37,864 bases of DNA from a virus. Below are positions 1 through 37,864 of the stretch, piece after piece. The stretch covers positions 1 through 37,864 of the IMG/VR virus record IMGVR_UViG_3300046499_000163; one strand, written 5' to 3'. How positions within the stretch are numbered: the first letter of the stretch is position 1; the number at the start of each line of letters is the position of its first letter. Under the pieces are notes generated by a model. It saw only the letters and a list, made by a program, of their open reading frames with translations. It made no database searches and was not told where the DNA came from. The position numbers and the translations under genes are program-made.

Positions 1-127
1 ATGGTCTTGATCTTCGTCTTGCCGAAGTCATCGGTGCTGGTATGGCTGAGGATATAGACGCGCTTGTGGTCTGGTAGCGCGCTCGCGGCCATCAGCACAT
101 CCCATGCATGGCGGGCGATTTCGTTGT
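1..127. repeat. Direct terminal repeat, left copy (contig overlap)
   Basis: These 127 bases are identical to 37738-37864. An exact 127-base overlap is the signature of a circular contig from a de Bruijn assembler using k=127, and the reading frame of the ATPase gene runs intact across the joined ends. It is therefore most likely an assembly overlap on a circular or circularly permuted molecule and not a biological terminal repeat. The unique genome would be 37,737 bp. Confidence 0.95.
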
Positions 128-443
128 ACTTGGCGAAAGCGGCGTTGCCAGTCTCCACGTCCGTCACGCGGCGCATGAACTCATTTGCCAGCACGTACTG
201 AAAGTCATCAACCACGATGATTTCCTTGCTGGTCTTCTGCATGGCGGCCACGATCTGCGCACTGCTATCCGTCACGAAAACAGAGCCGGCCTTCCCCTTG
301 GCGATGGGCTTCCAGTTGGCAGAGCGGAACGGAAGCGGCTTCTTGACTGCCTGGATCAGCAGCGTCTGTTCCGGGTCAAGATTGCGCATGCTGGTGCTCT
401 TGCCTGTGCCGCTCTCACCGATGATCAAAGTTGCGATGCTCAT
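1..443 (-). CDS. Sak4-like RecA-fold ATPase, N-terminal part (gene continues at 37737)
   Basis: This is the first two thirds of a gene that crosses the contig ends. Joined to 37518-37737 it encodes 220 residues. A Walker A motif, GESGTGKST, is at residues 9-17 and a Walker B strand, IIVVDD, at about 75-80, as in the phage AAA_24/Sak4 group of RecA-fold ATPases. Those proteins bind single-stranded DNA and promote annealing together with a phage SSB, and an SSB-like gene lies directly upstream in the leftward direction (36863-37504). The ATG at 441-443 follows an AAGGAA ribosome site 8 bases away. The start region GAAAAGGAATCAGA is shared with the SSB-like gene. The ATPase fold is clear; annealing function is inferred from context. 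Confidence 0.85.
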   Translation of the reverse strand, partial: MSIATLIIGESGTGKSTSMRNLDPEQTLLIQAVKKPLPFRSANWKPIAKGKAGSVFVTDSSAQIVAAMQKTSKEIIVVDDFQYVLANEFMRRVTDVETGNAAFAKYNEIARHAWDVLMAASALPDHKRVYILSHTSTDDFGKTKIKT

Positions 444-561
444 GATCTGATTCCTTTTCTGATTGATTGAACTGCTCTTTGCGCGCCTCGTACCAGTCCA
501 TCATTTCGAGCATTTCGTACTGCTCTCGCAGAGCGACGGTCTGCCAGTAAGCGGGGTCCAT
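415..561 (-). CDS. Small hypothetical protein (48 aa)
   Basis: A 48-residue leftward ORF overlapping the ATPase start by 29 bases and lying 2 bases after the stop of the preceding gene. The protein is rich in Glu, Gln, Met and aromatic residues (starts MDPAYWQTVA), with a charged helix and an acidic, His-containing tail. A GAGG lies 11 bases before the ATG. A competing frame covering 440-679 is Arg-rich and reads like a shadow. No family is recognised. Its place in the tightly packed leftward operon suggests it is expressed together with the recombination genes. Confidence 0.5.
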   Translation of the reverse strand: MDPAYWQTVALREQYEMLEMMDWYEARKEQFNQSEKESDHEHRNFDHR

Positions 562-563
562 GG

Positions 564-755
564 CTACGCCAACCTCGCGCCAGTGCTCGGGTGATAGGTG
601 CCCCGAGCCGGCGCGTTCTTCGGGTGGGCCACGTAGCGCTCGCCCAGGTCGCGGATCTGCTGCATGCGGCGCGAGGCAAGGATCAGTTCGTGTCGCTCCA
701 TCGGGGTGAGGTCGGCGGTGACGTGCTTCACGTCGCCAATGGTCGGGAAGTTCAT
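564..755 (-). CDS. Small hypothetical protein (63 aa)
   Basis: A 63-residue protein, MNFPTIGDVKHVTADLTPME and onward, ending in a basic Gly/Ser/Thr tail. The ATG at 753-755 has a strong GGAGG site 5 bases upstream, lying within the last codons of the 757-885 gene, so the two genes look translationally coupled. An upstream in-frame ATG at 788 is less likely because it lies inside that gene and lacks a comparable site. The middle, rich in Met, Arg and Leu, looks helical. No domain is recognised. Confidence 0.65.
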   Translation of the reverse strand: MNFPTIGDVKHVTADLTPMERHELILASRRMQQIRDLGERYVAHPKNAPARGTYHPSTGARLA

Positions 756-756
756 T

Positions 757-885
757 TCAGCCTCCAAAAGCCTGCACAAGGTTCGCAATCATCAGCACCG
801 TGAACAGCGCCCAGAAGACCGCCAGCGCGGCTCTCGTGTTCTGGCGCTGCATGGCGCGGCGGATGATGGGATCGTCGGGATGCAT
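757..885 (-). CDS. Small single-span membrane protein (42 aa)
   Basis: A 42-residue ORF. The N-terminal half is charged (MHPDDPIIRRAMQRQNTR). It is followed by one hydrophobic helix at about residues 19-38 that contains Ala, Val, Leu, Phe and Trp, and it ends Phe-Gly-Gly. This predicts one inner-membrane segment with the basic end in the cytoplasm. The stop codon overlaps the ribosome site of the next leftward gene. No homologue is recognised. Tiny membrane proteins in early phage operons often act on host envelope or energy functions, but nothing here shows which. Confidence 0.6.
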   Translation of the reverse strand: MHPDDPIIRRAMQRQNTRAALAVFWALFTVLMIANLVQAFGG

Positions 886-888
886 GCT

Positions 889-1206
889 CTACTCCGCCCA
901 CATCTCAGCAACGCGATCACGCGCTTCATCGCGCTTCCGGTCGGCCATCTCACCTTCTGCTGCTTCCGCCTCGTCCTTCAGGCTCTGCCAGCAGGGCGCA
1001 ATCAGGTCGTCGCTCTGCAAGTCGCCCTTGAACTCGTGCCACGCCGCGCCGATCTGCACGCGCACGTTCCAGATGCCGATGCATTCCGGCGTGCCGGTGA
1101 GGGAGTCGGCGGGCTGGTGCTCGAAGTCGATGTGCATCGAGCCTTCGAGGCTCATGCCGGCCGGCCCTTCGAAGGTGGCGTCGATGATTGTTCGTTTGGA
1201 GGTCAT
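889..1206 (-). CDS. Hypothetical phage protein (105 aa)
   Basis: A 105-residue acidic protein starting MTSKRTIIDATFEGPAGMSL. The start at 1204-1206 overlaps the upstream gene's stop by 4 bases (ATGA), the usual coupling in this operon, so the longer ATG at 1404 is rejected. The first 60 residues alternate in a beta-like pattern. The last 35 are a highly charged helix rich in Glu, Ala, Arg and Asp. There is no signal or membrane segment. No family is recognised. Confidence 0.7.
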   Translation of the reverse strand: MTSKRTIIDATFEGPAGMSLEGSMHIDFEHQPADSLTGTPECIGIWNVRVQIGAAWHEFKGDLQSDDLIAPCWQSLKDEAEAAEGEMADRKRDEARDRVAEMWAE

Positions 1207-1439
1207 GCTTGCCCCTTGGTTTTTGCGAGGACGGCATCCGCTGCGTCGAGGATCTGGCAAATCATCCTGCTCTCGCTTTTGTCGACGCGATAAATTGAGT
1301 CCAACTCGTGCGCAGGCATCGAAGCGCCCGAGACCGACTGGAGGGCCGACGCAGCCCATTGCAGCGCCTCCACCAACTCCCGCAGCAAATTTTCGTGGCC
1401 GCATGCGCGGTTGATGGCTGCTTCCTGTGCTTTTGTCAT
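1203..1439 (-). CDS. Hypothetical phage protein (78 aa)
   Basis: A 78-residue protein starting MTKAQEAAINRACGHENLLR and mostly helical by composition (Ala, Leu, Glu, Gln). The ATG at 1437-1439 is preferred over the one at 1520 because the latter begins inside the upstream gene and adds a Pro-rich, shadow-like extension. The stop overlaps the next start by 4 bases. Small helical proteins of this type (ending in AADAVLAKTKG-like sequence) are common accessory genes of proteobacterial phages. Function is unknown. Confidence 0.65.
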   Translation of the reverse strand: MTKAQEAAINRACGHENLLRELVEALQWAASALQSVSGASMPAHELDSIYRVDKSESRMICQILDAADAVLAKTKGQA

Positions 1440-1440
1440 G

Positions 1441-1743
1441 TCAGGCTCCAGTTGCCTTGGAGATGGCGGCACAGGCAGCGATGGCGCGTTCGTCATCGCG
1501 GGAAACTGCGCGGCTGCCACCGTGATCGCAGATGAGATTCCTCAGCGCCTCAAGCAACTCTGGCGCGGCGGCGATCAGGCGGGCGTTGGCTAGGCACTCG
1601 TCATGCGCACCTTCGTCGCGAATCCGGATATCGGGGAAGCACTCGGCAACGACGGCGGGTCCATCGCTCAAGATGCCGATGTCTCCGGATTCGTCACCGG
1701 CATGTTTGAAGGTCCAAGGCCCTGGCGTATGTGTCGTGCTCAT
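1441..1743 (-). CDS. HTPGPW-type phage accessory protein (100 aa)
   Basis: A 100-residue protein of a widespread uncharacterised phage family. It opens with Thr-His-Thr-Pro-Gly-Pro-Trp at about residues 3-9, has a beta-rich middle, and carries the typical NARLIAAAPELLEALRNL helix at about 53-70. The family occurs in many proteobacterial phage early regions and has no established function. The start overlaps the stop of the 1740-2075 gene by 4 bases. The family pattern is recognised from its motifs; no role can be read from it. Confidence 0.8.
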   Translation of the reverse strand: MSTTHTPGPWTFKHAGDESGDIGILSDGPAVVAECFPDIRIRDEGAHDECLANARLIAAAPELLEALRNLICDHGGSRAVSRDDERAIAACAAISKATGA

Positions 1744-2075
1744 GCCACCCTCGCCGTGCCATTGAAAGCCAGCAGATTCGACATCCCCGCCCGACGCTGG
1801 CGCTGCATGCCTTCGAGTTCCGTGATCGCCGCGTCAATCTCCGCGTCCTGCGCGATCACCAGCCCGATCACGTCATACTGGTAGCGCTGCAGCAGCTCGC
1901 GGCCGAGGGAGGCCATGGCGCGGTCGCTGAGGTCGCCGCGCAGCACTGCGTTGGCGATGGCGCAGAGATACGGGCTGGCGTCGATGTCGTTGTCATTGAC
2001 GATGTCGAAGGCATCGAGCGACACGTCTTGCGCTACGGCGCGTTCGGCTGCGTTGAAGGATTGGGGGAGGGGCAT
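1740..2075 (-). CDS. Hypothetical phage protein (111 aa)
   Basis: A 111-residue acidic protein, MPLPQSFNAAERAVAQDVSL and onward, rich in Asp and Ala, with a predicted helical core containing LGRELLQRYQYDVIGLVIAQ at about residues 57-76 and a short basic stretch near 92-95. It is coupled to the next gene by a 4-base overlap. A 46-base gap separates it from the small membrane-protein gene upstream. No known domain is seen. Confidence 0.65.
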   Translation of the reverse strand: MPLPQSFNAAERAVAQDVSLDAFDIVNDNDIDASPYLCAIANAVLRGDLSDRAMASLGRELLQRYQYDVIGLVIAQDAEIDAAITELEGMQRQRRAGMSNLLAFNGTARVA

Positions 2076-2121
2076 GGCGGGCTCTTTTCAATGGCCAGCC
2101 CTTTCGGGCCGGCGTCCTTGA

Positions 2122-2241
2122 TTAATGAAGCAGATCCTTCAGCGCCTTCAATGTCGCGCCGATGGTCTGATACTTCTTGCCGGCCCAGAAACCGGCATAG
2201 GCCGCGCCCAAGAGCGACGCAAGCAGGATCAGATCGACCAT
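2122..2241 (-). CDS. Small membrane protein (39 aa)
   Basis: A 39-residue ORF starting MVDLILLASLLGAAYAGFWA, so one transmembrane helix spans about residues 2-20. It is followed by a Lys-rich amphipathic helix ending in LKALKDLLH and then a TAA stop. The gene lies between the VWA gene, 5 bases away, and the 1740-2075 gene. An N-terminal anchor with a short cytoplasmic tail is the simplest reading. It could act with the VWA protein next to it, but only the spacing suggests this. Confidence 0.6.
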   Translation of the reverse strand: MVDLILLASLLGAAYAGFWAGKKYQTIGATLKALKDLLH

Positions 2242-2246
2242 GGCAA

Positions 2247-2855
2247 TCAGTCGTTGATGGCGGCCAGCACCAAGTCGGCAGTCGTGGCGAACTTCTCAGC
2301 CTCGGCAACCGTCTTGGCATCAACGATGTCGAACTTGCAGCCGGTCAGGTCATCGTCCAGCGCACGGAGATAGGACGTCGCGCTGGCATCGTCACCCACC
2401 TGCACGAACAGAATCGTCAGGGCATCGTCGGTTTCCTGCTGGTGCGATGCCTTGCGGATGACTTCGGCCGCAGCCTGCTTGTCGTCCGGCACGCCGTCCG
2501 TGAAAACGATGACGAAATCCTTTTTGTCCGACTTGCCGGCCAGACCCAAAGCAGCGGTCAGCGCCTCAGCCAGCGGTGTCGAGCCGCGCGGCGAGTTGGC
2601 GGCGAACACGTCGCGGATGTTGGCGCTGGTCACGCCATCTTGGGCGGTAACGCTAGAGCCGCTGAAGAGCACAAGGCCCATGCCGTCGCTGTCGATCTTC
2701 TCGATGTCGCGGATGAAGGTCATCGCGCTTTCCTGCACGGCCTCCCAGCGCGTGACGTTCGAGCCAGCCTTGACCGGCTCGCCCATCGAGCCGGATTTGT
2801 CGATCACGACGATGAAGTCGTATTCGGAGAGCGCTGCGGTATTGAGATTGGTCAT
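2247..2855 (-). CDS. von Willebrand factor A domain protein, TerF-like
   Basis: A 202-residue protein that is almost entirely one VWA domain. The metal-ion-dependent adhesion site is complete: Asp19-x-Ser21-x-Ser23, Thr93 in a GSTPLAEAL loop, and Asp120 in FTDG. The C-terminal part (VQVGDD, then YLRALDDDL and FDIVD) resembles the VWA domain of TerF and TerY proteins of tellurite-resistance loci. Such domains bind a divalent metal and a partner protein. There is no signal peptide, so it acts in the cytoplasm. The ATG at 2853-2855 follows an AGGAAA site; the ATG at 2894 adds an unsupported N-terminus. It is the second gene after PL, so it should be made early. Function in the phage is unknown. 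Confidence 0.85.
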   Translation of the reverse strand: MTNLNTAALSEYDFIVVIDKSGSMGEPVKAGSNVTRWEAVQESAMTFIRDIEKIDSDGMGLVLFSGSSVTAQDGVTSANIRDVFAANSPRGSTPLAEALTAALGLAGKSDKKDFVIVFTDGVPDDKQAAAEVIRKASHQQETDDALTILFVQVGDDASATSYLRALDDDLTGCKFDIVDAKTVAEAEKFATTADLVLAAIND

Positions 2856-2921
2856 GAGAATTTCCTGGTGACTGCCAGTGATGGAGAGGCCCACCGGCTA
2901 TGGCCTATTTCGGGGTGTTCC

Positions 2922-3095
2922 TTAGCGGTACATCACCAGCGGCAGCGCGCCGCCATCCGCTGCGAGATTGGCGGCGACGGTGCTGAACCACTTCGTGCCG
3001 CGCACGTCCTTGGTGTAGCGCTTGCCCGTCGCGCGGAGGTAGGTCTTGCCGATGATGATTCCGGCAATGTGCTGGGCGTTGTCTTTGAGGTTCAT
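2922..3095 (-). CDS. First gene of the leftward operon, hypothetical (57 aa)
   Basis: A 57-residue protein starting MNLKDNAQHIAGIIIGKTYL, moderately basic and ending in VMYR. The ATG at 3093-3095 has GGAG 6 bases upstream; the ATG at 3107 would remove that site. It is the first gene after PL, about 30 bases downstream of the -10 box, where lambda-type phages keep an antitermination gene. It is not obviously Arg-rich like N proteins, so that role is only a positional guess. Confidence 0.65.
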   Translation of the reverse strand: MNLKDNAQHIAGIIIGKTYLRATGKRYTKDVRGTKWFSTVAANLAADGGALPLVMYR

Positions 3096-3130
3096 CTGCG
3101 GCTCCATCGGGTTCGTGCTGCGATGGAGTT

Positions 3131-3159
3131 ACTATAGCAATGCTTTAGCTGCTATGCAA
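3131..3159 (-). promoter_or_regulatory. PL promoter of the leftward early operon
   Basis: On the minus strand a -35 box TTGCAT (3154-3159) and a -10 box TATAGT (3131-3136) are separated by exactly 17 bases. Transcription would start near 3124, upstream of the 57-residue gene. Both boxes lie within operator palindromes, so a bound repressor would block polymerase directly. Spacing and box matches equal those of PR. Confidence 0.8.
3132..3148. promoter_or_regulatory. Operator OL1 (17-bp palindrome over PL -10)
   Basis: CTATAGC-AAT-GCTTTAG, matching the consensus CTATAGC-N3-GCTATAG with one mismatch in the right arm. It covers the -10 box of PL. Its centre is 25 bp from that of OL2, which would put two dimers on nearly the same face at about 2.4 turns. 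An extra half-site pair, GCTAT-GCA-ATAGC at 3151-3163, overlaps OL2. Confidence 0.8.
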
Positions 3160-3173
3160 TAGCGCTGCTATAG
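3157..3173. promoter_or_regulatory. Operator OL2 (17-bp palindrome over PL -35)
   Basis: CAATAGC-GCT-GCTATAG, matching the consensus with one mismatch in the left arm. It overlaps the -35 box of PL. Together with OL1 and the two sites near 4.4 kb it forms a four-member set. The repressor or Cro of this phage is the obvious ligand. Confidence 0.8.
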
Positions 3174-3190
3174 TTTTTTGCTACAGGCGC

Positions 3191-3214
3191 AAAAAAGCCC
3201 GCACGAGGCGGGCT
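3191..3214 (-). terminator. Rho-independent terminator of the repressor operon
   Basis: Read leftward, AGCCCGC, a 5-base loop and GCGGGCT form a 7-bp stem (3196-3214), followed by six T (3191-3196). It lies just downstream of the lipoprotein gene and just upstream of the PL operators. It would stop repressor-operon transcripts before they enter the early left operon. Confidence 0.9.
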
Positions 3215-3241
3215 GGTCTTTAGGCGCTCAGGCGCGAAGGA

Positions 3242-3643
3242 CTAGAACTTCCAGATGCAGCGCCAGGACTCAGCCTCTTCCACCGGATGCTCAGCAAGGG
3301 CGACATCATAGGATGGCGGAGAATACTGTTTGGTCACGCACTTCAAGCCATGGACATTGAAAAGCGTATTCATGAGGACGGTCAAAAACGCGCTCCGGCT
3401 ATCGCTGTAGACGCAATCGTAAGGAGCTTTGAGGGTAGGGCTTGTCTTTACCGTATAGGCGATAGCGCTCATGCAGTCACTCCTGTCGGCGTATGGGACA
3501 AATATCCATGTCTGGTGCCCACCCTCCCGACCGGTCGCCCAGGGGTGCCAATTTAATGCATCTTCCTTGCCGCAGCCGCTGAGCATCGTGCAAATCGCTA
3601 GCGCGCTTAATCCTGCGAGCCGCAACTTCCCCCGGTTCCACAT
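3242..3643 (-). CDS. Predicted lipoprotein in the repressor operon
   Basis: A 133-residue protein with a classical lipoprotein signal: basic N-terminus (Trp-Asn-Arg-Gly-Lys), hydrophobic stretch at about residues 9-20 and lipobox Leu21-Ser-Gly-Cys24. Lipid modification at Cys24 leaves a mature chain of about 110 residues with four further cysteines, which could form two disulfides in the periplasm. Position +2 is Gly, not Asp, so outer-membrane sorting is possible. The ATG follows a GGGGAG site. It is the last gene of the repressor operon before the terminator, so it is probably made in lysogens. Phage lipoproteins made this way can exclude other phages (T5 Llp is a known case). That role is inference here and no family match is recognised. 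Confidence 0.8.
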   Translation of the reverse strand: MWNRGKLRLAGLSALAICTMLSGCGKEDALNWHPWATGREGGHQTWIFVPYADRSDCMSAIAYTVKTSPTLKAPYDCVYSDSRSAFLTVLMNTLFNVHGLKCVTKQYSPPSYDVALAEHPVEEAESWRCIWKF

Positions 3644-3906
3644 TTAATTTTCTCCCCAAGTGTCTGCAAAAGTTCGCCGGCCACCATGTAGCAGCCTAGC
3701 AACGCTCTGAATGCGTCGCTCTCCCGAAGGTCGGAGCTGCTGTAGTTAATGGCGCCGCCTGGGATGAGCTTGATCTCGATTGTCGGGGTGCGCTCAGATG
3801 CACGCCTTCTGTACTCATCGAGATTGACCACCTTTCCTTTCGTCTTTGGTGCTCTGTGAGGCACTGGAAAACCTAAATATTCGTCTTCTTCTCTCGTGGG
3901 CCTCAT
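3607..3906 (-). CDS. Hypothetical protein between repressor and lipoprotein (99 aa)
   Basis: A 99-residue protein starting MRPTREEDEYLGFPVPHRAP, with a basic segment (LDEYRRRASER, about residues 28-38) and a C-terminal helix containing FRALLGCYMVAGELLQTLGE. It ends with Cys-Gly-Thr-Gly-Gly-Ser-Cys, a possible metal or disulfide pair. It overlaps the repressor C-terminus by 92 bases in another frame and the lipoprotein start by 37 bases. The ribosome site is weak. An extension to the ATG at 3969 reads like shadow sequence. Function unknown; a repressor-operon partner is plausible. Confidence 0.6.
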   Translation of the reverse strand: MRPTREEDEYLGFPVPHRAPKTKGKVVNLDEYRRRASERTPTIEIKLIPGGAINYSSSDLRESDAFRALLGCYMVAGELLQTLGEKIKCGTGGSCGSQD

Positions 3907-4408
3907 CGTGTTTTTCAGATGAGCCCTCCAGCGCAAGTGGCTTGTCACTCGCATCCGGCATGGTGGCACTATTTTCAGGGTTTACGTTGTTTACTTTTTT
4001 TGAAGTCTGACCTGAAAAAGTTTTAAGTTGCACAAGAATTAGGCGCTTCGTTTCATCGCCCAAGTCTCGGTACATGGTAATCAGGTCGATTTCATCTGCG
4101 CTCAGCACAACCTCATCGAGAGAAATTTCAGCATCTTCCGCGCCCGGCCCCGGTTGCTCGCCCAGCATCGCAAACGCCTTCTTGGCCTCTTGCGCGAGCC
4201 GCGGGCTGATTTCCTCCAGCGGGCAGCCGAATCCCTTGGCGTATGCCTCGGCCGCGTCTAGGCTGATCGGCCGCCTTCCGGTGATGTGCTGATAAATCAT
4301 CACCTGACCACCAGGCACACCGAAGTCCCGCGCAAACTTTGCCCGGTTCTTGCCCGCAAATCGCGCGGCCAGGCGCTCGGCCTCTTCGTCTGTTGTCCAC
4401 GTATTCAT
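3815..4408 (-). CDS. Phage repressor, HTH type without a LexA/S24 domain
   Basis: A 197-residue protein. Residues about 8-70 form an XRE-like helix-turn-helix domain (AKFARDFGVPGGQVMIYQHI then GRRPISLDAAEAYAKGF), followed by a linker and an acidic helix near 97-130 (DEIDLITMYRDLGDETKRLI) that may dimerise. The C-terminal 60 residues are charged and low-complexity. No Ala-Gly cleavage site or Ser/Lys catalytic pair of a self-cleaving S24 domain is visible, so RecA-triggered autocleavage is unlikely. The gene is divergent from Cro, and its start codon lies inside an operator, which predicts autoregulation. It plays the CI role by position and domain type. The 3' end overlaps the next gene by 92 bases. 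Confidence 0.85.
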   Translation of the reverse strand: MNTWTTDEEAERLAARFAGKNRAKFARDFGVPGGQVMIYQHITGRRPISLDAAEAYAKGFGCPLEEISPRLAQEAKKAFAMLGEQPGPGAEDAEISLDEVVLSADEIDLITMYRDLGDETKRLILVQLKTFSGQTSKKVNNVNPENSATMPDASDKPLALEGSSEKHDEAHERRRRIFRFSSASQSTKDERKGGQSR

Positions 4409-4423
4409 ATAGCGATGCTATCC
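4407..4423. promoter_or_regulatory. Operator at the repressor start codon
   Basis: A perfect 5-bp palindrome around 3 bases, ATAGC-GAT-GCTAT (4409-4421), placed in the 17-bp frame ATATAGC-GAT-GCTATCC. It touches the repressor start codon (4406-4408) and covers a leftward -10-like TAGCAT (4415-4420). Binding here should shut off repressor synthesis, the arrangement expected for an autoregulatory or Cro-preferred site. Confidence 0.75.
4415..4420 (-). promoter_or_regulatory. Candidate PRM -10 box (leaderless repressor mRNA)
   Basis: On the minus strand TAGCAT matches TATAAT at four of six positions and ends 6 bases before the repressor ATG, so transcription would begin at the start codon. There is no good -35 box 16-18 bases upstream, as for lambda PRM, which needs activation. 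Lambda cI is also leaderless from PRM. Tentative. Confidence 0.4.
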
Positions 4424-4443
4424 ATTAGGAAATAAAGCATGGC

Positions 4444-4472
4444 TTGCAATCGAACTGTAGCGGCGCTATAGT
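4444..4472 (+). promoter_or_regulatory. PR promoter (cro operon)
   Basis: TTGCAA (4444-4449), 17 bases, then TATAGT (4467-4472). Transcription would start at about 4479, the first base of the cro ATG. The -10 box shares its bases with the right arm of the operator at 4455-4471. Confidence 0.85.
4455..4471. promoter_or_regulatory. Operator over PR -10
   Basis: CTGTAGC-GGC-GCTATAG, one mismatch to the CTATAGC-N3-GCTATAG consensus. It overlaps the -10 box of PR, so bound repressor would block cro transcription. It lies 48 bp centre to centre from the operator at the repressor start. Confidence 0.8.
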
Positions 4473-4478
4473 TTGGCC

Positions 4479-4766
4479 ATGGAACATACCGACCGCACCC
4501 CAATCAAGCGCGCCTGCGATGCAGTCAAAGGGCAATCCAAGCTTGCCCGTTTGATCGGCGTCAGCCCCGCGAACGTCAACCAGTGGGTTCTGGGTATTCG
4601 CCCGGTTCCCATCGAGCGGTGCGTCGCCATTGAGCGGGCGACCGGGGGGCTGGTGACTCGCAGAGACCTGCGGCCCGCCGATTGGGAATCGATCTGGCCC
4701 GAGCTGGCCGATGCGCCTCTGCGCGCGGCCGCCCTGCGCACCCAGCCCGAGCCGGCCGCGGCGTGA
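4479..4766 (+). CDS. Cro/YdaS-type DNA-binding protein
   Basis: A 95-residue protein (MEHTDRTPIKRACDAVKGQS start) with the helix-turn-helix of the YdaS/Cro group: SKLARLIGVSPANVNQWVLG at about residues 20-39, then RPVPIERCVAIERATGG. The C-terminus is rich in Ala, Pro and Arg. It is divergent from the repressor and is the first gene of PR, so it should act as Cro, competing for the same palindromes. The ATG at 4479 sits at the predicted transcription start with no ribosome site, so the message appears leaderless; an in-frame TTG at 4473 falls just after the -10 box and is unlikely. Family assignment is strong, exact ligand inferred. Confidence 0.85.
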   Translation: MEHTDRTPIKRACDAVKGQSKLARLIGVSPANVNQWVLGIRPVPIERCVAIERATGGLVTRRDLRPADWESIWPELADAPLRAAALRTQPEPAAA

Positions 4767-4777
4767 GGAGACGAGAG

Positions 4778-5059
4778 ATGACAACAATCCGCAAGGTTAT
4801 TCGCGCACTGCCGCAGTACGACGACTCCATCCTTGAAAGGCTGGAGCGCGCGATAGCGGCAGAGCGCGGTCGGCGGTCGGCGCTTAAGCGAAGCCCACCG
4901 AAAGCGGTTCCGGCGAATCCAGCAGGCACGCAACTAACCCCGCTGGGATCGCAATCGAATGCGCTCCAGGTGCGGGGCTTTTTTCTTCCACCGCAAGTTC
5001 CAGTCGCAGAAAGCCGTACGTGGTGTCCTCGACTTTCTGGCAGCGGAGTAGGGCAGTAG
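4778..5059 (+). CDS. Hypothetical early protein (93 aa)
   Basis: Begins 11 bases after the cro stop with GAGGAG upstream of the ATG, so translation from here is well supported. The first 45 residues (MTTIRKVIRALPQYDDSILE and a charged helix) look like a real protein. The remainder, rich in Pro, Gly and Ser, looks less so and overlaps the convergent gene 4884-5177. A weak terminator hairpin falls at 4963-4984 inside the frame. It might encode a small CII-position protein, but no helix-turn-helix is recognised. Confidence 0.5.
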   Translation: MTTIRKVIRALPQYDDSILERLERAIAAERGRRSALKRSPPKAVPANPAGTQLTPLGSQSNALQVRGFFLPPQVPVAESRTWCPRLSGSGVGQ

Positions 5060-5177
5060 GTGGTTGATCGTCTGGCGCATCGAGTAGCAAAACACTGGTC
5101 GGGTGGTTCTCCGCCATCTTGGCAAGAACACGTGAAATCAATGGCTCGAAGCGAACGACAACATAGATGTTTTCCAT
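4884..5177 (-). CDS. Hypothetical protein, antisense in the early right operon (97 aa)
   Basis: A 97-residue protein starting MENIYVVVRFEPLISRVLAK, with normal hydrophobic and charged alternation, an AGAGGT ribosome site 5 bases before the ATG, and no shadow-like Arg/Pro bias. It opposes the surrounding operon and overlaps the 3' part of the 4778-5059 frame by 176 bases. The pattern of alternating strands and a helix could be a small mixed alpha/beta domain. No family is recognised. It would need its own leftward promoter in 5178-5317, where I see only weak boxes. Confidence 0.6.
   Translation of the reverse strand: MENIYVVVRFEPLISRVLAKMAENHPTSVLLLDAPDDQPPTALLRCQKVEDTTYGFLRLELAVEEKSPAPGAHSIAIPAGLVACLLDSPEPLSVGFA
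4963..4984 (+). terminator. Possible weak terminator downstream of cro
   Basis: GCTCC, a 6-base loop and GGGGC form a 5-bp stem with one G-T pair, followed by six T (4979-4984). Its place a few hundred bases after PR matches lambda tR1, a site of early antitermination. The stem is short, so this is tentative. Confidence 0.35.
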
Positions 5178-5344
5178 GCGTACCTCTTTCGTGGTTGGGA
5201 AGGTGAGATCTCCTAGTTTGCCACGTCAGGGGTACGCGCCAGTTTGAAGTGGATTCCGAGAGCGCCACAGGCGCCGAGTAGAAATCACGGGGTAACTGCA
5301 GCAAAGGGTCAGCACTGGTGAATGACAAACAAATAGGTGAGGGC
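5178..5344. other. Non-coding gap between opposed small genes
   Basis: This stretch of about 165 bases separates the leftward gene starting at 5177 from the rightward gene starting at 5345. It should hold the promoter of the antisense gene. It contains a 7-bp inverted repeat, GCGTACC (5178-5184) and GGTACGC (5231-5237), flanking the antisense gene's leader. No convincing -35/-10 pair is visible on either strand. Confidence 0.4.
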
Positions 5345-5581
5345 ATGGCATTGGCACGATCGAGCAGCGCACTCCGAAAGTTGAACGCAGAGTTAAAGAC
5401 GGTCGTCGACGACGACACCAAGGACGAGTTCGCGCGTCTGGCGACAATTGAGGGCATGAGCAACTCCGAGTATTTGCGCGACCTCGTGATGATCCATGTG
5501 CACGGCCGCGAACGCCTTGCCAGATTACACAGAGCCCGCCTGGACCGGATGGCGGGAAGAGGGCCGGATGATGTCGAGTAG
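5345..5581 (+). CDS. Ribbon-helix-helix-like regulator (78 aa)
   Basis: A small protein with the pattern of a ribbon-helix-helix regulator: a short strand region, then KDEFARLATIEGMSNSEYLR at about residues 32-51 (helix, turn, helix) and a basic C-terminal tail. The ATG at 5345 has AGGTGA, a full match to the anti-Shine-Dalgarno, 4 bases upstream. A GTG at 5318 would add nine residues but has only a distant AAGGG. Such Arc/Mnt-like proteins bind operators as dimers. Its target may be the nearby antisense gene or early promoters; that is inference. Confidence 0.65.
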   Translation: MALARSSSALRKLNAELKTVVDDDTKDEFARLATIEGMSNSEYLRDLVMIHVHGRERLARLHRARLDRMAGRGPDDVE

Positions 5582-5590
5582 AGGGCGGCT

Positions 5591-5842
5591 ATGAGCACTG
5601 AAAAAATTATCTCTCCGCTCGCGCAGAGCAATCTGGACATCTGCCGCGAGCGCATCGATGCCTCCCCGAAGGATTCCGTCAGTCTGCCTCGGGCATGCGA
5701 GATCCTCGCGGCCGCTGGCTTACGCATCGTCAACGAGGACGCCATGCCGGTGAGGCCGGAGATCATGAGGGCCATCGTCACTATCGCTAGCGCGGCGCTG
5801 CGTCACCCGGAAACCATCCGCAAGCTCGTGTGGGAAGACTGA
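5591..5842 (+). CDS. Hypothetical early protein (83 aa)
   Basis: An 83-residue, mostly helical protein starting MSTEKIISPLAQSNLDICRE. It contains a possible helix-turn-helix-like stretch (VSLPRACEILAAAGLRIVNE) near residues 30-49, but the match is weak. GAGG lies 6 bases before the ATG. It ends 1 base before the initiator gene, so it belongs to the replication operon. No family is recognised. Confidence 0.65.
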   Translation: MSTEKIISPLAQSNLDICRERIDASPKDSVSLPRACEILAAAGLRIVNEDAMPVRPEIMRAIVTIASAALRHPETIRKLVWED

Positions 5843-5843
5843 C

Positions 5844-6668
5844 GTGGCACGCATCCGCACCATCAAGCCTGATTTCTGGACCGACGAGAAGATCGTTGAG
5901 CTAGATTTCGCCACTCGTCTGTTCTTCGTCGGCTCATGGAACTTTGCCGATGACAACGGCAACCTCCAGCGGTCGGCCAAGAAACTGAAGATGCAGATCT
6001 TCCCGGCTGATGCAATCGACTGCGAACCCATCATCCAATCACTGATGGCTCACGGATTGCTCAGTGAGTACGAGGTAAATGGCGACAAGTTCCTGCATAT
6101 CAACGGATTCCGGAAGCATCAGGTCATTAACCGCCCATCGAAAACCGGACTTCCGTGCCCTGATTCATGCACTGCTCACGAAGTACTCACTGATGACTCA
6201 TTGACGGAAGGGAAGGGAAGGGAAGGGAAGGGAAAGGAAGAGGAAGGTGGTGAATCAACCGTCAGTGGTTCGCGCGAGGCGGTGAGTCCGACGATTCCCA
6301 ACCCCCCGACCTGCGAAGCGCATTGGGCATCCCACTTCCGCCACGTCCACGGCATCGAGATCAACCCCAGCAGCGTCCACGATCGCAAGAAGGCGTGGCC
6401 AATCTTCGCCGGCTGGGTGAATGCGCGACTGACACTCGAGCGCGTTGACGCTGCCGTGGGCCAGGCCCAAGCGCAGGCCACCGAGACCATCGCATTCCTG
6501 CCCGGATACGTCGACCGGGTGATCGCATCGCAGGCAGCACCGAAACAAACCTCGATCGCAGTGCGCGACCAAGAGCGCGCCGACGTTATCGCCACCTTGA
6601 CCGGAAGGAAATCCGCCAATGAATGCACCCCTGAAACCTTCGACGTTGCAGCCAGGCGCGTCGACTGA
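5844..6668 (+). CDS. O-like replication initiator
   Basis: A 274-residue protein starting at GTG. The N-terminal domain (ARIRTIKPDFWTDEKIVELD, then FFVGSWNFADDNGN and a winged-helix-like region to about 112) is the family of phage replication initiators/replisome organisers with an RIRTIKP(D/E)F start. A hydrophilic linker of Gly, Lys and Glu at about 120-137 joins a helical C-terminal domain (about 150-274), which would recruit the next protein. As in lambda O, the linker DNA is repetitive (6206-6240), and short repeats occur upstream in the same gene. The end overlaps the P-like gene by 50 bases. Initiator identity is good; origin location is inferred. Confidence 0.8.
   Translation: MARIRTIKPDFWTDEKIVELDFATRLFFVGSWNFADDNGNLQRSAKKLKMQIFPADAIDCEPIIQSLMAHGLLSEYEVNGDKFLHINGFRKHQVINRPSKTGLPCPDSCTAHEVLTDDSLTEGKGREGKGKEEEGGESTVSGSREAVSPTIPNPPTCEAHWASHFRHVHGIEINPSSVHDRKKAWPIFAGWVNARLTLERVDAAVGQAQAQATETIAFLPGYVDRVIASQAAPKQTSIAVRDQERADVIATLTGRKSANECTPETFDVAARRVD
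6040..6240. other. Candidate replication origin inside the initiator gene
   Basis: Several repeats cluster here. CACTGATGGCTCA (6040-6052) recurs as CACTGATGACTCA (6188-6200). TCAGTGAGTAC (6061-6071) is the exact inverse of GTACTCACTGA (6183-6193). GCTCACG occurs at 6049-6055 and 6174-6180. A tandem run of GGAAG pentamers (five perfect, then near-perfect copies) fills 6206-6240. Iterons inside the initiator gene, in the part coding its linker, are how lambda-type origins are built. Confidence 0.5.
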
Positions 6669-7335
6669 TTGGCCACAGGGCGCCGTGCCCGAGGCCTGGA
6701 TTGATAGCCTGTTCGGCCGCATGAGTGGCATGTACGGCTCGAAGTTCGCAGACCTGTGGCGCGGCACTGATCTCGCCTCGGTGCGCAAGCTGTGGGGCAC
6801 TGAGCTTTCCAGCCTGTCCCGCGAGCAACTGCGGGGCGGCGTCGAGTCCCTGCGCCGGCGCCCATTCCCGCCCACGCTGCCGGAGTTCGTCATGCTCTGC
6901 CAACCTGCTGTGAGCGTCGATGCCGCGATCTACGAGGCTGTGGAGCAGTTGCGCAACCGCGAGTTCGACAAAGACGTGTGGAGCAATCCAGCGATTTATT
7001 GGGCGGCCATCAAGGTCGGCGTCTTCGACATGCTGAACCTCGCGCACGGCGCACTCATCAAGCGCTTTGCCGCCGCGCTGGAATCGGTGCTTGCCCAGGA
7101 CCAGATTCCCGCCGTGCCTCCGCGATTAACTGCGTTGCCTGCTACGGGTAGCGCGCAGGCCCAGCCGGAGCGCGTGAAGGAAGAAATGACGAAGATCCGC
7201 GCCATGCAGAAGCAGGTGGGCAATAAGGATTGGGCCAAGCGCATCATCGCGCGCCGCGAAGCCGGGCAGAAGATCGCCTACATGACGCTGAAGATGGCCA
7301 AACAGGCGTTGGGCATTCAGGACGCCGCCGCATGA
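6619..7335 (+). CDS. P-like replication protein (probable helicase loader)
   Basis: A 238-residue protein directly after the O-like gene, overlapping it by 50 bases. The central region (WIDSLFGRMSGMYGSKFADL then RGGVESLRRRPFPPTLPEFV, about residues 27-95) resembles phage replication P proteins, which bring the host DnaB helicase to the initiator. The C-terminal 60 residues are a basic helix (KEEMTKIRAMQKQVG) likely to bind helicase or DNA. There is no Walker motif, so it is not a DnaC-type ATPase. The ATG follows AAGGAA. The stop overlaps the next start by 4 bases. Confidence 0.7.
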   Translation: MNAPLKPSTLQPGASTDWPQGAVPEAWIDSLFGRMSGMYGSKFADLWRGTDLASVRKLWGTELSSLSREQLRGGVESLRRRPFPPTLPEFVMLCQPAVSVDAAIYEAVEQLRNREFDKDVWSNPAIYWAAIKVGVFDMLNLAHGALIKRFAAALESVLAQDQIPAVPPRLTALPATGSAQAQPERVKEEMTKIRAMQKQVGNKDWAKRIIARREAGQKIAYMTLKMAKQALGIQDAAA

Positions 7336-7709
7336 CCGCCGCAAGTACGCCCGCGCGCGCGACCAGCCAAGACCGCATGCGTGCCCTGGGGCGCCTCAAG
7401 GCCGGCGCGATGAACAAGACCGAGGCCACCTACGCGCAGCACCTGGAGCTTCAACGCGCGGCCGGCGCAGTGCTCTGGTATCGCTTCGAGGGCCTGAAGC
7501 TGCGGCTGGCTGACAACACTTTTTACACACCCGATTTCACGGTGATGGCATCGAATGGCCAGCTCGAATGCCACGAGGTCAAAGGCTTCTGGACCGACGA
7601 CGCGCGCGTGAAGATCAAGGTGGCGGCGGACCAATACCCGCTGACATTCCTGGCGGTGAAGGCTAAGGCAAAGAAGGAAGGTGGCGGCTGGGCCGTCGAG
7701 ACGTTTTAA
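7332..7709 (+). CDS. DUF1064-type nuclease
   Basis: A 125-residue basic protein with the PD-(D/E)xK signature of DUF1064: Tyr-Thr-Pro-Asp-Phe near residue 69-73, then Glu-Val-Lys-Gly near 85-88. The preceding helix (MNKTEATYAQHLELQRAAGA) carries the conserved acidic residue of the fold. Phage members are thought to be Holliday-junction or recombination endonucleases resembling restriction-nuclease folds. Position after the O/P genes fits resolution of replication or recombination intermediates. ATGA overlap with the previous gene. Confidence 0.75.
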   Translation: MTAASTPARATSQDRMRALGRLKAGAMNKTEATYAQHLELQRAAGAVLWYRFEGLKLRLADNTFYTPDFTVMASNGQLECHEVKGFWTDDARVKIKVAADQYPLTFLAVKAKAKKEGGGWAVETF

Positions 7710-7725
7710 CCCAAGGAGAAATGAA

Positions 7726-7914
7726 ATGCTGAATGCATCGAGAGTCATTGCAATTGCCGCAGGATTGATGGGGATGGTTGGCGGCCCGCGCATCAGCGCG
7801 CCCGCACTCAGTGCGCCGTCGATCTACAGCGCAAAGACGCGCCGCGCCATGCGCTCGAAGTACATGCCGCACGAGGGCATGAAGCAGGCCGCCAAAGCCA
7901 TGATGCCGCTCTGA
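7726..7914 (+). CDS. Small hypothetical protein (62 aa)
   Basis: A 62-residue protein with a hydrophobic N-terminus (MLNASRVIAIAAGLMGMVGG) that could be a membrane helix or signal-like segment, a Ser/Ala/Pro middle and a basic C-terminus (TRRAMRSKYMPHEGMKQAAK). AAGGAG precedes the ATG at 7726. An ATG at 7721 is in another frame and closes after three codons. No family is recognised. Confidence 0.6.
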   Translation: MLNASRVIAIAAGLMGMVGGPRISAPALSAPSIYSAKTRRAMRSKYMPHEGMKQAAKAMMPL

Positions 7915-7957
7915 CGCAGCATCAAATGACCGTCAAATGACCATCAAGGAGAACGCC

Positions 7958-8113
7958 ATGAATCATCAGCCCATGAGCAACGAGGACATCTACTACCTGA
8001 TGGGCCACTACGAGGGCCAGCGGCAACATGGGCTGCCATACCCGACGCACCTGCACGGGGATGAGGGTCGGGAATACATCCAAGGATGGCTGGACGGATA
8101 CAACAAAGCCTAA
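7958..8113 (+). CDS. Small hypothetical protein (51 aa)
   Basis: A 51-residue acidic protein, rich in His, Tyr and Gly, starting MNHQPMSNEDIYYLMGHYEG and ending in a WLDGYNKA helix. AAGGAG lies 6 bases before the ATG. It contains a repeated aromatic-Gly pattern (GHYEGQ, EYIQGW) seen in small phage accessory proteins that contain a Y-x-x-G-W-x-D-G helix. Upstream, 7922-7943 is a tandem pair of the 11-mer TCAAATGACCR. Function unknown. Confidence 0.6.
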   Translation: MNHQPMSNEDIYYLMGHYEGQRQHGLPYPTHLHGDEGREYIQGWLDGYNKA

Positions 8114-8137
8114 TCGGCTGACCTACGGAGAGAAGAG

Positions 8138-9889
8138 ATGAGTGAAGAACTAAAACCTTGCCCCTGGTGCAATTCGGATATGAGCAGCTTCGTGCGGACA
8201 GAAGATGGCTGCGCCAAAAGTGGAGATTCGCTTTGGGTGGTCTGTGACTGCGGGGCTATGGGCCCGGAGGGATACAGCGTTGCTGGAGCAATCTCCGCCT
8301 GGAATCACCGCGCCGCTACCACGGCGCCTGTCAGCCAATACGCCGAGGGATATGCGGATGCCGTCGAGATCATCGCGGTCTATGTTGAGGAGCATTGCGT
8401 CGATGGCGAGACCCACGCCAATGCGGTGCGCACGATGCTTCGTCCGAGCGCGGCACCTGTCAGCCGGGCTGGGCTGACGGACGAGCAGATTCGAGAGATC
8501 GCCAAACGGTATGCCATCTTCGTGTCGCCTGGCGTCTACGACATTACGAAGTACGACTGCGAAGAAGATTTCCTGGACTGCGCCCGCGCGCTCGCCCAGT
8601 CCGCTCCACTCAACGAGGGCGGCAGCGAGCCTGTTGCAGAATGGCAATCGCGCTACATGGGCGACCCGCGCCAGCCTGGGTATTGGGCATTGACTATCAA
8701 TTCGGAGTGGGCGCAGAGCATCTATTACAACAATCCGAACCACACCGACGAACACGGATGGGAAGTGCGCCCGCTCTACGCCGCCCCGCAGCCGGTGGAG
8801 ATCAACGAGGGTGGCAAGGGCGAGGGGGTGGCGTGGAGTGTTACCGGGGCTACCGTTCGCGTCTTGGCGGCCGAGCTGATCCGCGCCGCCGAATCCATGG
8901 GCGAGGATAGCGACGAGTTGACCATCGCAGTAAAACGGCCAGGCACCGTTGCGGATGACGATGGGGCAACGAATCAGCGACACATTCTGGCAGTTTCACT
9001 GCCTGAATACCCGGAGGAAGGCGTCTATCCGGTTGACCCGGCAGACCCGACTGGCGGTCGCGTGGATGCCGCCCCGCAACCGAGCGCCAAGGCGCTGACA
9101 GATGAGCAGATCGAGGAATTGGCAAAGCGCCACACGATGTATCCCGGTGGCCTGTTCGACGTGAAATCCTTCGCCCGCGCCCTCCTAGCCGACCATTCTC
9201 GTGACGTGGCGGAAATGGCCGCAGAGCAGCCCAGCGCCGAGGCTGAGTTGCGCCTGGACTCTCCGGCACAGGTCGGCAACGCGCGGTTCGGCAAGGGCAC
9301 TCTCCATCGCCTCGTGATCGAAGCCGCTCAACGCCACCATGCCCACATGAACACGCCGGAGAAGGAAGCAGATCGCATCGCTCGCGGTGAGGCGTTCGTG
9401 AATGCGCTACGCGTAGGGGTCGACGCCGCAGAGCGGCCCAACGACAAAGCCGAGCAGATGATGTGCGACATAGTGGCACACGGAATATCAGTGCAGTGGA
9501 TCGCGCCGGCGGACTTCGTGGCAGAGCAGCCCAAGGCGTTGAGCGATGAGCAAATGCTCGCGGCATTCAATTCCGCGGATAGCGTGATCGACGGGCTGCA
9601 TGAGGTGCTGAGGCTCGCCACATTCGCCCCCGATTGGGCTGGCTACCGGCAGGGGCGCGCGGATGGTGAGGCTGATGCGCGGGAGCAGCCCAGCGAGGAC
9701 AAGCACGATGCGGGTGTGCGCGAGCGCTTAGAGCGTGCGCATAAGGAAGGCATGTTCATGTCCAGCTTTGAAGATTGGCTGCTCAACATGCTTGAAGATC
9801 CAAGGCCCCTTATCGCTGCCTTTGGCCAAGAGAAGGCCGATGCCCTGCTGGTGGATGCCGCCGCAATCGCCAAAGGAGAGGGGGAATGA
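8138..9889 (+). CDS. Mosaic Lar-like zinc-ribbon protein (583 aa)
   Basis: The N-terminus (about residues 5-70) is a Lar-type restriction-alleviation zinc ribbon: Cys-Pro-Trp-Cys at 8-11, Cys-Asp-Cys-Gly later, then a GPEGYSVAGAISAWNHR helix. Lar proteins are normally under 100 residues; this one is 583. The rest is built of phage accessory modules: LTDEQIREIAKRYAIFVSPG near 108, LTDEQIEELAKRHTMYPGGL near 320, a LSDEQM module near 467 and linkers of the form EQPS(A/E). It looks like several small early proteins fused by recombination between similar linkers. The Lar part may soften type I restriction; the others have no known role. Confidence 0.7.
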   Translation: MSEELKPCPWCNSDMSSFVRTEDGCAKSGDSLWVVCDCGAMGPEGYSVAGAISAWNHRAATTAPVSQYAEGYADAVEIIAVYVEEHCVDGETHANAVRTMLRPSAAPVSRAGLTDEQIREIAKRYAIFVSPGVYDITKYDCEEDFLDCARALAQSAPLNEGGSEPVAEWQSRYMGDPRQPGYWALTINSEWAQSIYYNNPNHTDEHGWEVRPLYAAPQPVEINEGGKGEGVAWSVTGATVRVLAAELIRAAESMGEDSDELTIAVKRPGTVADDDGATNQRHILAVSLPEYPEEGVYPVDPADPTGGRVDAAPQPSAKALTDEQIEELAKRHTMYPGGLFDVKSFARALLADHSRDVAEMAAEQPSAEAELRLDSPAQVGNARFGKGTLHRLVIEAAQRHHAHMNTPEKEADRIARGEAFVNALRVGVDAAERPNDKAEQMMCDIVAHGISVQWIAPADFVAEQPKALSDEQMLAAFNSADSVIDGLHEVLRLATFAPDWAGYRQGRADGEADAREQPSEDKHDAGVRERLERAHKEGMFMSSFEDWLLNMLEDPRPLIAAFGQEKADALLVDAAAIAKGEGE

Positions 9890-10308
9890 ACGCACAAGAA
9901 TTCGCCGCCAAGCTGGCTGGCGCCACGTACCGCACCATCATCAGCGAGGATCTCGCCGCCGAGGCGAAGCGGAACGGCCTAGTCGTGGTGTACGGGATGA
10001 GTGACGACCTGATGGAATTCGCTGGCGCCATCCATGATGAACTTGGCGCCTACAACGGGACAACGGCCTATCTGAACACGTCCAGCCTGTTGCAAAACGA
10101 ATGCGAGGACGAAGGCTGTCCGTATTTCGCCAGGCTGAAGGAAAAGGCCGCGACCATCGATGCGCTGTGGTGCGCCGAGGAGGGATATTCGTGGACCTTC
10201 CGCACGAACATTCCGCACGCAACGTTTGAGGTCACCGAGGACGGCAAGCCGTACTGCCGTGGCATCGTCTTTGCGCTGGCGGATGCCAAAGGAGATGGGA
10301 GTGAGTAA
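9886..10308 (+). CDS. Conserved hypothetical phage protein (140 aa)
   Basis: A 140-residue acidic protein starting MNAQEFAAKLAGATYRTIIS, with a strand-rich core (GLVVVYGMSDDLMEFAGAIH at about 30-49) typical of a widespread phage family of unknown function. It contains four cysteines, including a Cys-x4-Cys pair (NECEDEGCPYF). It begins inside the stop of the Lar-like gene (ATGA), so expression is coupled. The family pattern is familiar; no activity is known. Confidence 0.75.
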   Translation: MNAQEFAAKLAGATYRTIISEDLAAEAKRNGLVVVYGMSDDLMEFAGAIHDELGAYNGTTAYLNTSSLLQNECEDEGCPYFARLKEKAATIDALWCAEEGYSWTFRTNIPHATFEVTEDGKPYCRGIVFALADAKGDGSE

Positions 10309-10741
10309 CTTCAGGCTGGTTGCCGACCGCAGCCACAATCCGCGCGGGCCTGATGGTCAGGGATGGAACCGCATGGCAATCCTGCCGCTGACGCCATCCG
10401 ACCGCTGCATGCTTCGCCCGCGGACGCGCCAGGCCGCCCTGGACACGGCGCGAGGCATGGCGAGGTTCGGCTCGATCGTCTCCTACGAGGACTGCTGCGG
10501 CCACACTTGCTCACAGTGCAAGATCGCCAACGCTGATCGTGAGGAATGGAAGCCTGAATGGCTCCTGATCGAGGACGATGCGCGCGGCGGCGTTTGGCTC
10601 CATGCCGATCTGGAGAAGGACTCATTCGGCCACTACTACAAATCATGGGAGGCGCTTACGCGCGCGATTCATGTGCCGCAGCTACGACGCCTGATCGATC
10701 CGCATTGGGGCGCTTACTTCAAGGAGGCTTGTCATGACTGA
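10301..10741 (+). CDS. Hypothetical phage protein (146 aa)
   Basis: A 146-residue protein with a Cys-Cys-x2-Thr-Cys-x2-Cys cluster (DCCGHTCSQCKIAN, about residues 64-77) that may bind zinc or iron, and many Trp and Tyr residues in the C-terminal half (EEWKPEWLLIEDDARGGVWL). GTG at 10301 is chosen because GGAG at 10291-10294 is correctly spaced for it and abuts the in-frame ATG at 10295. It overlaps its neighbour genes by 8 bases on each side. No family is recognised. Confidence 0.65.
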   Translation: MSNFRLVADRSHNPRGPDGQGWNRMAILPLTPSDRCMLRPRTRQAALDTARGMARFGSIVSYEDCCGHTCSQCKIANADREEWKPEWLLIEDDARGGVWLHADLEKDSFGHYYKSWEALTRAIHVPQLRRLIDPHWGAYFKEACHD

Positions 10742-11132
10742 AAGCGCAGAGCGGCTGGAGCGCGAGAGAGAAGAATTCCGCGCATGGGCGAGAGACAACG
10801 CCGCATATGTCTTTGATAAGGATGAGGAGGCTAGGCTTGCCTATGCAACCGCATTGCTAGCTTGGCAAGCCGCACGCCGAGCCCCCGCAGAGGTAGGGGC
10901 GCTGGACTATCCCGCACACCCCTTCGCCATCGTTGTCGACCGGACCTATGAGAGTGAAGGTCAGGCGCTCGCTGTCTGGAACGGTGAGAACTACAGCTTC
11001 TCGGATGGCGACTGCTATGAGCGCGAGCCGGACGGAACACTAGACGGCTTCGACGTGGAATGGCTGACGCACCATCAACTAGAGCAGCGCCTTCTCGCCG
11101 CTGCCCCACTACCCAAGCAGGAGAATGAATGA
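10734..11132 (+). CDS. Hypothetical phage protein (132 aa)
   Basis: A 132-residue very acidic protein. Residues 1-50 form a charged helix (MTESAERLEREREEFRAWAR, then AYATALLAWQAARRAP). A strand-rich part follows (HPFAIVVDRTYESEGQALAV), and it ends with a helix and an Ala-rich tail. The C-terminal LLAAAPLP resembles tails of small phage accessory proteins. Overlaps of 8 and 4 bases join it to its neighbours. Confidence 0.65.
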   Translation: MTESAERLEREREEFRAWARDNAAYVFDKDEEARLAYATALLAWQAARRAPAEVGALDYPAHPFAIVVDRTYESEGQALAVWNGENYSFSDGDCYEREPDGTLDGFDVEWLTHHQLEQRLLAAAPLPKQENE

Positions 11133-11326
11133 TGCCGCGCGTTGAAGGGGAGTTCATACCGCACAGTCACTGCACCGTGGCTAGCGGAGATTGCTTCACG
11201 CAAGGGCGGTGTCTGCGGCAATGCTCTGCAAAGCAGAAGAAGGACCAGGTGCAGCGCATCACAGAGCTCGAAACGCGCGTGCTCATGCTGGAAAAGGCTC
11301 TATACCGCAAGGACAAACCATGCTGA
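11129..11326 (+). CDS. Small Cys-rich coiled-coil protein (65 aa)
   Basis: A 65-residue protein with Cys at four sites in its first half (SHCTVASGDCFTQGRCLRQC) and a Lys/Glu/Leu coiled coil in its second (RITELETRVLMLEKAL). It ends Lys-Pro-Cys. This looks like a small metal-binding knuckle with a dimerisation helix. GGAG lies 5 bases before the first of two adjacent ATG codons. No homologue is recognised. Confidence 0.55.
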   Translation: MMPRVEGEFIPHSHCTVASGDCFTQGRCLRQCSAKQKKDQVQRITELETRVLMLEKALYRKDKPC

Positions 11327-11457
11327 CCCACATCCTCTCATTCATCCTCGGCGCCTGCTCCGGCGTCGCCATTCTTTCGCTCTTCGTCGGGGCCGGGCTC
11401 GGGGAGGACGATCTGCCCGAGATCAACCGTGATTTGCTCAAGGGAGGGACCGACTGA
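11320..11457 (+). CDS. Small membrane protein (45 aa)
   Basis: A 45-residue protein whose first 26 residues (MLTHILSFILGACSGVAILS onward) form one transmembrane helix, followed by an acidic tail (GEDDLPEINRDLLKGG). The ATG at 11320 lies 7 bases inside the previous gene. The stop overlaps the next ATG by one base. A longer ATG at 11191 in this frame adds shadow-like sequence. Function unknown. Confidence 0.55.
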   Translation: MLTHILSFILGACSGVAILSLFVGAGLGEDDLPEINRDLLKGGTD

Positions 11458-11567
11458 TGCCGGATTACTTCGTCGCCATGTTCTGGCCGTACGTTGCCTT
11501 CGCCTCGATGTGGGGCAAGCCGCGGCCCAAGCTGTATCTCGTGCAGAACGATCGGGAGGATGAGTGA
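11457..11567 (+). CDS. Small hydrophobic protein (36 aa)
   Basis: A 36-residue ORF whose stop and start each overlap neighbours by one base (TGATG), leaving no spare sequence. It starts MPDYFVAMFWPYVAFASMWG, a single aromatic-rich hydrophobic segment, then KPRPKLYLVQNDREDE. One membrane span is likely. Packing of the operon is the main support for it being real. Confidence 0.5.
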   Translation: MPDYFVAMFWPYVAFASMWGKPRPKLYLVQNDREDE

Positions 11568-11776
11568 TGTGGGGGCTCGGGGTGGCGCTATCGCAGATTC
11601 TCATTCAGCAGCAAGCGCAGGCTGATGCGGCCAATCGCCTGGCCTATGAGGCTGAAGTGAATCGGCGTATGGCGGAGCATGAGATGAGCAAGCAGGCGGG
11701 CCACATCATCGATATTCCCGCTGAAGATGTGCGCGTGGTCGAGGACGTTAAATTGATCGAGGGTAAGCGTGACTGA
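11567..11776 (+). CDS. Small hypothetical protein (69 aa)
   Basis: A 69-residue protein starting MWGLGVALSQILIQQQAQAD. The first 15 residues are hydrophobic, then a Gln/Ala/Glu-rich helix and an acidic tail with a KLIEGKRD end. GGAGGATGAGTG precedes the ATG. A membrane-associated coiled coil is possible. No family is recognised. Confidence 0.55.
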   Translation: MWGLGVALSQILIQQQAQADAANRLAYEAEVNRRMAEHEMSKQAGHIIDIPAEDVRVVEDVKLIEGKRD

Positions 11777-12191
11777 CCAAGAATTGCATAACCACTGCCT
11801 GCAATACGGCTACTGGTGCTTCACGCGCCGGTATTTCGCGCCGCCAGTGCCGCAGAACATCCTGGCGCAGTTCCAGCCGCGGACGAAGCCGCCGCGCGAG
11901 CCGGACGGCCCGATGGACCCCGATATGGCGTTTCTCAACATGGCGATCCATGGGTTGGCCGAGGAGGAGCCAGAAGAGGCGATCTGCTTCAGCCTCTTCT
12001 ACTTCCATGGCTTCCGCCCCGTGAAGGCCATGGCGGCTGCAATGGGGATCGGCACGCGCACGTTCTATGATCGGATGCACAGGTTTGCTCGACGCGCCCA
12101 CAAGCTGAGCGTTTCCATCAAACGCGTGCACCTTGAGCATAGTGCGGATTTGACCGCGCAATATAGTCCCGCACAGATTGCGGCGATTTAG
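11769..12191 (+). CDS. Q-like late-gene regulator (antiterminator)
   Basis: A 140-residue protein starting at GTG, last gene of the early right operon. Its C-terminal half holds a helix-turn-helix resembling sigma-70 region 4 (FRPVKAMAAAMGIGTRTFYD then RMHRFARRAH, about residues 80-110). This is characteristic of Q/ArpU/RinA-type phage late regulators, which load onto RNA polymerase or bind the late promoter. It directly precedes a 142-base gap with a strong terminator and then the terminase genes, so it should allow read-through into the late operon. Family fit is fair; position is strong support. Confidence 0.7.
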   Translation: MTDQELHNHCLQYGYWCFTRRYFAPPVPQNILAQFQPRTKPPREPDGPMDPDMAFLNMAIHGLAEEEPEEAICFSLFYFHGFRPVKAMAAAMGIGTRTFYDRMHRFARRAHKLSVSIKRVHLEHSADLTAQYSPAQIAAI

Positions 12192-12333
12192 TAGCATTCC
12201 TGCAATGCTGAGATTGGTGTCTCGGCAACCTTGTCTCCTCCGTGGGCTCGCGCCTCGGTTTCGCGCCCCTCCGGCTTATGTCGGCGGGGCGTTTTGTTTT
12301 GGTGAGTACACAAACTAAGTTGGAGTAAGTTCA
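12192..12333. promoter_or_regulatory. Late control region between Q and terminase
   Basis: This 142-base gap should contain the late promoter PR' and the terminator it reads through. The terminator is clear (12264-12300). I cannot point to a convincing -35/-10 pair. Just before the small terminase gene there is GGAG 8 bases upstream of the ATG. Confidence 0.5.
12264..12300 (+). terminator. tR'-like terminator upstream of the late operon
   Basis: CGCCCC pairs with GGGGCG (12264-12269 and 12286-12291) with an inner CCG/CGG pair, followed by TTTTGTTTT. Strong intrinsic terminator on the + strand between Q and terminase, where lambdoid phages keep tR'. Confidence 0.85.
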
Positions 12334-12633
12334 ATGGCATGGCCTAAAGGCACTCCGCGGCCTGAAGGTGCGGGCCGTAAGAAGGGAACGCCGAACAAGA
12401 TCACGGCGGACATCAAGGCGCTGGCTCAGGAGCATGGCGCCACAGCGATCACAATCTTGGCGACGATCCTGACGACCGCTGAGAGCGATCAGGCGAAGAT
12501 TGCTGCAGCTAAAGAACTGCTGGACCGCGGCTATGGCAAGGCCACGCAGCAGGTTATTGGCGCCGGCGAGGATGGCGAGCATCTGATCGATGCCAGCCTG
12601 AATGTAACGTTCGTATCTCCCGATGGAGATTGA
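12334..12633 (+). CDS. terS: Probable terminase small subunit
   Basis: A 99-residue protein with a basic, Gly/Pro-rich N-terminus (MAWPKGTPRPEGAGRKKGTP then NKITADIKALAQEHG) and a helical core (IAAAKELLDRGYGKATQQ). This form is common immediately upstream of phage large terminases and is usually annotated as small subunit. It would recognise the packaging start (pac), often located in its own gene. It is short for a full small terminase, and the basic N-terminus may be the DNA contact. It overlaps the large-subunit start by 11 bases. Confidence 0.6.
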   Translation: MAWPKGTPRPEGAGRKKGTPNKITADIKALAQEHGATAITILATILTTAESDQAKIAAAKELLDRGYGKATQQVIGAGEDGEHLIDASLNVTFVSPDGD

Positions 12634-13882
12634 GTTTCCAGCGAAGCTTCAGTGCCTCTTCAAGCCGAAGCGCTACAAGATCCTGCACGGCGGTCGCGGC
12701 GGCGCTAAATCCTGGGGCATTGCCCGCGCTCTGCTGACGATTGGCGCTTCGAAGTGCATCCGCGTGCTCTGTGCGCGTGAAATGCAGACTTCCATCGCGC
12801 AGTCTGTGCACAAGCTGCTGAAGGACCAGATAAAGGCGCTCGGGCTCGAATCGTTCTATGAGGTCCAGCAATACGTCATCAAGGGCCGCAACGGGACTGA
12901 ATTCACGTTCCACGGCCTGAGGCACAACATTGCGAATATCAAGTCGGTGGAAGGCACTGATATTTGCTGGGTTGAGGAGGCGCAGACGGTCAGCAAGTCG
13001 TCTTGGGACACGCTGATTCCGACCATCCGGAAGGAAGGGTCGGAGATCTGGGTCAGCTTCAACCCGTCGCTTGAGGCTGACGAGACGTATCAGCGCTTCG
13101 TCGTCTCGCCCCCGAGCGATTCGATTGTCGTCAAGATCAACTGGAGCGATAACCCTTGGTTCCCCGAGGTGCTGCGCCAGGAGAAGGACGACCTGAAGGC
13201 GAAAGACCCTGACGCATACCTGACGGTGTGGGAAGGGCACTGCAAGCAGACGCTGGATGGCGCGATCTACGCCAACGAGGTGCGGCAGGCAACGTCAGAT
13301 GGACGATTTACCCGCGTGCCTTACGACCAGTCAAAGCCGGTGCACACGTTTTGGGACTTGGGGCGGGCAGATAAGACGGCAATCTGGTTCGCGCAAATGG
13401 TCGGTTTCGAGTTCCGTGTTATCGACTACTACGAGAGCCAAGGGCACGCGCTGGCGCATTACCTGAAACATCTGCAGGGGAAATCGTATGTCTACGGCGA
13501 TACGTGGCTGCCTCATGACGCTGATAACGAGCTACTGGCTTCTGAGCGCACCATTGCGCAGCAGGCCAGGGCAGCGGGCTTCCACGTTCGCATCACGCCC
13601 AAGAGCAGCATAGCGGATGGGATCAATGCGGCTCGAACGATCTTTGCAAACTGCTGGTTCGACGCCGAGAAATGCGCAGATGGCATTCAGTGCATGCGCA
13701 ACTACCGCTACGAGGTCGACCCCGACACGCAGCAGTACAGCACGAAGCCGTTGCACGATTGGGCGTCTCACGGCGCTGATGCATTCCGATACCTGGCTGT
13801 CGCGCTGCGAGAGCCCAAGAAACGACAAACGAAGGCAGTCCCGCGCCCCCCGATGGGCCAGGGCGGCTGGATGAGAGGCTAA
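12623..13882 (+). CDS. terL: Terminase large subunit
   Basis: A 419-residue packaging motor. The ATPase domain has a Walker A-like loop, Gly-Gly-Arg-Gly-Gly-Ala-Lys-Ser-Trp at about residues 23-31, and a Walker B with catalytic Glu (ICWVEEAQ, about 113-120). The C-terminal nuclease has the conserved acidic positions Asp in TFWDLGRADKT (about 240-250), Asp in YGDTWLPHDADN and Asp in HGADAFRY. The sequence type (Terminase_3/PBSX and Sf6 gp2-like) goes with headful packaging, which fits a circular assembly. There is no clear ribosome site; start is coupled to the small subunit. Confidence 0.95.
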   Translation: MEIEFPAKLQCLFKPKRYKILHGGRGGAKSWGIARALLTIGASKCIRVLCAREMQTSIAQSVHKLLKDQIKALGLESFYEVQQYVIKGRNGTEFTFHGLRHNIANIKSVEGTDICWVEEAQTVSKSSWDTLIPTIRKEGSEIWVSFNPSLEADETYQRFVVSPPSDSIVVKINWSDNPWFPEVLRQEKDDLKAKDPDAYLTVWEGHCKQTLDGAIYANEVRQATSDGRFTRVPYDQSKPVHTFWDLGRADKTAIWFAQMVGFEFRVIDYYESQGHALAHYLKHLQGKSYVYGDTWLPHDADNELLASERTIAQQARAAGFHVRITPKSSIADGINAARTIFANCWFDAEKCADGIQCMRNYRYEVDPDTQQYSTKPLHDWASHGADAFRYLAVALREPKKRQTKAVPRPPMGQGGWMRG

Positions 13883-13885
13883 TTG

Positions 13886-16027
13886 ATGGCACGGAAGAAA
13901 AAGGACGCCGCAGGCGATATCGATCCTATCGTCAAAGAGGCGAAGGAACGGTTTGCGCGCTGCGAAGAGCACGAGTCCGAGTTCCGGCGCCTGTTCGTCT
14001 CCGACTTGAAGTTCGCCAACGGTGACAGCGACAACGGCTGGCAGTGGCCGGACCAGATCCGCAGCAGCCGCGACGGCGGTAACCGCCCCTGCCTGACGAT
14101 AAACAAAACCAGGCAGCACAATCTGCAGATCATCAACGACGCGAAGAAGAACAAGCCGAGCGTCAAGACCCTGCCGATTGACGGTGCGGCCGATGTCGAG
14201 ATTGCCAAGATCCTTGACGGCATCGTGCGCCACATCGAGTACAACTCGCACGCCGAGACGGTCTATGACACCGCCACCGAGTTCGCTGTGCAGGGTGGCC
14301 TGGGCTATTGGCGCGTGGTGACCGAGTACGCGCACGATGGCAGCTTCGAGCAGGAAATCTTCCTGCGTCGCGTCAAGGACACTCTCACCGTCCACCTAGA
14401 TCCGGACATCGAATCTGCCGATGGTGCCGATGCCAAGTTCGGCTTCGTGTTCGAGGACATCACCAAGACCGAGTTCGAGGCGCAGTGCCCCGGCGAGGTG
14501 GCCGAGAGCGTCAATTTCCCGATGTCGCGCACTGGCGATGCGTGGCTGGACAAGGACAAGATTCGCATCTGCGAGTACTTCTACAAGCGCGCCAAGAAAG
14601 ACACGCTGGTGAATCACCCGATCCACGGCCCGGTGCTGATCTCGAAGATTGCTGACCCCGAGGAAGCCAAGGCGTTGCTGGCTGACGCCAACGTGCAGAA
14701 GCGCGACGTGATGGAGCCAGAGATCACCTGGTGCAAGATCGCTGGCGACAAGGTGATCGACGAAAAGCCGTGGCCAGGCCGCTACATCCCCATCGTGCGC
14801 GTCATTGGCGAGGAAATGGTCATCGATGGCAAGGTGGAGAGGAAGGGCCACACGCGATCGATGAAAGACCCGCAGCGCATGTACAACTACATGAGCAGCG
14901 CCAACGTCGAGTACATCGCACTGCAGACCAAGACGCCGTTCATTGCTGCGGCAGAGGCCATCGAGGGCCACGAGGAAGCGTGGCAGCGAGCGAATCAGGA
15001 CAACCTGCCGTACCTGCCGTTCAACGCGTTCGATGAGAACGGCAACGCGATCCCGCGCCCGCAGCGCGAGCAGCCCCCGGTAGGCGCCGCAGCGTACCTG
15101 CAGGGCATGCAGACCGCGCAGCAGGAACTGATGATGTCGTCGGGCCAGTATCAGGAGCAGTTTGGCCAGCAGTCGAATGCGCAGGCCGGCGTAGCCATCC
15201 AGGCCCGCCAGCGCCAGGGCGACACGGCGACGTACCACTTCATCGACAACGTGGCGCGCGCGATCCGCTACACCGGGCGCATCCTCATTGACCTGATCCC
15301 GAAGATCTACGACACGCGCCGCGTGGTGCGGATCATTGGCGAGGACGGCAGCGAGACGTTCGCCACGCTGGACCCGGAGCAGCGCCATCCTGTGGCCATG
15401 CCGAACGGCCAGCCGGCGCCGCCCGAGGCCGACCGCCAGGGCATGGACGTGGAACTGATCTACAACCCCGGCATCGGCCGCTATGACGTGACCGTCGAGG
15501 TCGGCCCGAGCTTCGAGACGCGCCGCCAGGAAGCGTTCAACGCCCTGACGCAGATCATGTCGCAGGACAAGGATCTGATGAAGGTGGCCGGCGATCTGTT
15601 GTTCAAGGCGGCCGATTTCCCAATGGCCGAAGACGTGGCCGAGCGCCTGCACCGCACGATCCCGAAGGCGATTCTGGGCGAAGGCCCGACGCCCGAGCAG
15701 CAGGACATGCACGACAAGATGCAGCAGATGGGCCAGATGATCGAGCATCTGTCGCAGGCGCTGCAGGAAGCCCGTGGCGGCCACGAATCGGACAAGGTGC
15801 AGATCGAGGCATACCGCGCCGAATCGGACCGCATGAAGGCGCTGGGCGACCGCATCGATCCGGAGGTCGTATCACACATCGCTACGCAGGTCGTGCTGCA
15901 GATGATGGAGACCGGCATGCCGATGCAGCCGCAGGGCGCGCCGCCAGATCCGGCGCAGATGCAGCCAACACCGCAACCGCCTCCGGGCGGTTTTTCTTCG
16001 CCCACACAACCGCAACAGGAGCAATAA
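13886..16027 (+). CDS. Portal protein, P22 type
   Basis: A 713-residue protein, close to P22 gp1 at 725. It carries features of the P22 portal family: the N-terminal DGGNRPCLTINKTRQHNLQI region, a central RMYNYMSSANVEYIALQTKT segment and a QSNAQAGVAIQARQRQGDTA helix. Twelve copies would form the ring through which DNA enters and leaves. The C-terminus is helical (about 590-660), then Pro/Gln/Met-rich. Remarkably, that tail includes a complete terminator hairpin in its DNA (15975-15996). The ATG at 13886 is 3 bases after a TTG that also opens the frame. Confidence 0.95.
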   Translation: MARKKKDAAGDIDPIVKEAKERFARCEEHESEFRRLFVSDLKFANGDSDNGWQWPDQIRSSRDGGNRPCLTINKTRQHNLQIINDAKKNKPSVKTLPIDGAADVEIAKILDGIVRHIEYNSHAETVYDTATEFAVQGGLGYWRVVTEYAHDGSFEQEIFLRRVKDTLTVHLDPDIESADGADAKFGFVFEDITKTEFEAQCPGEVAESVNFPMSRTGDAWLDKDKIRICEYFYKRAKKDTLVNHPIHGPVLISKIADPEEAKALLADANVQKRDVMEPEITWCKIAGDKVIDEKPWPGRYIPIVRVIGEEMVIDGKVERKGHTRSMKDPQRMYNYMSSANVEYIALQTKTPFIAAAEAIEGHEEAWQRANQDNLPYLPFNAFDENGNAIPRPQREQPPVGAAAYLQGMQTAQQELMMSSGQYQEQFGQQSNAQAGVAIQARQRQGDTATYHFIDNVARAIRYTGRILIDLIPKIYDTRRVVRIIGEDGSETFATLDPEQRHPVAMPNGQPAPPEADRQGMDVELIYNPGIGRYDVTVEVGPSFETRRQEAFNALTQIMSQDKDLMKVAGDLLFKAADFPMAEDVAERLHRTIPKAILGEGPTPEQQDMHDKMQQMGQMIEHLSQALQEARGGHESDKVQIEAYRAESDRMKALGDRIDPEVVSHIATQVVLQMMETGMPMQPQGAPPDPAQMQPTPQPPPGGFSSPTQPQQEQ
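15975..15996 (+). terminator. Terminator hairpin inside the portal gene
   Basis: AACCGCC-TCCG-GGCGGTT followed by TTTCTT-type tract, coding Pro-Pro-Pro-Gly-Gly-Phe near the portal C-terminus. The same stem-loop recurs at 17833-17855. A UUCG-like TCCG tetraloop on a 7-bp GC-rich stem should be an efficient intrinsic terminator. Confidence 0.75.
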
Positions 16028-16336
16028 ATGCCCGGCTACATCGGAATTCTTCAGGACGCGTCGAACGTGGCGCCCGTTTCCACGCTGTTTATCATCCGCC
16101 AGACGCTGACGCCCGCGTCGGTCGCGGCCAACACCAGCGCTGAGCAGGCGTTCGCCGTGCCAGGCCTGCAAGTGGGCGACTCCATCGACATCAACAAGGC
16201 ATCGCATCAGGTCGGTCTGTCCATCGGCAACGTGCGCGTATCGGCGGCCAATACCTTGGCGATCCAGTTCGTGAACACGACCGGCAGCCCGATTGTGCCG
16301 ACTGCCGAGCAGTACATCATCGGCGGCCAGCGCTAA
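16028..16336 (+). CDS. Small virion protein candidate (102 aa)
   Basis: A 102-residue neutral protein starting at the portal stop. Alternating Thr, Val, Ala and Ile residues suggest a small beta-sandwich (TLFIIRQTLTPASVAANTSA, then LAIQFVNTTGSPI). Its size and composition resemble the gene at 23584-23925 and small head-decoration proteins. There is no signal peptide. Position between portal and scaffold suggests a capsid or neck surface role, which is inference. Confidence 0.65.
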   Translation: MPGYIGILQDASNVAPVSTLFIIRQTLTPASVAANTSAEQAFAVPGLQVGDSIDINKASHQVGLSIGNVRVSAANTLAIQFVNTTGSPIVPTAEQYIIGGQR

Positions 16337-16345
16337 GGACCCGCG

Positions 16346-16663
16346 ATGATCCTGCTCTCGGCTAATGCGTTGTGCATGAAGGTGGCCGTTACCGCCTCGG
16401 CCAGTGCTTCCGTCCCGCTCCCGGCAACCGGCGTAAATGTTCGCCTGGTCAACGAGGGGCCGAACACCTGCTATATCTCGGTGGGCGTCGGCGCGCAAAC
16501 TGCGACGCTGCCCGGTACCACGCCAGCCCGCACATGCACGCCGGTCCTCGTCGGCGAAGACATTTCGCTAGGCCTGCAAGATACGGTGCAGGTCAATCAG
16601 ATCTCCGCGATCTGCGCCAGTGGCACGACGACGATTGATGTTCAAGTTGGGGGCGGCATCTAA
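16346..16663 (+). CDS. Small virion protein candidate (105 aa)
   Basis: A 105-residue protein rich in Val, Ala, Ser and Thr, starting MILLSANALCMKVAVTASAS, with strand-like blocks ending in TTIDVQVGGG. It has three cysteines in the second half (TCYISVG, RTCTPVL, AICASGT). A jelly-roll-like decoration domain is plausible. The stop overlaps the next start by one base (TAATG). No family is recognised. Confidence 0.65.
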   Translation: MILLSANALCMKVAVTASASASVPLPATGVNVRLVNEGPNTCYISVGVGAQTATLPGTTPARTCTPVLVGEDISLGLQDTVQVNQISAICASGTTTIDVQVGGGI

Positions 16664-17463
16664 TGCTTAGGTCCGGGTATGGGCGGCGCTCTGCATTCGC
16701 CCGGAGTGCCATCGCGTCGTTCAATCCACTATCGCTATTCGTTTCCGGCGAGCAAGGCGTCTGGTATGACCCGTCCGACTTCGCCAACATGTTTCAGGAC
16801 AGCGCGGGCACGACGCCGGTTACTGCGGTTGGGCAGCCGGTTGGCAAGATACTCGACAAGTCGGGGCGCGGCAACCACGCGCTACAGGCGACGACCGCCA
16901 ATCGTCCGGTACTGCAACAGGATGGCGCGGGGCGCTATTACCTCGCATTCAACGGCACGAATAGCAGTCTCGCCACGGCGGGCAATGTGGATCTGACCGG
17001 GACTGCGCAGGTGAGCGTGTTCGCTGGCGTGCGGAAACTGAGTGATGCGGCGCGGGGCCTGTTGGTTGAATTGGGGAATGCCCTAACAAGCAACGGTTTT
17101 CAGATCAACGCACCGTCCGCTGCTGCCACTAGCAACTACACGTTCTTATCAGCTGGGTCAACACAAATCACTGCCACCGCTACGCCTTTCGCGGCCCCTC
17201 TAACAAGCGTGATTACGGGGCAAGGTGACATTGCGGCACCGTCCAACACCATCCGCGTTAATGGCGCTCAGGTGGCAAGCAATCCGGCGTCGCAGGGATC
17301 GGGTGCGTTTTCCAACAACCCTATTTACATCGGCGCACGCGGCGGTTCGTCCCTGTTCTTCAACGGCAACTTATACGGCCTGATCGTGCGCGGCGCGACT
17401 TCCAACGCATCGCAGATCGCGCGGGCGGAAATGTTCATGAACAGCAAAACGGGGGCTTACTAA
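16663..17463 (+). CDS. LamG/concanavalin-like virion protein
   Basis: A 266-residue protein. After a short basic N-terminus it has the pattern of phage LamG-like proteins: SLFVSGEQGVWYDPSDFANM, then SAGTTPVTAVGQPVGKILDK SGRGN and YYLAFNGTNSSL, and a C-terminal IYIGARGGSSLFFNGNLYGL motif. This is a 13- or 14-strand jelly roll that usually binds sugars or coats the virion. Between portal and scaffold it is likely a head fibre or decoration protein that could bind host or mucosal glycans. Fold is well supported by motifs, the ligand is unknown. Confidence 0.75.
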   Translation: MLRSGYGRRSAFARSAIASFNPLSLFVSGEQGVWYDPSDFANMFQDSAGTTPVTAVGQPVGKILDKSGRGNHALQATTANRPVLQQDGAGRYYLAFNGTNSSLATAGNVDLTGTAQVSVFAGVRKLSDAARGLLVELGNALTSNGFQINAPSAAATSNYTFLSAGSTQITATATPFAAPLTSVITGQGDIAAPSNTIRVNGAQVASNPASQGSGAFSNNPIYIGARGGSSLFFNGNLYGLIVRGATSNASQIARAEMFMNSKTGAY

Positions 17464-17811
17464 ATGGCATACGTACACCGCTGTCTAATCATCCCCGCCG
17501 CGCAACAGGTGTTCGCGCAGACCCTTTGCGCGGATCTTGCCGGTCCACCTGGGGCGGGCATGTTCGCAACGGGGCTATCCGCCGATGGCAACGCGCCCGC
17601 AAGTCACTACGTCACGGCAGGCATGATCGAAGACACGTTCGCCGCGTTGCTGACGGACGCGGGCGCAGTCTATGCGGCGTGCCAATCCGCAGGGTTGCCG
17701 CACACGCTGGCGCAGGTACAGGCGTTGTTGGCGTCGGCTGATATATCCGACGAAGAGCCGTTCGCCGCTATGTCGCGGCTTGGGCTGCAACTAGTGCAGA
17801 CGCCGCAGTAA
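17464..17811 (+). CDS. Hypothetical protein after the LamG gene (115 aa)
   Basis: A 115-residue protein starting MAYVHRCLIIPAAQQVFAQT, Ala/Leu-rich and mostly helical in its second half (TLAQVQALLASADISDEEPF). It begins at the LamG stop and is followed by a terminator. Similar small helical proteins commonly follow LamG-like genes in phages and may act as a partner or chaperone. That role is inferred only from adjacency. Confidence 0.65.
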   Translation: MAYVHRCLIIPAAQQVFAQTLCADLAGPPGAGMFATGLSADGNAPASHYVTAGMIEDTFAALLTDAGAVYAACQSAGLPHTLAQVQALLASADISDEEPFAAMSRLGLQLVQTPQ

Positions 17812-17832
17812 AGCAACACCGCATTCCCCTCC

Positions 17833-17855
17833 AACCGCCTCCGGGCGGTTTTTTT
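17833..17855 (+). terminator. Terminator between decoration genes and scaffold
   Basis: AACCGCC-TCCG-GGCGGTT with seven T (17849-17855). It shares 22 consecutive bases with the hairpin in the portal gene. It separates the decoration genes from scaffold and coat. Confidence 0.9.
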
Positions 17856-17901
17856 ACGCCTACCGGTGGGCCATCACCGGGCTCAATCCTTGGATACGTC
17901 C

Positions 17902-18615
17902 ATGCAAACCGAAGTCGAAGCCGGCAACGCGCCGGAGTTGGGAACCGTCACGCCTACGGGGCAGGAACAGGCGCAAACGCCCGTCGAAATCAGCGCGGAA
18001 CCGGGCACCGGGCAAACCGCAGATGCAGTCGAAACGCCGCCGCAGGACAAACGGAACGCAGATGCGATCCAACGGCGAATCGATCAGTTGACGCGTGAGA
18101 AATACGAGGAACGCAGGCATCGCGAGGCGATTCAGGCGCGGCTTCAGCAGTACGAGCAGCAGGGGCAAGAGACGCCGCAACAAGAGCCTGTTGACCTTGA
18201 TGCGGCTGTCGAAGCGCGGATTAAGCAGCGCGAATTCGAAAAGAAGACCGATTCGGTTTATCAGGCCGGGAAAGCTGAATTCCCCGACTTCGATAAATCA
18301 CTCGAGACATTCAAGTTGTTTGGCGGCATCCCGCCCGCAATGTCGGATGTCGTTCTTGAGATCGATGATGCGCACAAGGTGCTCAACCACCTAGGCAGCA
18401 ATCCAGCAGAAGTCGAGCGACTCATGTCGATGTCGGCCCCTCGTATGGCGCTTGAGATCGGACGCATTGAAGCGTCACTCAAGCAAATCAAGCCACCCCC
18501 TATCTCCAAAGCCCCTGCCCCGATCTCTCCCATCGGAGGGAAATCCGCACCCGTTGAGCCGGCTGAGTTCGGCTCGACGGAGGAGTACGCGGCATGGCGG
18601 CGCAAAACCCGTTAA
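17902..18615 (+). CDS. Scaffolding protein
   Basis: A 237-residue highly charged protein directly before the coat gene, where P22 has gp8. An acidic, Gln/Thr/Pro-rich N-terminus (1-55) leads into a coiled coil (IDQLTREKYEERRHREAIQA at about 66-85, then further Gln/Glu-rich helix). A helical middle follows, and a basic/Pro-rich C-terminus (SLKQIKPPPISKAPAP) may bind coat. The ATG at 17902 is chosen; a GTG at 17866 would add 12 residues lying next to the terminator. No strong ribosome site is visible. Confidence 0.75.
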   Translation: MQTEVEAGNAPELGTVTPTGQEQAQTPVEISAEPGTGQTADAVETPPQDKRNADAIQRRIDQLTREKYEERRHREAIQARLQQYEQQGQETPQQEPVDLDAAVEARIKQREFEKKTDSVYQAGKAEFPDFDKSLETFKLFGGIPPAMSDVVLEIDDAHKVLNHLGSNPAEVERLMSMSAPRMALEIGRIEASLKQIKPPPISKAPAPISPIGGKSAPVEPAEFGSTEEYAAWRRKTR

Positions 18616-18626
18616 TGAGGCCCTAA

Positions 18627-19835
18627 ATGGCAAATACGCTTCTCACCCCGACCAAGATCATGGACGAATCGCTCATGATCCTCGAAAACAACCTGACGTT
18701 TTCGAGCCGCATCAACAGCGAGTACTCCGACGAGTTCGCGCGTACCGGCGCCAAGATCGGCGCGACTGTGAACGCCCGCAAGCCGAACCGCTTCGTCGGT
18801 ACCAGCGGCCCGAACCTGAACATCGAAAACGTGAACGAAACCAGCGTGCCCATCACGCTGACCACGCAGTTCCACGTCGATTTCACGTTCAGCTCGCAGG
18901 AACTGACCCTGACGGTCGATCGCTTCGCGGATCGCTACCTGAAGCCGGCCATGGCGACCATCGCCAACAAGATCGACTTCGACGGCCTGGCGCTGGCCTA
19001 CAACGTCGCGAACAACGTCGGCACCGTGGGCACCACCCCGAACGACATCAAGGCACTGCTCGACATGGGCGTGAAGCTGGACAACGAGGCGACCCCTCGC
19101 GATGGCCAGCGTACTGTGGTGTGGGACCCGGCCACCAACGGCTCGATGGTCAAGGCCGCTGCCGGCCTGCTCAACCCGTCGAACAAGATCGGCTCGCAGT
19201 ACGAGTCGGGCATCTTCTCGCCCTCCGGCCTGGGCTTCGACATCGGCATGGACCAGAACGTGAATACCTTCACGACTGGCACCCGCAGCAATGGCACCGT
19301 GTCCGGCGCAGGCCAGACCGGCTCGTCGCTGCTGGTGACCGGCCTGGGCGCGGGCGGCACCGTGAAGAAGGGCGACACCTTCACCCTCGCCAGCGTCTTC
19401 GGCGTGAACCCGCAGAACCGCCAATCGACCGGCGTCCTGCGCCAGTTCACCGTGCTGGCCGATGCGACCGCTGACGGCTCGGGCAATGCCACGCTGAGCA
19501 TCTTCCCGGCGATCAACACCGCGGCCTCCAACCAGCAGTACCAGACCGTCAGCGCCGGCCCGGCTAACTCGGCTGCCGTGACCTGGGACATCGCTGCCAG
19601 CACGCAGTACGTCGCCAACCTGGGCTACCACAAGGATGCCTTCACGCTGGCCACCGCCGACTTGGAAGACGTGTCGCAGTTCGGCGCATGGGGTGCGCGT
19701 CGCAACTACAAGGGCATCTCGATGCGTATCGCGCGTCAGTACGCCATCGGCACCGACACCGTGCCGGTGAGAATCGATGTGCTTTATGGATACGCCGCCA
19801 TTTATCCTGAATTGGCATGCCGCCTGGTCCGCTGA
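18627..19835 (+). CDS. Major coat protein, P22 gp5 type
   Basis: A 402-residue protein starting MANTLLTPTKIMDESLMILE, with the P22 coat family pattern: N-terminal helix, FVGTSGPNLNIENVNETSVP and a strand-rich QFHVDFTFSSQELTLTVDRF segment, then RYLKPAMATIANKID. The insertion region (about 200-330) is Gly/Thr/Ser-rich, as in P22-like coats with an extra I-domain. It would build the HK97-fold capsid. GAGG precedes the ATG by 8 bases, and a strong terminator follows, so this is a high-expression gene. Confidence 0.9.
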   Translation: MANTLLTPTKIMDESLMILENNLTFSSRINSEYSDEFARTGAKIGATVNARKPNRFVGTSGPNLNIENVNETSVPITLTTQFHVDFTFSSQELTLTVDRFADRYLKPAMATIANKIDFDGLALAYNVANNVGTVGTTPNDIKALLDMGVKLDNEATPRDGQRTVVWDPATNGSMVKAAAGLLNPSNKIGSQYESGIFSPSGLGFDIGMDQNVNTFTTGTRSNGTVSGAGQTGSSLLVTGLGAGGTVKKGDTFTLASVFGVNPQNRQSTGVLRQFTVLADATADGSGNATLSIFPAINTAASNQQYQTVSAGPANSAAVTWDIAASTQYVANLGYHKDAFTLATADLEDVSQFGAWGARRNYKGISMRIARQYAIGTDTVPVRIDVLYGYAAIYPELACRLVR

Positions 19836-19853
19836 TGCTCCTTCGTCAATCTG

Positions 19854-19876
19854 CCCCCTCTTCGGAGGGGGTTTTT
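19854..19876 (+). terminator. Terminator after the coat gene
   Basis: CCCCCTC-TTCG-GAGGGGG followed by TTTTT. A perfect 7-bp stem with a TTCG tetraloop, 18 bases after the coat stop. It probably reduces downstream transcription relative to coat. Confidence 0.95.
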
Positions 19877-19891
19877 ACTTCGGAGGGCGAG

Positions 19892-20230
19892 ATGGCCTAC
19901 GAATATCAAGAGTTTCCCTCTTTTGTCTCCGGCCCCAATGGCGAGCGGAAGATCGTGCAAAGCGCCGACGAGCTTGCCGCGCTGGGCGACGGTTGGAAGA
20001 TGCCGGAGCGCGTGCCATTCACGCCGCGCCAGGAAGCGCCGGACTTCGAGCATTACCCCAAGTGGGTCAATGGCGTGATCGTGGCCGATGCCGACGCAGA
20101 AGCCGCATTGCTCGCGCAGACCGCATCGCCGGAGCGCGCCGTGCTGCTGCAGATCGCAGAAGAGAAGGGCGTCCAGATCGACAAGCGGTGGTCTGATGCG
20201 CGCATTCGCGCTGCGATTGAGGCTGCCTGA
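19892..20230 (+). CDS. Hypothetical head protein (112 aa)
   Basis: A 112-residue acidic protein starting MAYEYQEFPSFVSGPNGERK. The N-terminal part has a strand-rich FPSFVSGPNG and a GDGWKMPERV motif common in small phage head-region proteins. The C-terminal 40 residues are helical (LLQIAEEKGVQIDKRWSDAR). GGAGG precedes the ATG. It lies between coat and tail-neck genes, so a head-completion role is possible. The HNH gene begins on its stop. Confidence 0.65.
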   Translation: MAYEYQEFPSFVSGPNGERKIVQSADELAALGDGWKMPERVPFTPRQEAPDFEHYPKWVNGVIVADADAEAALLAQTASPERAVLLQIAEEKGVQIDKRWSDARIRAAIEAA

Positions 20231-20676
20231 TGATGACTATCGCGGCCCGCTTACTAGCGAAACAGGTTCACGTGGATTCTGGCTGCTGGGAGTGGGTCGG
20301 GACCTTGAATGACAGCGGTTATGGCGTCATGAGGAACCACTACAAATATGTTGGCGCTCACCGTTTGAGCTACCAACAATTTGTCGGCCCAATTCCCGAT
20401 GGAATGCACGTTCTGCATAAATGCGATAACCGGAAGTGCATTAACCCGGAGCATCTATTTGTCGGAACGAATGCTGAAAATGTCGCCGATAAGGTTGCAA
20501 AGGGTCGCCAGCGCCGTCATCACGGAGAGAAAAACCCGCACGCCAGACTAACAGCGCAAGACGTGGTTGCTATCCGCGCATCCGGAGAAAGGCAGAAGGA
20601 TTTGGCCGCGAAATATGGGGTGACGCGCACGTGCATCTATGACATCCGCGTCGGTAAATCATGGGGACATCTATGA
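20230..20676 (+). CDS. HNH homing endonuclease
   Basis: A 148-residue protein with an HNH_3-type core: CWEWVGTLNDSGYGVMRN, then AHRLSYQQFVGPIPDGMHVL, HKCDNRKCINPEHLFVGTNA and a C-terminal helix-turn-helix (QKDLAAKYGVTRTCIYDI) that would contact DNA. Catalytic His and Asn residues are in HKCDN and NPEHL. The gene has lower GC and different codon use than its neighbours. It is inserted precisely, with one-base and four-base overlaps. These are free-standing mobile endonucleases that spread into related phages lacking them. Confidence 0.9.
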   Translation: MMTIAARLLAKQVHVDSGCWEWVGTLNDSGYGVMRNHYKYVGAHRLSYQQFVGPIPDGMHVLHKCDNRKCINPEHLFVGTNAENVADKVAKGRQRRHHGEKNPHARLTAQDVVAIRASGERQKDLAAKYGVTRTCIYDIRVGKSWGHL

Positions 20677-21383
20677 CCGCCGTCGATCTGCTCACGCTGG
20701 CGCTGAAGGACATCGGCGCGCTCGGCATCGGCCAGAGCATCGGCCCGGATGACACGGCAGACGGCCTCGCCACACTCAACATGATGTTGGGCGAGTGGCA
20801 GGCCGAACGGCTGAGTGTCTACCACCTCGCGGATACGCCGCTGGTATCTACCGGCGCGCAGTCCTACACCGTGGGCAGCGGCGGCAATTTCAACATCCAG
20901 CGCCCGGTACGCATCGAGGGCGCCTATGCGCGCTTGAATGCCGGCAGCGCCAGCGCGATCGATTACCCGGTGACGCTGCTCGACTCGCGCGAGGACTACG
21001 CCAGGATCGCACTCAAGGGCCTGACCTCGTTCCCTGAGTTCGCCTACTACGACCCGGCGTACCCGCTCGGCAACCTGATCTTCTACCCGGTACCGAACGC
21101 CTCGTTCGAGCTACACATCCTGACGATGGAGGTGCTGCCGCAGTTCGCTGCGCCGGGCGCGGTCATCAACCTGCCGCCGCAGTACCTGTCTGCGATCCGG
21201 TACAACCTCGGCCCGTATCTGGCGCCGTCATACCAGATCGAACCGCTGCCGTCACTGGTGCGTCGCGCGGCGAACGCGAAACGCATCATCAAGAGGATGA
21301 ACACGCAGATCCAGACCATGCAAATGCCGCGCGGGCTGGGCTCCAAGCAGCGGTTCAATATCTACAGCGGGAATTCGTACTGA
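20673..21383 (+). CDS. Tail accessory factor, P22 gp4-like
   Basis: A 236-residue protein starting MTAVDLLTLALKDIGALGIG, followed by ADGLATLNMMLGEWQAERLS. This N-terminal pattern is typical of the P22 gp4-like head-tail connector family that sits under the portal. The middle is strand-rich and the C-terminus basic (RRAANAKRIIKRMNTQIQT). The ATG at 20673 overlaps the HNH stop (ATGA); a start at 20661 would lie inside the HNH gene. P22 gp4 is 166 residues, so this is a longer member. Confidence 0.8.
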   Translation: MTAVDLLTLALKDIGALGIGQSIGPDDTADGLATLNMMLGEWQAERLSVYHLADTPLVSTGAQSYTVGSGGNFNIQRPVRIEGAYARLNAGSASAIDYPVTLLDSREDYARIALKGLTSFPEFAYYDPAYPLGNLIFYPVPNASFELHILTMEVLPQFAAPGAVINLPPQYLSAIRYNLGPYLAPSYQIEPLPSLVRRAANAKRIIKRMNTQIQTMQMPRGLGSKQRFNIYSGNSY

Positions 21384-22804
21384 TGCGAGTTGTTCTCACT
21401 GGCGGCGCTTACTCGGCCCGCAGCCTGACGGCAAACGCTCAGCGTGCGATCAACCTGTACCCGGAAAACAATCCGCAGGACGCCGAGACGCCCGTCACGC
21501 ACTACCCGACGCCAGGGCTGACGCTCGTTTCGACGCCACCGGTGGCCGGCGAATCGCGCTGCATCTACACCGCGACGACAGGCAAGCGGTACGAGGTCGT
21601 GGGCCAGAACGTCTACTACGTGGACTCGGGCAACGCCTACACGCTGCTTGGCACCTTGGCGACGGTCACGGGGCATGTCGTCATGGCTGACAACGGCTTC
21701 GAGGTCTTCATCGTGGACGGGAGCACAGGCGGCTTCACCATCCTGATGAGCACGAATGTCATGTCGGCGGTGACGGACCCAGCCTTCTATGGCGCGGATC
21801 GCGTGGACTTCGTGGATGGCTATTTCATCCTCAACAAGCCGCTTTCGCAGCAGTGGTATATCTCGAAGGCAAACGCGGCCACGTTCGACCCGCTCGATAT
21901 CGCCTCGAAATCCACCTACCCGGACAATCTCGTCACGCTGGCCGTGATGCACCGTGAGGTCTGGCTGTTTGGTGAACTGACGACCGAAGTCTGGTACAAC
22001 ACCGGGGCCTCGGATTTCACGTTCGGCCGCATGCCTGGCGTGTTCATCGAGCACGGCTGTGCGGCGAAGCATTCGGTCGCCAAGCAAGACCTGACGCTGT
22101 TCTGGCTGTCCAAGGACATGCAGGGCCAGGGCATGGTGATGGCCGGCAAAAATTACACGGCCAATCGCATCTCCACGCATGCCATCGAGCAGGAATTCTC
22201 GACCTACGCGCGCATCGATGACGCCATCGGCTACTGCTACCAGCAGGGCGGCCACCCGTTCTACGTGCTGACCTTCCCGACCGCCAACCGGACCTGGTGC
22301 TTCGATATGGCGACCGGCATGTGGCACCAGCGCGCGTATCTGGAGGCGGATGGCACCTTGACCCGACACCGCGGCGCCTGCCACTCGTTCAACGGTGGGC
22401 GCAACCTGGTGGGCGACTATGCGACCGGGCAAGTTTATGCCCTGGACCCGAATGCCTACACGGACAACGGCAATCCGCTGCTGTGCATCCGCGGCTTCCC
22501 GCATATCGGCGCGAACGGCAAGCGCGCGCTCTTCCGCCAGTTCATCGCGGATATGGAGGTCGGGCAGGGCCTGCCGGGCGATACCGCAGAGCCGGAAATC
22601 CGGCTGCGCTGGTCGGATGACCGCGGCTATAGCTGGGGCAACTACGTCACCGACACGCTCGGGAAGGCCGGCAAGTATAACCACGTGATCCAGTTCCAGC
22701 GCCTGGGCTATGCGCGCGACCGCGTGTTTGAGTTGTCGTGGTCGGCCAACGTCAAGACGGCGCTGAACGGTGCGTTCATCGATCTGTCGGCGGCGCGAAC
22801 ATGA
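21383..22804 (+). CDS. Packaged-DNA stabilisation protein, P22 gp10-like
   Basis: A 473-residue protein, nearly the length of P22 gp10 at 472. The beta-rich sequence opens with SARSLTANAQRAINLYPENN and contains HYPTPGLTL, GHVVMADNGFEVFIVDGS and WLFGELTTEVWYNTGASDFT, the family hallmarks. It forms a hexameric ring after gp4 and plugs the portal channel. It starts one base inside the gp4-like stop and ends 4 bases into the next gene. Confidence 0.9.
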   Translation: MRVVLTGGAYSARSLTANAQRAINLYPENNPQDAETPVTHYPTPGLTLVSTPPVAGESRCIYTATTGKRYEVVGQNVYYVDSGNAYTLLGTLATVTGHVVMADNGFEVFIVDGSTGGFTILMSTNVMSAVTDPAFYGADRVDFVDGYFILNKPLSQQWYISKANAATFDPLDIASKSTYPDNLVTLAVMHREVWLFGELTTEVWYNTGASDFTFGRMPGVFIEHGCAAKHSVAKQDLTLFWLSKDMQGQGMVMAGKNYTANRISTHAIEQEFSTYARIDDAIGYCYQQGGHPFYVLTFPTANRTWCFDMATGMWHQRAYLEADGTLTRHRGACHSFNGGRNLVGDYATGQVYALDPNAYTDNGNPLLCIRGFPHIGANGKRALFRQFIADMEVGQGLPGDTAEPEIRLRWSDDRGYSWGNYVTDTLGKAGKYNHVIQFQRLGYARDRVFELSWSANVKTALNGAFIDLSAART

Positions 22805-23583
22805 GCAACAATTTCGCGAACTTCCCCGGCCCGAATGCGCCGGTGCTCGACCCATCCGGGGCGTTGTCGCAGCCGTGGCTGCAGTTCTTCCTGACGCTGT
22901 TTAGCCGCACTGGCGGGGGCGGCAATCCGGCGGATATCCTGACGGTGATCGCCAAGCTTGCCGCCGCACAGGCGCAGATCGACTTTCAATCGGTGCAGAT
23001 GCGCGACCCTGGCGTGCAGGCGGCGCTGCGGGGCATTGATGAGTTGGCGGCGCTGATGCCGGCCCAACCGAACCTGCAGGACCTGTACCGGCGCCTCGAT
23101 GAGCTTGAGGCGAGGTTGCTAGAGCAGCCGCAGCGCGCGGACCCCGCGGCAGTGGCCCCGGTGATGGACGGAGCTGCCGCCATTGGCACGGCGCCGCAGT
23201 ATGCGCGGGCGGATCACGCTCACCCGACCGACGCGAGCCTCGCGCCGCTTGCCTCGCCCACGTTCTCGGGCATCGTCACGGCCCCCAAGTTCCGGACGGC
23301 AACCGGCTCAGCCTCGGCGCCGTCCGGGGCCGCCACCACGGTCTACGCAATCCCCAACGCTGCGCCGTCCGCGTACCTGGTCCACGCGAATATCGGATCA
23401 GTAGGCGACGCGACGAACTACAGCGCGTTTGCCGTTGTCGTGGCAGACGGGGCGAGCGCGAGGATCGCGCTATCGAGCAACGGCGCACTACAGACGATCA
23501 CCCTGTCTGGCCTGAACATCCAGACGACGCAGAGCAGCGGCTCTACGCAAACCGTCAACGCCACAATCACGAAGGTAGGCTAA
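22801..23583 (+). CDS. Tail needle or short fibre protein candidate
   Basis: A 260-residue protein with an N-terminal region (MSNNFANFPGPNAPVLDPSG, then LSQPWLQFFLTLF) typical of phage tail proteins, a coiled coil at about 55-110 (LRGIDELAALMPAQPNLQDL then RLDELEARLLE) and a C-terminal domain with the fibre repeat QYARADHAHPTDASL and a strand-rich end. By order it sits where P22 has gp26, the tail needle. The trimeric coiled-coil architecture fits a needle or short fibre. Homology to gp26 is not visible in sequence. Confidence 0.65.
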   Translation: MSNNFANFPGPNAPVLDPSGALSQPWLQFFLTLFSRTGGGGNPADILTVIAKLAAAQAQIDFQSVQMRDPGVQAALRGIDELAALMPAQPNLQDLYRRLDELEARLLEQPQRADPAAVAPVMDGAAAIGTAPQYARADHAHPTDASLAPLASPTFSGIVTAPKFRTATGSASAPSGAATTVYAIPNAAPSAYLVHANIGSVGDATNYSAFAVVVADGASARIALSSNGALQTITLSGLNIQTTQSSGSTQTVNATITKVG

Positions 23584-23925
23584 ATGGCCATCGCATACGC
23601 TAAGTTCTTCCCACCGACCGTCCTGACGGTATCGCCGGCCACCCTCTATATCGTGCCGGCGCAACCGACCACGAACCTTTTCCGGGGTGGCCGCATTCGC
23701 TTCACGAACACCACAGGCGCAGCGGCCACCGCGACGGCCTACGCCGTGCCCGTGGGTGGCAGCGCTGGCCCTGGCAACGCGTTCGCGAGTGTCGTCACCG
23801 TGCCGGCCAATAGCTACGTGGATGTGGACGTGCCGATCATGGCGGCCGGCGACTTCATCCAGGCGCTGTCCCCCACTGCGACGGCGATCACCGCGCAGCC
23901 GATGGCGGGAGGGGTGTTCTCGTGA
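23584..23925 (+). CDS. Small beta-rich virion protein candidate (113 aa)
   Basis: A 113-residue protein starting MAIAYAKFFPPTVLTVSPAT, with alternating Thr, Val and Ala residues, FTNTTGAAATATAYAVPVGG and a VVTVPANSYVDVDVPIMAAG segment, predicting a small beta-sandwich. It resembles 16028-16336 in size, composition and the short motif F-x-N-T-T-G. The two may be paralogous decoration proteins. No function is known. Confidence 0.6.
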   Translation: MAIAYAKFFPPTVLTVSPATLYIVPAQPTTNLFRGGRIRFTNTTGAAATATAYAVPVGGSAGPGNAFASVVTVPANSYVDVDVPIMAAGDFIQALSPTATAITAQPMAGGVFS

Positions 23926-24401
23926 TTGCGCCCCTTGCCATGACCATGCATGTCAGCTACGGCGCGCCGAAGGGCGCTCGCCCAATGCGCGAGAAGGTGC
24001 TGCGGCTGGAAGAGCGGGTCAACGAGCTACCCCAGGCCGATTGCCCGGTGCGGCATTACTTCGCGCCCGGCATGTACGCGCGCGAGATCACGATTCCCAA
24101 AGGGGCCGTGCTGATCGGCGCCGTTCACAAGACCGAAAACCTCGCCGTGCTCTCTGCCGGCAAGCTGCAGCTCGTGACGGACAGCGGCACCGTGGAGATC
24201 TCCGCGCCGCACACGCTCACGGTCAAGCCGGGCCAGAAGAATGCCGCGCTGGCCCTTGAGGACGCCGTCTGGACGAATTTCTTCCCCACTGATGAGACGG
24301 ATCCGGAAAAGCTCGTGGAGATTCTGACGGAATCCAAGGCGACGGAATTGCTCGGCGGCCCAGACAACAAGCAACTCATTGCCAATCGGCTGAAGGGGTA
24401 A
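23922..24401 (+). CDS. Cupin-like phage protein (159 aa)
   Basis: A 159-residue protein starting at a GTG overlapping the previous stop, with GGGAGG upstream. The core (YFAPGMYAREITIPKGAVLI then HTLTVKPGQKNAALALEDA) has the beta-strand and Pro-Gly turn pattern of small phage cupin-like proteins. Metal-binding His residues of enzymatic cupins are few. By order it lies where P22 has gp14, which is needed for head or ejection-protein assembly, but no sequence link is visible. Confidence 0.6.
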   Translation: MIAPLAMTMHVSYGAPKGARPMREKVLRLEERVNELPQADCPVRHYFAPGMYAREITIPKGAVLIGAVHKTENLAVLSAGKLQLVTDSGTVEISAPHTLTVKPGQKNAALALEDAVWTNFFPTDETDPEKLVEILTESKATELLGGPDNKQLIANRLKG

Positions 24402-24403
24402 CC

Positions 24404-25207
24404 ATGTCTTTCGGAATTACGGCGGCAGTCATAGGCGGCGTCGGCGCCGTTGCCGGGGGGGTCATTAGCGCCAAGGGCGCGCGGGACGCGGCAAATACCC
24501 AGTCCGATTCCGCCAAGTACGCCGCAAACCTACAAGACGCGCAGTGGCAGCAGACGCAGGATAATCTCAAGCCGTATCTTGATTTCGGGTCGTCCGCGAT
24601 CAATCCATTGCGCGCCGCGATGGGCTATGACGCGAACTGGAATGCTGATCCGAACAACATCCTGATGCAGCAATTCGCTGCGCCTACTGCGGAACAGGCT
24701 GCTGCGACGCCAGGGTATCAATTCACGCTCGACCAGGGGCTGAAGGCGACGCAGAACAGCGCGGCGGCGCGCGGGCTCGGCACCTCTGGTGCGGCCATGA
24801 AGGGCGCCGCGAGCTACGCCACCGGCCTCGCGGATTCGACCTACAGCGACGTGTTCAATCGCGCCCTTACCACGTTCAACACGAACTACGGCACCGCGGC
24901 GAATCGCGTGAATCGGCTGTCGTCGCTGGTGGGCAACGGCCAGAACGCCGCAGCGACGAATGGCTCCCTTGGGGCGCAGTCCATGGGGCAAATTGGCGAC
25001 ACGCTGACCAGTGGCGCGAACGCGCGAGCAGCCGGCACGATTGGCGGGGCGAATGCGCTCAGTGGCGCAATGAATGGCCTGGGCAACTCCGCAATGATGT
25101 ACGGCCTCATGCAGAACAATGCGGGCGGCGCGCCGAGCGGAGGCGGGGCGCAATCGTACCCCGTGAACAACTACTACTCCGGCGTGCAAGGCACCCCTCT
25201 TTCGTGA
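24404..25207 (+). CDS. DNA-ejection protein, P22 gp7 position
   Basis: A 267-residue protein with a hydrophobic N-terminal helix (ITAAVIGGVGAVAGGVISAK, residues 5-24), then a Gln/Asn-rich helical stretch and a Gly/Ala/Ser-rich region. This pattern (membrane-active N-terminus, GARDAANTQSDSAKYAANLQ, and ARGLGTSGAAM) is common to phage DNA-transfer proteins. It is probably packaged in the head and ejected into the host envelope with the next two. Order 7-20-16 matches P22. Confidence 0.75.
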   Translation: MSFGITAAVIGGVGAVAGGVISAKGARDAANTQSDSAKYAANLQDAQWQQTQDNLKPYLDFGSSAINPLRAAMGYDANWNADPNNILMQQFAAPTAEQAAATPGYQFTLDQGLKATQNSAAARGLGTSGAAMKGAASYATGLADSTYSDVFNRALTTFNTNYGTAANRVNRLSSLVGNGQNAAATNGSLGAQSMGQIGDTLTSGANARAAGTIGGANALSGAMNGLGNSAMMYGLMQNNAGGAPSGGGAQSYPVNNYYSGVQGTPLS

Positions 25208-25215
25208 GATAGCAC

Positions 25216-26616
25216 ATGCCCCTCGACCCTAGCATCCCCCTCAAAGCGCAGGCGCCGGCCTTCAATCCGTTGCAGCAGGCGTTGCAGGTCGCGCAGTATC
25301 GCTATATGAACGCCAATAGCAACCAACTCCAGCAGAGCATGGCGGCCAATCAGGCGATAGGTCAGATCATCCAGCGCAACACGAAACCGGATGGCACGGT
25401 CGACCTGCAAGGCGTTCAGCGCGACGCGGCGAGCAACCCGGATGCAGCCTATGGCCTGCAAGCGGCGACCGGAACCAACCTGACGCAGCAGGGCCAGCAG
25501 TACAACAATCAGAACAGTCAGACCGTCGCGCAGAACAATGCGCTTTCGCTTCAGCAGAACCAGCAAAAACACCTGACGCAGCAGATCGGGACGCTACTGA
25601 ACAAGCCGGAGCTGTCGCGCGATGATGTCGTGAACATGGCGACGACCTCGGCGAAAACCTACGGGTTGCCGGACAACATCGTTCAGCAGTCGATCGCCAA
25701 TATCCCATCCGACCCAGCGCAACTGAAACCCTATCTGTATAGCAAGCTTGCCGCGCTCGGGGCGCCGGGCGAGCAGGCAACAGCGATGACTCCGGGCGGT
25801 GGCACGATGGATTCCGGCCCGAGCACTGCAATTATCAACATGCGCCCCGCTGCCGGCCAAATCGGCGCTCCGGTCGCAGTCTACAACAAGGGATTCACGC
25901 CGGGGGAGGCGACGACGCCGACGCAGGTCGGAACCGACGCGAGCGGCGCACCGATCTACGGCACCCGACAGCAATTCGCCGACAAGACGGCGGGCGGCGG
26001 GACGGTTACGGGCGTGTCGCCATATCAAACGAGCGCATCGACGGGCGCGGCGCAGTACGAAGCGGGGCTGAACCAGCGGGCGCAAGCAGCGAACGGCAGC
26101 ACGCACTACATGAACGAAGCGCAAGACCTCTTGACGGGCATTCAGTCTGGCGGCGGCGCCACGAAGTGGAAGCAACTCGCGGAGAGGGCGCAGGCAATCG
26201 GCGCCCCGCAATCCGTTGTGGACAAACTCGCGGGCGGCGACTTGGGTGACGTTCAGGCCGCAAGCAAGGTCCTCATGCAAGGCGCAATCCAGCAGATGCA
26301 GGCCAACTTTGCCGGCACTGGCGCGGCGGCGAACGTCGATGCGTTCATGAAGAACAATCCGAATCTCGACGTTGACCCGCGCGGCATGCAGAAGATGATT
26401 GCCTTCATCAACGGCATGAACGCCGTCACCGGAAAGGAGCAGCAGGCATATCGCCAGTTCGTGAACGGCGGCGGCAACCCTGCCGACTTCCCGGCGAAGT
26501 GGAACACCAGCACGACCATGCGCGCATTTACCGGCCAGATTCAGCCGACGAAAACCGGGACGTATAACGGGCGCAAGGTCATCCAATACTCTGACGGCTC
26601 GGTGGACTATCAATGA
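25216..26616 (+). CDS. DNA-ejection protein, P22 gp20 position
   Basis: A 466-residue protein, close to P22 gp20 at 471. It is very rich in Gln, Asn and Ala, especially residues 15-130 (LQQALQVAQYRYMNANSNQL and similar), which suggests long helices that refold on ejection. A central helical region (about 270-400) includes IQQMQANFAGTGAAANVDAF. There is no membrane helix. Membership of the ejection set is inferred from order, composition and coupling to the next gene by a 4-base overlap. Confidence 0.7.
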   Translation: MPLDPSIPLKAQAPAFNPLQQALQVAQYRYMNANSNQLQQSMAANQAIGQIIQRNTKPDGTVDLQGVQRDAASNPDAAYGLQAATGTNLTQQGQQYNNQNSQTVAQNNALSLQQNQQKHLTQQIGTLLNKPELSRDDVVNMATTSAKTYGLPDNIVQQSIANIPSDPAQLKPYLYSKLAALGAPGEQATAMTPGGGTMDSGPSTAIINMRPAAGQIGAPVAVYNKGFTPGEATTPTQVGTDASGAPIYGTRQQFADKTAGGGTVTGVSPYQTSASTGAAQYEAGLNQRAQAANGSTHYMNEAQDLLTGIQSGGGATKWKQLAERAQAIGAPQSVVDKLAGGDLGDVQAASKVLMQGAIQQMQANFAGTGAAANVDAFMKNNPNLDVDPRGMQKMIAFINGMNAVTGKEQQAYRQFVNGGGNPADFPAKWNTSTTMRAFTGQIQPTKTGTYNGRKVIQYSDGSVDYQ

Positions 26617-29234
26617 GCGATGTGAAGGCGTTTATCGATGCGCACCTTCCAGCGGCGCAGGCAGTCGCGCAGAAGATTGGCGTCGACCCAATGATCATCC
26701 TCGGCCAATGGGGGCTTGAAACAGGATGGGGCAAATCGGTTGTTCCTGGCACGAACAACCTCGGCAACATCAAGGGGGCGGGAGTTGCAGCAAAGGACAA
26801 CGCGACTGGCTCGGTCGATCAGTACCGCGCCTATCAGGGCCCGGCTCAGTTCAGCGCCGACTTTAGTAACCTGATCGCCAACCGCTACCCGAACGCAGCC
26901 GGCGCCGGCCCTGACGCGCACGCCTACGGGAATGCGCTGAAGGCTGGCGGATACGCTGAAGATCCGCAGTATGCCGGCAAGATCGCAAACGCTGCGGCAA
27001 CGGTTCGCGCGGCTTCCGGCGTCGATATTGATCCGGCCAAGATCAAATGGGATTCGGCAGCGCCGGCTCCGTCTGGCGCTCCTGCGGTTGGCACCAAGGC
27101 TGGCGATAACGGCATGGTCCCCGGCCCGTCGCTGTCGCCGCAGATCGATGCATCTAAGGTGAAGTGGGACGATACGCCGCCTGCTGCCGCCGCTGCGCCG
27201 GCACCCGCACAGAAGCCTCCGTCACCGCAGCAAGCGCAACGGCATGAAACGATGCCGCTGGACGCCCTCGGCGCCGCCGTGGAGCCGCTGCTGACCGCTG
27301 GTACATCCATCATCGCCGCGCCGGTTGGTGGTGTCGTGCGCCTCGCCTCTGCGGCCCTTGGCAATACCTTCGAGGGCGCAAAGCTGGCGGGGAACAAGAT
27401 CACCGACGCGCTGACCTACCACCCGCAGACGCAGGGCGGCCAGGACGCGCTTTCAGGGCTGGGCGATATGGCGACCAGTGCGAAGAATGCGGTCATGAAC
27501 TCGCCGGTTGGCCCAGCCATCACGGCAGTCGGTGATGCCTACAACAACACATTCGTGAAGGGCCAGAACCCGCTTATGGCCACGATCAATTCGCAGGTGC
27601 CGACCGTCATCGCCAGCGCCGTACCTGTCGGGAAGGCCGCGGGCGCAGCCATGGAGGCGTCGGGCCTGAACAAGCTTCGCGGCGCCATTTCCGGGGGAGC
27701 CGCCCCGGCGCCCGGCAGCATTCCATTCGGCCCGAGCGGGGAACCCCTCACGCCGCGCGGCCAGCCGCTTGGCACAAAGCCGAACTACCGCCCGAACGGG
27801 GATGGGACGTTCCGGGAGGCCCCGCCGGCGCGCTCGGCAGTGCCACCCAACGGCCAGGCCGCGCCCGGCGCATCCGCGCAGCCCGGAGCCTCGGCGCCCC
27901 CGGCCCCCACGTTCGAGGCGCCGGAAATGCCGAAGCCGAAGACCAAGCTCTCTGCCACCGAGCAGCAGGCAAACATCGATGCCATGCGCGAAATCGGCCT
28001 GAATAGCCAGCGACCCAGCGCGATCAGCGGCGACAAGTTCACCGCCGGCCAGGAATACCAGCACTCGAAGTTGGATAGCCCCGTGGGTGAGGTTGTCCGC
28101 GAGCAGTTGCAGCAGGAGCAGGGCGCCATCAAGGGCTATGCGTCCGGCATCGTGAGGGACACTGGCGCCACCGCAGCCAGCCCCGAGGCGGTCGGGCAGA
28201 GCGTGCGCGCGCCACTGCAAGGCCTGTCGGAGCACTACGATACCCAGGTGCGCGGACTATACCAGGCGGCGGACGAGCGGGCTGGCGGCATTGCTGGCGT
28301 CGTCCCGGATGGCTTCGGCCAGCTCATGGGCACCAATTCCATGTTCGCCGGCAAGGCCGAGAACTCGGCGCTGCGCCGCGGCATCAATGCCTACATGCGC
28401 GAGCAGAGCATCGTGGACACCAAGGGCAATATCCAGCCGATTACCGTTCAGCAGGCGGAGGGGATGCGGCAATACCTGAACAGCCAGTGGTCGCCCCAGA
28501 ATTCCGGCCTGATCGGTAAGATAAAAGAATCGCTCGATACGGACGTGGCGAAGGCCGGGGGCGAGGACATCTATGCCCAAGCCCGCGCCCTGCATGCCGA
28601 GCGCAAGAACACGCTGGACAACCCGAAGGGCATCGCCTCCCTGCTGAACGAATCCGGGCCGGACGGCATCAACAAGGCGGTCCCCGACGAGAAGATCGGC
28701 GCCAAGGTCATCACCATGCCGACCGCGCAGTTCGAGCATGTCGTGAACACGCTCAAGGCGCTCCCGGAGGGTCTGGCCCCGCAGGGCGCGCAGGCGCTGG
28801 CCGAGATCAAGGGCGAGTTGGCCAAGAAGATCTATGCGGCCGGCGATAGCGGCGGCACACAGAACGGTCCATCAGCCTGGAATGCCGCCAATGTCACGCG
28901 CGAACTGAACAAGCAGGCGTCGAAGATGGCGCTCGTGTTCAGCCCCGAGGAGATGGCGAAGTTCCAGACGCTGAACCGCGGCGGCCATCTACTGCAAACG
29001 CCATCCGCCTATCCTGGCGCGGCGGTGCAGGGGCACAACCTGCTGCAACGCGGCATGATCTGGGCGCCCCCAGCGATGGGAGGTGCCCTTGGGCATGCGA
29101 TTGCCGGTTATCCGGGGATGGCGCTGGGCACGACTGCGGGCGGTGCGCTATCGGCCAGGATGGCGAAGGCTGCGGACGTGGCGAACGCCAACAAGCTGCG
29201 CGGCATTTTCCAAGACCCGAGGCCGGTCAAGTAA
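26613..29234 (+). CDS. Ejection protein with peptidoglycan-hydrolase domain, P22 gp16 position
   Basis: An 873-residue internal virion protein. Residues 1-130 form a FlgJ-type glucosaminidase/lysozyme-like domain: MIILGQWGLETGWGKSVVPG with catalytic Glu36, then NLGNIKG and a GYAEDPQYAGKI C-terminal element. This would open peptidoglycan for DNA entry. Two copies of a (D)PAKIKWD/ASKVKWD motif near 144 and 181 flank Pro/Ala linkers. The rest is helical and Ala/Gly-rich, with a hydrophobic Gly-rich stretch near the C-terminus (GGALGHAIAGYPGMALGTTA). P22 gp16 is smaller at 609. The last codons overlap the antisense J-protein gene by 8 bases. Confidence 0.8.
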   Translation: MSDVKAFIDAHLPAAQAVAQKIGVDPMIILGQWGLETGWGKSVVPGTNNLGNIKGAGVAAKDNATGSVDQYRAYQGPAQFSADFSNLIANRYPNAAGAGPDAHAYGNALKAGGYAEDPQYAGKIANAAATVRAASGVDIDPAKIKWDSAAPAPSGAPAVGTKAGDNGMVPGPSLSPQIDASKVKWDDTPPAAAAAPAPAQKPPSPQQAQRHETMPLDALGAAVEPLLTAGTSIIAAPVGGVVRLASAALGNTFEGAKLAGNKITDALTYHPQTQGGQDALSGLGDMATSAKNAVMNSPVGPAITAVGDAYNNTFVKGQNPLMATINSQVPTVIASAVPVGKAAGAAMEASGLNKLRGAISGGAAPAPGSIPFGPSGEPLTPRGQPLGTKPNYRPNGDGTFREAPPARSAVPPNGQAAPGASAQPGASAPPAPTFEAPEMPKPKTKLSATEQQANIDAMREIGLNSQRPSAISGDKFTAGQEYQHSKLDSPVGEVVREQLQQEQGAIKGYASGIVRDTGATAASPEAVGQSVRAPLQGLSEHYDTQVRGLYQAADERAGGIAGVVPDGFGQLMGTNSMFAGKAENSALRRGINAYMREQSIVDTKGNIQPITVQQAEGMRQYLNSQWSPQNSGLIGKIKESLDTDVAKAGGEDIYAQARALHAERKNTLDNPKGIASLLNESGPDGINKAVPDEKIGAKVITMPTAQFEHVVNTLKALPEGLAPQGAQALAEIKGELAKKIYAAGDSGGTQNGPSAWNAANVTRELNKQASKMALVFSPEEMAKFQTLNRGGHLLQTPSAYPGAAVQGHNLLQRGMIWAPPAMGGALGHAIAGYPGMALGTTAGGALSARMAKAADVANANKLRGIFQDPRPVK

Positions 29235-29676
29235 TGCCACCAAGGATGCCGCCCGTGAGTAGAGCCCACAGAACACGCTTCTGGCCGCGGCCGAGCTTCC
29301 ATCTGTCGCGTTTCGCCAGCTCGGCCAGAGTCGCATTCACCTTGTCATCATCGATCTCAAAGGCGCGCCGCTTTGGCGCCGGCGGGGCTGCCGGCTTCTC
29401 CGGCTCGGGTGGGCGGTAATCCGGCTGGGGCTGCGGATGCTGGAACGCCCAGCGCATCTCCTCGGCCTCAAGCCATTGGTGATAAGCGCGGCGCTTATCT
29501 GGGTCGGAAAGCTCGGCATAGGCGGTATTGATCATCGCCATGATCTCCGGCGCGCTCTCGTGGTCGTTCTTGTCCGGATGCCATTTCTGTGACAACGCCT
29601 TGTAGGCGGCGCGGATGACCTCTGGCGGCGCGTCGCGCGTGACCATGAGGATCTCGTAGTAGCTGTTGACGTTCAC
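29227..29676 (-). CDS. J-domain (DnaJ-like) protein, antisense in the late operon
   Basis: A 149-residue protein starting at GTG with GGGAG upstream. Residues 5-65 are a J domain with the HPD tripeptide at 33-35 (LSQKWHPDKND) and flanking helices, so it should stimulate an Hsp70 (DnaK) ATPase. A Pro-rich linker (about 80-100) and a basic helix lead to a hydrophobic C-terminal tail (VLWALLTGGILGGIT) that may insert in a membrane. It is the only leftward gene inside the late block, so it needs its own promoter; TACAAT on the minus strand at 29721-29726 is a possible -10 box. P22 has sieA and immI genes in this slot. Confidence 0.85.
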   Translation of the reverse strand: MNVNSYYEILMVTRDAPPEVIRAAYKALSQKWHPDKNDHESAPEIMAMINTAYAELSDPDKRRAYHQWLEAEEMRWAFQHPQPQPDYRPPEPEKPAAPPAPKRRAFEIDDDKVNATLAELAKRDRWKLGRGQKRVLWALLTGGILGGIT

Positions 29677-29696
29677 CGTTTCTCCCGTTTCTTTTG

Positions 29697-29718
29697 CCCC
29701 GCCGCGTGCGGGGTTTTT
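29697..29718 (+). terminator. Terminator 1 before the tailspike
   Basis: CCCCGC, a 5-base loop, GCGGGG and TTTTT. First of two rightward terminators in 55 bases between the ejection genes and tailspike. Confidence 0.9.
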
Positions 29719-29725
29719 CCATTGT

Positions 29726-29749
29726 AGGCCGCCACCGAGCGGCCTTTTT
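29726..29749 (+). terminator. Terminator 2 before the tailspike
   Basis: AGGCCGC, a 6-base loop, GCGGCCT and TTTTT. It stands 8 bases after the first terminator and 14 bases before the tailspike ATG, so the tailspike depends on antiterminated polymerase or on its own signals. Confidence 0.9.
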
Positions 29750-29762
29750 GCTTGGGGTCTCC

Positions 29763-31547
29763 ATGCAGCTTCTTCAGAATGGCAAGCAGCAATTCATCGA
29801 CAGCGGCGGCCAACCGCTTGCCAACGGCACGGTCGGATTCTACTCGGTCGGCACGCTGAGCCCGCTCCCGACCTATCAGGATCAGGCTGGCACGATCCTG
29901 AACCCGAATCCCGTTACGCTGGACAGCCGCGGCCAGGCCATCATCTGGGGCGCCGGCACCTATCGCCAGATCGTCAAGGACGCGTCCGGCGTGACCATCT
30001 GGGACCAGATCTCGACGGATGGCGGCGCATCGGTTGCCACCCCCGCGGCGGATCTCGCCAACCAGACGAACCCCGCCAAAGGCGCCGCCCTGGTCGGATT
30101 CGACAATGGGACGCTGGCCAGCTTCTTCCTGAGCAAGAACAATCGCGTGGTCGATGGCATTGCGACGCTGCGCACGCTATCGAAGACGACCTACACGCGC
30201 GCCTTTGCCACCGGCTATTACGCCGCGGGGGATGGCGGTGGTGGCCCGTACCGACTCGACCCAGCCGACACGACCAGCGCAGACAACGGTGGCACGGTCA
30301 TTGTCGCGGCAGATGGCGGGCGGTGGAAACTGCAATATTTCGGCTCGGTCAGTGCCTGTCAATTCGGCGTCATCGGTGATGGCGTGCGCGACAACACGAC
30401 GCAGGTCGCGGCGCTGCAGGCTTGGGCCGCAACCAAGTCCGCTGCCGGCAATGCCGTCAAAATCACGTGGCCAGCCGGGCGCTATATCTACACCGCCTCC
30501 CCGAATTGGGCGATCACCAACCTCTGCATGGAGGCCATCGGCGAGGTATGGCTGATCAATAACGGCACTGGCGTATCGTTCCTGTGCGACGGCGGCGCAA
30601 CCGGCCCGGGCGTGAACAACGTCAAAATCACCGGCAATTTCTTCGTCTACCCGTCGGCTACCAGCCAGCAGGGCGTGTTCATCCGCGCGGCGCACCACTC
30701 CTACATCGACATCGATTCGCGCGGCGCGGGCACTGGCTATCAGGCAATTTACCTCTCCTGGTGCGTGGTGACGGAATTCCGCCTGCGCGCATCGAGCAAC
30801 GAGGGCGGGTGGTACAACACCCCGACGCATGGTCTGTATTTGACGCAGCGCGGCGCGGGCGAGCAGGTTTCCTATTGCACCTTCATCAATCCGATTCTGG
30901 AGGGTGGGGCCATCGGCGCCTTTCTGGATGGCGCGCTGGGGAATACCTTCATCGGCGGCACGATGGAAGCATGCTCGAACATCGGCCTGCAGCTCACCGC
31001 CAACGCAATCCAGAACAAGTTCATCTCGATCGACTTCGAGGGGAACACGAATTATGACGTGTTCTGCCAAGGGAGCGACAACGAATTCGTCTCGTGCGAC
31101 ACACTGACCAAGCTGTCGATTGCGGCTGGCAATGACAACCACGTGCTCGGCGGCCTGCACCAGCTTGTCGAGACGCTCGGCCCCGCCAATCGGACGCTGC
31201 TGGCCGACTTCAAATACAACCGCACCAGCGGCTCGGCCTACCCGGCAGACGCGGGCACGAAGACCCGTTACCGCGACCTGACCAACTCCGGCACCGGCCT
31301 GCAGCACAATGCGCCGCCATCCGTCACCACGCTGACCGTTGGCGCATCGCCGTACAACTACACAAACAACAGCGGCAACGACCAGTCGGTTTCTATCGCG
31401 CCCGGCACCCTGACAGGCGTATCGCTGGTTCGCAACGGATCGTTTTTCCCGCTGCCCACGACATCAGGCCTATACGGGCTGTCGCCGGGAGACGCCATCC
31501 AGGTGGCCTATACCGTGGCGCCGGCCATGTACGTGCTGCCTCGCTGA
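29763..31547 (+). CDS. Tailspike/tail fibre with head-binding and beta-helix domains
   Basis: A 594-residue protein. Residues 1-95 (MQLLQNGKQQFIDSGGQPLA, then LPTYQDQAGTILNPNPVTLD and GTYRQIVKDASG) are a virion-binding domain of the P22 tailspike/fibre type. A pectate-lyase-like opening (QFGVIGDGVRDNTTQVAALQ at about 200-219) leads into a right-handed beta-helix to about 460. The C-terminal part is Asn/Thr/Ser-rich and strand-like, perhaps a trimerisation or adhesion domain. It should bind, and possibly cleave, surface polysaccharide. Catalytic residues cannot be assigned by eye. This is the main host-range determinant. Confidence 0.85.
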   Translation: MQLLQNGKQQFIDSGGQPLANGTVGFYSVGTLSPLPTYQDQAGTILNPNPVTLDSRGQAIIWGAGTYRQIVKDASGVTIWDQISTDGGASVATPAADLANQTNPAKGAALVGFDNGTLASFFLSKNNRVVDGIATLRTLSKTTYTRAFATGYYAAGDGGGGPYRLDPADTTSADNGGTVIVAADGGRWKLQYFGSVSACQFGVIGDGVRDNTTQVAALQAWAATKSAAGNAVKITWPAGRYIYTASPNWAITNLCMEAIGEVWLINNGTGVSFLCDGGATGPGVNNVKITGNFFVYPSATSQQGVFIRAAHHSYIDIDSRGAGTGYQAIYLSWCVVTEFRLRASSNEGGWYNTPTHGLYLTQRGAGEQVSYCTFINPILEGGAIGAFLDGALGNTFIGGTMEACSNIGLQLTANAIQNKFISIDFEGNTNYDVFCQGSDNEFVSCDTLTKLSIAAGNDNHVLGGLHQLVETLGPANRTLLADFKYNRTSGSAYPADAGTKTRYRDLTNSGTGLQHNAPPSVTTLTVGASPYNYTNNSGNDQSVSIAPGTLTGVSLVRNGSFFPLPTTSGLYGLSPGDAIQVAYTVAPAMYVLPR

Positions 31548-31555
31548 CAACTACT

Positions 31556-31584
31556 GCCCGCCACTGAGCGGGCGATTTCTTTTT
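31556..31584 (+). terminator. Terminator after the tailspike
   Basis: GCCCGC, a 6-base loop, GCGGGC, then GATTTCTTTTT. Lies in the 50-base gap before the lysis genes. Confidence 0.75.
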
Positions 31585-31597
31585 CTCGGGGTCGCAT

Positions 31598-31777
31598 ATG
31601 CACGACAACAACGACACGCTTTGGGCAATCCTCAAGGTGGCCGCTGCCTGGGTGGCAGGGCTGATTGGAAGCATCACGCTGTCCAAGCTGGTGCTCTTCG
31701 CCACGCTGGTATTCACGGTGATGCAGACATATGTGCTGTTCCGCGACAAGATCGCCGGCAGAGGGGGCTCGCAGTGA
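31598..31777 (+). CDS. Class II holin candidate (59 aa)
   Basis: A 59-residue protein with a short acidic N-terminus (MHDNNDTLW), two transmembrane helices (about 9-26 and 28-48, with LKVAAAWVAGLIGSITLS and LVLFATLVFTVMQTYVLF) and a basic tail (RDKIAGRGG). This is the size and layout of class II holins. The stop overlaps the GTG start of the endolysin, so holin and lysin are coupled. Confidence 0.7.
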   Translation: MHDNNDTLWAILKVAAAWVAGLIGSITLSKLVLFATLVFTVMQTYVLFRDKIAGRGGSQ

Positions 31778-32238
31778 ACTACGACAAGCTCAAGACGCAG
31801 CTACGCATCGATGAAGGCGTGCGCCGGCGCCGCTATCTCGACACGGCTGACCCGCCGCGCTGGACCATCGGCGTCGGCCACAACATCACCGACGACCCGC
31901 GCTACCCCTATCGCGTCACCGACGAGCCGCTGAACGAGATCCAGATTGATGCGCTGCTGGAGCGCGACATTGCTCGATCGGTGGCCGACCTGGATCAGAA
32001 CGCGAACTGGTGGCGCGCGTTGGAAGAGCCGCGGCAGAGGGTGCTGGCCAACATGTGTTTCAACATGGGCTGGGGCAACGGCGAGAAGGGGCTATCCAGC
32101 TTCAAGAACACGCTGCAGGCCATGCACTTCGCTGACTATGCGGCGGCGGCGGCCGGCATGCGCGCCTCGCTATGGGCCAAACAGGTAGGGGCGCGGGCCG
32201 AGCGGCTCGCCAAGATCATGGAAACGGGAGAGGGGTAA
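31774..32238 (+). CDS. Endolysin, T4-type lysozyme (GH24)
   Basis: A 154-residue muramidase starting at GTG with AGAGGGGG upstream. The T4-lysozyme catalytic triad is visible: Glu14 in RIDEGVRRRRY, Asp23 in LDT and Thr31 in WTIGVGH. Further conserved segments are NMCFNMGWG and a C-terminal LWAKQVGARAERLAKIM. There is no signal-anchor segment, so it relies on a holin to reach peptidoglycan. Confidence 0.92.
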   Translation: MNYDKLKTQLRIDEGVRRRRYLDTADPPRWTIGVGHNITDDPRYPYRVTDEPLNEIQIDALLERDIARSVADLDQNANWWRALEEPRQRVLANMCFNMGWGNGEKGLSSFKNTLQAMHFADYAAAAAGMRASLWAKQVGARAERLAKIMETGEG

Positions 32239-32240
32239 TC

Positions 32241-32672
32241 ATGGGGCTCGACATTACGGGGATTGGCTCGGTACTGGACTTCGGGTCCAAGATCATTGAT
32301 CGCATCTGGCCGGACCCGGCGCAGCGCGACGCGGCCAAGCTGGAGCTATTCAAGGCGCAGCAGGCCGGCGAGTTCAAGCAGATGGACCAGGCGTTCGAGC
32401 TCGCCAAGGGGCAGATCGGGGTGAACCAGGCCGAGGCGGCCAGCGCCAACCTGTTCACCAGCGGCTGGCGGCCGGCAATCGGCTGGGTCTGTGCTGCCGC
32501 GCTGGGGTATCAGTACGTTGGCCGCCCGCTGGTGGCCTGGGGATTCGCCGTGGCCGGGCACCCGCTGCCGACGATGCCGGGGCTCGATGACAACCTATGG
32601 CAGCTCATGCTCGGCATGCTTGGCTTAGGCGGCCTGCGGACGTTCGAGAAGGTGCAGGGGGCCGCCAAATGA
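32241..32672 (+). CDS. 3TM-type holin candidate (143 aa)
   Basis: A 143-residue protein. The N-terminal half is amphipathic and charged (VLDFGSKIIDRIWPDPAQRD then KLELFKAQQAGEFKQ). The second half has three hydrophobic segments beginning after NLFTSGWRPAIGWVCAAALG and ending LMLGMLGLGGLRTFEKVQG, the pattern of the phage 3TM holin family. With a class II holin on the other side of the endolysin, one could be the holin and the other an antiholin or pinholin. Distribution of roles is not visible. Confidence 0.75.
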   Translation: MGLDITGIGSVLDFGSKIIDRIWPDPAQRDAAKLELFKAQQAGEFKQMDQAFELAKGQIGVNQAEAASANLFTSGWRPAIGWVCAAALGYQYVGRPLVAWGFAVAGHPLPTMPGLDDNLWQLMLGMLGLGGLRTFEKVQGAAK

Positions 32673-32893
32673 AGCGCTACCTCTGGAATCTGCTCCTACT
32701 GCTCGACCAGGCGCTGAATACGCTGACCGGAGGCGACCCAAGGGAGCGGGTCAGCAGCCGGGCCGGGAAGGCGATGGGCAAGGGCAAGCGCTGGGCCTGC
32801 GTCCTATGCGGGCTCTTGAATTGGTTTGAGCGGGATCACTGCGCCAAGTCAATTCAGCCGGAGGCGGGAGGGGAGGCGGTCATTCCGGATTGA
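32669..32893 (+). CDS. Small Cys-containing protein of the lysis cassette (74 aa)
   Basis: A 74-residue protein starting MKRYLWNLLLLLDQALNTLT, an amphipathic or membrane-bound helix, then GGDPRERVSSRAGKAMGKGK and a CVLCGLLNWFERDHC cluster with three cysteines. This family is frequent at the end of lysis modules in proteobacterial phages and has no established role. It lacks a lipobox and a periplasmic coiled coil, so it is not a spanin. It overlaps the holin stop by 4 bases. Confidence 0.7.
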   Translation: MKRYLWNLLLLLDQALNTLTGGDPRERVSSRAGKAMGKGKRWACVLCGLLNWFERDHCAKSIQPEAGGEAVIPD

Positions 32894-33192
32894 TGGGGGC
32901 TCACGGGGGGCATTCGGGCCGCGCGGAAGGGCTAGAGCAATAGGCTGCCACGCGCCCCCACCATTCCCCCATAAGCTTCGCAAGCTCATGATTTATAGAT
33001 GGAATCGTTGCCCCTCCCTCGCACCACGATGCATTATCCCGCACTTCTCACTTCCTCCCAAAAATCCCCGCAAATGCTTTGCCAGTAAGGCTTTGCGGGC
33101 GATTTCGCAAACGGGAACTATCCCGCAAGACCACACAAGAAATCACATATAATCGGCGCTCCGCCCCCAAAAATCCCCCACGGAGCCCCCAC
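32894..33192. other. Non-coding region with candidate attP upstream of integrase
   Basis: This 299-base gap has no plausible gene. It contains paired repeats expected of an integrase site. CCCAAAAATCCCC occurs at 33057-33069 and 33166-33178. TATCCCGCA occurs at 33035-33043 and 33119-33127, 84 bases apart (8 helical turns). GCAAA/TTTGC half-sites form two inverted pairs, GCAAA-TGC-TTTGC (33070-33082) and TTTGCG-N8-CGCAAA (33092-33111). The latter resembles core sites around an 8-base overlap. No tRNA 3' end is recognisable. Confidence 0.5.
33148..33153 (+). promoter_or_regulatory. Integrase promoter -10 box
   Basis: Perfect TATAAT, 39 bases before the integrase ATG. There is no good -35 match 16-18 bases upstream, so it may need an activator or be weak. 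Confidence 0.5.
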
Positions 33193-34197
33193 ATGGCGTC
33201 ATTCCAGAAGTCCACGAAAGGCTGGCGCGTGCAGATCGATGTGCGCGGGCAGCGCGAGAGCCGCACCTTCCCGAACAAGGCGCTGGCCATCGAATGGGCG
33301 GACCGGAGGCAGGCTGAGCTGCGATCTATCGGGTCGGGCCAGGGGAGCAAGACGCACACGGTGGGGGACGTGCTGGACGACTACCAGAAGAAGGTCAGTC
33401 CGGCGAAGCGCGGGGCGCGCTGGGAGATCCTCCGACTGGAACTGATCGGTAAACGGAAGGTGGCCGGCATCCAATTCCGGGACATCCGGCTGGCCGACCT
33501 GCAGCCGACCCATATCGCCGCTTGGCGCGACGTGCGCGCGCGGGAGGTGTCGGGGGCCTCGGTCTCCCGAGAGATGTCCCTGCTCTCTCACGCGCTGGAG
33601 GTGGCCCGCAAGGAATGGGGCTGGCTGGTGCACGACCCCATGAAGGATGTGCGCCGACCTCCGGATAACCCTGCACGCGACCGGCTGATCGCGCCGACCG
33701 AGATCGAGGAAATCACTGCGGCCCTGGGGTACCAGGAGGACCAGCCGGTGGCCCTGCCGTCGCAGCGGGTGGCCGTGGCATTCCTGCTAGCCATCGAGAC
33801 GGCAATGCGGTCGGGGGAGATCTTGGGCCTGACATCGCGCACAGTCGATATGGACGCGCGTGTGGCGCATTTGCCGCTGACGAAGAATGGAGGCTCCCGG
33901 GATGTGCCGCTAACCCGGCGCGCGGTCGATCTGCTGAAGAAGCTGCCGGCGGTCAATGCTGGAGATCCCCTATTTGCGCTGTCGCCGGCGAGCCGGGATG
34001 CGCTGTTCCGCAAAGCCAGGGACAAAGCCGGGGTCACCGACCTGACATTCCACGACACACGGCATGAGGCGATCACCCGCCTCGCGAAGAAGCTCAACGT
34101 ACTGGACCTCTCGCGCATGACGGGGCATACCAACTTGAACGAGTTGAGAACTTATTTCAACGAGACCGCGGCTGAGATCGCCAAGCGGCTCGACTAG
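33193..34197 (+). CDS. int: Tyrosine integrase
   Basis: A 334-residue site-specific recombinase. The N-terminal part (about 1-60, FQKSTKGWRVQIDVRGQRES) is an arm-binding domain, followed by a SAM-like core-binding domain to about 160. Catalytic residues are Arg206 (MRSGEIL), Lys231 (LTKNGG), His287 and Arg290 (HDTRH), His312 (TGH) and the nucleophile Tyr321. All are present, so the enzyme should be active. The ATG has GGAG 7 bases upstream. It is transcribed with the late genes' polarity but from its own upstream region, and converges with the excisionase candidate. Confidence 0.95.
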   Translation: MASFQKSTKGWRVQIDVRGQRESRTFPNKALAIEWADRRQAELRSIGSGQGSKTHTVGDVLDDYQKKVSPAKRGARWEILRLELIGKRKVAGIQFRDIRLADLQPTHIAAWRDVRAREVSGASVSREMSLLSHALEVARKEWGWLVHDPMKDVRRPPDNPARDRLIAPTEIEEITAALGYQEDQPVALPSQRVAVAFLLAIETAMRSGEILGLTSRTVDMDARVAHLPLTKNGGSRDVPLTRRAVDLLKKLPAVNAGDPLFALSPASRDALFRKARDKAGVTDLTFHDTRHEAITRLAKKLNVLDLSRMTGHTNLNELRTYFNETAAEIAKRLD

Positions 34198-34217
34198 CGC
34201 GCCCAGCGCGCCAGCCA

Positions 34218-34514
34218 TCAATCTATCTTCCTCGGCCGGCCTACGGCCCTCTCCTTGTGCCCGCGCGCCCAGGCAATGACCTCAGCGGCCTCCCATAGCG
34301 GCTGCCCCTTTGAGCCTTCCTTCTGCGTCGGCAGGCGGATCGGGCGCGGGAAGTCGGGCAGCGTCACCACGCGCTCCATCACGGCGGCCGGCGAGCGCTG
34401 GAGATAGCCGGCGATGATCTTCGCGTTCCACAGTTGAACCGAGAGCGGTACGGCGGGGGCCATGCGCTTCGATACGGCTTCCGCCAGTTGCTCAATCAGG
34501 TCTGCTTCACTCAT
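34218..34514 (-). CDS. Probable excisionase (AlpA/MerR-like HTH)
   Basis: A 98-residue protein with a winged-helix/AlpA-like centre: VQLWNAKIIAGYLQRSPAAV at about 25-44, then LPDFPRPIRLP and LWEAAEVIAWARGHKERAVG. It ends in a Gly-Arg-Pro-Arg-Lys basic tail like an AT-hook. GAGGAAG precedes the ATG. It is the last gene of the leftward operon and sits next to int, so it is the natural excisionase, made when PL is active. Convergent orientation with int lets the two be controlled separately. Confidence 0.7.
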   Translation of the reverse strand: MSEADLIEQLAEAVSKRMAPAVPLSVQLWNAKIIAGYLQRSPAAVMERVVTLPDFPRPIRLPTQKEGSKGQPLWEAAEVIAWARGHKERAVGRPRKID

Positions 34515-34607
34515 TTCTTCCTCGGTATTCAGTTGGGCGCCCCACCGGGCATCACTCCAGCGGGGCTAGCTTTTCGCAAATAGGCCTTCGGGGTATCCCG
34601 GTTTTCG

Positions 34608-35039
34608 CTACGGCATAGGCGATCCCCCTATCCAGGCCGCTGCCGGATCGCGGCGCGGCGTCCATTCCTTCAGCCACTTCTCATGCTGGCGGTTGACTTC
34701 CTTCTTCAGCGACTTCTCCAGATTCGGCATCGAGGTGCGATCACGCTCTTTCGGGGGCAGGCGGGCCAGCTTGACATCCGGCTCGCTGCCAACGGCGAAC
34801 AGCGGCAGCCGCTGCGTTCTGCTCTGAAAGTGCCCGCAAATGCGCACGCGCTTTCTGTCGCGCAGGTGAGTCAGTACCGCCGCGAATGCGTTGGGCGAAA
34901 CGCCGCTGCGGGCCTTGATCTCCGCGCGGGAGATGCCGTCCGGCCCGGCCCTGCGGATCACGGCGAACACCTTGCGGATGCTTTCCGCGCGGCGCTCCTG
35001 GTTGCTCTTCTGGCGCTGGTTGAGTGGTTCGTTCTTCAT
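34608..35039 (-). CDS. Winged-helix-like hypothetical protein (143 aa)
   Basis: A 143-residue strongly basic protein. Residues about 18-75 look like a winged helix: SIRKVFAVIRRAGPDGISRA, then EIKARSGVSPNAFAAVLTHL and RDRKRVRICG. The remainder is basic (LEKSLKKEVNRQHEKWLKEW). It could be a DNA-binding regulator of the left operon. The ATG at 35037-35039 overlaps the upstream stop by 4 bases; a longer ORF to 35357 is a shadow extension. Confidence 0.65.
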   Translation of the reverse strand: MKNEPLNQRQKSNQERRAESIRKVFAVIRRAGPDGISRAEIKARSGVSPNAFAAVLTHLRDRKRVRICGHFQSRTQRLPLFAVGSEPDVKLARLPPKERDRTSMPNLEKSLKKEVNRQHEKWLKEWTPRRDPAAAWIGGSPMP

Positions 35040-35506
35040 GCTGCTACTCCCATCTGGAGGATATCGATTGCCTCGGCATTGCCGCCAACCTGCGAGTAGA
35101 CCCAGCGGTAAGCCTCGCGCTGCTCGCGCCGCGTGGTCTTGGCCTGCAGCTCGTCGGCTAGATTCAATCCCGCGCCTATCGCCTTGAATTCGTCGCCAGT
35201 GCAGCCAATCTTGCCGGTGCGCTTGTAGCGCTTGCCCACCTCGCAGATCGCGGCTAACGCGCGCTCCATCTCGTCCTGCGCCTCGGGCAGGTGGGCGAAA
35301 GACTTGTTGGCGATGGCGCATCCGCAGTTCAGGCGGAACACAACGGTATGCCAGCACTCTCCGTCGCCCTCGCCGGCCAAAATCTTCGAGAGGTGCGCGT
35401 GCGGGATCAGTTGCAAGTTCAGGTCGGCACTGCCGCTGTGGCGGAACGTGACGGGGAGGGCGCCGGTTTCGCGGGCTGGGCGCCCTGGTTTGCGGCGCTT
35501 GGTCAT
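35036..35506 (-). CDS. Hypothetical protein with AT-hook-like N-terminus (156 aa)
   Basis: A 156-residue protein. The N-terminus (MTKRRKPGRPARETG) has a Pro-Gly-Arg-Pro core resembling an AT-hook. The rest includes Cys residues (ECWHTVVFRLNCGCAIANKS) and a long helix (EMERALAAICEVGKRYKRTG). GGAGG precedes the ATG at 35504-35506. It overlaps both neighbours by 4 bases. DNA binding is plausible; no family is recognised. Confidence 0.6.
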   Translation of the reverse strand: MTKRRKPGRPARETGALPVTFRHSGSADLNLQLIPHAHLSKILAGEGDGECWHTVVFRLNCGCAIANKSFAHLPEAQDEMERALAAICEVGKRYKRTGKIGCTGDEFKAIGAGLNLADELQAKTTRREQREAYRWVYSQVGGNAEAIDILQMGVAA

Positions 35507-35700
35507 GCCGCAGCCCTCCCGCCCATCTTCCGCGACTCCGCGTGCATCACGTTTCGCAGGCTGTCGATCTCGCGCTGGGCGCTCCATAGTTCGACGTTGA
35601 GGCGGCGAATCTCATGGGCAGCATCGGCACGCAGTTGCTTCGCGTCGCTGTTCTCGCAATAGCTGGGCTCGTGGTCCAGGCGTTTGATGATGTCGGTCAT
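35503..35700 (-). CDS. Small coiled-coil protein (65 aa)
   Basis: A 65-residue protein starting MTDIIKRLDHEPSYCENSDA, followed by a continuous charged helix (LRADAAHEIRRLNVELWSAQ then REIDSLRNVMHAES) typical of small phage coiled coils. GGGAGG lies 11 bases upstream. The ATG at 35700 is preferred over one at 35859, whose extension reads as Arg-rich shadow. Function unknown. Confidence 0.65.
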   Translation of the reverse strand: MTDIIKRLDHEPSYCENSDAKQLRADAAHEIRRLNVELWSAQREIDSLRNVMHAESRKMGGRAAA

Positions 35701-35882
35701 GATGCGAAATGCCTCCCATGCAGCTCGCCCAGCTTCTCGACCTGCTCGCCGCTCAACTTCGTCACCTGGCCGGCGTGCATCCTGGCGGCGAGGTTGCGCA
35801 CGAAGCTCTGCTCCCATGCGCTGAGATCGGCGGTGCCGAGGAGGGCTTCCAACTTGCATATCATTTGGGTCGCGCTGACCAT
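35697..35882 (-). CDS. Small hypothetical protein (61 aa)
   Basis: A 61-residue helical protein, MVSATQMICKLEALLGTADL then SAWEQSFVRNLAARMHAGQV and LSGEQVEKLGELHGRHF. GGAG lies 6 bases before the ATG. The pattern of two helices with LSGEQVEKLGELH is seen in small phage proteins of unknown function. It is joined to the next gene by ATGA. Confidence 0.65.
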   Translation of the reverse strand: MVSATQMICKLEALLGTADLSAWEQSFVRNLAARMHAGQVTKLSGEQVEKLGELHGRHFAS

Positions 35883-35898
35883 CGAAATCTCCGTGTGG

Positions 35899-36330
35899 TT
35901 AAGCGGTCACGCCTTGCTTCCAGCGCATGTACGGCAGGCGGATATAGCGGTGGAAATGCGTGGCGGCCAGCTCGCTGCTATCCAGTTCGGCCCGGCTGGC
36001 GATTGAGCAGATGCGCCGCACAGCATCGGCCGCCTCGTCGGCGCTGGTGACCTTGCGTCCAATCTTGCCCGTCATGAACTCCCAGAATTCCGGCTTTTGG
36101 CAGAGCATCCCCGCCAGCTTCGCCAACTCGCCACCCTTCGGCTTCTCTACTGGCCCTAGCTCCCTCTGCTCAAAGTCAGCAACCAGCGGGGCCAGCGCAA
36201 CAGGCACGTCGATGTTCGGGAATAGCGCCAGGAACTGAGCGCGGCAGGCCGGGTCAATGTCGATCTGTACTCGGATCGTGCCATCGGCCATTTCCTTCAT
36301 CGCGCGCCGCGTTCCGCTGATTGCGCTCAT
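35899..36330 (-). CDS. Hypothetical phage protein (143 aa)
   Basis: A 143-residue protein. An early strand, TIRVQIDIDPACRAQFLALF at about 18-37, is followed by helices (GGELAKLAGMLCQKPEFWEF at about 66-85, then ADEAADAVRRICSIASRAEL) and a C-terminal THFHRYIRLPYMRWKQGV. This type occurs with SSB and Gp157 genes in phage recombination operons. No activity is known. Starts at Met-10 or later Mets are possible, but only the ATG at 36330 couples to the upstream stop. Confidence 0.65.
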   Translation of the reverse strand: MSAISGTRRAMKEMADGTIRVQIDIDPACRAQFLALFPNIDVPVALAPLVADFEQRELGPVEKPKGGELAKLAGMLCQKPEFWEFMTGKIGRKVTSADEAADAVRRICSIASRAELDSSELAATHFHRYIRLPYMRWKQGVTA

Positions 36331-36839
36331 CCGATCACCAGGCGGTCTTTCTTGCGGATCACTGCGCCGGGCACGTCCTCGCCAGCCTTGATCGCTTTGC
36401 CAATCTCCGTCTTGTTTGGCTTGGCCACTGGTGGATCTGGCAGTCGCATGAACTTGGCCGGGATCTGCTTCTCGTCAAATATCTCAACCGACTTGTCACG
36501 GTCGATATAGAGCTTGGCGACGAACGAAGCATCATGTGCCTTGATCTCCGTGATGCCGGTGCGCTTCATGTTGTCGCGCAGATAGGCGTGCAGATTGGCG
36601 CGGCGATTCTCGATCTGATCCAGGCGGCGAGCCACGCGCGTCATGTGATCCTGAATCGCGACAATCTCAGAATCAAGGTTCAGTACGTAGGCGGCTACGC
36701 TGACGCCTTTCTCTTTCGTTGCCCCCAGCGCATCGACTAGCGCGGGAGACAGTTCGCCGGTTTCAGGGTCGAATGCATCATCACCGTTAAGAAGGCGCTC
36801 GACTTCGGATGACAATGCGTACAGGCTAAATGCGTTCAT
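36327..36839 (-). CDS. Gp157-family protein
   Basis: A 170-residue protein of the siphovirus Gp157 family: ALSSEVERLLNGDDAFDPET at the N-terminus, then VAAYVLNLDSEIVAIQDHMT, a coiled-coil with RRLDQIENRRANLHAYLRDN at about 89-108, and a strand-rich C-terminus ending GAVIRKKDRLVIG. Members accompany phage recombination genes and are sometimes linked to phage resistance in streptococci, but the molecular role is unclear. GAGGA precedes the ATG. Confidence 0.85.
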   Translation of the reverse strand: MNAFSLYALSSEVERLLNGDDAFDPETGELSPALVDALGATKEKGVSVAAYVLNLDSEIVAIQDHMTRVARRLDQIENRRANLHAYLRDNMKRTGITEIKAHDASFVAKLYIDRDKSVEIFDEKQIPAKFMRLPDPPVAKPNKTEIGKAIKAGEDVPGAVIRKKDRLVIG

Positions 36840-36862
36840 GGCGGGTCCTCACAAAGTAGGGT

Positions 36863-37504
36863 CTAAAAGGGAATGTCGTCGTCGGTATATTCGGGCGCAC
36901 CGCCAGCAGAGGCGCCGGCATAAGCATTCGCTCCTGCGGAGGATGCGGGGCGCTTCTTCATTGGGCGGTCTGCTAATTGCGAAACACGCATAGCCAGTTG
37001 CTCGGGCTTCGTCTTGCCGGTAAGGATCTCGGCAGCGGTAAGCTCAGTGTTCGCCTCAAAGACGCCAACCAGCCTCGCGGTCCATGCTGTATCGCCAGGA
37101 TTCTTGCGGCTGGGCTCTTCGGTCTTCTGCAGCAGGAAGCCGATCTGCTTGCCGTGCAACTCGGGGAATACCGTCGCGTCTTCGGTGTACTCCTGCTTGG
37201 CAGTGCCATCCCAGCGCTTAGCCTTGCCGGCAGCGGGCTGAATGCCGCGCAACTTGCAGCAGGTCAGCATCGCCATCAGCAGGTCGTAGCCGGACAGCTT
37301 CTCGCCGTCAGGCTTGACCGTGTATACGTACTGGCGCGTCTCGCGGCCATCATTGGCCTGCAGGGTCAGGACAACACCGCGCGTACCGGTGGCCGCCTTG
37401 ATGTCTTCGGCGCAGAGAATCTTGCCGATGTACTTGCCGGTTTCGCTGAGCCACTTGCCGGTGTTGTCGGCGTTCATCGCCGCGGCTTTATCGAGTTGAT
37501 ACAT
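36863..37504 (-). CDS. SSB-like single-stranded DNA-binding protein
   Basis: A 213-residue protein starting MYQLDKAAAMNADNTGKWLS. The beta-rich N-terminal 110 residues (GKYIGKILCAEDIKAATGTR, then VVLTLQANDGRETRQYVYTV) resemble DUF669-type phage SSBs. A Gly/Ala linker ends in the acidic tip Asp-Asp-Asp-Ile-Pro-Phe, the classic SSB tail that binds partner enzymes. It lies 13 bases from the Sak4-like gene and shares its leader motif. Together they would form the annealing pair. The ATG at 37504 is supported by AAGGAA. Confidence 0.8.
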   Translation of the reverse strand: MYQLDKAAAMNADNTGKWLSETGKYIGKILCAEDIKAATGTRGVVLTLQANDGRETRQYVYTVKPDGEKLSGYDLLMAMLTCCKLRGIQPAAGKAKRWDGTAKQEYTEDATVFPELHGKQIGFLLQKTEEPSRKNPGDTAWTARLVGVFEANTELTAAEILTGKTKPEQLAMRVSQLADRPMKKRPASSAGANAYAGASAGGAPEYTDDDIPF

Positions 37505-37517
37505 TTCTGATTCCTTT

Positions 37518-37864
37518 TCAGGCTGGTTGTGCGAGGTTGTAGTAATCGGCAATAGCCGCATCCACCGCAGCGAGATCATTCTCGATGTGGTCGGATTCGA
37601 AGAGGCCAAGCGGCGATTTCACCGTGTCCTGGCCGTTGTTCTTGGTGCTGAAGGTGTATTCGCCATTGGTCACGCCAGTGCGCAGCACGATGGTGACAAG
37701 GCCCTCCATGACGATCTTTTCATCCAGTAGCTTGCCAATGGTCTTGATCTTCGTCTTGCCGAAGTCATCGGTGCTGGTATGGCTGAGGATATAGACGCGC
37801 TTGTGGTCTGGTAGCGCGCTCGCGGCCATCAGCACATCCCATGCATGGCGGGCGATTTCGTTGT
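37518..37864 (-). CDS. Sak4-like ATPase, C-terminal part (continues into 443..1)
   Basis: C-terminal residues of the ATPase begun at 443. Bases 37738-37864 repeat 1-127, so only 37518-37737 are new. The sequence includes VYILSHTSTDDFGKTKIKTI, a sensor-like strand, and ends YYNLAQPA before the stop at 37518. An apparent start at 37835 is an internal Met, not the real start. Confidence 0.85.
   Translation of the reverse strand, partial: NEIARHAWDVLMAASALPDHKRVYILSHTSTDDFGKTKIKTIGKLLDEKIVMEGLVTIVLRTGVTNGEYTFSTKNNGQDTVKSPLGLFESDHIENDLAAVDAAIADYYNLAQPA
37738..37864. repeat. Direct terminal repeat, right copy (contig overlap)
   Basis: Exact copy of 1-127; see the left copy. For a circular map, remove one copy. 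Confidence 0.95.

Follow-up and report, generated by a model that had tools for sequence, protein, structure and literature searches.

The window analysed here, the whole viral stretch of 37,864 nucleotides (IMG/VR record IMGVR_UViG_3300046499_000163), carries an exact 127-bp terminal direct repeat (1-127 and 37738-37864) and is therefore probably complete and circular, with a genome length of 37,737 bp. The divergent genes of a CI-type repressor (197 aa, 3815-4408, minus strand) and a Cro-type protein (95 aa, 4479-4766, plus strand) flank a promoter/operator region. O-like and P-like replication genes are located downstream of cro, the leftward arm encodes SSB and Gam-like proteins, and the integrase gene lies at 33079-34197. 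This arrangement is the standard lambdoid order. A long ORF at 8138-9889 matches Lar-like restriction-alleviation proteins at its N terminus (phrog_599), followed by a long remainder without a match.

The repressor possesses a lambda-repressor-like helix-turn-helix (HTH) head at residues 1-81, with the recognition helix at about residues 34-43. Its structure model shows a helical HTH fold that is confident over residues 1-80 and poor beyond residue 81, and the best PDB matches of the head are the lambda repressor heads 1LMB and 1LLI (TM about 0.7 by target). A domain search found no S24 peptidase domain in CI, and an S24-like motif is also absent from the 3 kb left of OR. The 3′ part of the cI frame overlaps the next leftward ORF (3607-3969) in another frame, so that it is uncertain where CI truly ends or where the next gene begins. 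Cro belongs to the YdaS/P22-Cro family (PF15943, E=1.3e-21; phrog_35) and matches the phage Cro structures 8C7K and 8CO2.

Five putative 17-bp operators are arranged around this gene pair. On the left, OL1 (3132-3148, CTATAGCAATGCTTTAG) covers the -10 box of PL, and OL2 (3157-3173, CAATAGCGCTGCTATAG) overlaps its -35 box; the two are 25 bp apart, as they are in relatives. On the right, OR3 (4407-4423, centre 4415, ATATAGCGATGCTATCC) overlaps the repressor ATG (4408-4406, minus strand) and holds the probable -10 box of PRM, TAGCAT (4420-4415), whereas OR1 (4455-4471, centre 4463, CTGTAGCGGCGCTATAG) covers the -10 box of PR. Between them lies the half-degenerate OR2 (4432-4448, centre 4440, ATAAAGCATGGCTTGCA), at distances of 25 bp to OR3 and 23 bp to OR1. 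The core of OR2, AAGC-N3-GCTT, is palindromic and its outer arms are not: the left arm is degenerate (ATAAAGC), and the right arm contains the -35 box of PR and deviates from the palindrome there (TTG in most relatives). Its counterparts are better formed in the Acidovorax phage AP1 (GTTTAGCATGGCTTGCG) and in the IMG/VR contigs L112 and L161 (CTATAGCATGGCTTGCG). Because relatives have this better copy at the same place, we take the layout as three OR and two OL sites; a third OL site was looked for and not found. The preliminary description had placed four sites exactly where we find OL1, OL2, OR3 and OR1, and had missed OR2, so its four-site set becomes one of five. Its four sites do exist, but they are imperfect rather than true palindromes, with arm complementarity at 6, 6, 5 and 6 of 7 pairs (sites at 3132, 3157, 4407 and 4455) and 1, 1, 3 and 1 mismatches to the consensus, respectively.

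In a matrix scan covering the whole genome, these four sites rank first to fourth at 25.6, 24.4, 23.1 and 20.6 bits. The next match, at 12.1 bits, is more than 8 bits lower, and each of the four, when held out of the matrix, is still the best unseen window. No equally good matches exist elsewhere, and the operator reading of the preliminary description thus withstands the scan. At three or fewer mismatches to the consensus, five matches are found against 0.53 expected, a number reached in 0 of 100 shuffles. The fifth of these, at 4466, overlaps OR1 and is no separate site.

Both lytic promoters have the boxes and the 17-bp spacers that had been described for them. PR (4444-4472, plus strand) consists of a -35 box TTGCAA (4444-4449) and a -10 box TATAGT (4467-4472), and PL (3131-3159, minus strand) of TTGCAT (3159-3154) and TATAGT (3136-3131). 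The two -35 boxes are moderate, and PR is the only sigma-70-like promoter match within 2900-4800. As previously claimed, the -10 boxes are embedded in operators, with five of the six bases inside the site in both cases; the claim was incomplete in that the -35 boxes overlap operators too, that of PL the site at 3157-3173 and that of PR the overlooked OR2. The same overlap of PL with its operators is seen in relatives that have the OL pair.

The PR -10 box ends 6 nt ahead of the cro ATG, so that the cro mRNA is probably leaderless. In relatives the cro ATG follows the PR -10 box by 5-8 nt, mostly 6-7, with one exception among the placeable copies. On the other side, the cI ATG overlaps an OR3 arm in nearly all copies, and 24 of 25 non-redundant copies have TAGCAT exactly 6 nt ahead of this ATG. 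The two OR3 spacer bases completing the box are conserved (A in 24/25, T in 25/25), whereas those of OR1 are not. Since both distances point the same way, the conserved promoter geometry suggests that the cI and cro mRNAs are leaderless. A -35 box of PRM was searched for and not found. In lambda, OR2 is located at -42 from the cI start, and CI bound there activates PRM. Here the centre of OR2 is at about -32 from the cI ATG and no -35-like box is present, which makes activation of PRM from OR2 as in lambda doubtful.

Leftward of cI, a terminator-like hairpin (3196-3214, minus strand), recognised by consensus match only, would end the repressor transcript ahead of OL. A separate inverted repeat, CTCCATCG-N11-CGATGGAG on the minus strand at 3102-3128, directly follows the PL -10 box and overlaps the Shine-Dalgarno sequence of the first PL gene. 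Comparable hairpins with different letters occur in several relatives; where PL transcription starts decides whether the RNA contains the entire stem.

The same array recurs in other phages and prophages. Among 239 IMG/VR stretches retrieved by one single operator site, a second TAGCN3GCTA lies exactly 48 bp away in 21 and at 25 bp in eight, with only single cases at 24, 26, 32, 47 and 49 bp. The complete array, with spacings of 25 and 23 bp for OR3-OR2-OR1 and of 25 bp for the OL pair, is present in dozens of viral contigs. The OR3-OR1 pair pattern matches 37 stretches of viral origin and 19 bacterial genomes. Of these genomes, 17 are from Burkholderiales; the other two (Flavobacteriia L331 and Butyrivibrio L338) have no recognisable cI/cro pair alongside and are probably chance matches. 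Further spacing peaks at 11 and 22 bp represent a different array type and were set aside. The palindrome appears in such 11-bp-period arrays in L143, L106, L095, L142, L140, L127, L084, L083, L071, L107 and L102, several of which have two arrays some 700-900 bp apart, clearly another system than the operators spaced at 25 and 48 bp.

A protein search of bacterial genomes, for which only the first 75 residues of CI served as query and the operator was not used, recovered relatives of the repressor head in 21 of 268 genomes of one family (E<=1e-8) and 15 of 393 of another. Among the 27 fetched loci with a repressor of at least 60% identity, 24 have two TAGC-N3-GCTA sites exactly 48 bp apart, the first at the cI start codon, and 23 of these 24 have a middle TAGC-N3-GCT 25 bp along; the 24 loci are mostly near relatives from Achromobacter and do not represent 24 independent events. 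The class is patchy and not universal, as an order-wide sample gave one hit in 399 genomes (E<=1e-10), the reference genome itself. Three loci (L376, L378 and L377) keep the repressor head and have an altered operator array or one without OR1, and are possibly decaying prophages or cases of diverged specificity. Single-sequence searches with full-length CI were unsuccessful in both contig collections, in which operator patterns and the Cro protein worked. A DNA search of named phages with the region returned nothing relevant, and AP1 alone has the repressor head among 50,697 named phage records at the sensitivity used. The phage described here has both features of the TAGC-N3-GCTA class of AP1 and Burkholderiales, that is, the CI head and the 48-bp pair that begins at the cI start codon. 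The operator sequence, which the preliminary description had considered possibly private to this phage, is therefore shared, being present in many Burkholderiales prophages and, as a close variant, in AP1.

Within this class the operator letters follow the repressor. The CI heads of relatives are up to 77% identical, and the recognition helix GGQxMIYQHITGRRPI is nearly fixed in their alignment. Tyrosine at residue 39 pairs with TATAGC or TGTAGC operators in 36 of 36 cases. The serine-type helix GGxSMLSQH (AP1, L308, L312 and L313) pairs with TTTAGC in four of four, against none of the 36 of the tyrosine type, a small serine-type sample in an association that partly reflects shared ancestry; two more distant serine-type repressors (L311 and L329) do not fully match the rule. 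OR3 remains ATATAGC even in serine-type loci, as expected from its overlap with the cI start codon. The covariation at residue 39 links CI to the operator sites.

These observations make it very probable that the region is the immunity region of a temperate lambda-like phage, in which the CI-type and Cro-type proteins compete for OL1, OL2, OR3, OR2 and OR1. Repressor bound at OR1/OR2 and OL1/OL2 would occlude the -10 and -35 boxes at both PR and PL, silencing lytic transcription, while occupancy of OR3, with the cI start codon and the probable PRM -10 box, would turn cI off and commit the phage to lysis. We infer that CI and Cro bind here, in what order the sites are filled and where transcription begins. 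The earlier proposal of a lambdoid OL/OR set that fixes the immunity specificity and controls PL, PR and the repressor start has strong comparative support in the conserved spacing, the homologues defined by protein and the covariation of the recognition helix.

The sites might instead serve mainly the Cro/YdaS-type protein alone, with the repressor binding elsewhere or by other contacts. Cro is indeed the better-recognised member of a DNA-binding family at this locus, and the CI and Cro homologues have a similar YQ..xxGRRP segment, so either could read the sequence. We nevertheless regard this as improbable, because the operator letters follow residue 39 of CI, homologues defined by the CI head alone have the sites, and no cro gene adjoins the OL sites. 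Moreover, the footprints of repressor and Cro overlap in the related switch formed by PaaR2 and YdaS (PMC8630535). A function as replication iterons or partition sites is less probable still: although an unrelated group of viral contigs contains the same palindrome in arrays with a period of 11 bp, the sites described here overlap promoters and the cI start codon, are spaced at 23-25 bp, form no 11-bp array, and co-occur with cI and cro. Least credible is an origin by chance. TAGCN3GCTA does arise randomly (mean 0.2 per simulated genome, maximum 3), but chance would not account for a spacing kept across different prophages together with the top ranking genome-wide. The competition of CI and Cro for five operators remains the preferred reading, and the locus is very probably a lambdoid immunity switch of the ordinary type, belonging to a specificity class that is widespread.

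Members of this class differ in the C-terminal part of the repressor. An S24 domain is present in the relatives L112, L276 and AP1, whereas nine complete CIs of the set are without it. An approximately unbiased (AU) test, from which L311 and L329 (both with a GRSM motif) were left out, rejects the CIs lacking S24 as one clade (p=0.0025, on an alignment of only 82 columns); with so short an alignment and a weakly resolved tree, the number of S24 losses is uncertain. Tentatively, and at somewhat less than an even chance, a single operator specificity may be common to repressors with and without S24, the domain having been lost or swapped more than once. If so, prophages of the class could be cross-immune yet answer different induction signals. 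Our analysis names an apparently unstudied immunity class running through prophages of Burkholderiales (Achromobacter, Acidovorax, Burkholderia and related bacteria), and offers a rule, open to testing, that predicts mutual immunity among them, as well as naturally occurring repressor pairs that read DNA with similar heads and differ in having or lacking an SOS-responsive domain. The breadth of the class, the protein-DNA covariation and the mixture of repressors with and without S24 are points of moderate interest.

With lambda, the locus shares the logic of OL/OR, the divergent cI and cro genes, the three OR sites and the fold of the repressor head. It differs in that two OL sites were found where lambda has three, in the lack of S24, and in the position of the array, which is shifted towards the cI start by about one helical turn. 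The immB regions of N15 and phiKO2 contain three OR and two OL sites, as here, and the cI and cro mRNAs of PY54 are leaderless (PMC4488713); these three are linear plasmid prophages with another operator sequence. RacR/YdaS of the E. coli Rac prophage resembles our system in its YdaS-family Cro and short repressor (158 aa in the RacR record). Its intergenic region contains three palindromic repeats, and three RacR-DNA complexes were observed by EMSA (PMC5700373). The Rac operator is GCCTAA/TTAGGC as opposed to the TATAGC type, and BLASTP detects no similarity between RacR and CI. PaaR2/YdaS of CP-933P (E. coli O157:H7) also has a YdaS-type Cro; the paaR2 start codon is the transcript start, giving a leaderless mRNA (RACE), and some of its inverted repeats are without the left half-site (PMC8630535). 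CP-933P differs in its consensus GTTTAGTAA, its four equally spaced repeats and the toxin-antitoxin genes in the repressor operon.

Much closer is AP1 (OM049504), whose CI head is 44% identical over 98 aa and whose Cro is 56% identical. Its OR3 (ATATAGCGATGCTATTT) is nearly identical, and its spacing of OR (25/23 bp) and OL (25 bp) is the same, whereas its operators are mostly of the TTTAGC type, its helix reads LSQH in place of IYQH, and its repressor carries S24. Uncharacterised prophages of Achromobacter, Duganella, Burkholderia, Malikia and others (GTDB genomes) share the operator core and the 48-bp array. The closest of them have repressor heads about 65-71% identical, the copies in Malikia are further removed, at about 36% identity, and, unlike the present phage, most have S24-bearing repressors of 236-364 aa. 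No operator of this sequence is described in the open-access literature searched. As the kind itself is described in lambda, N15, Rac and CP-933P, the phage is a new representative of a known kind of switch, in a sequence class that is apparently unstudied.
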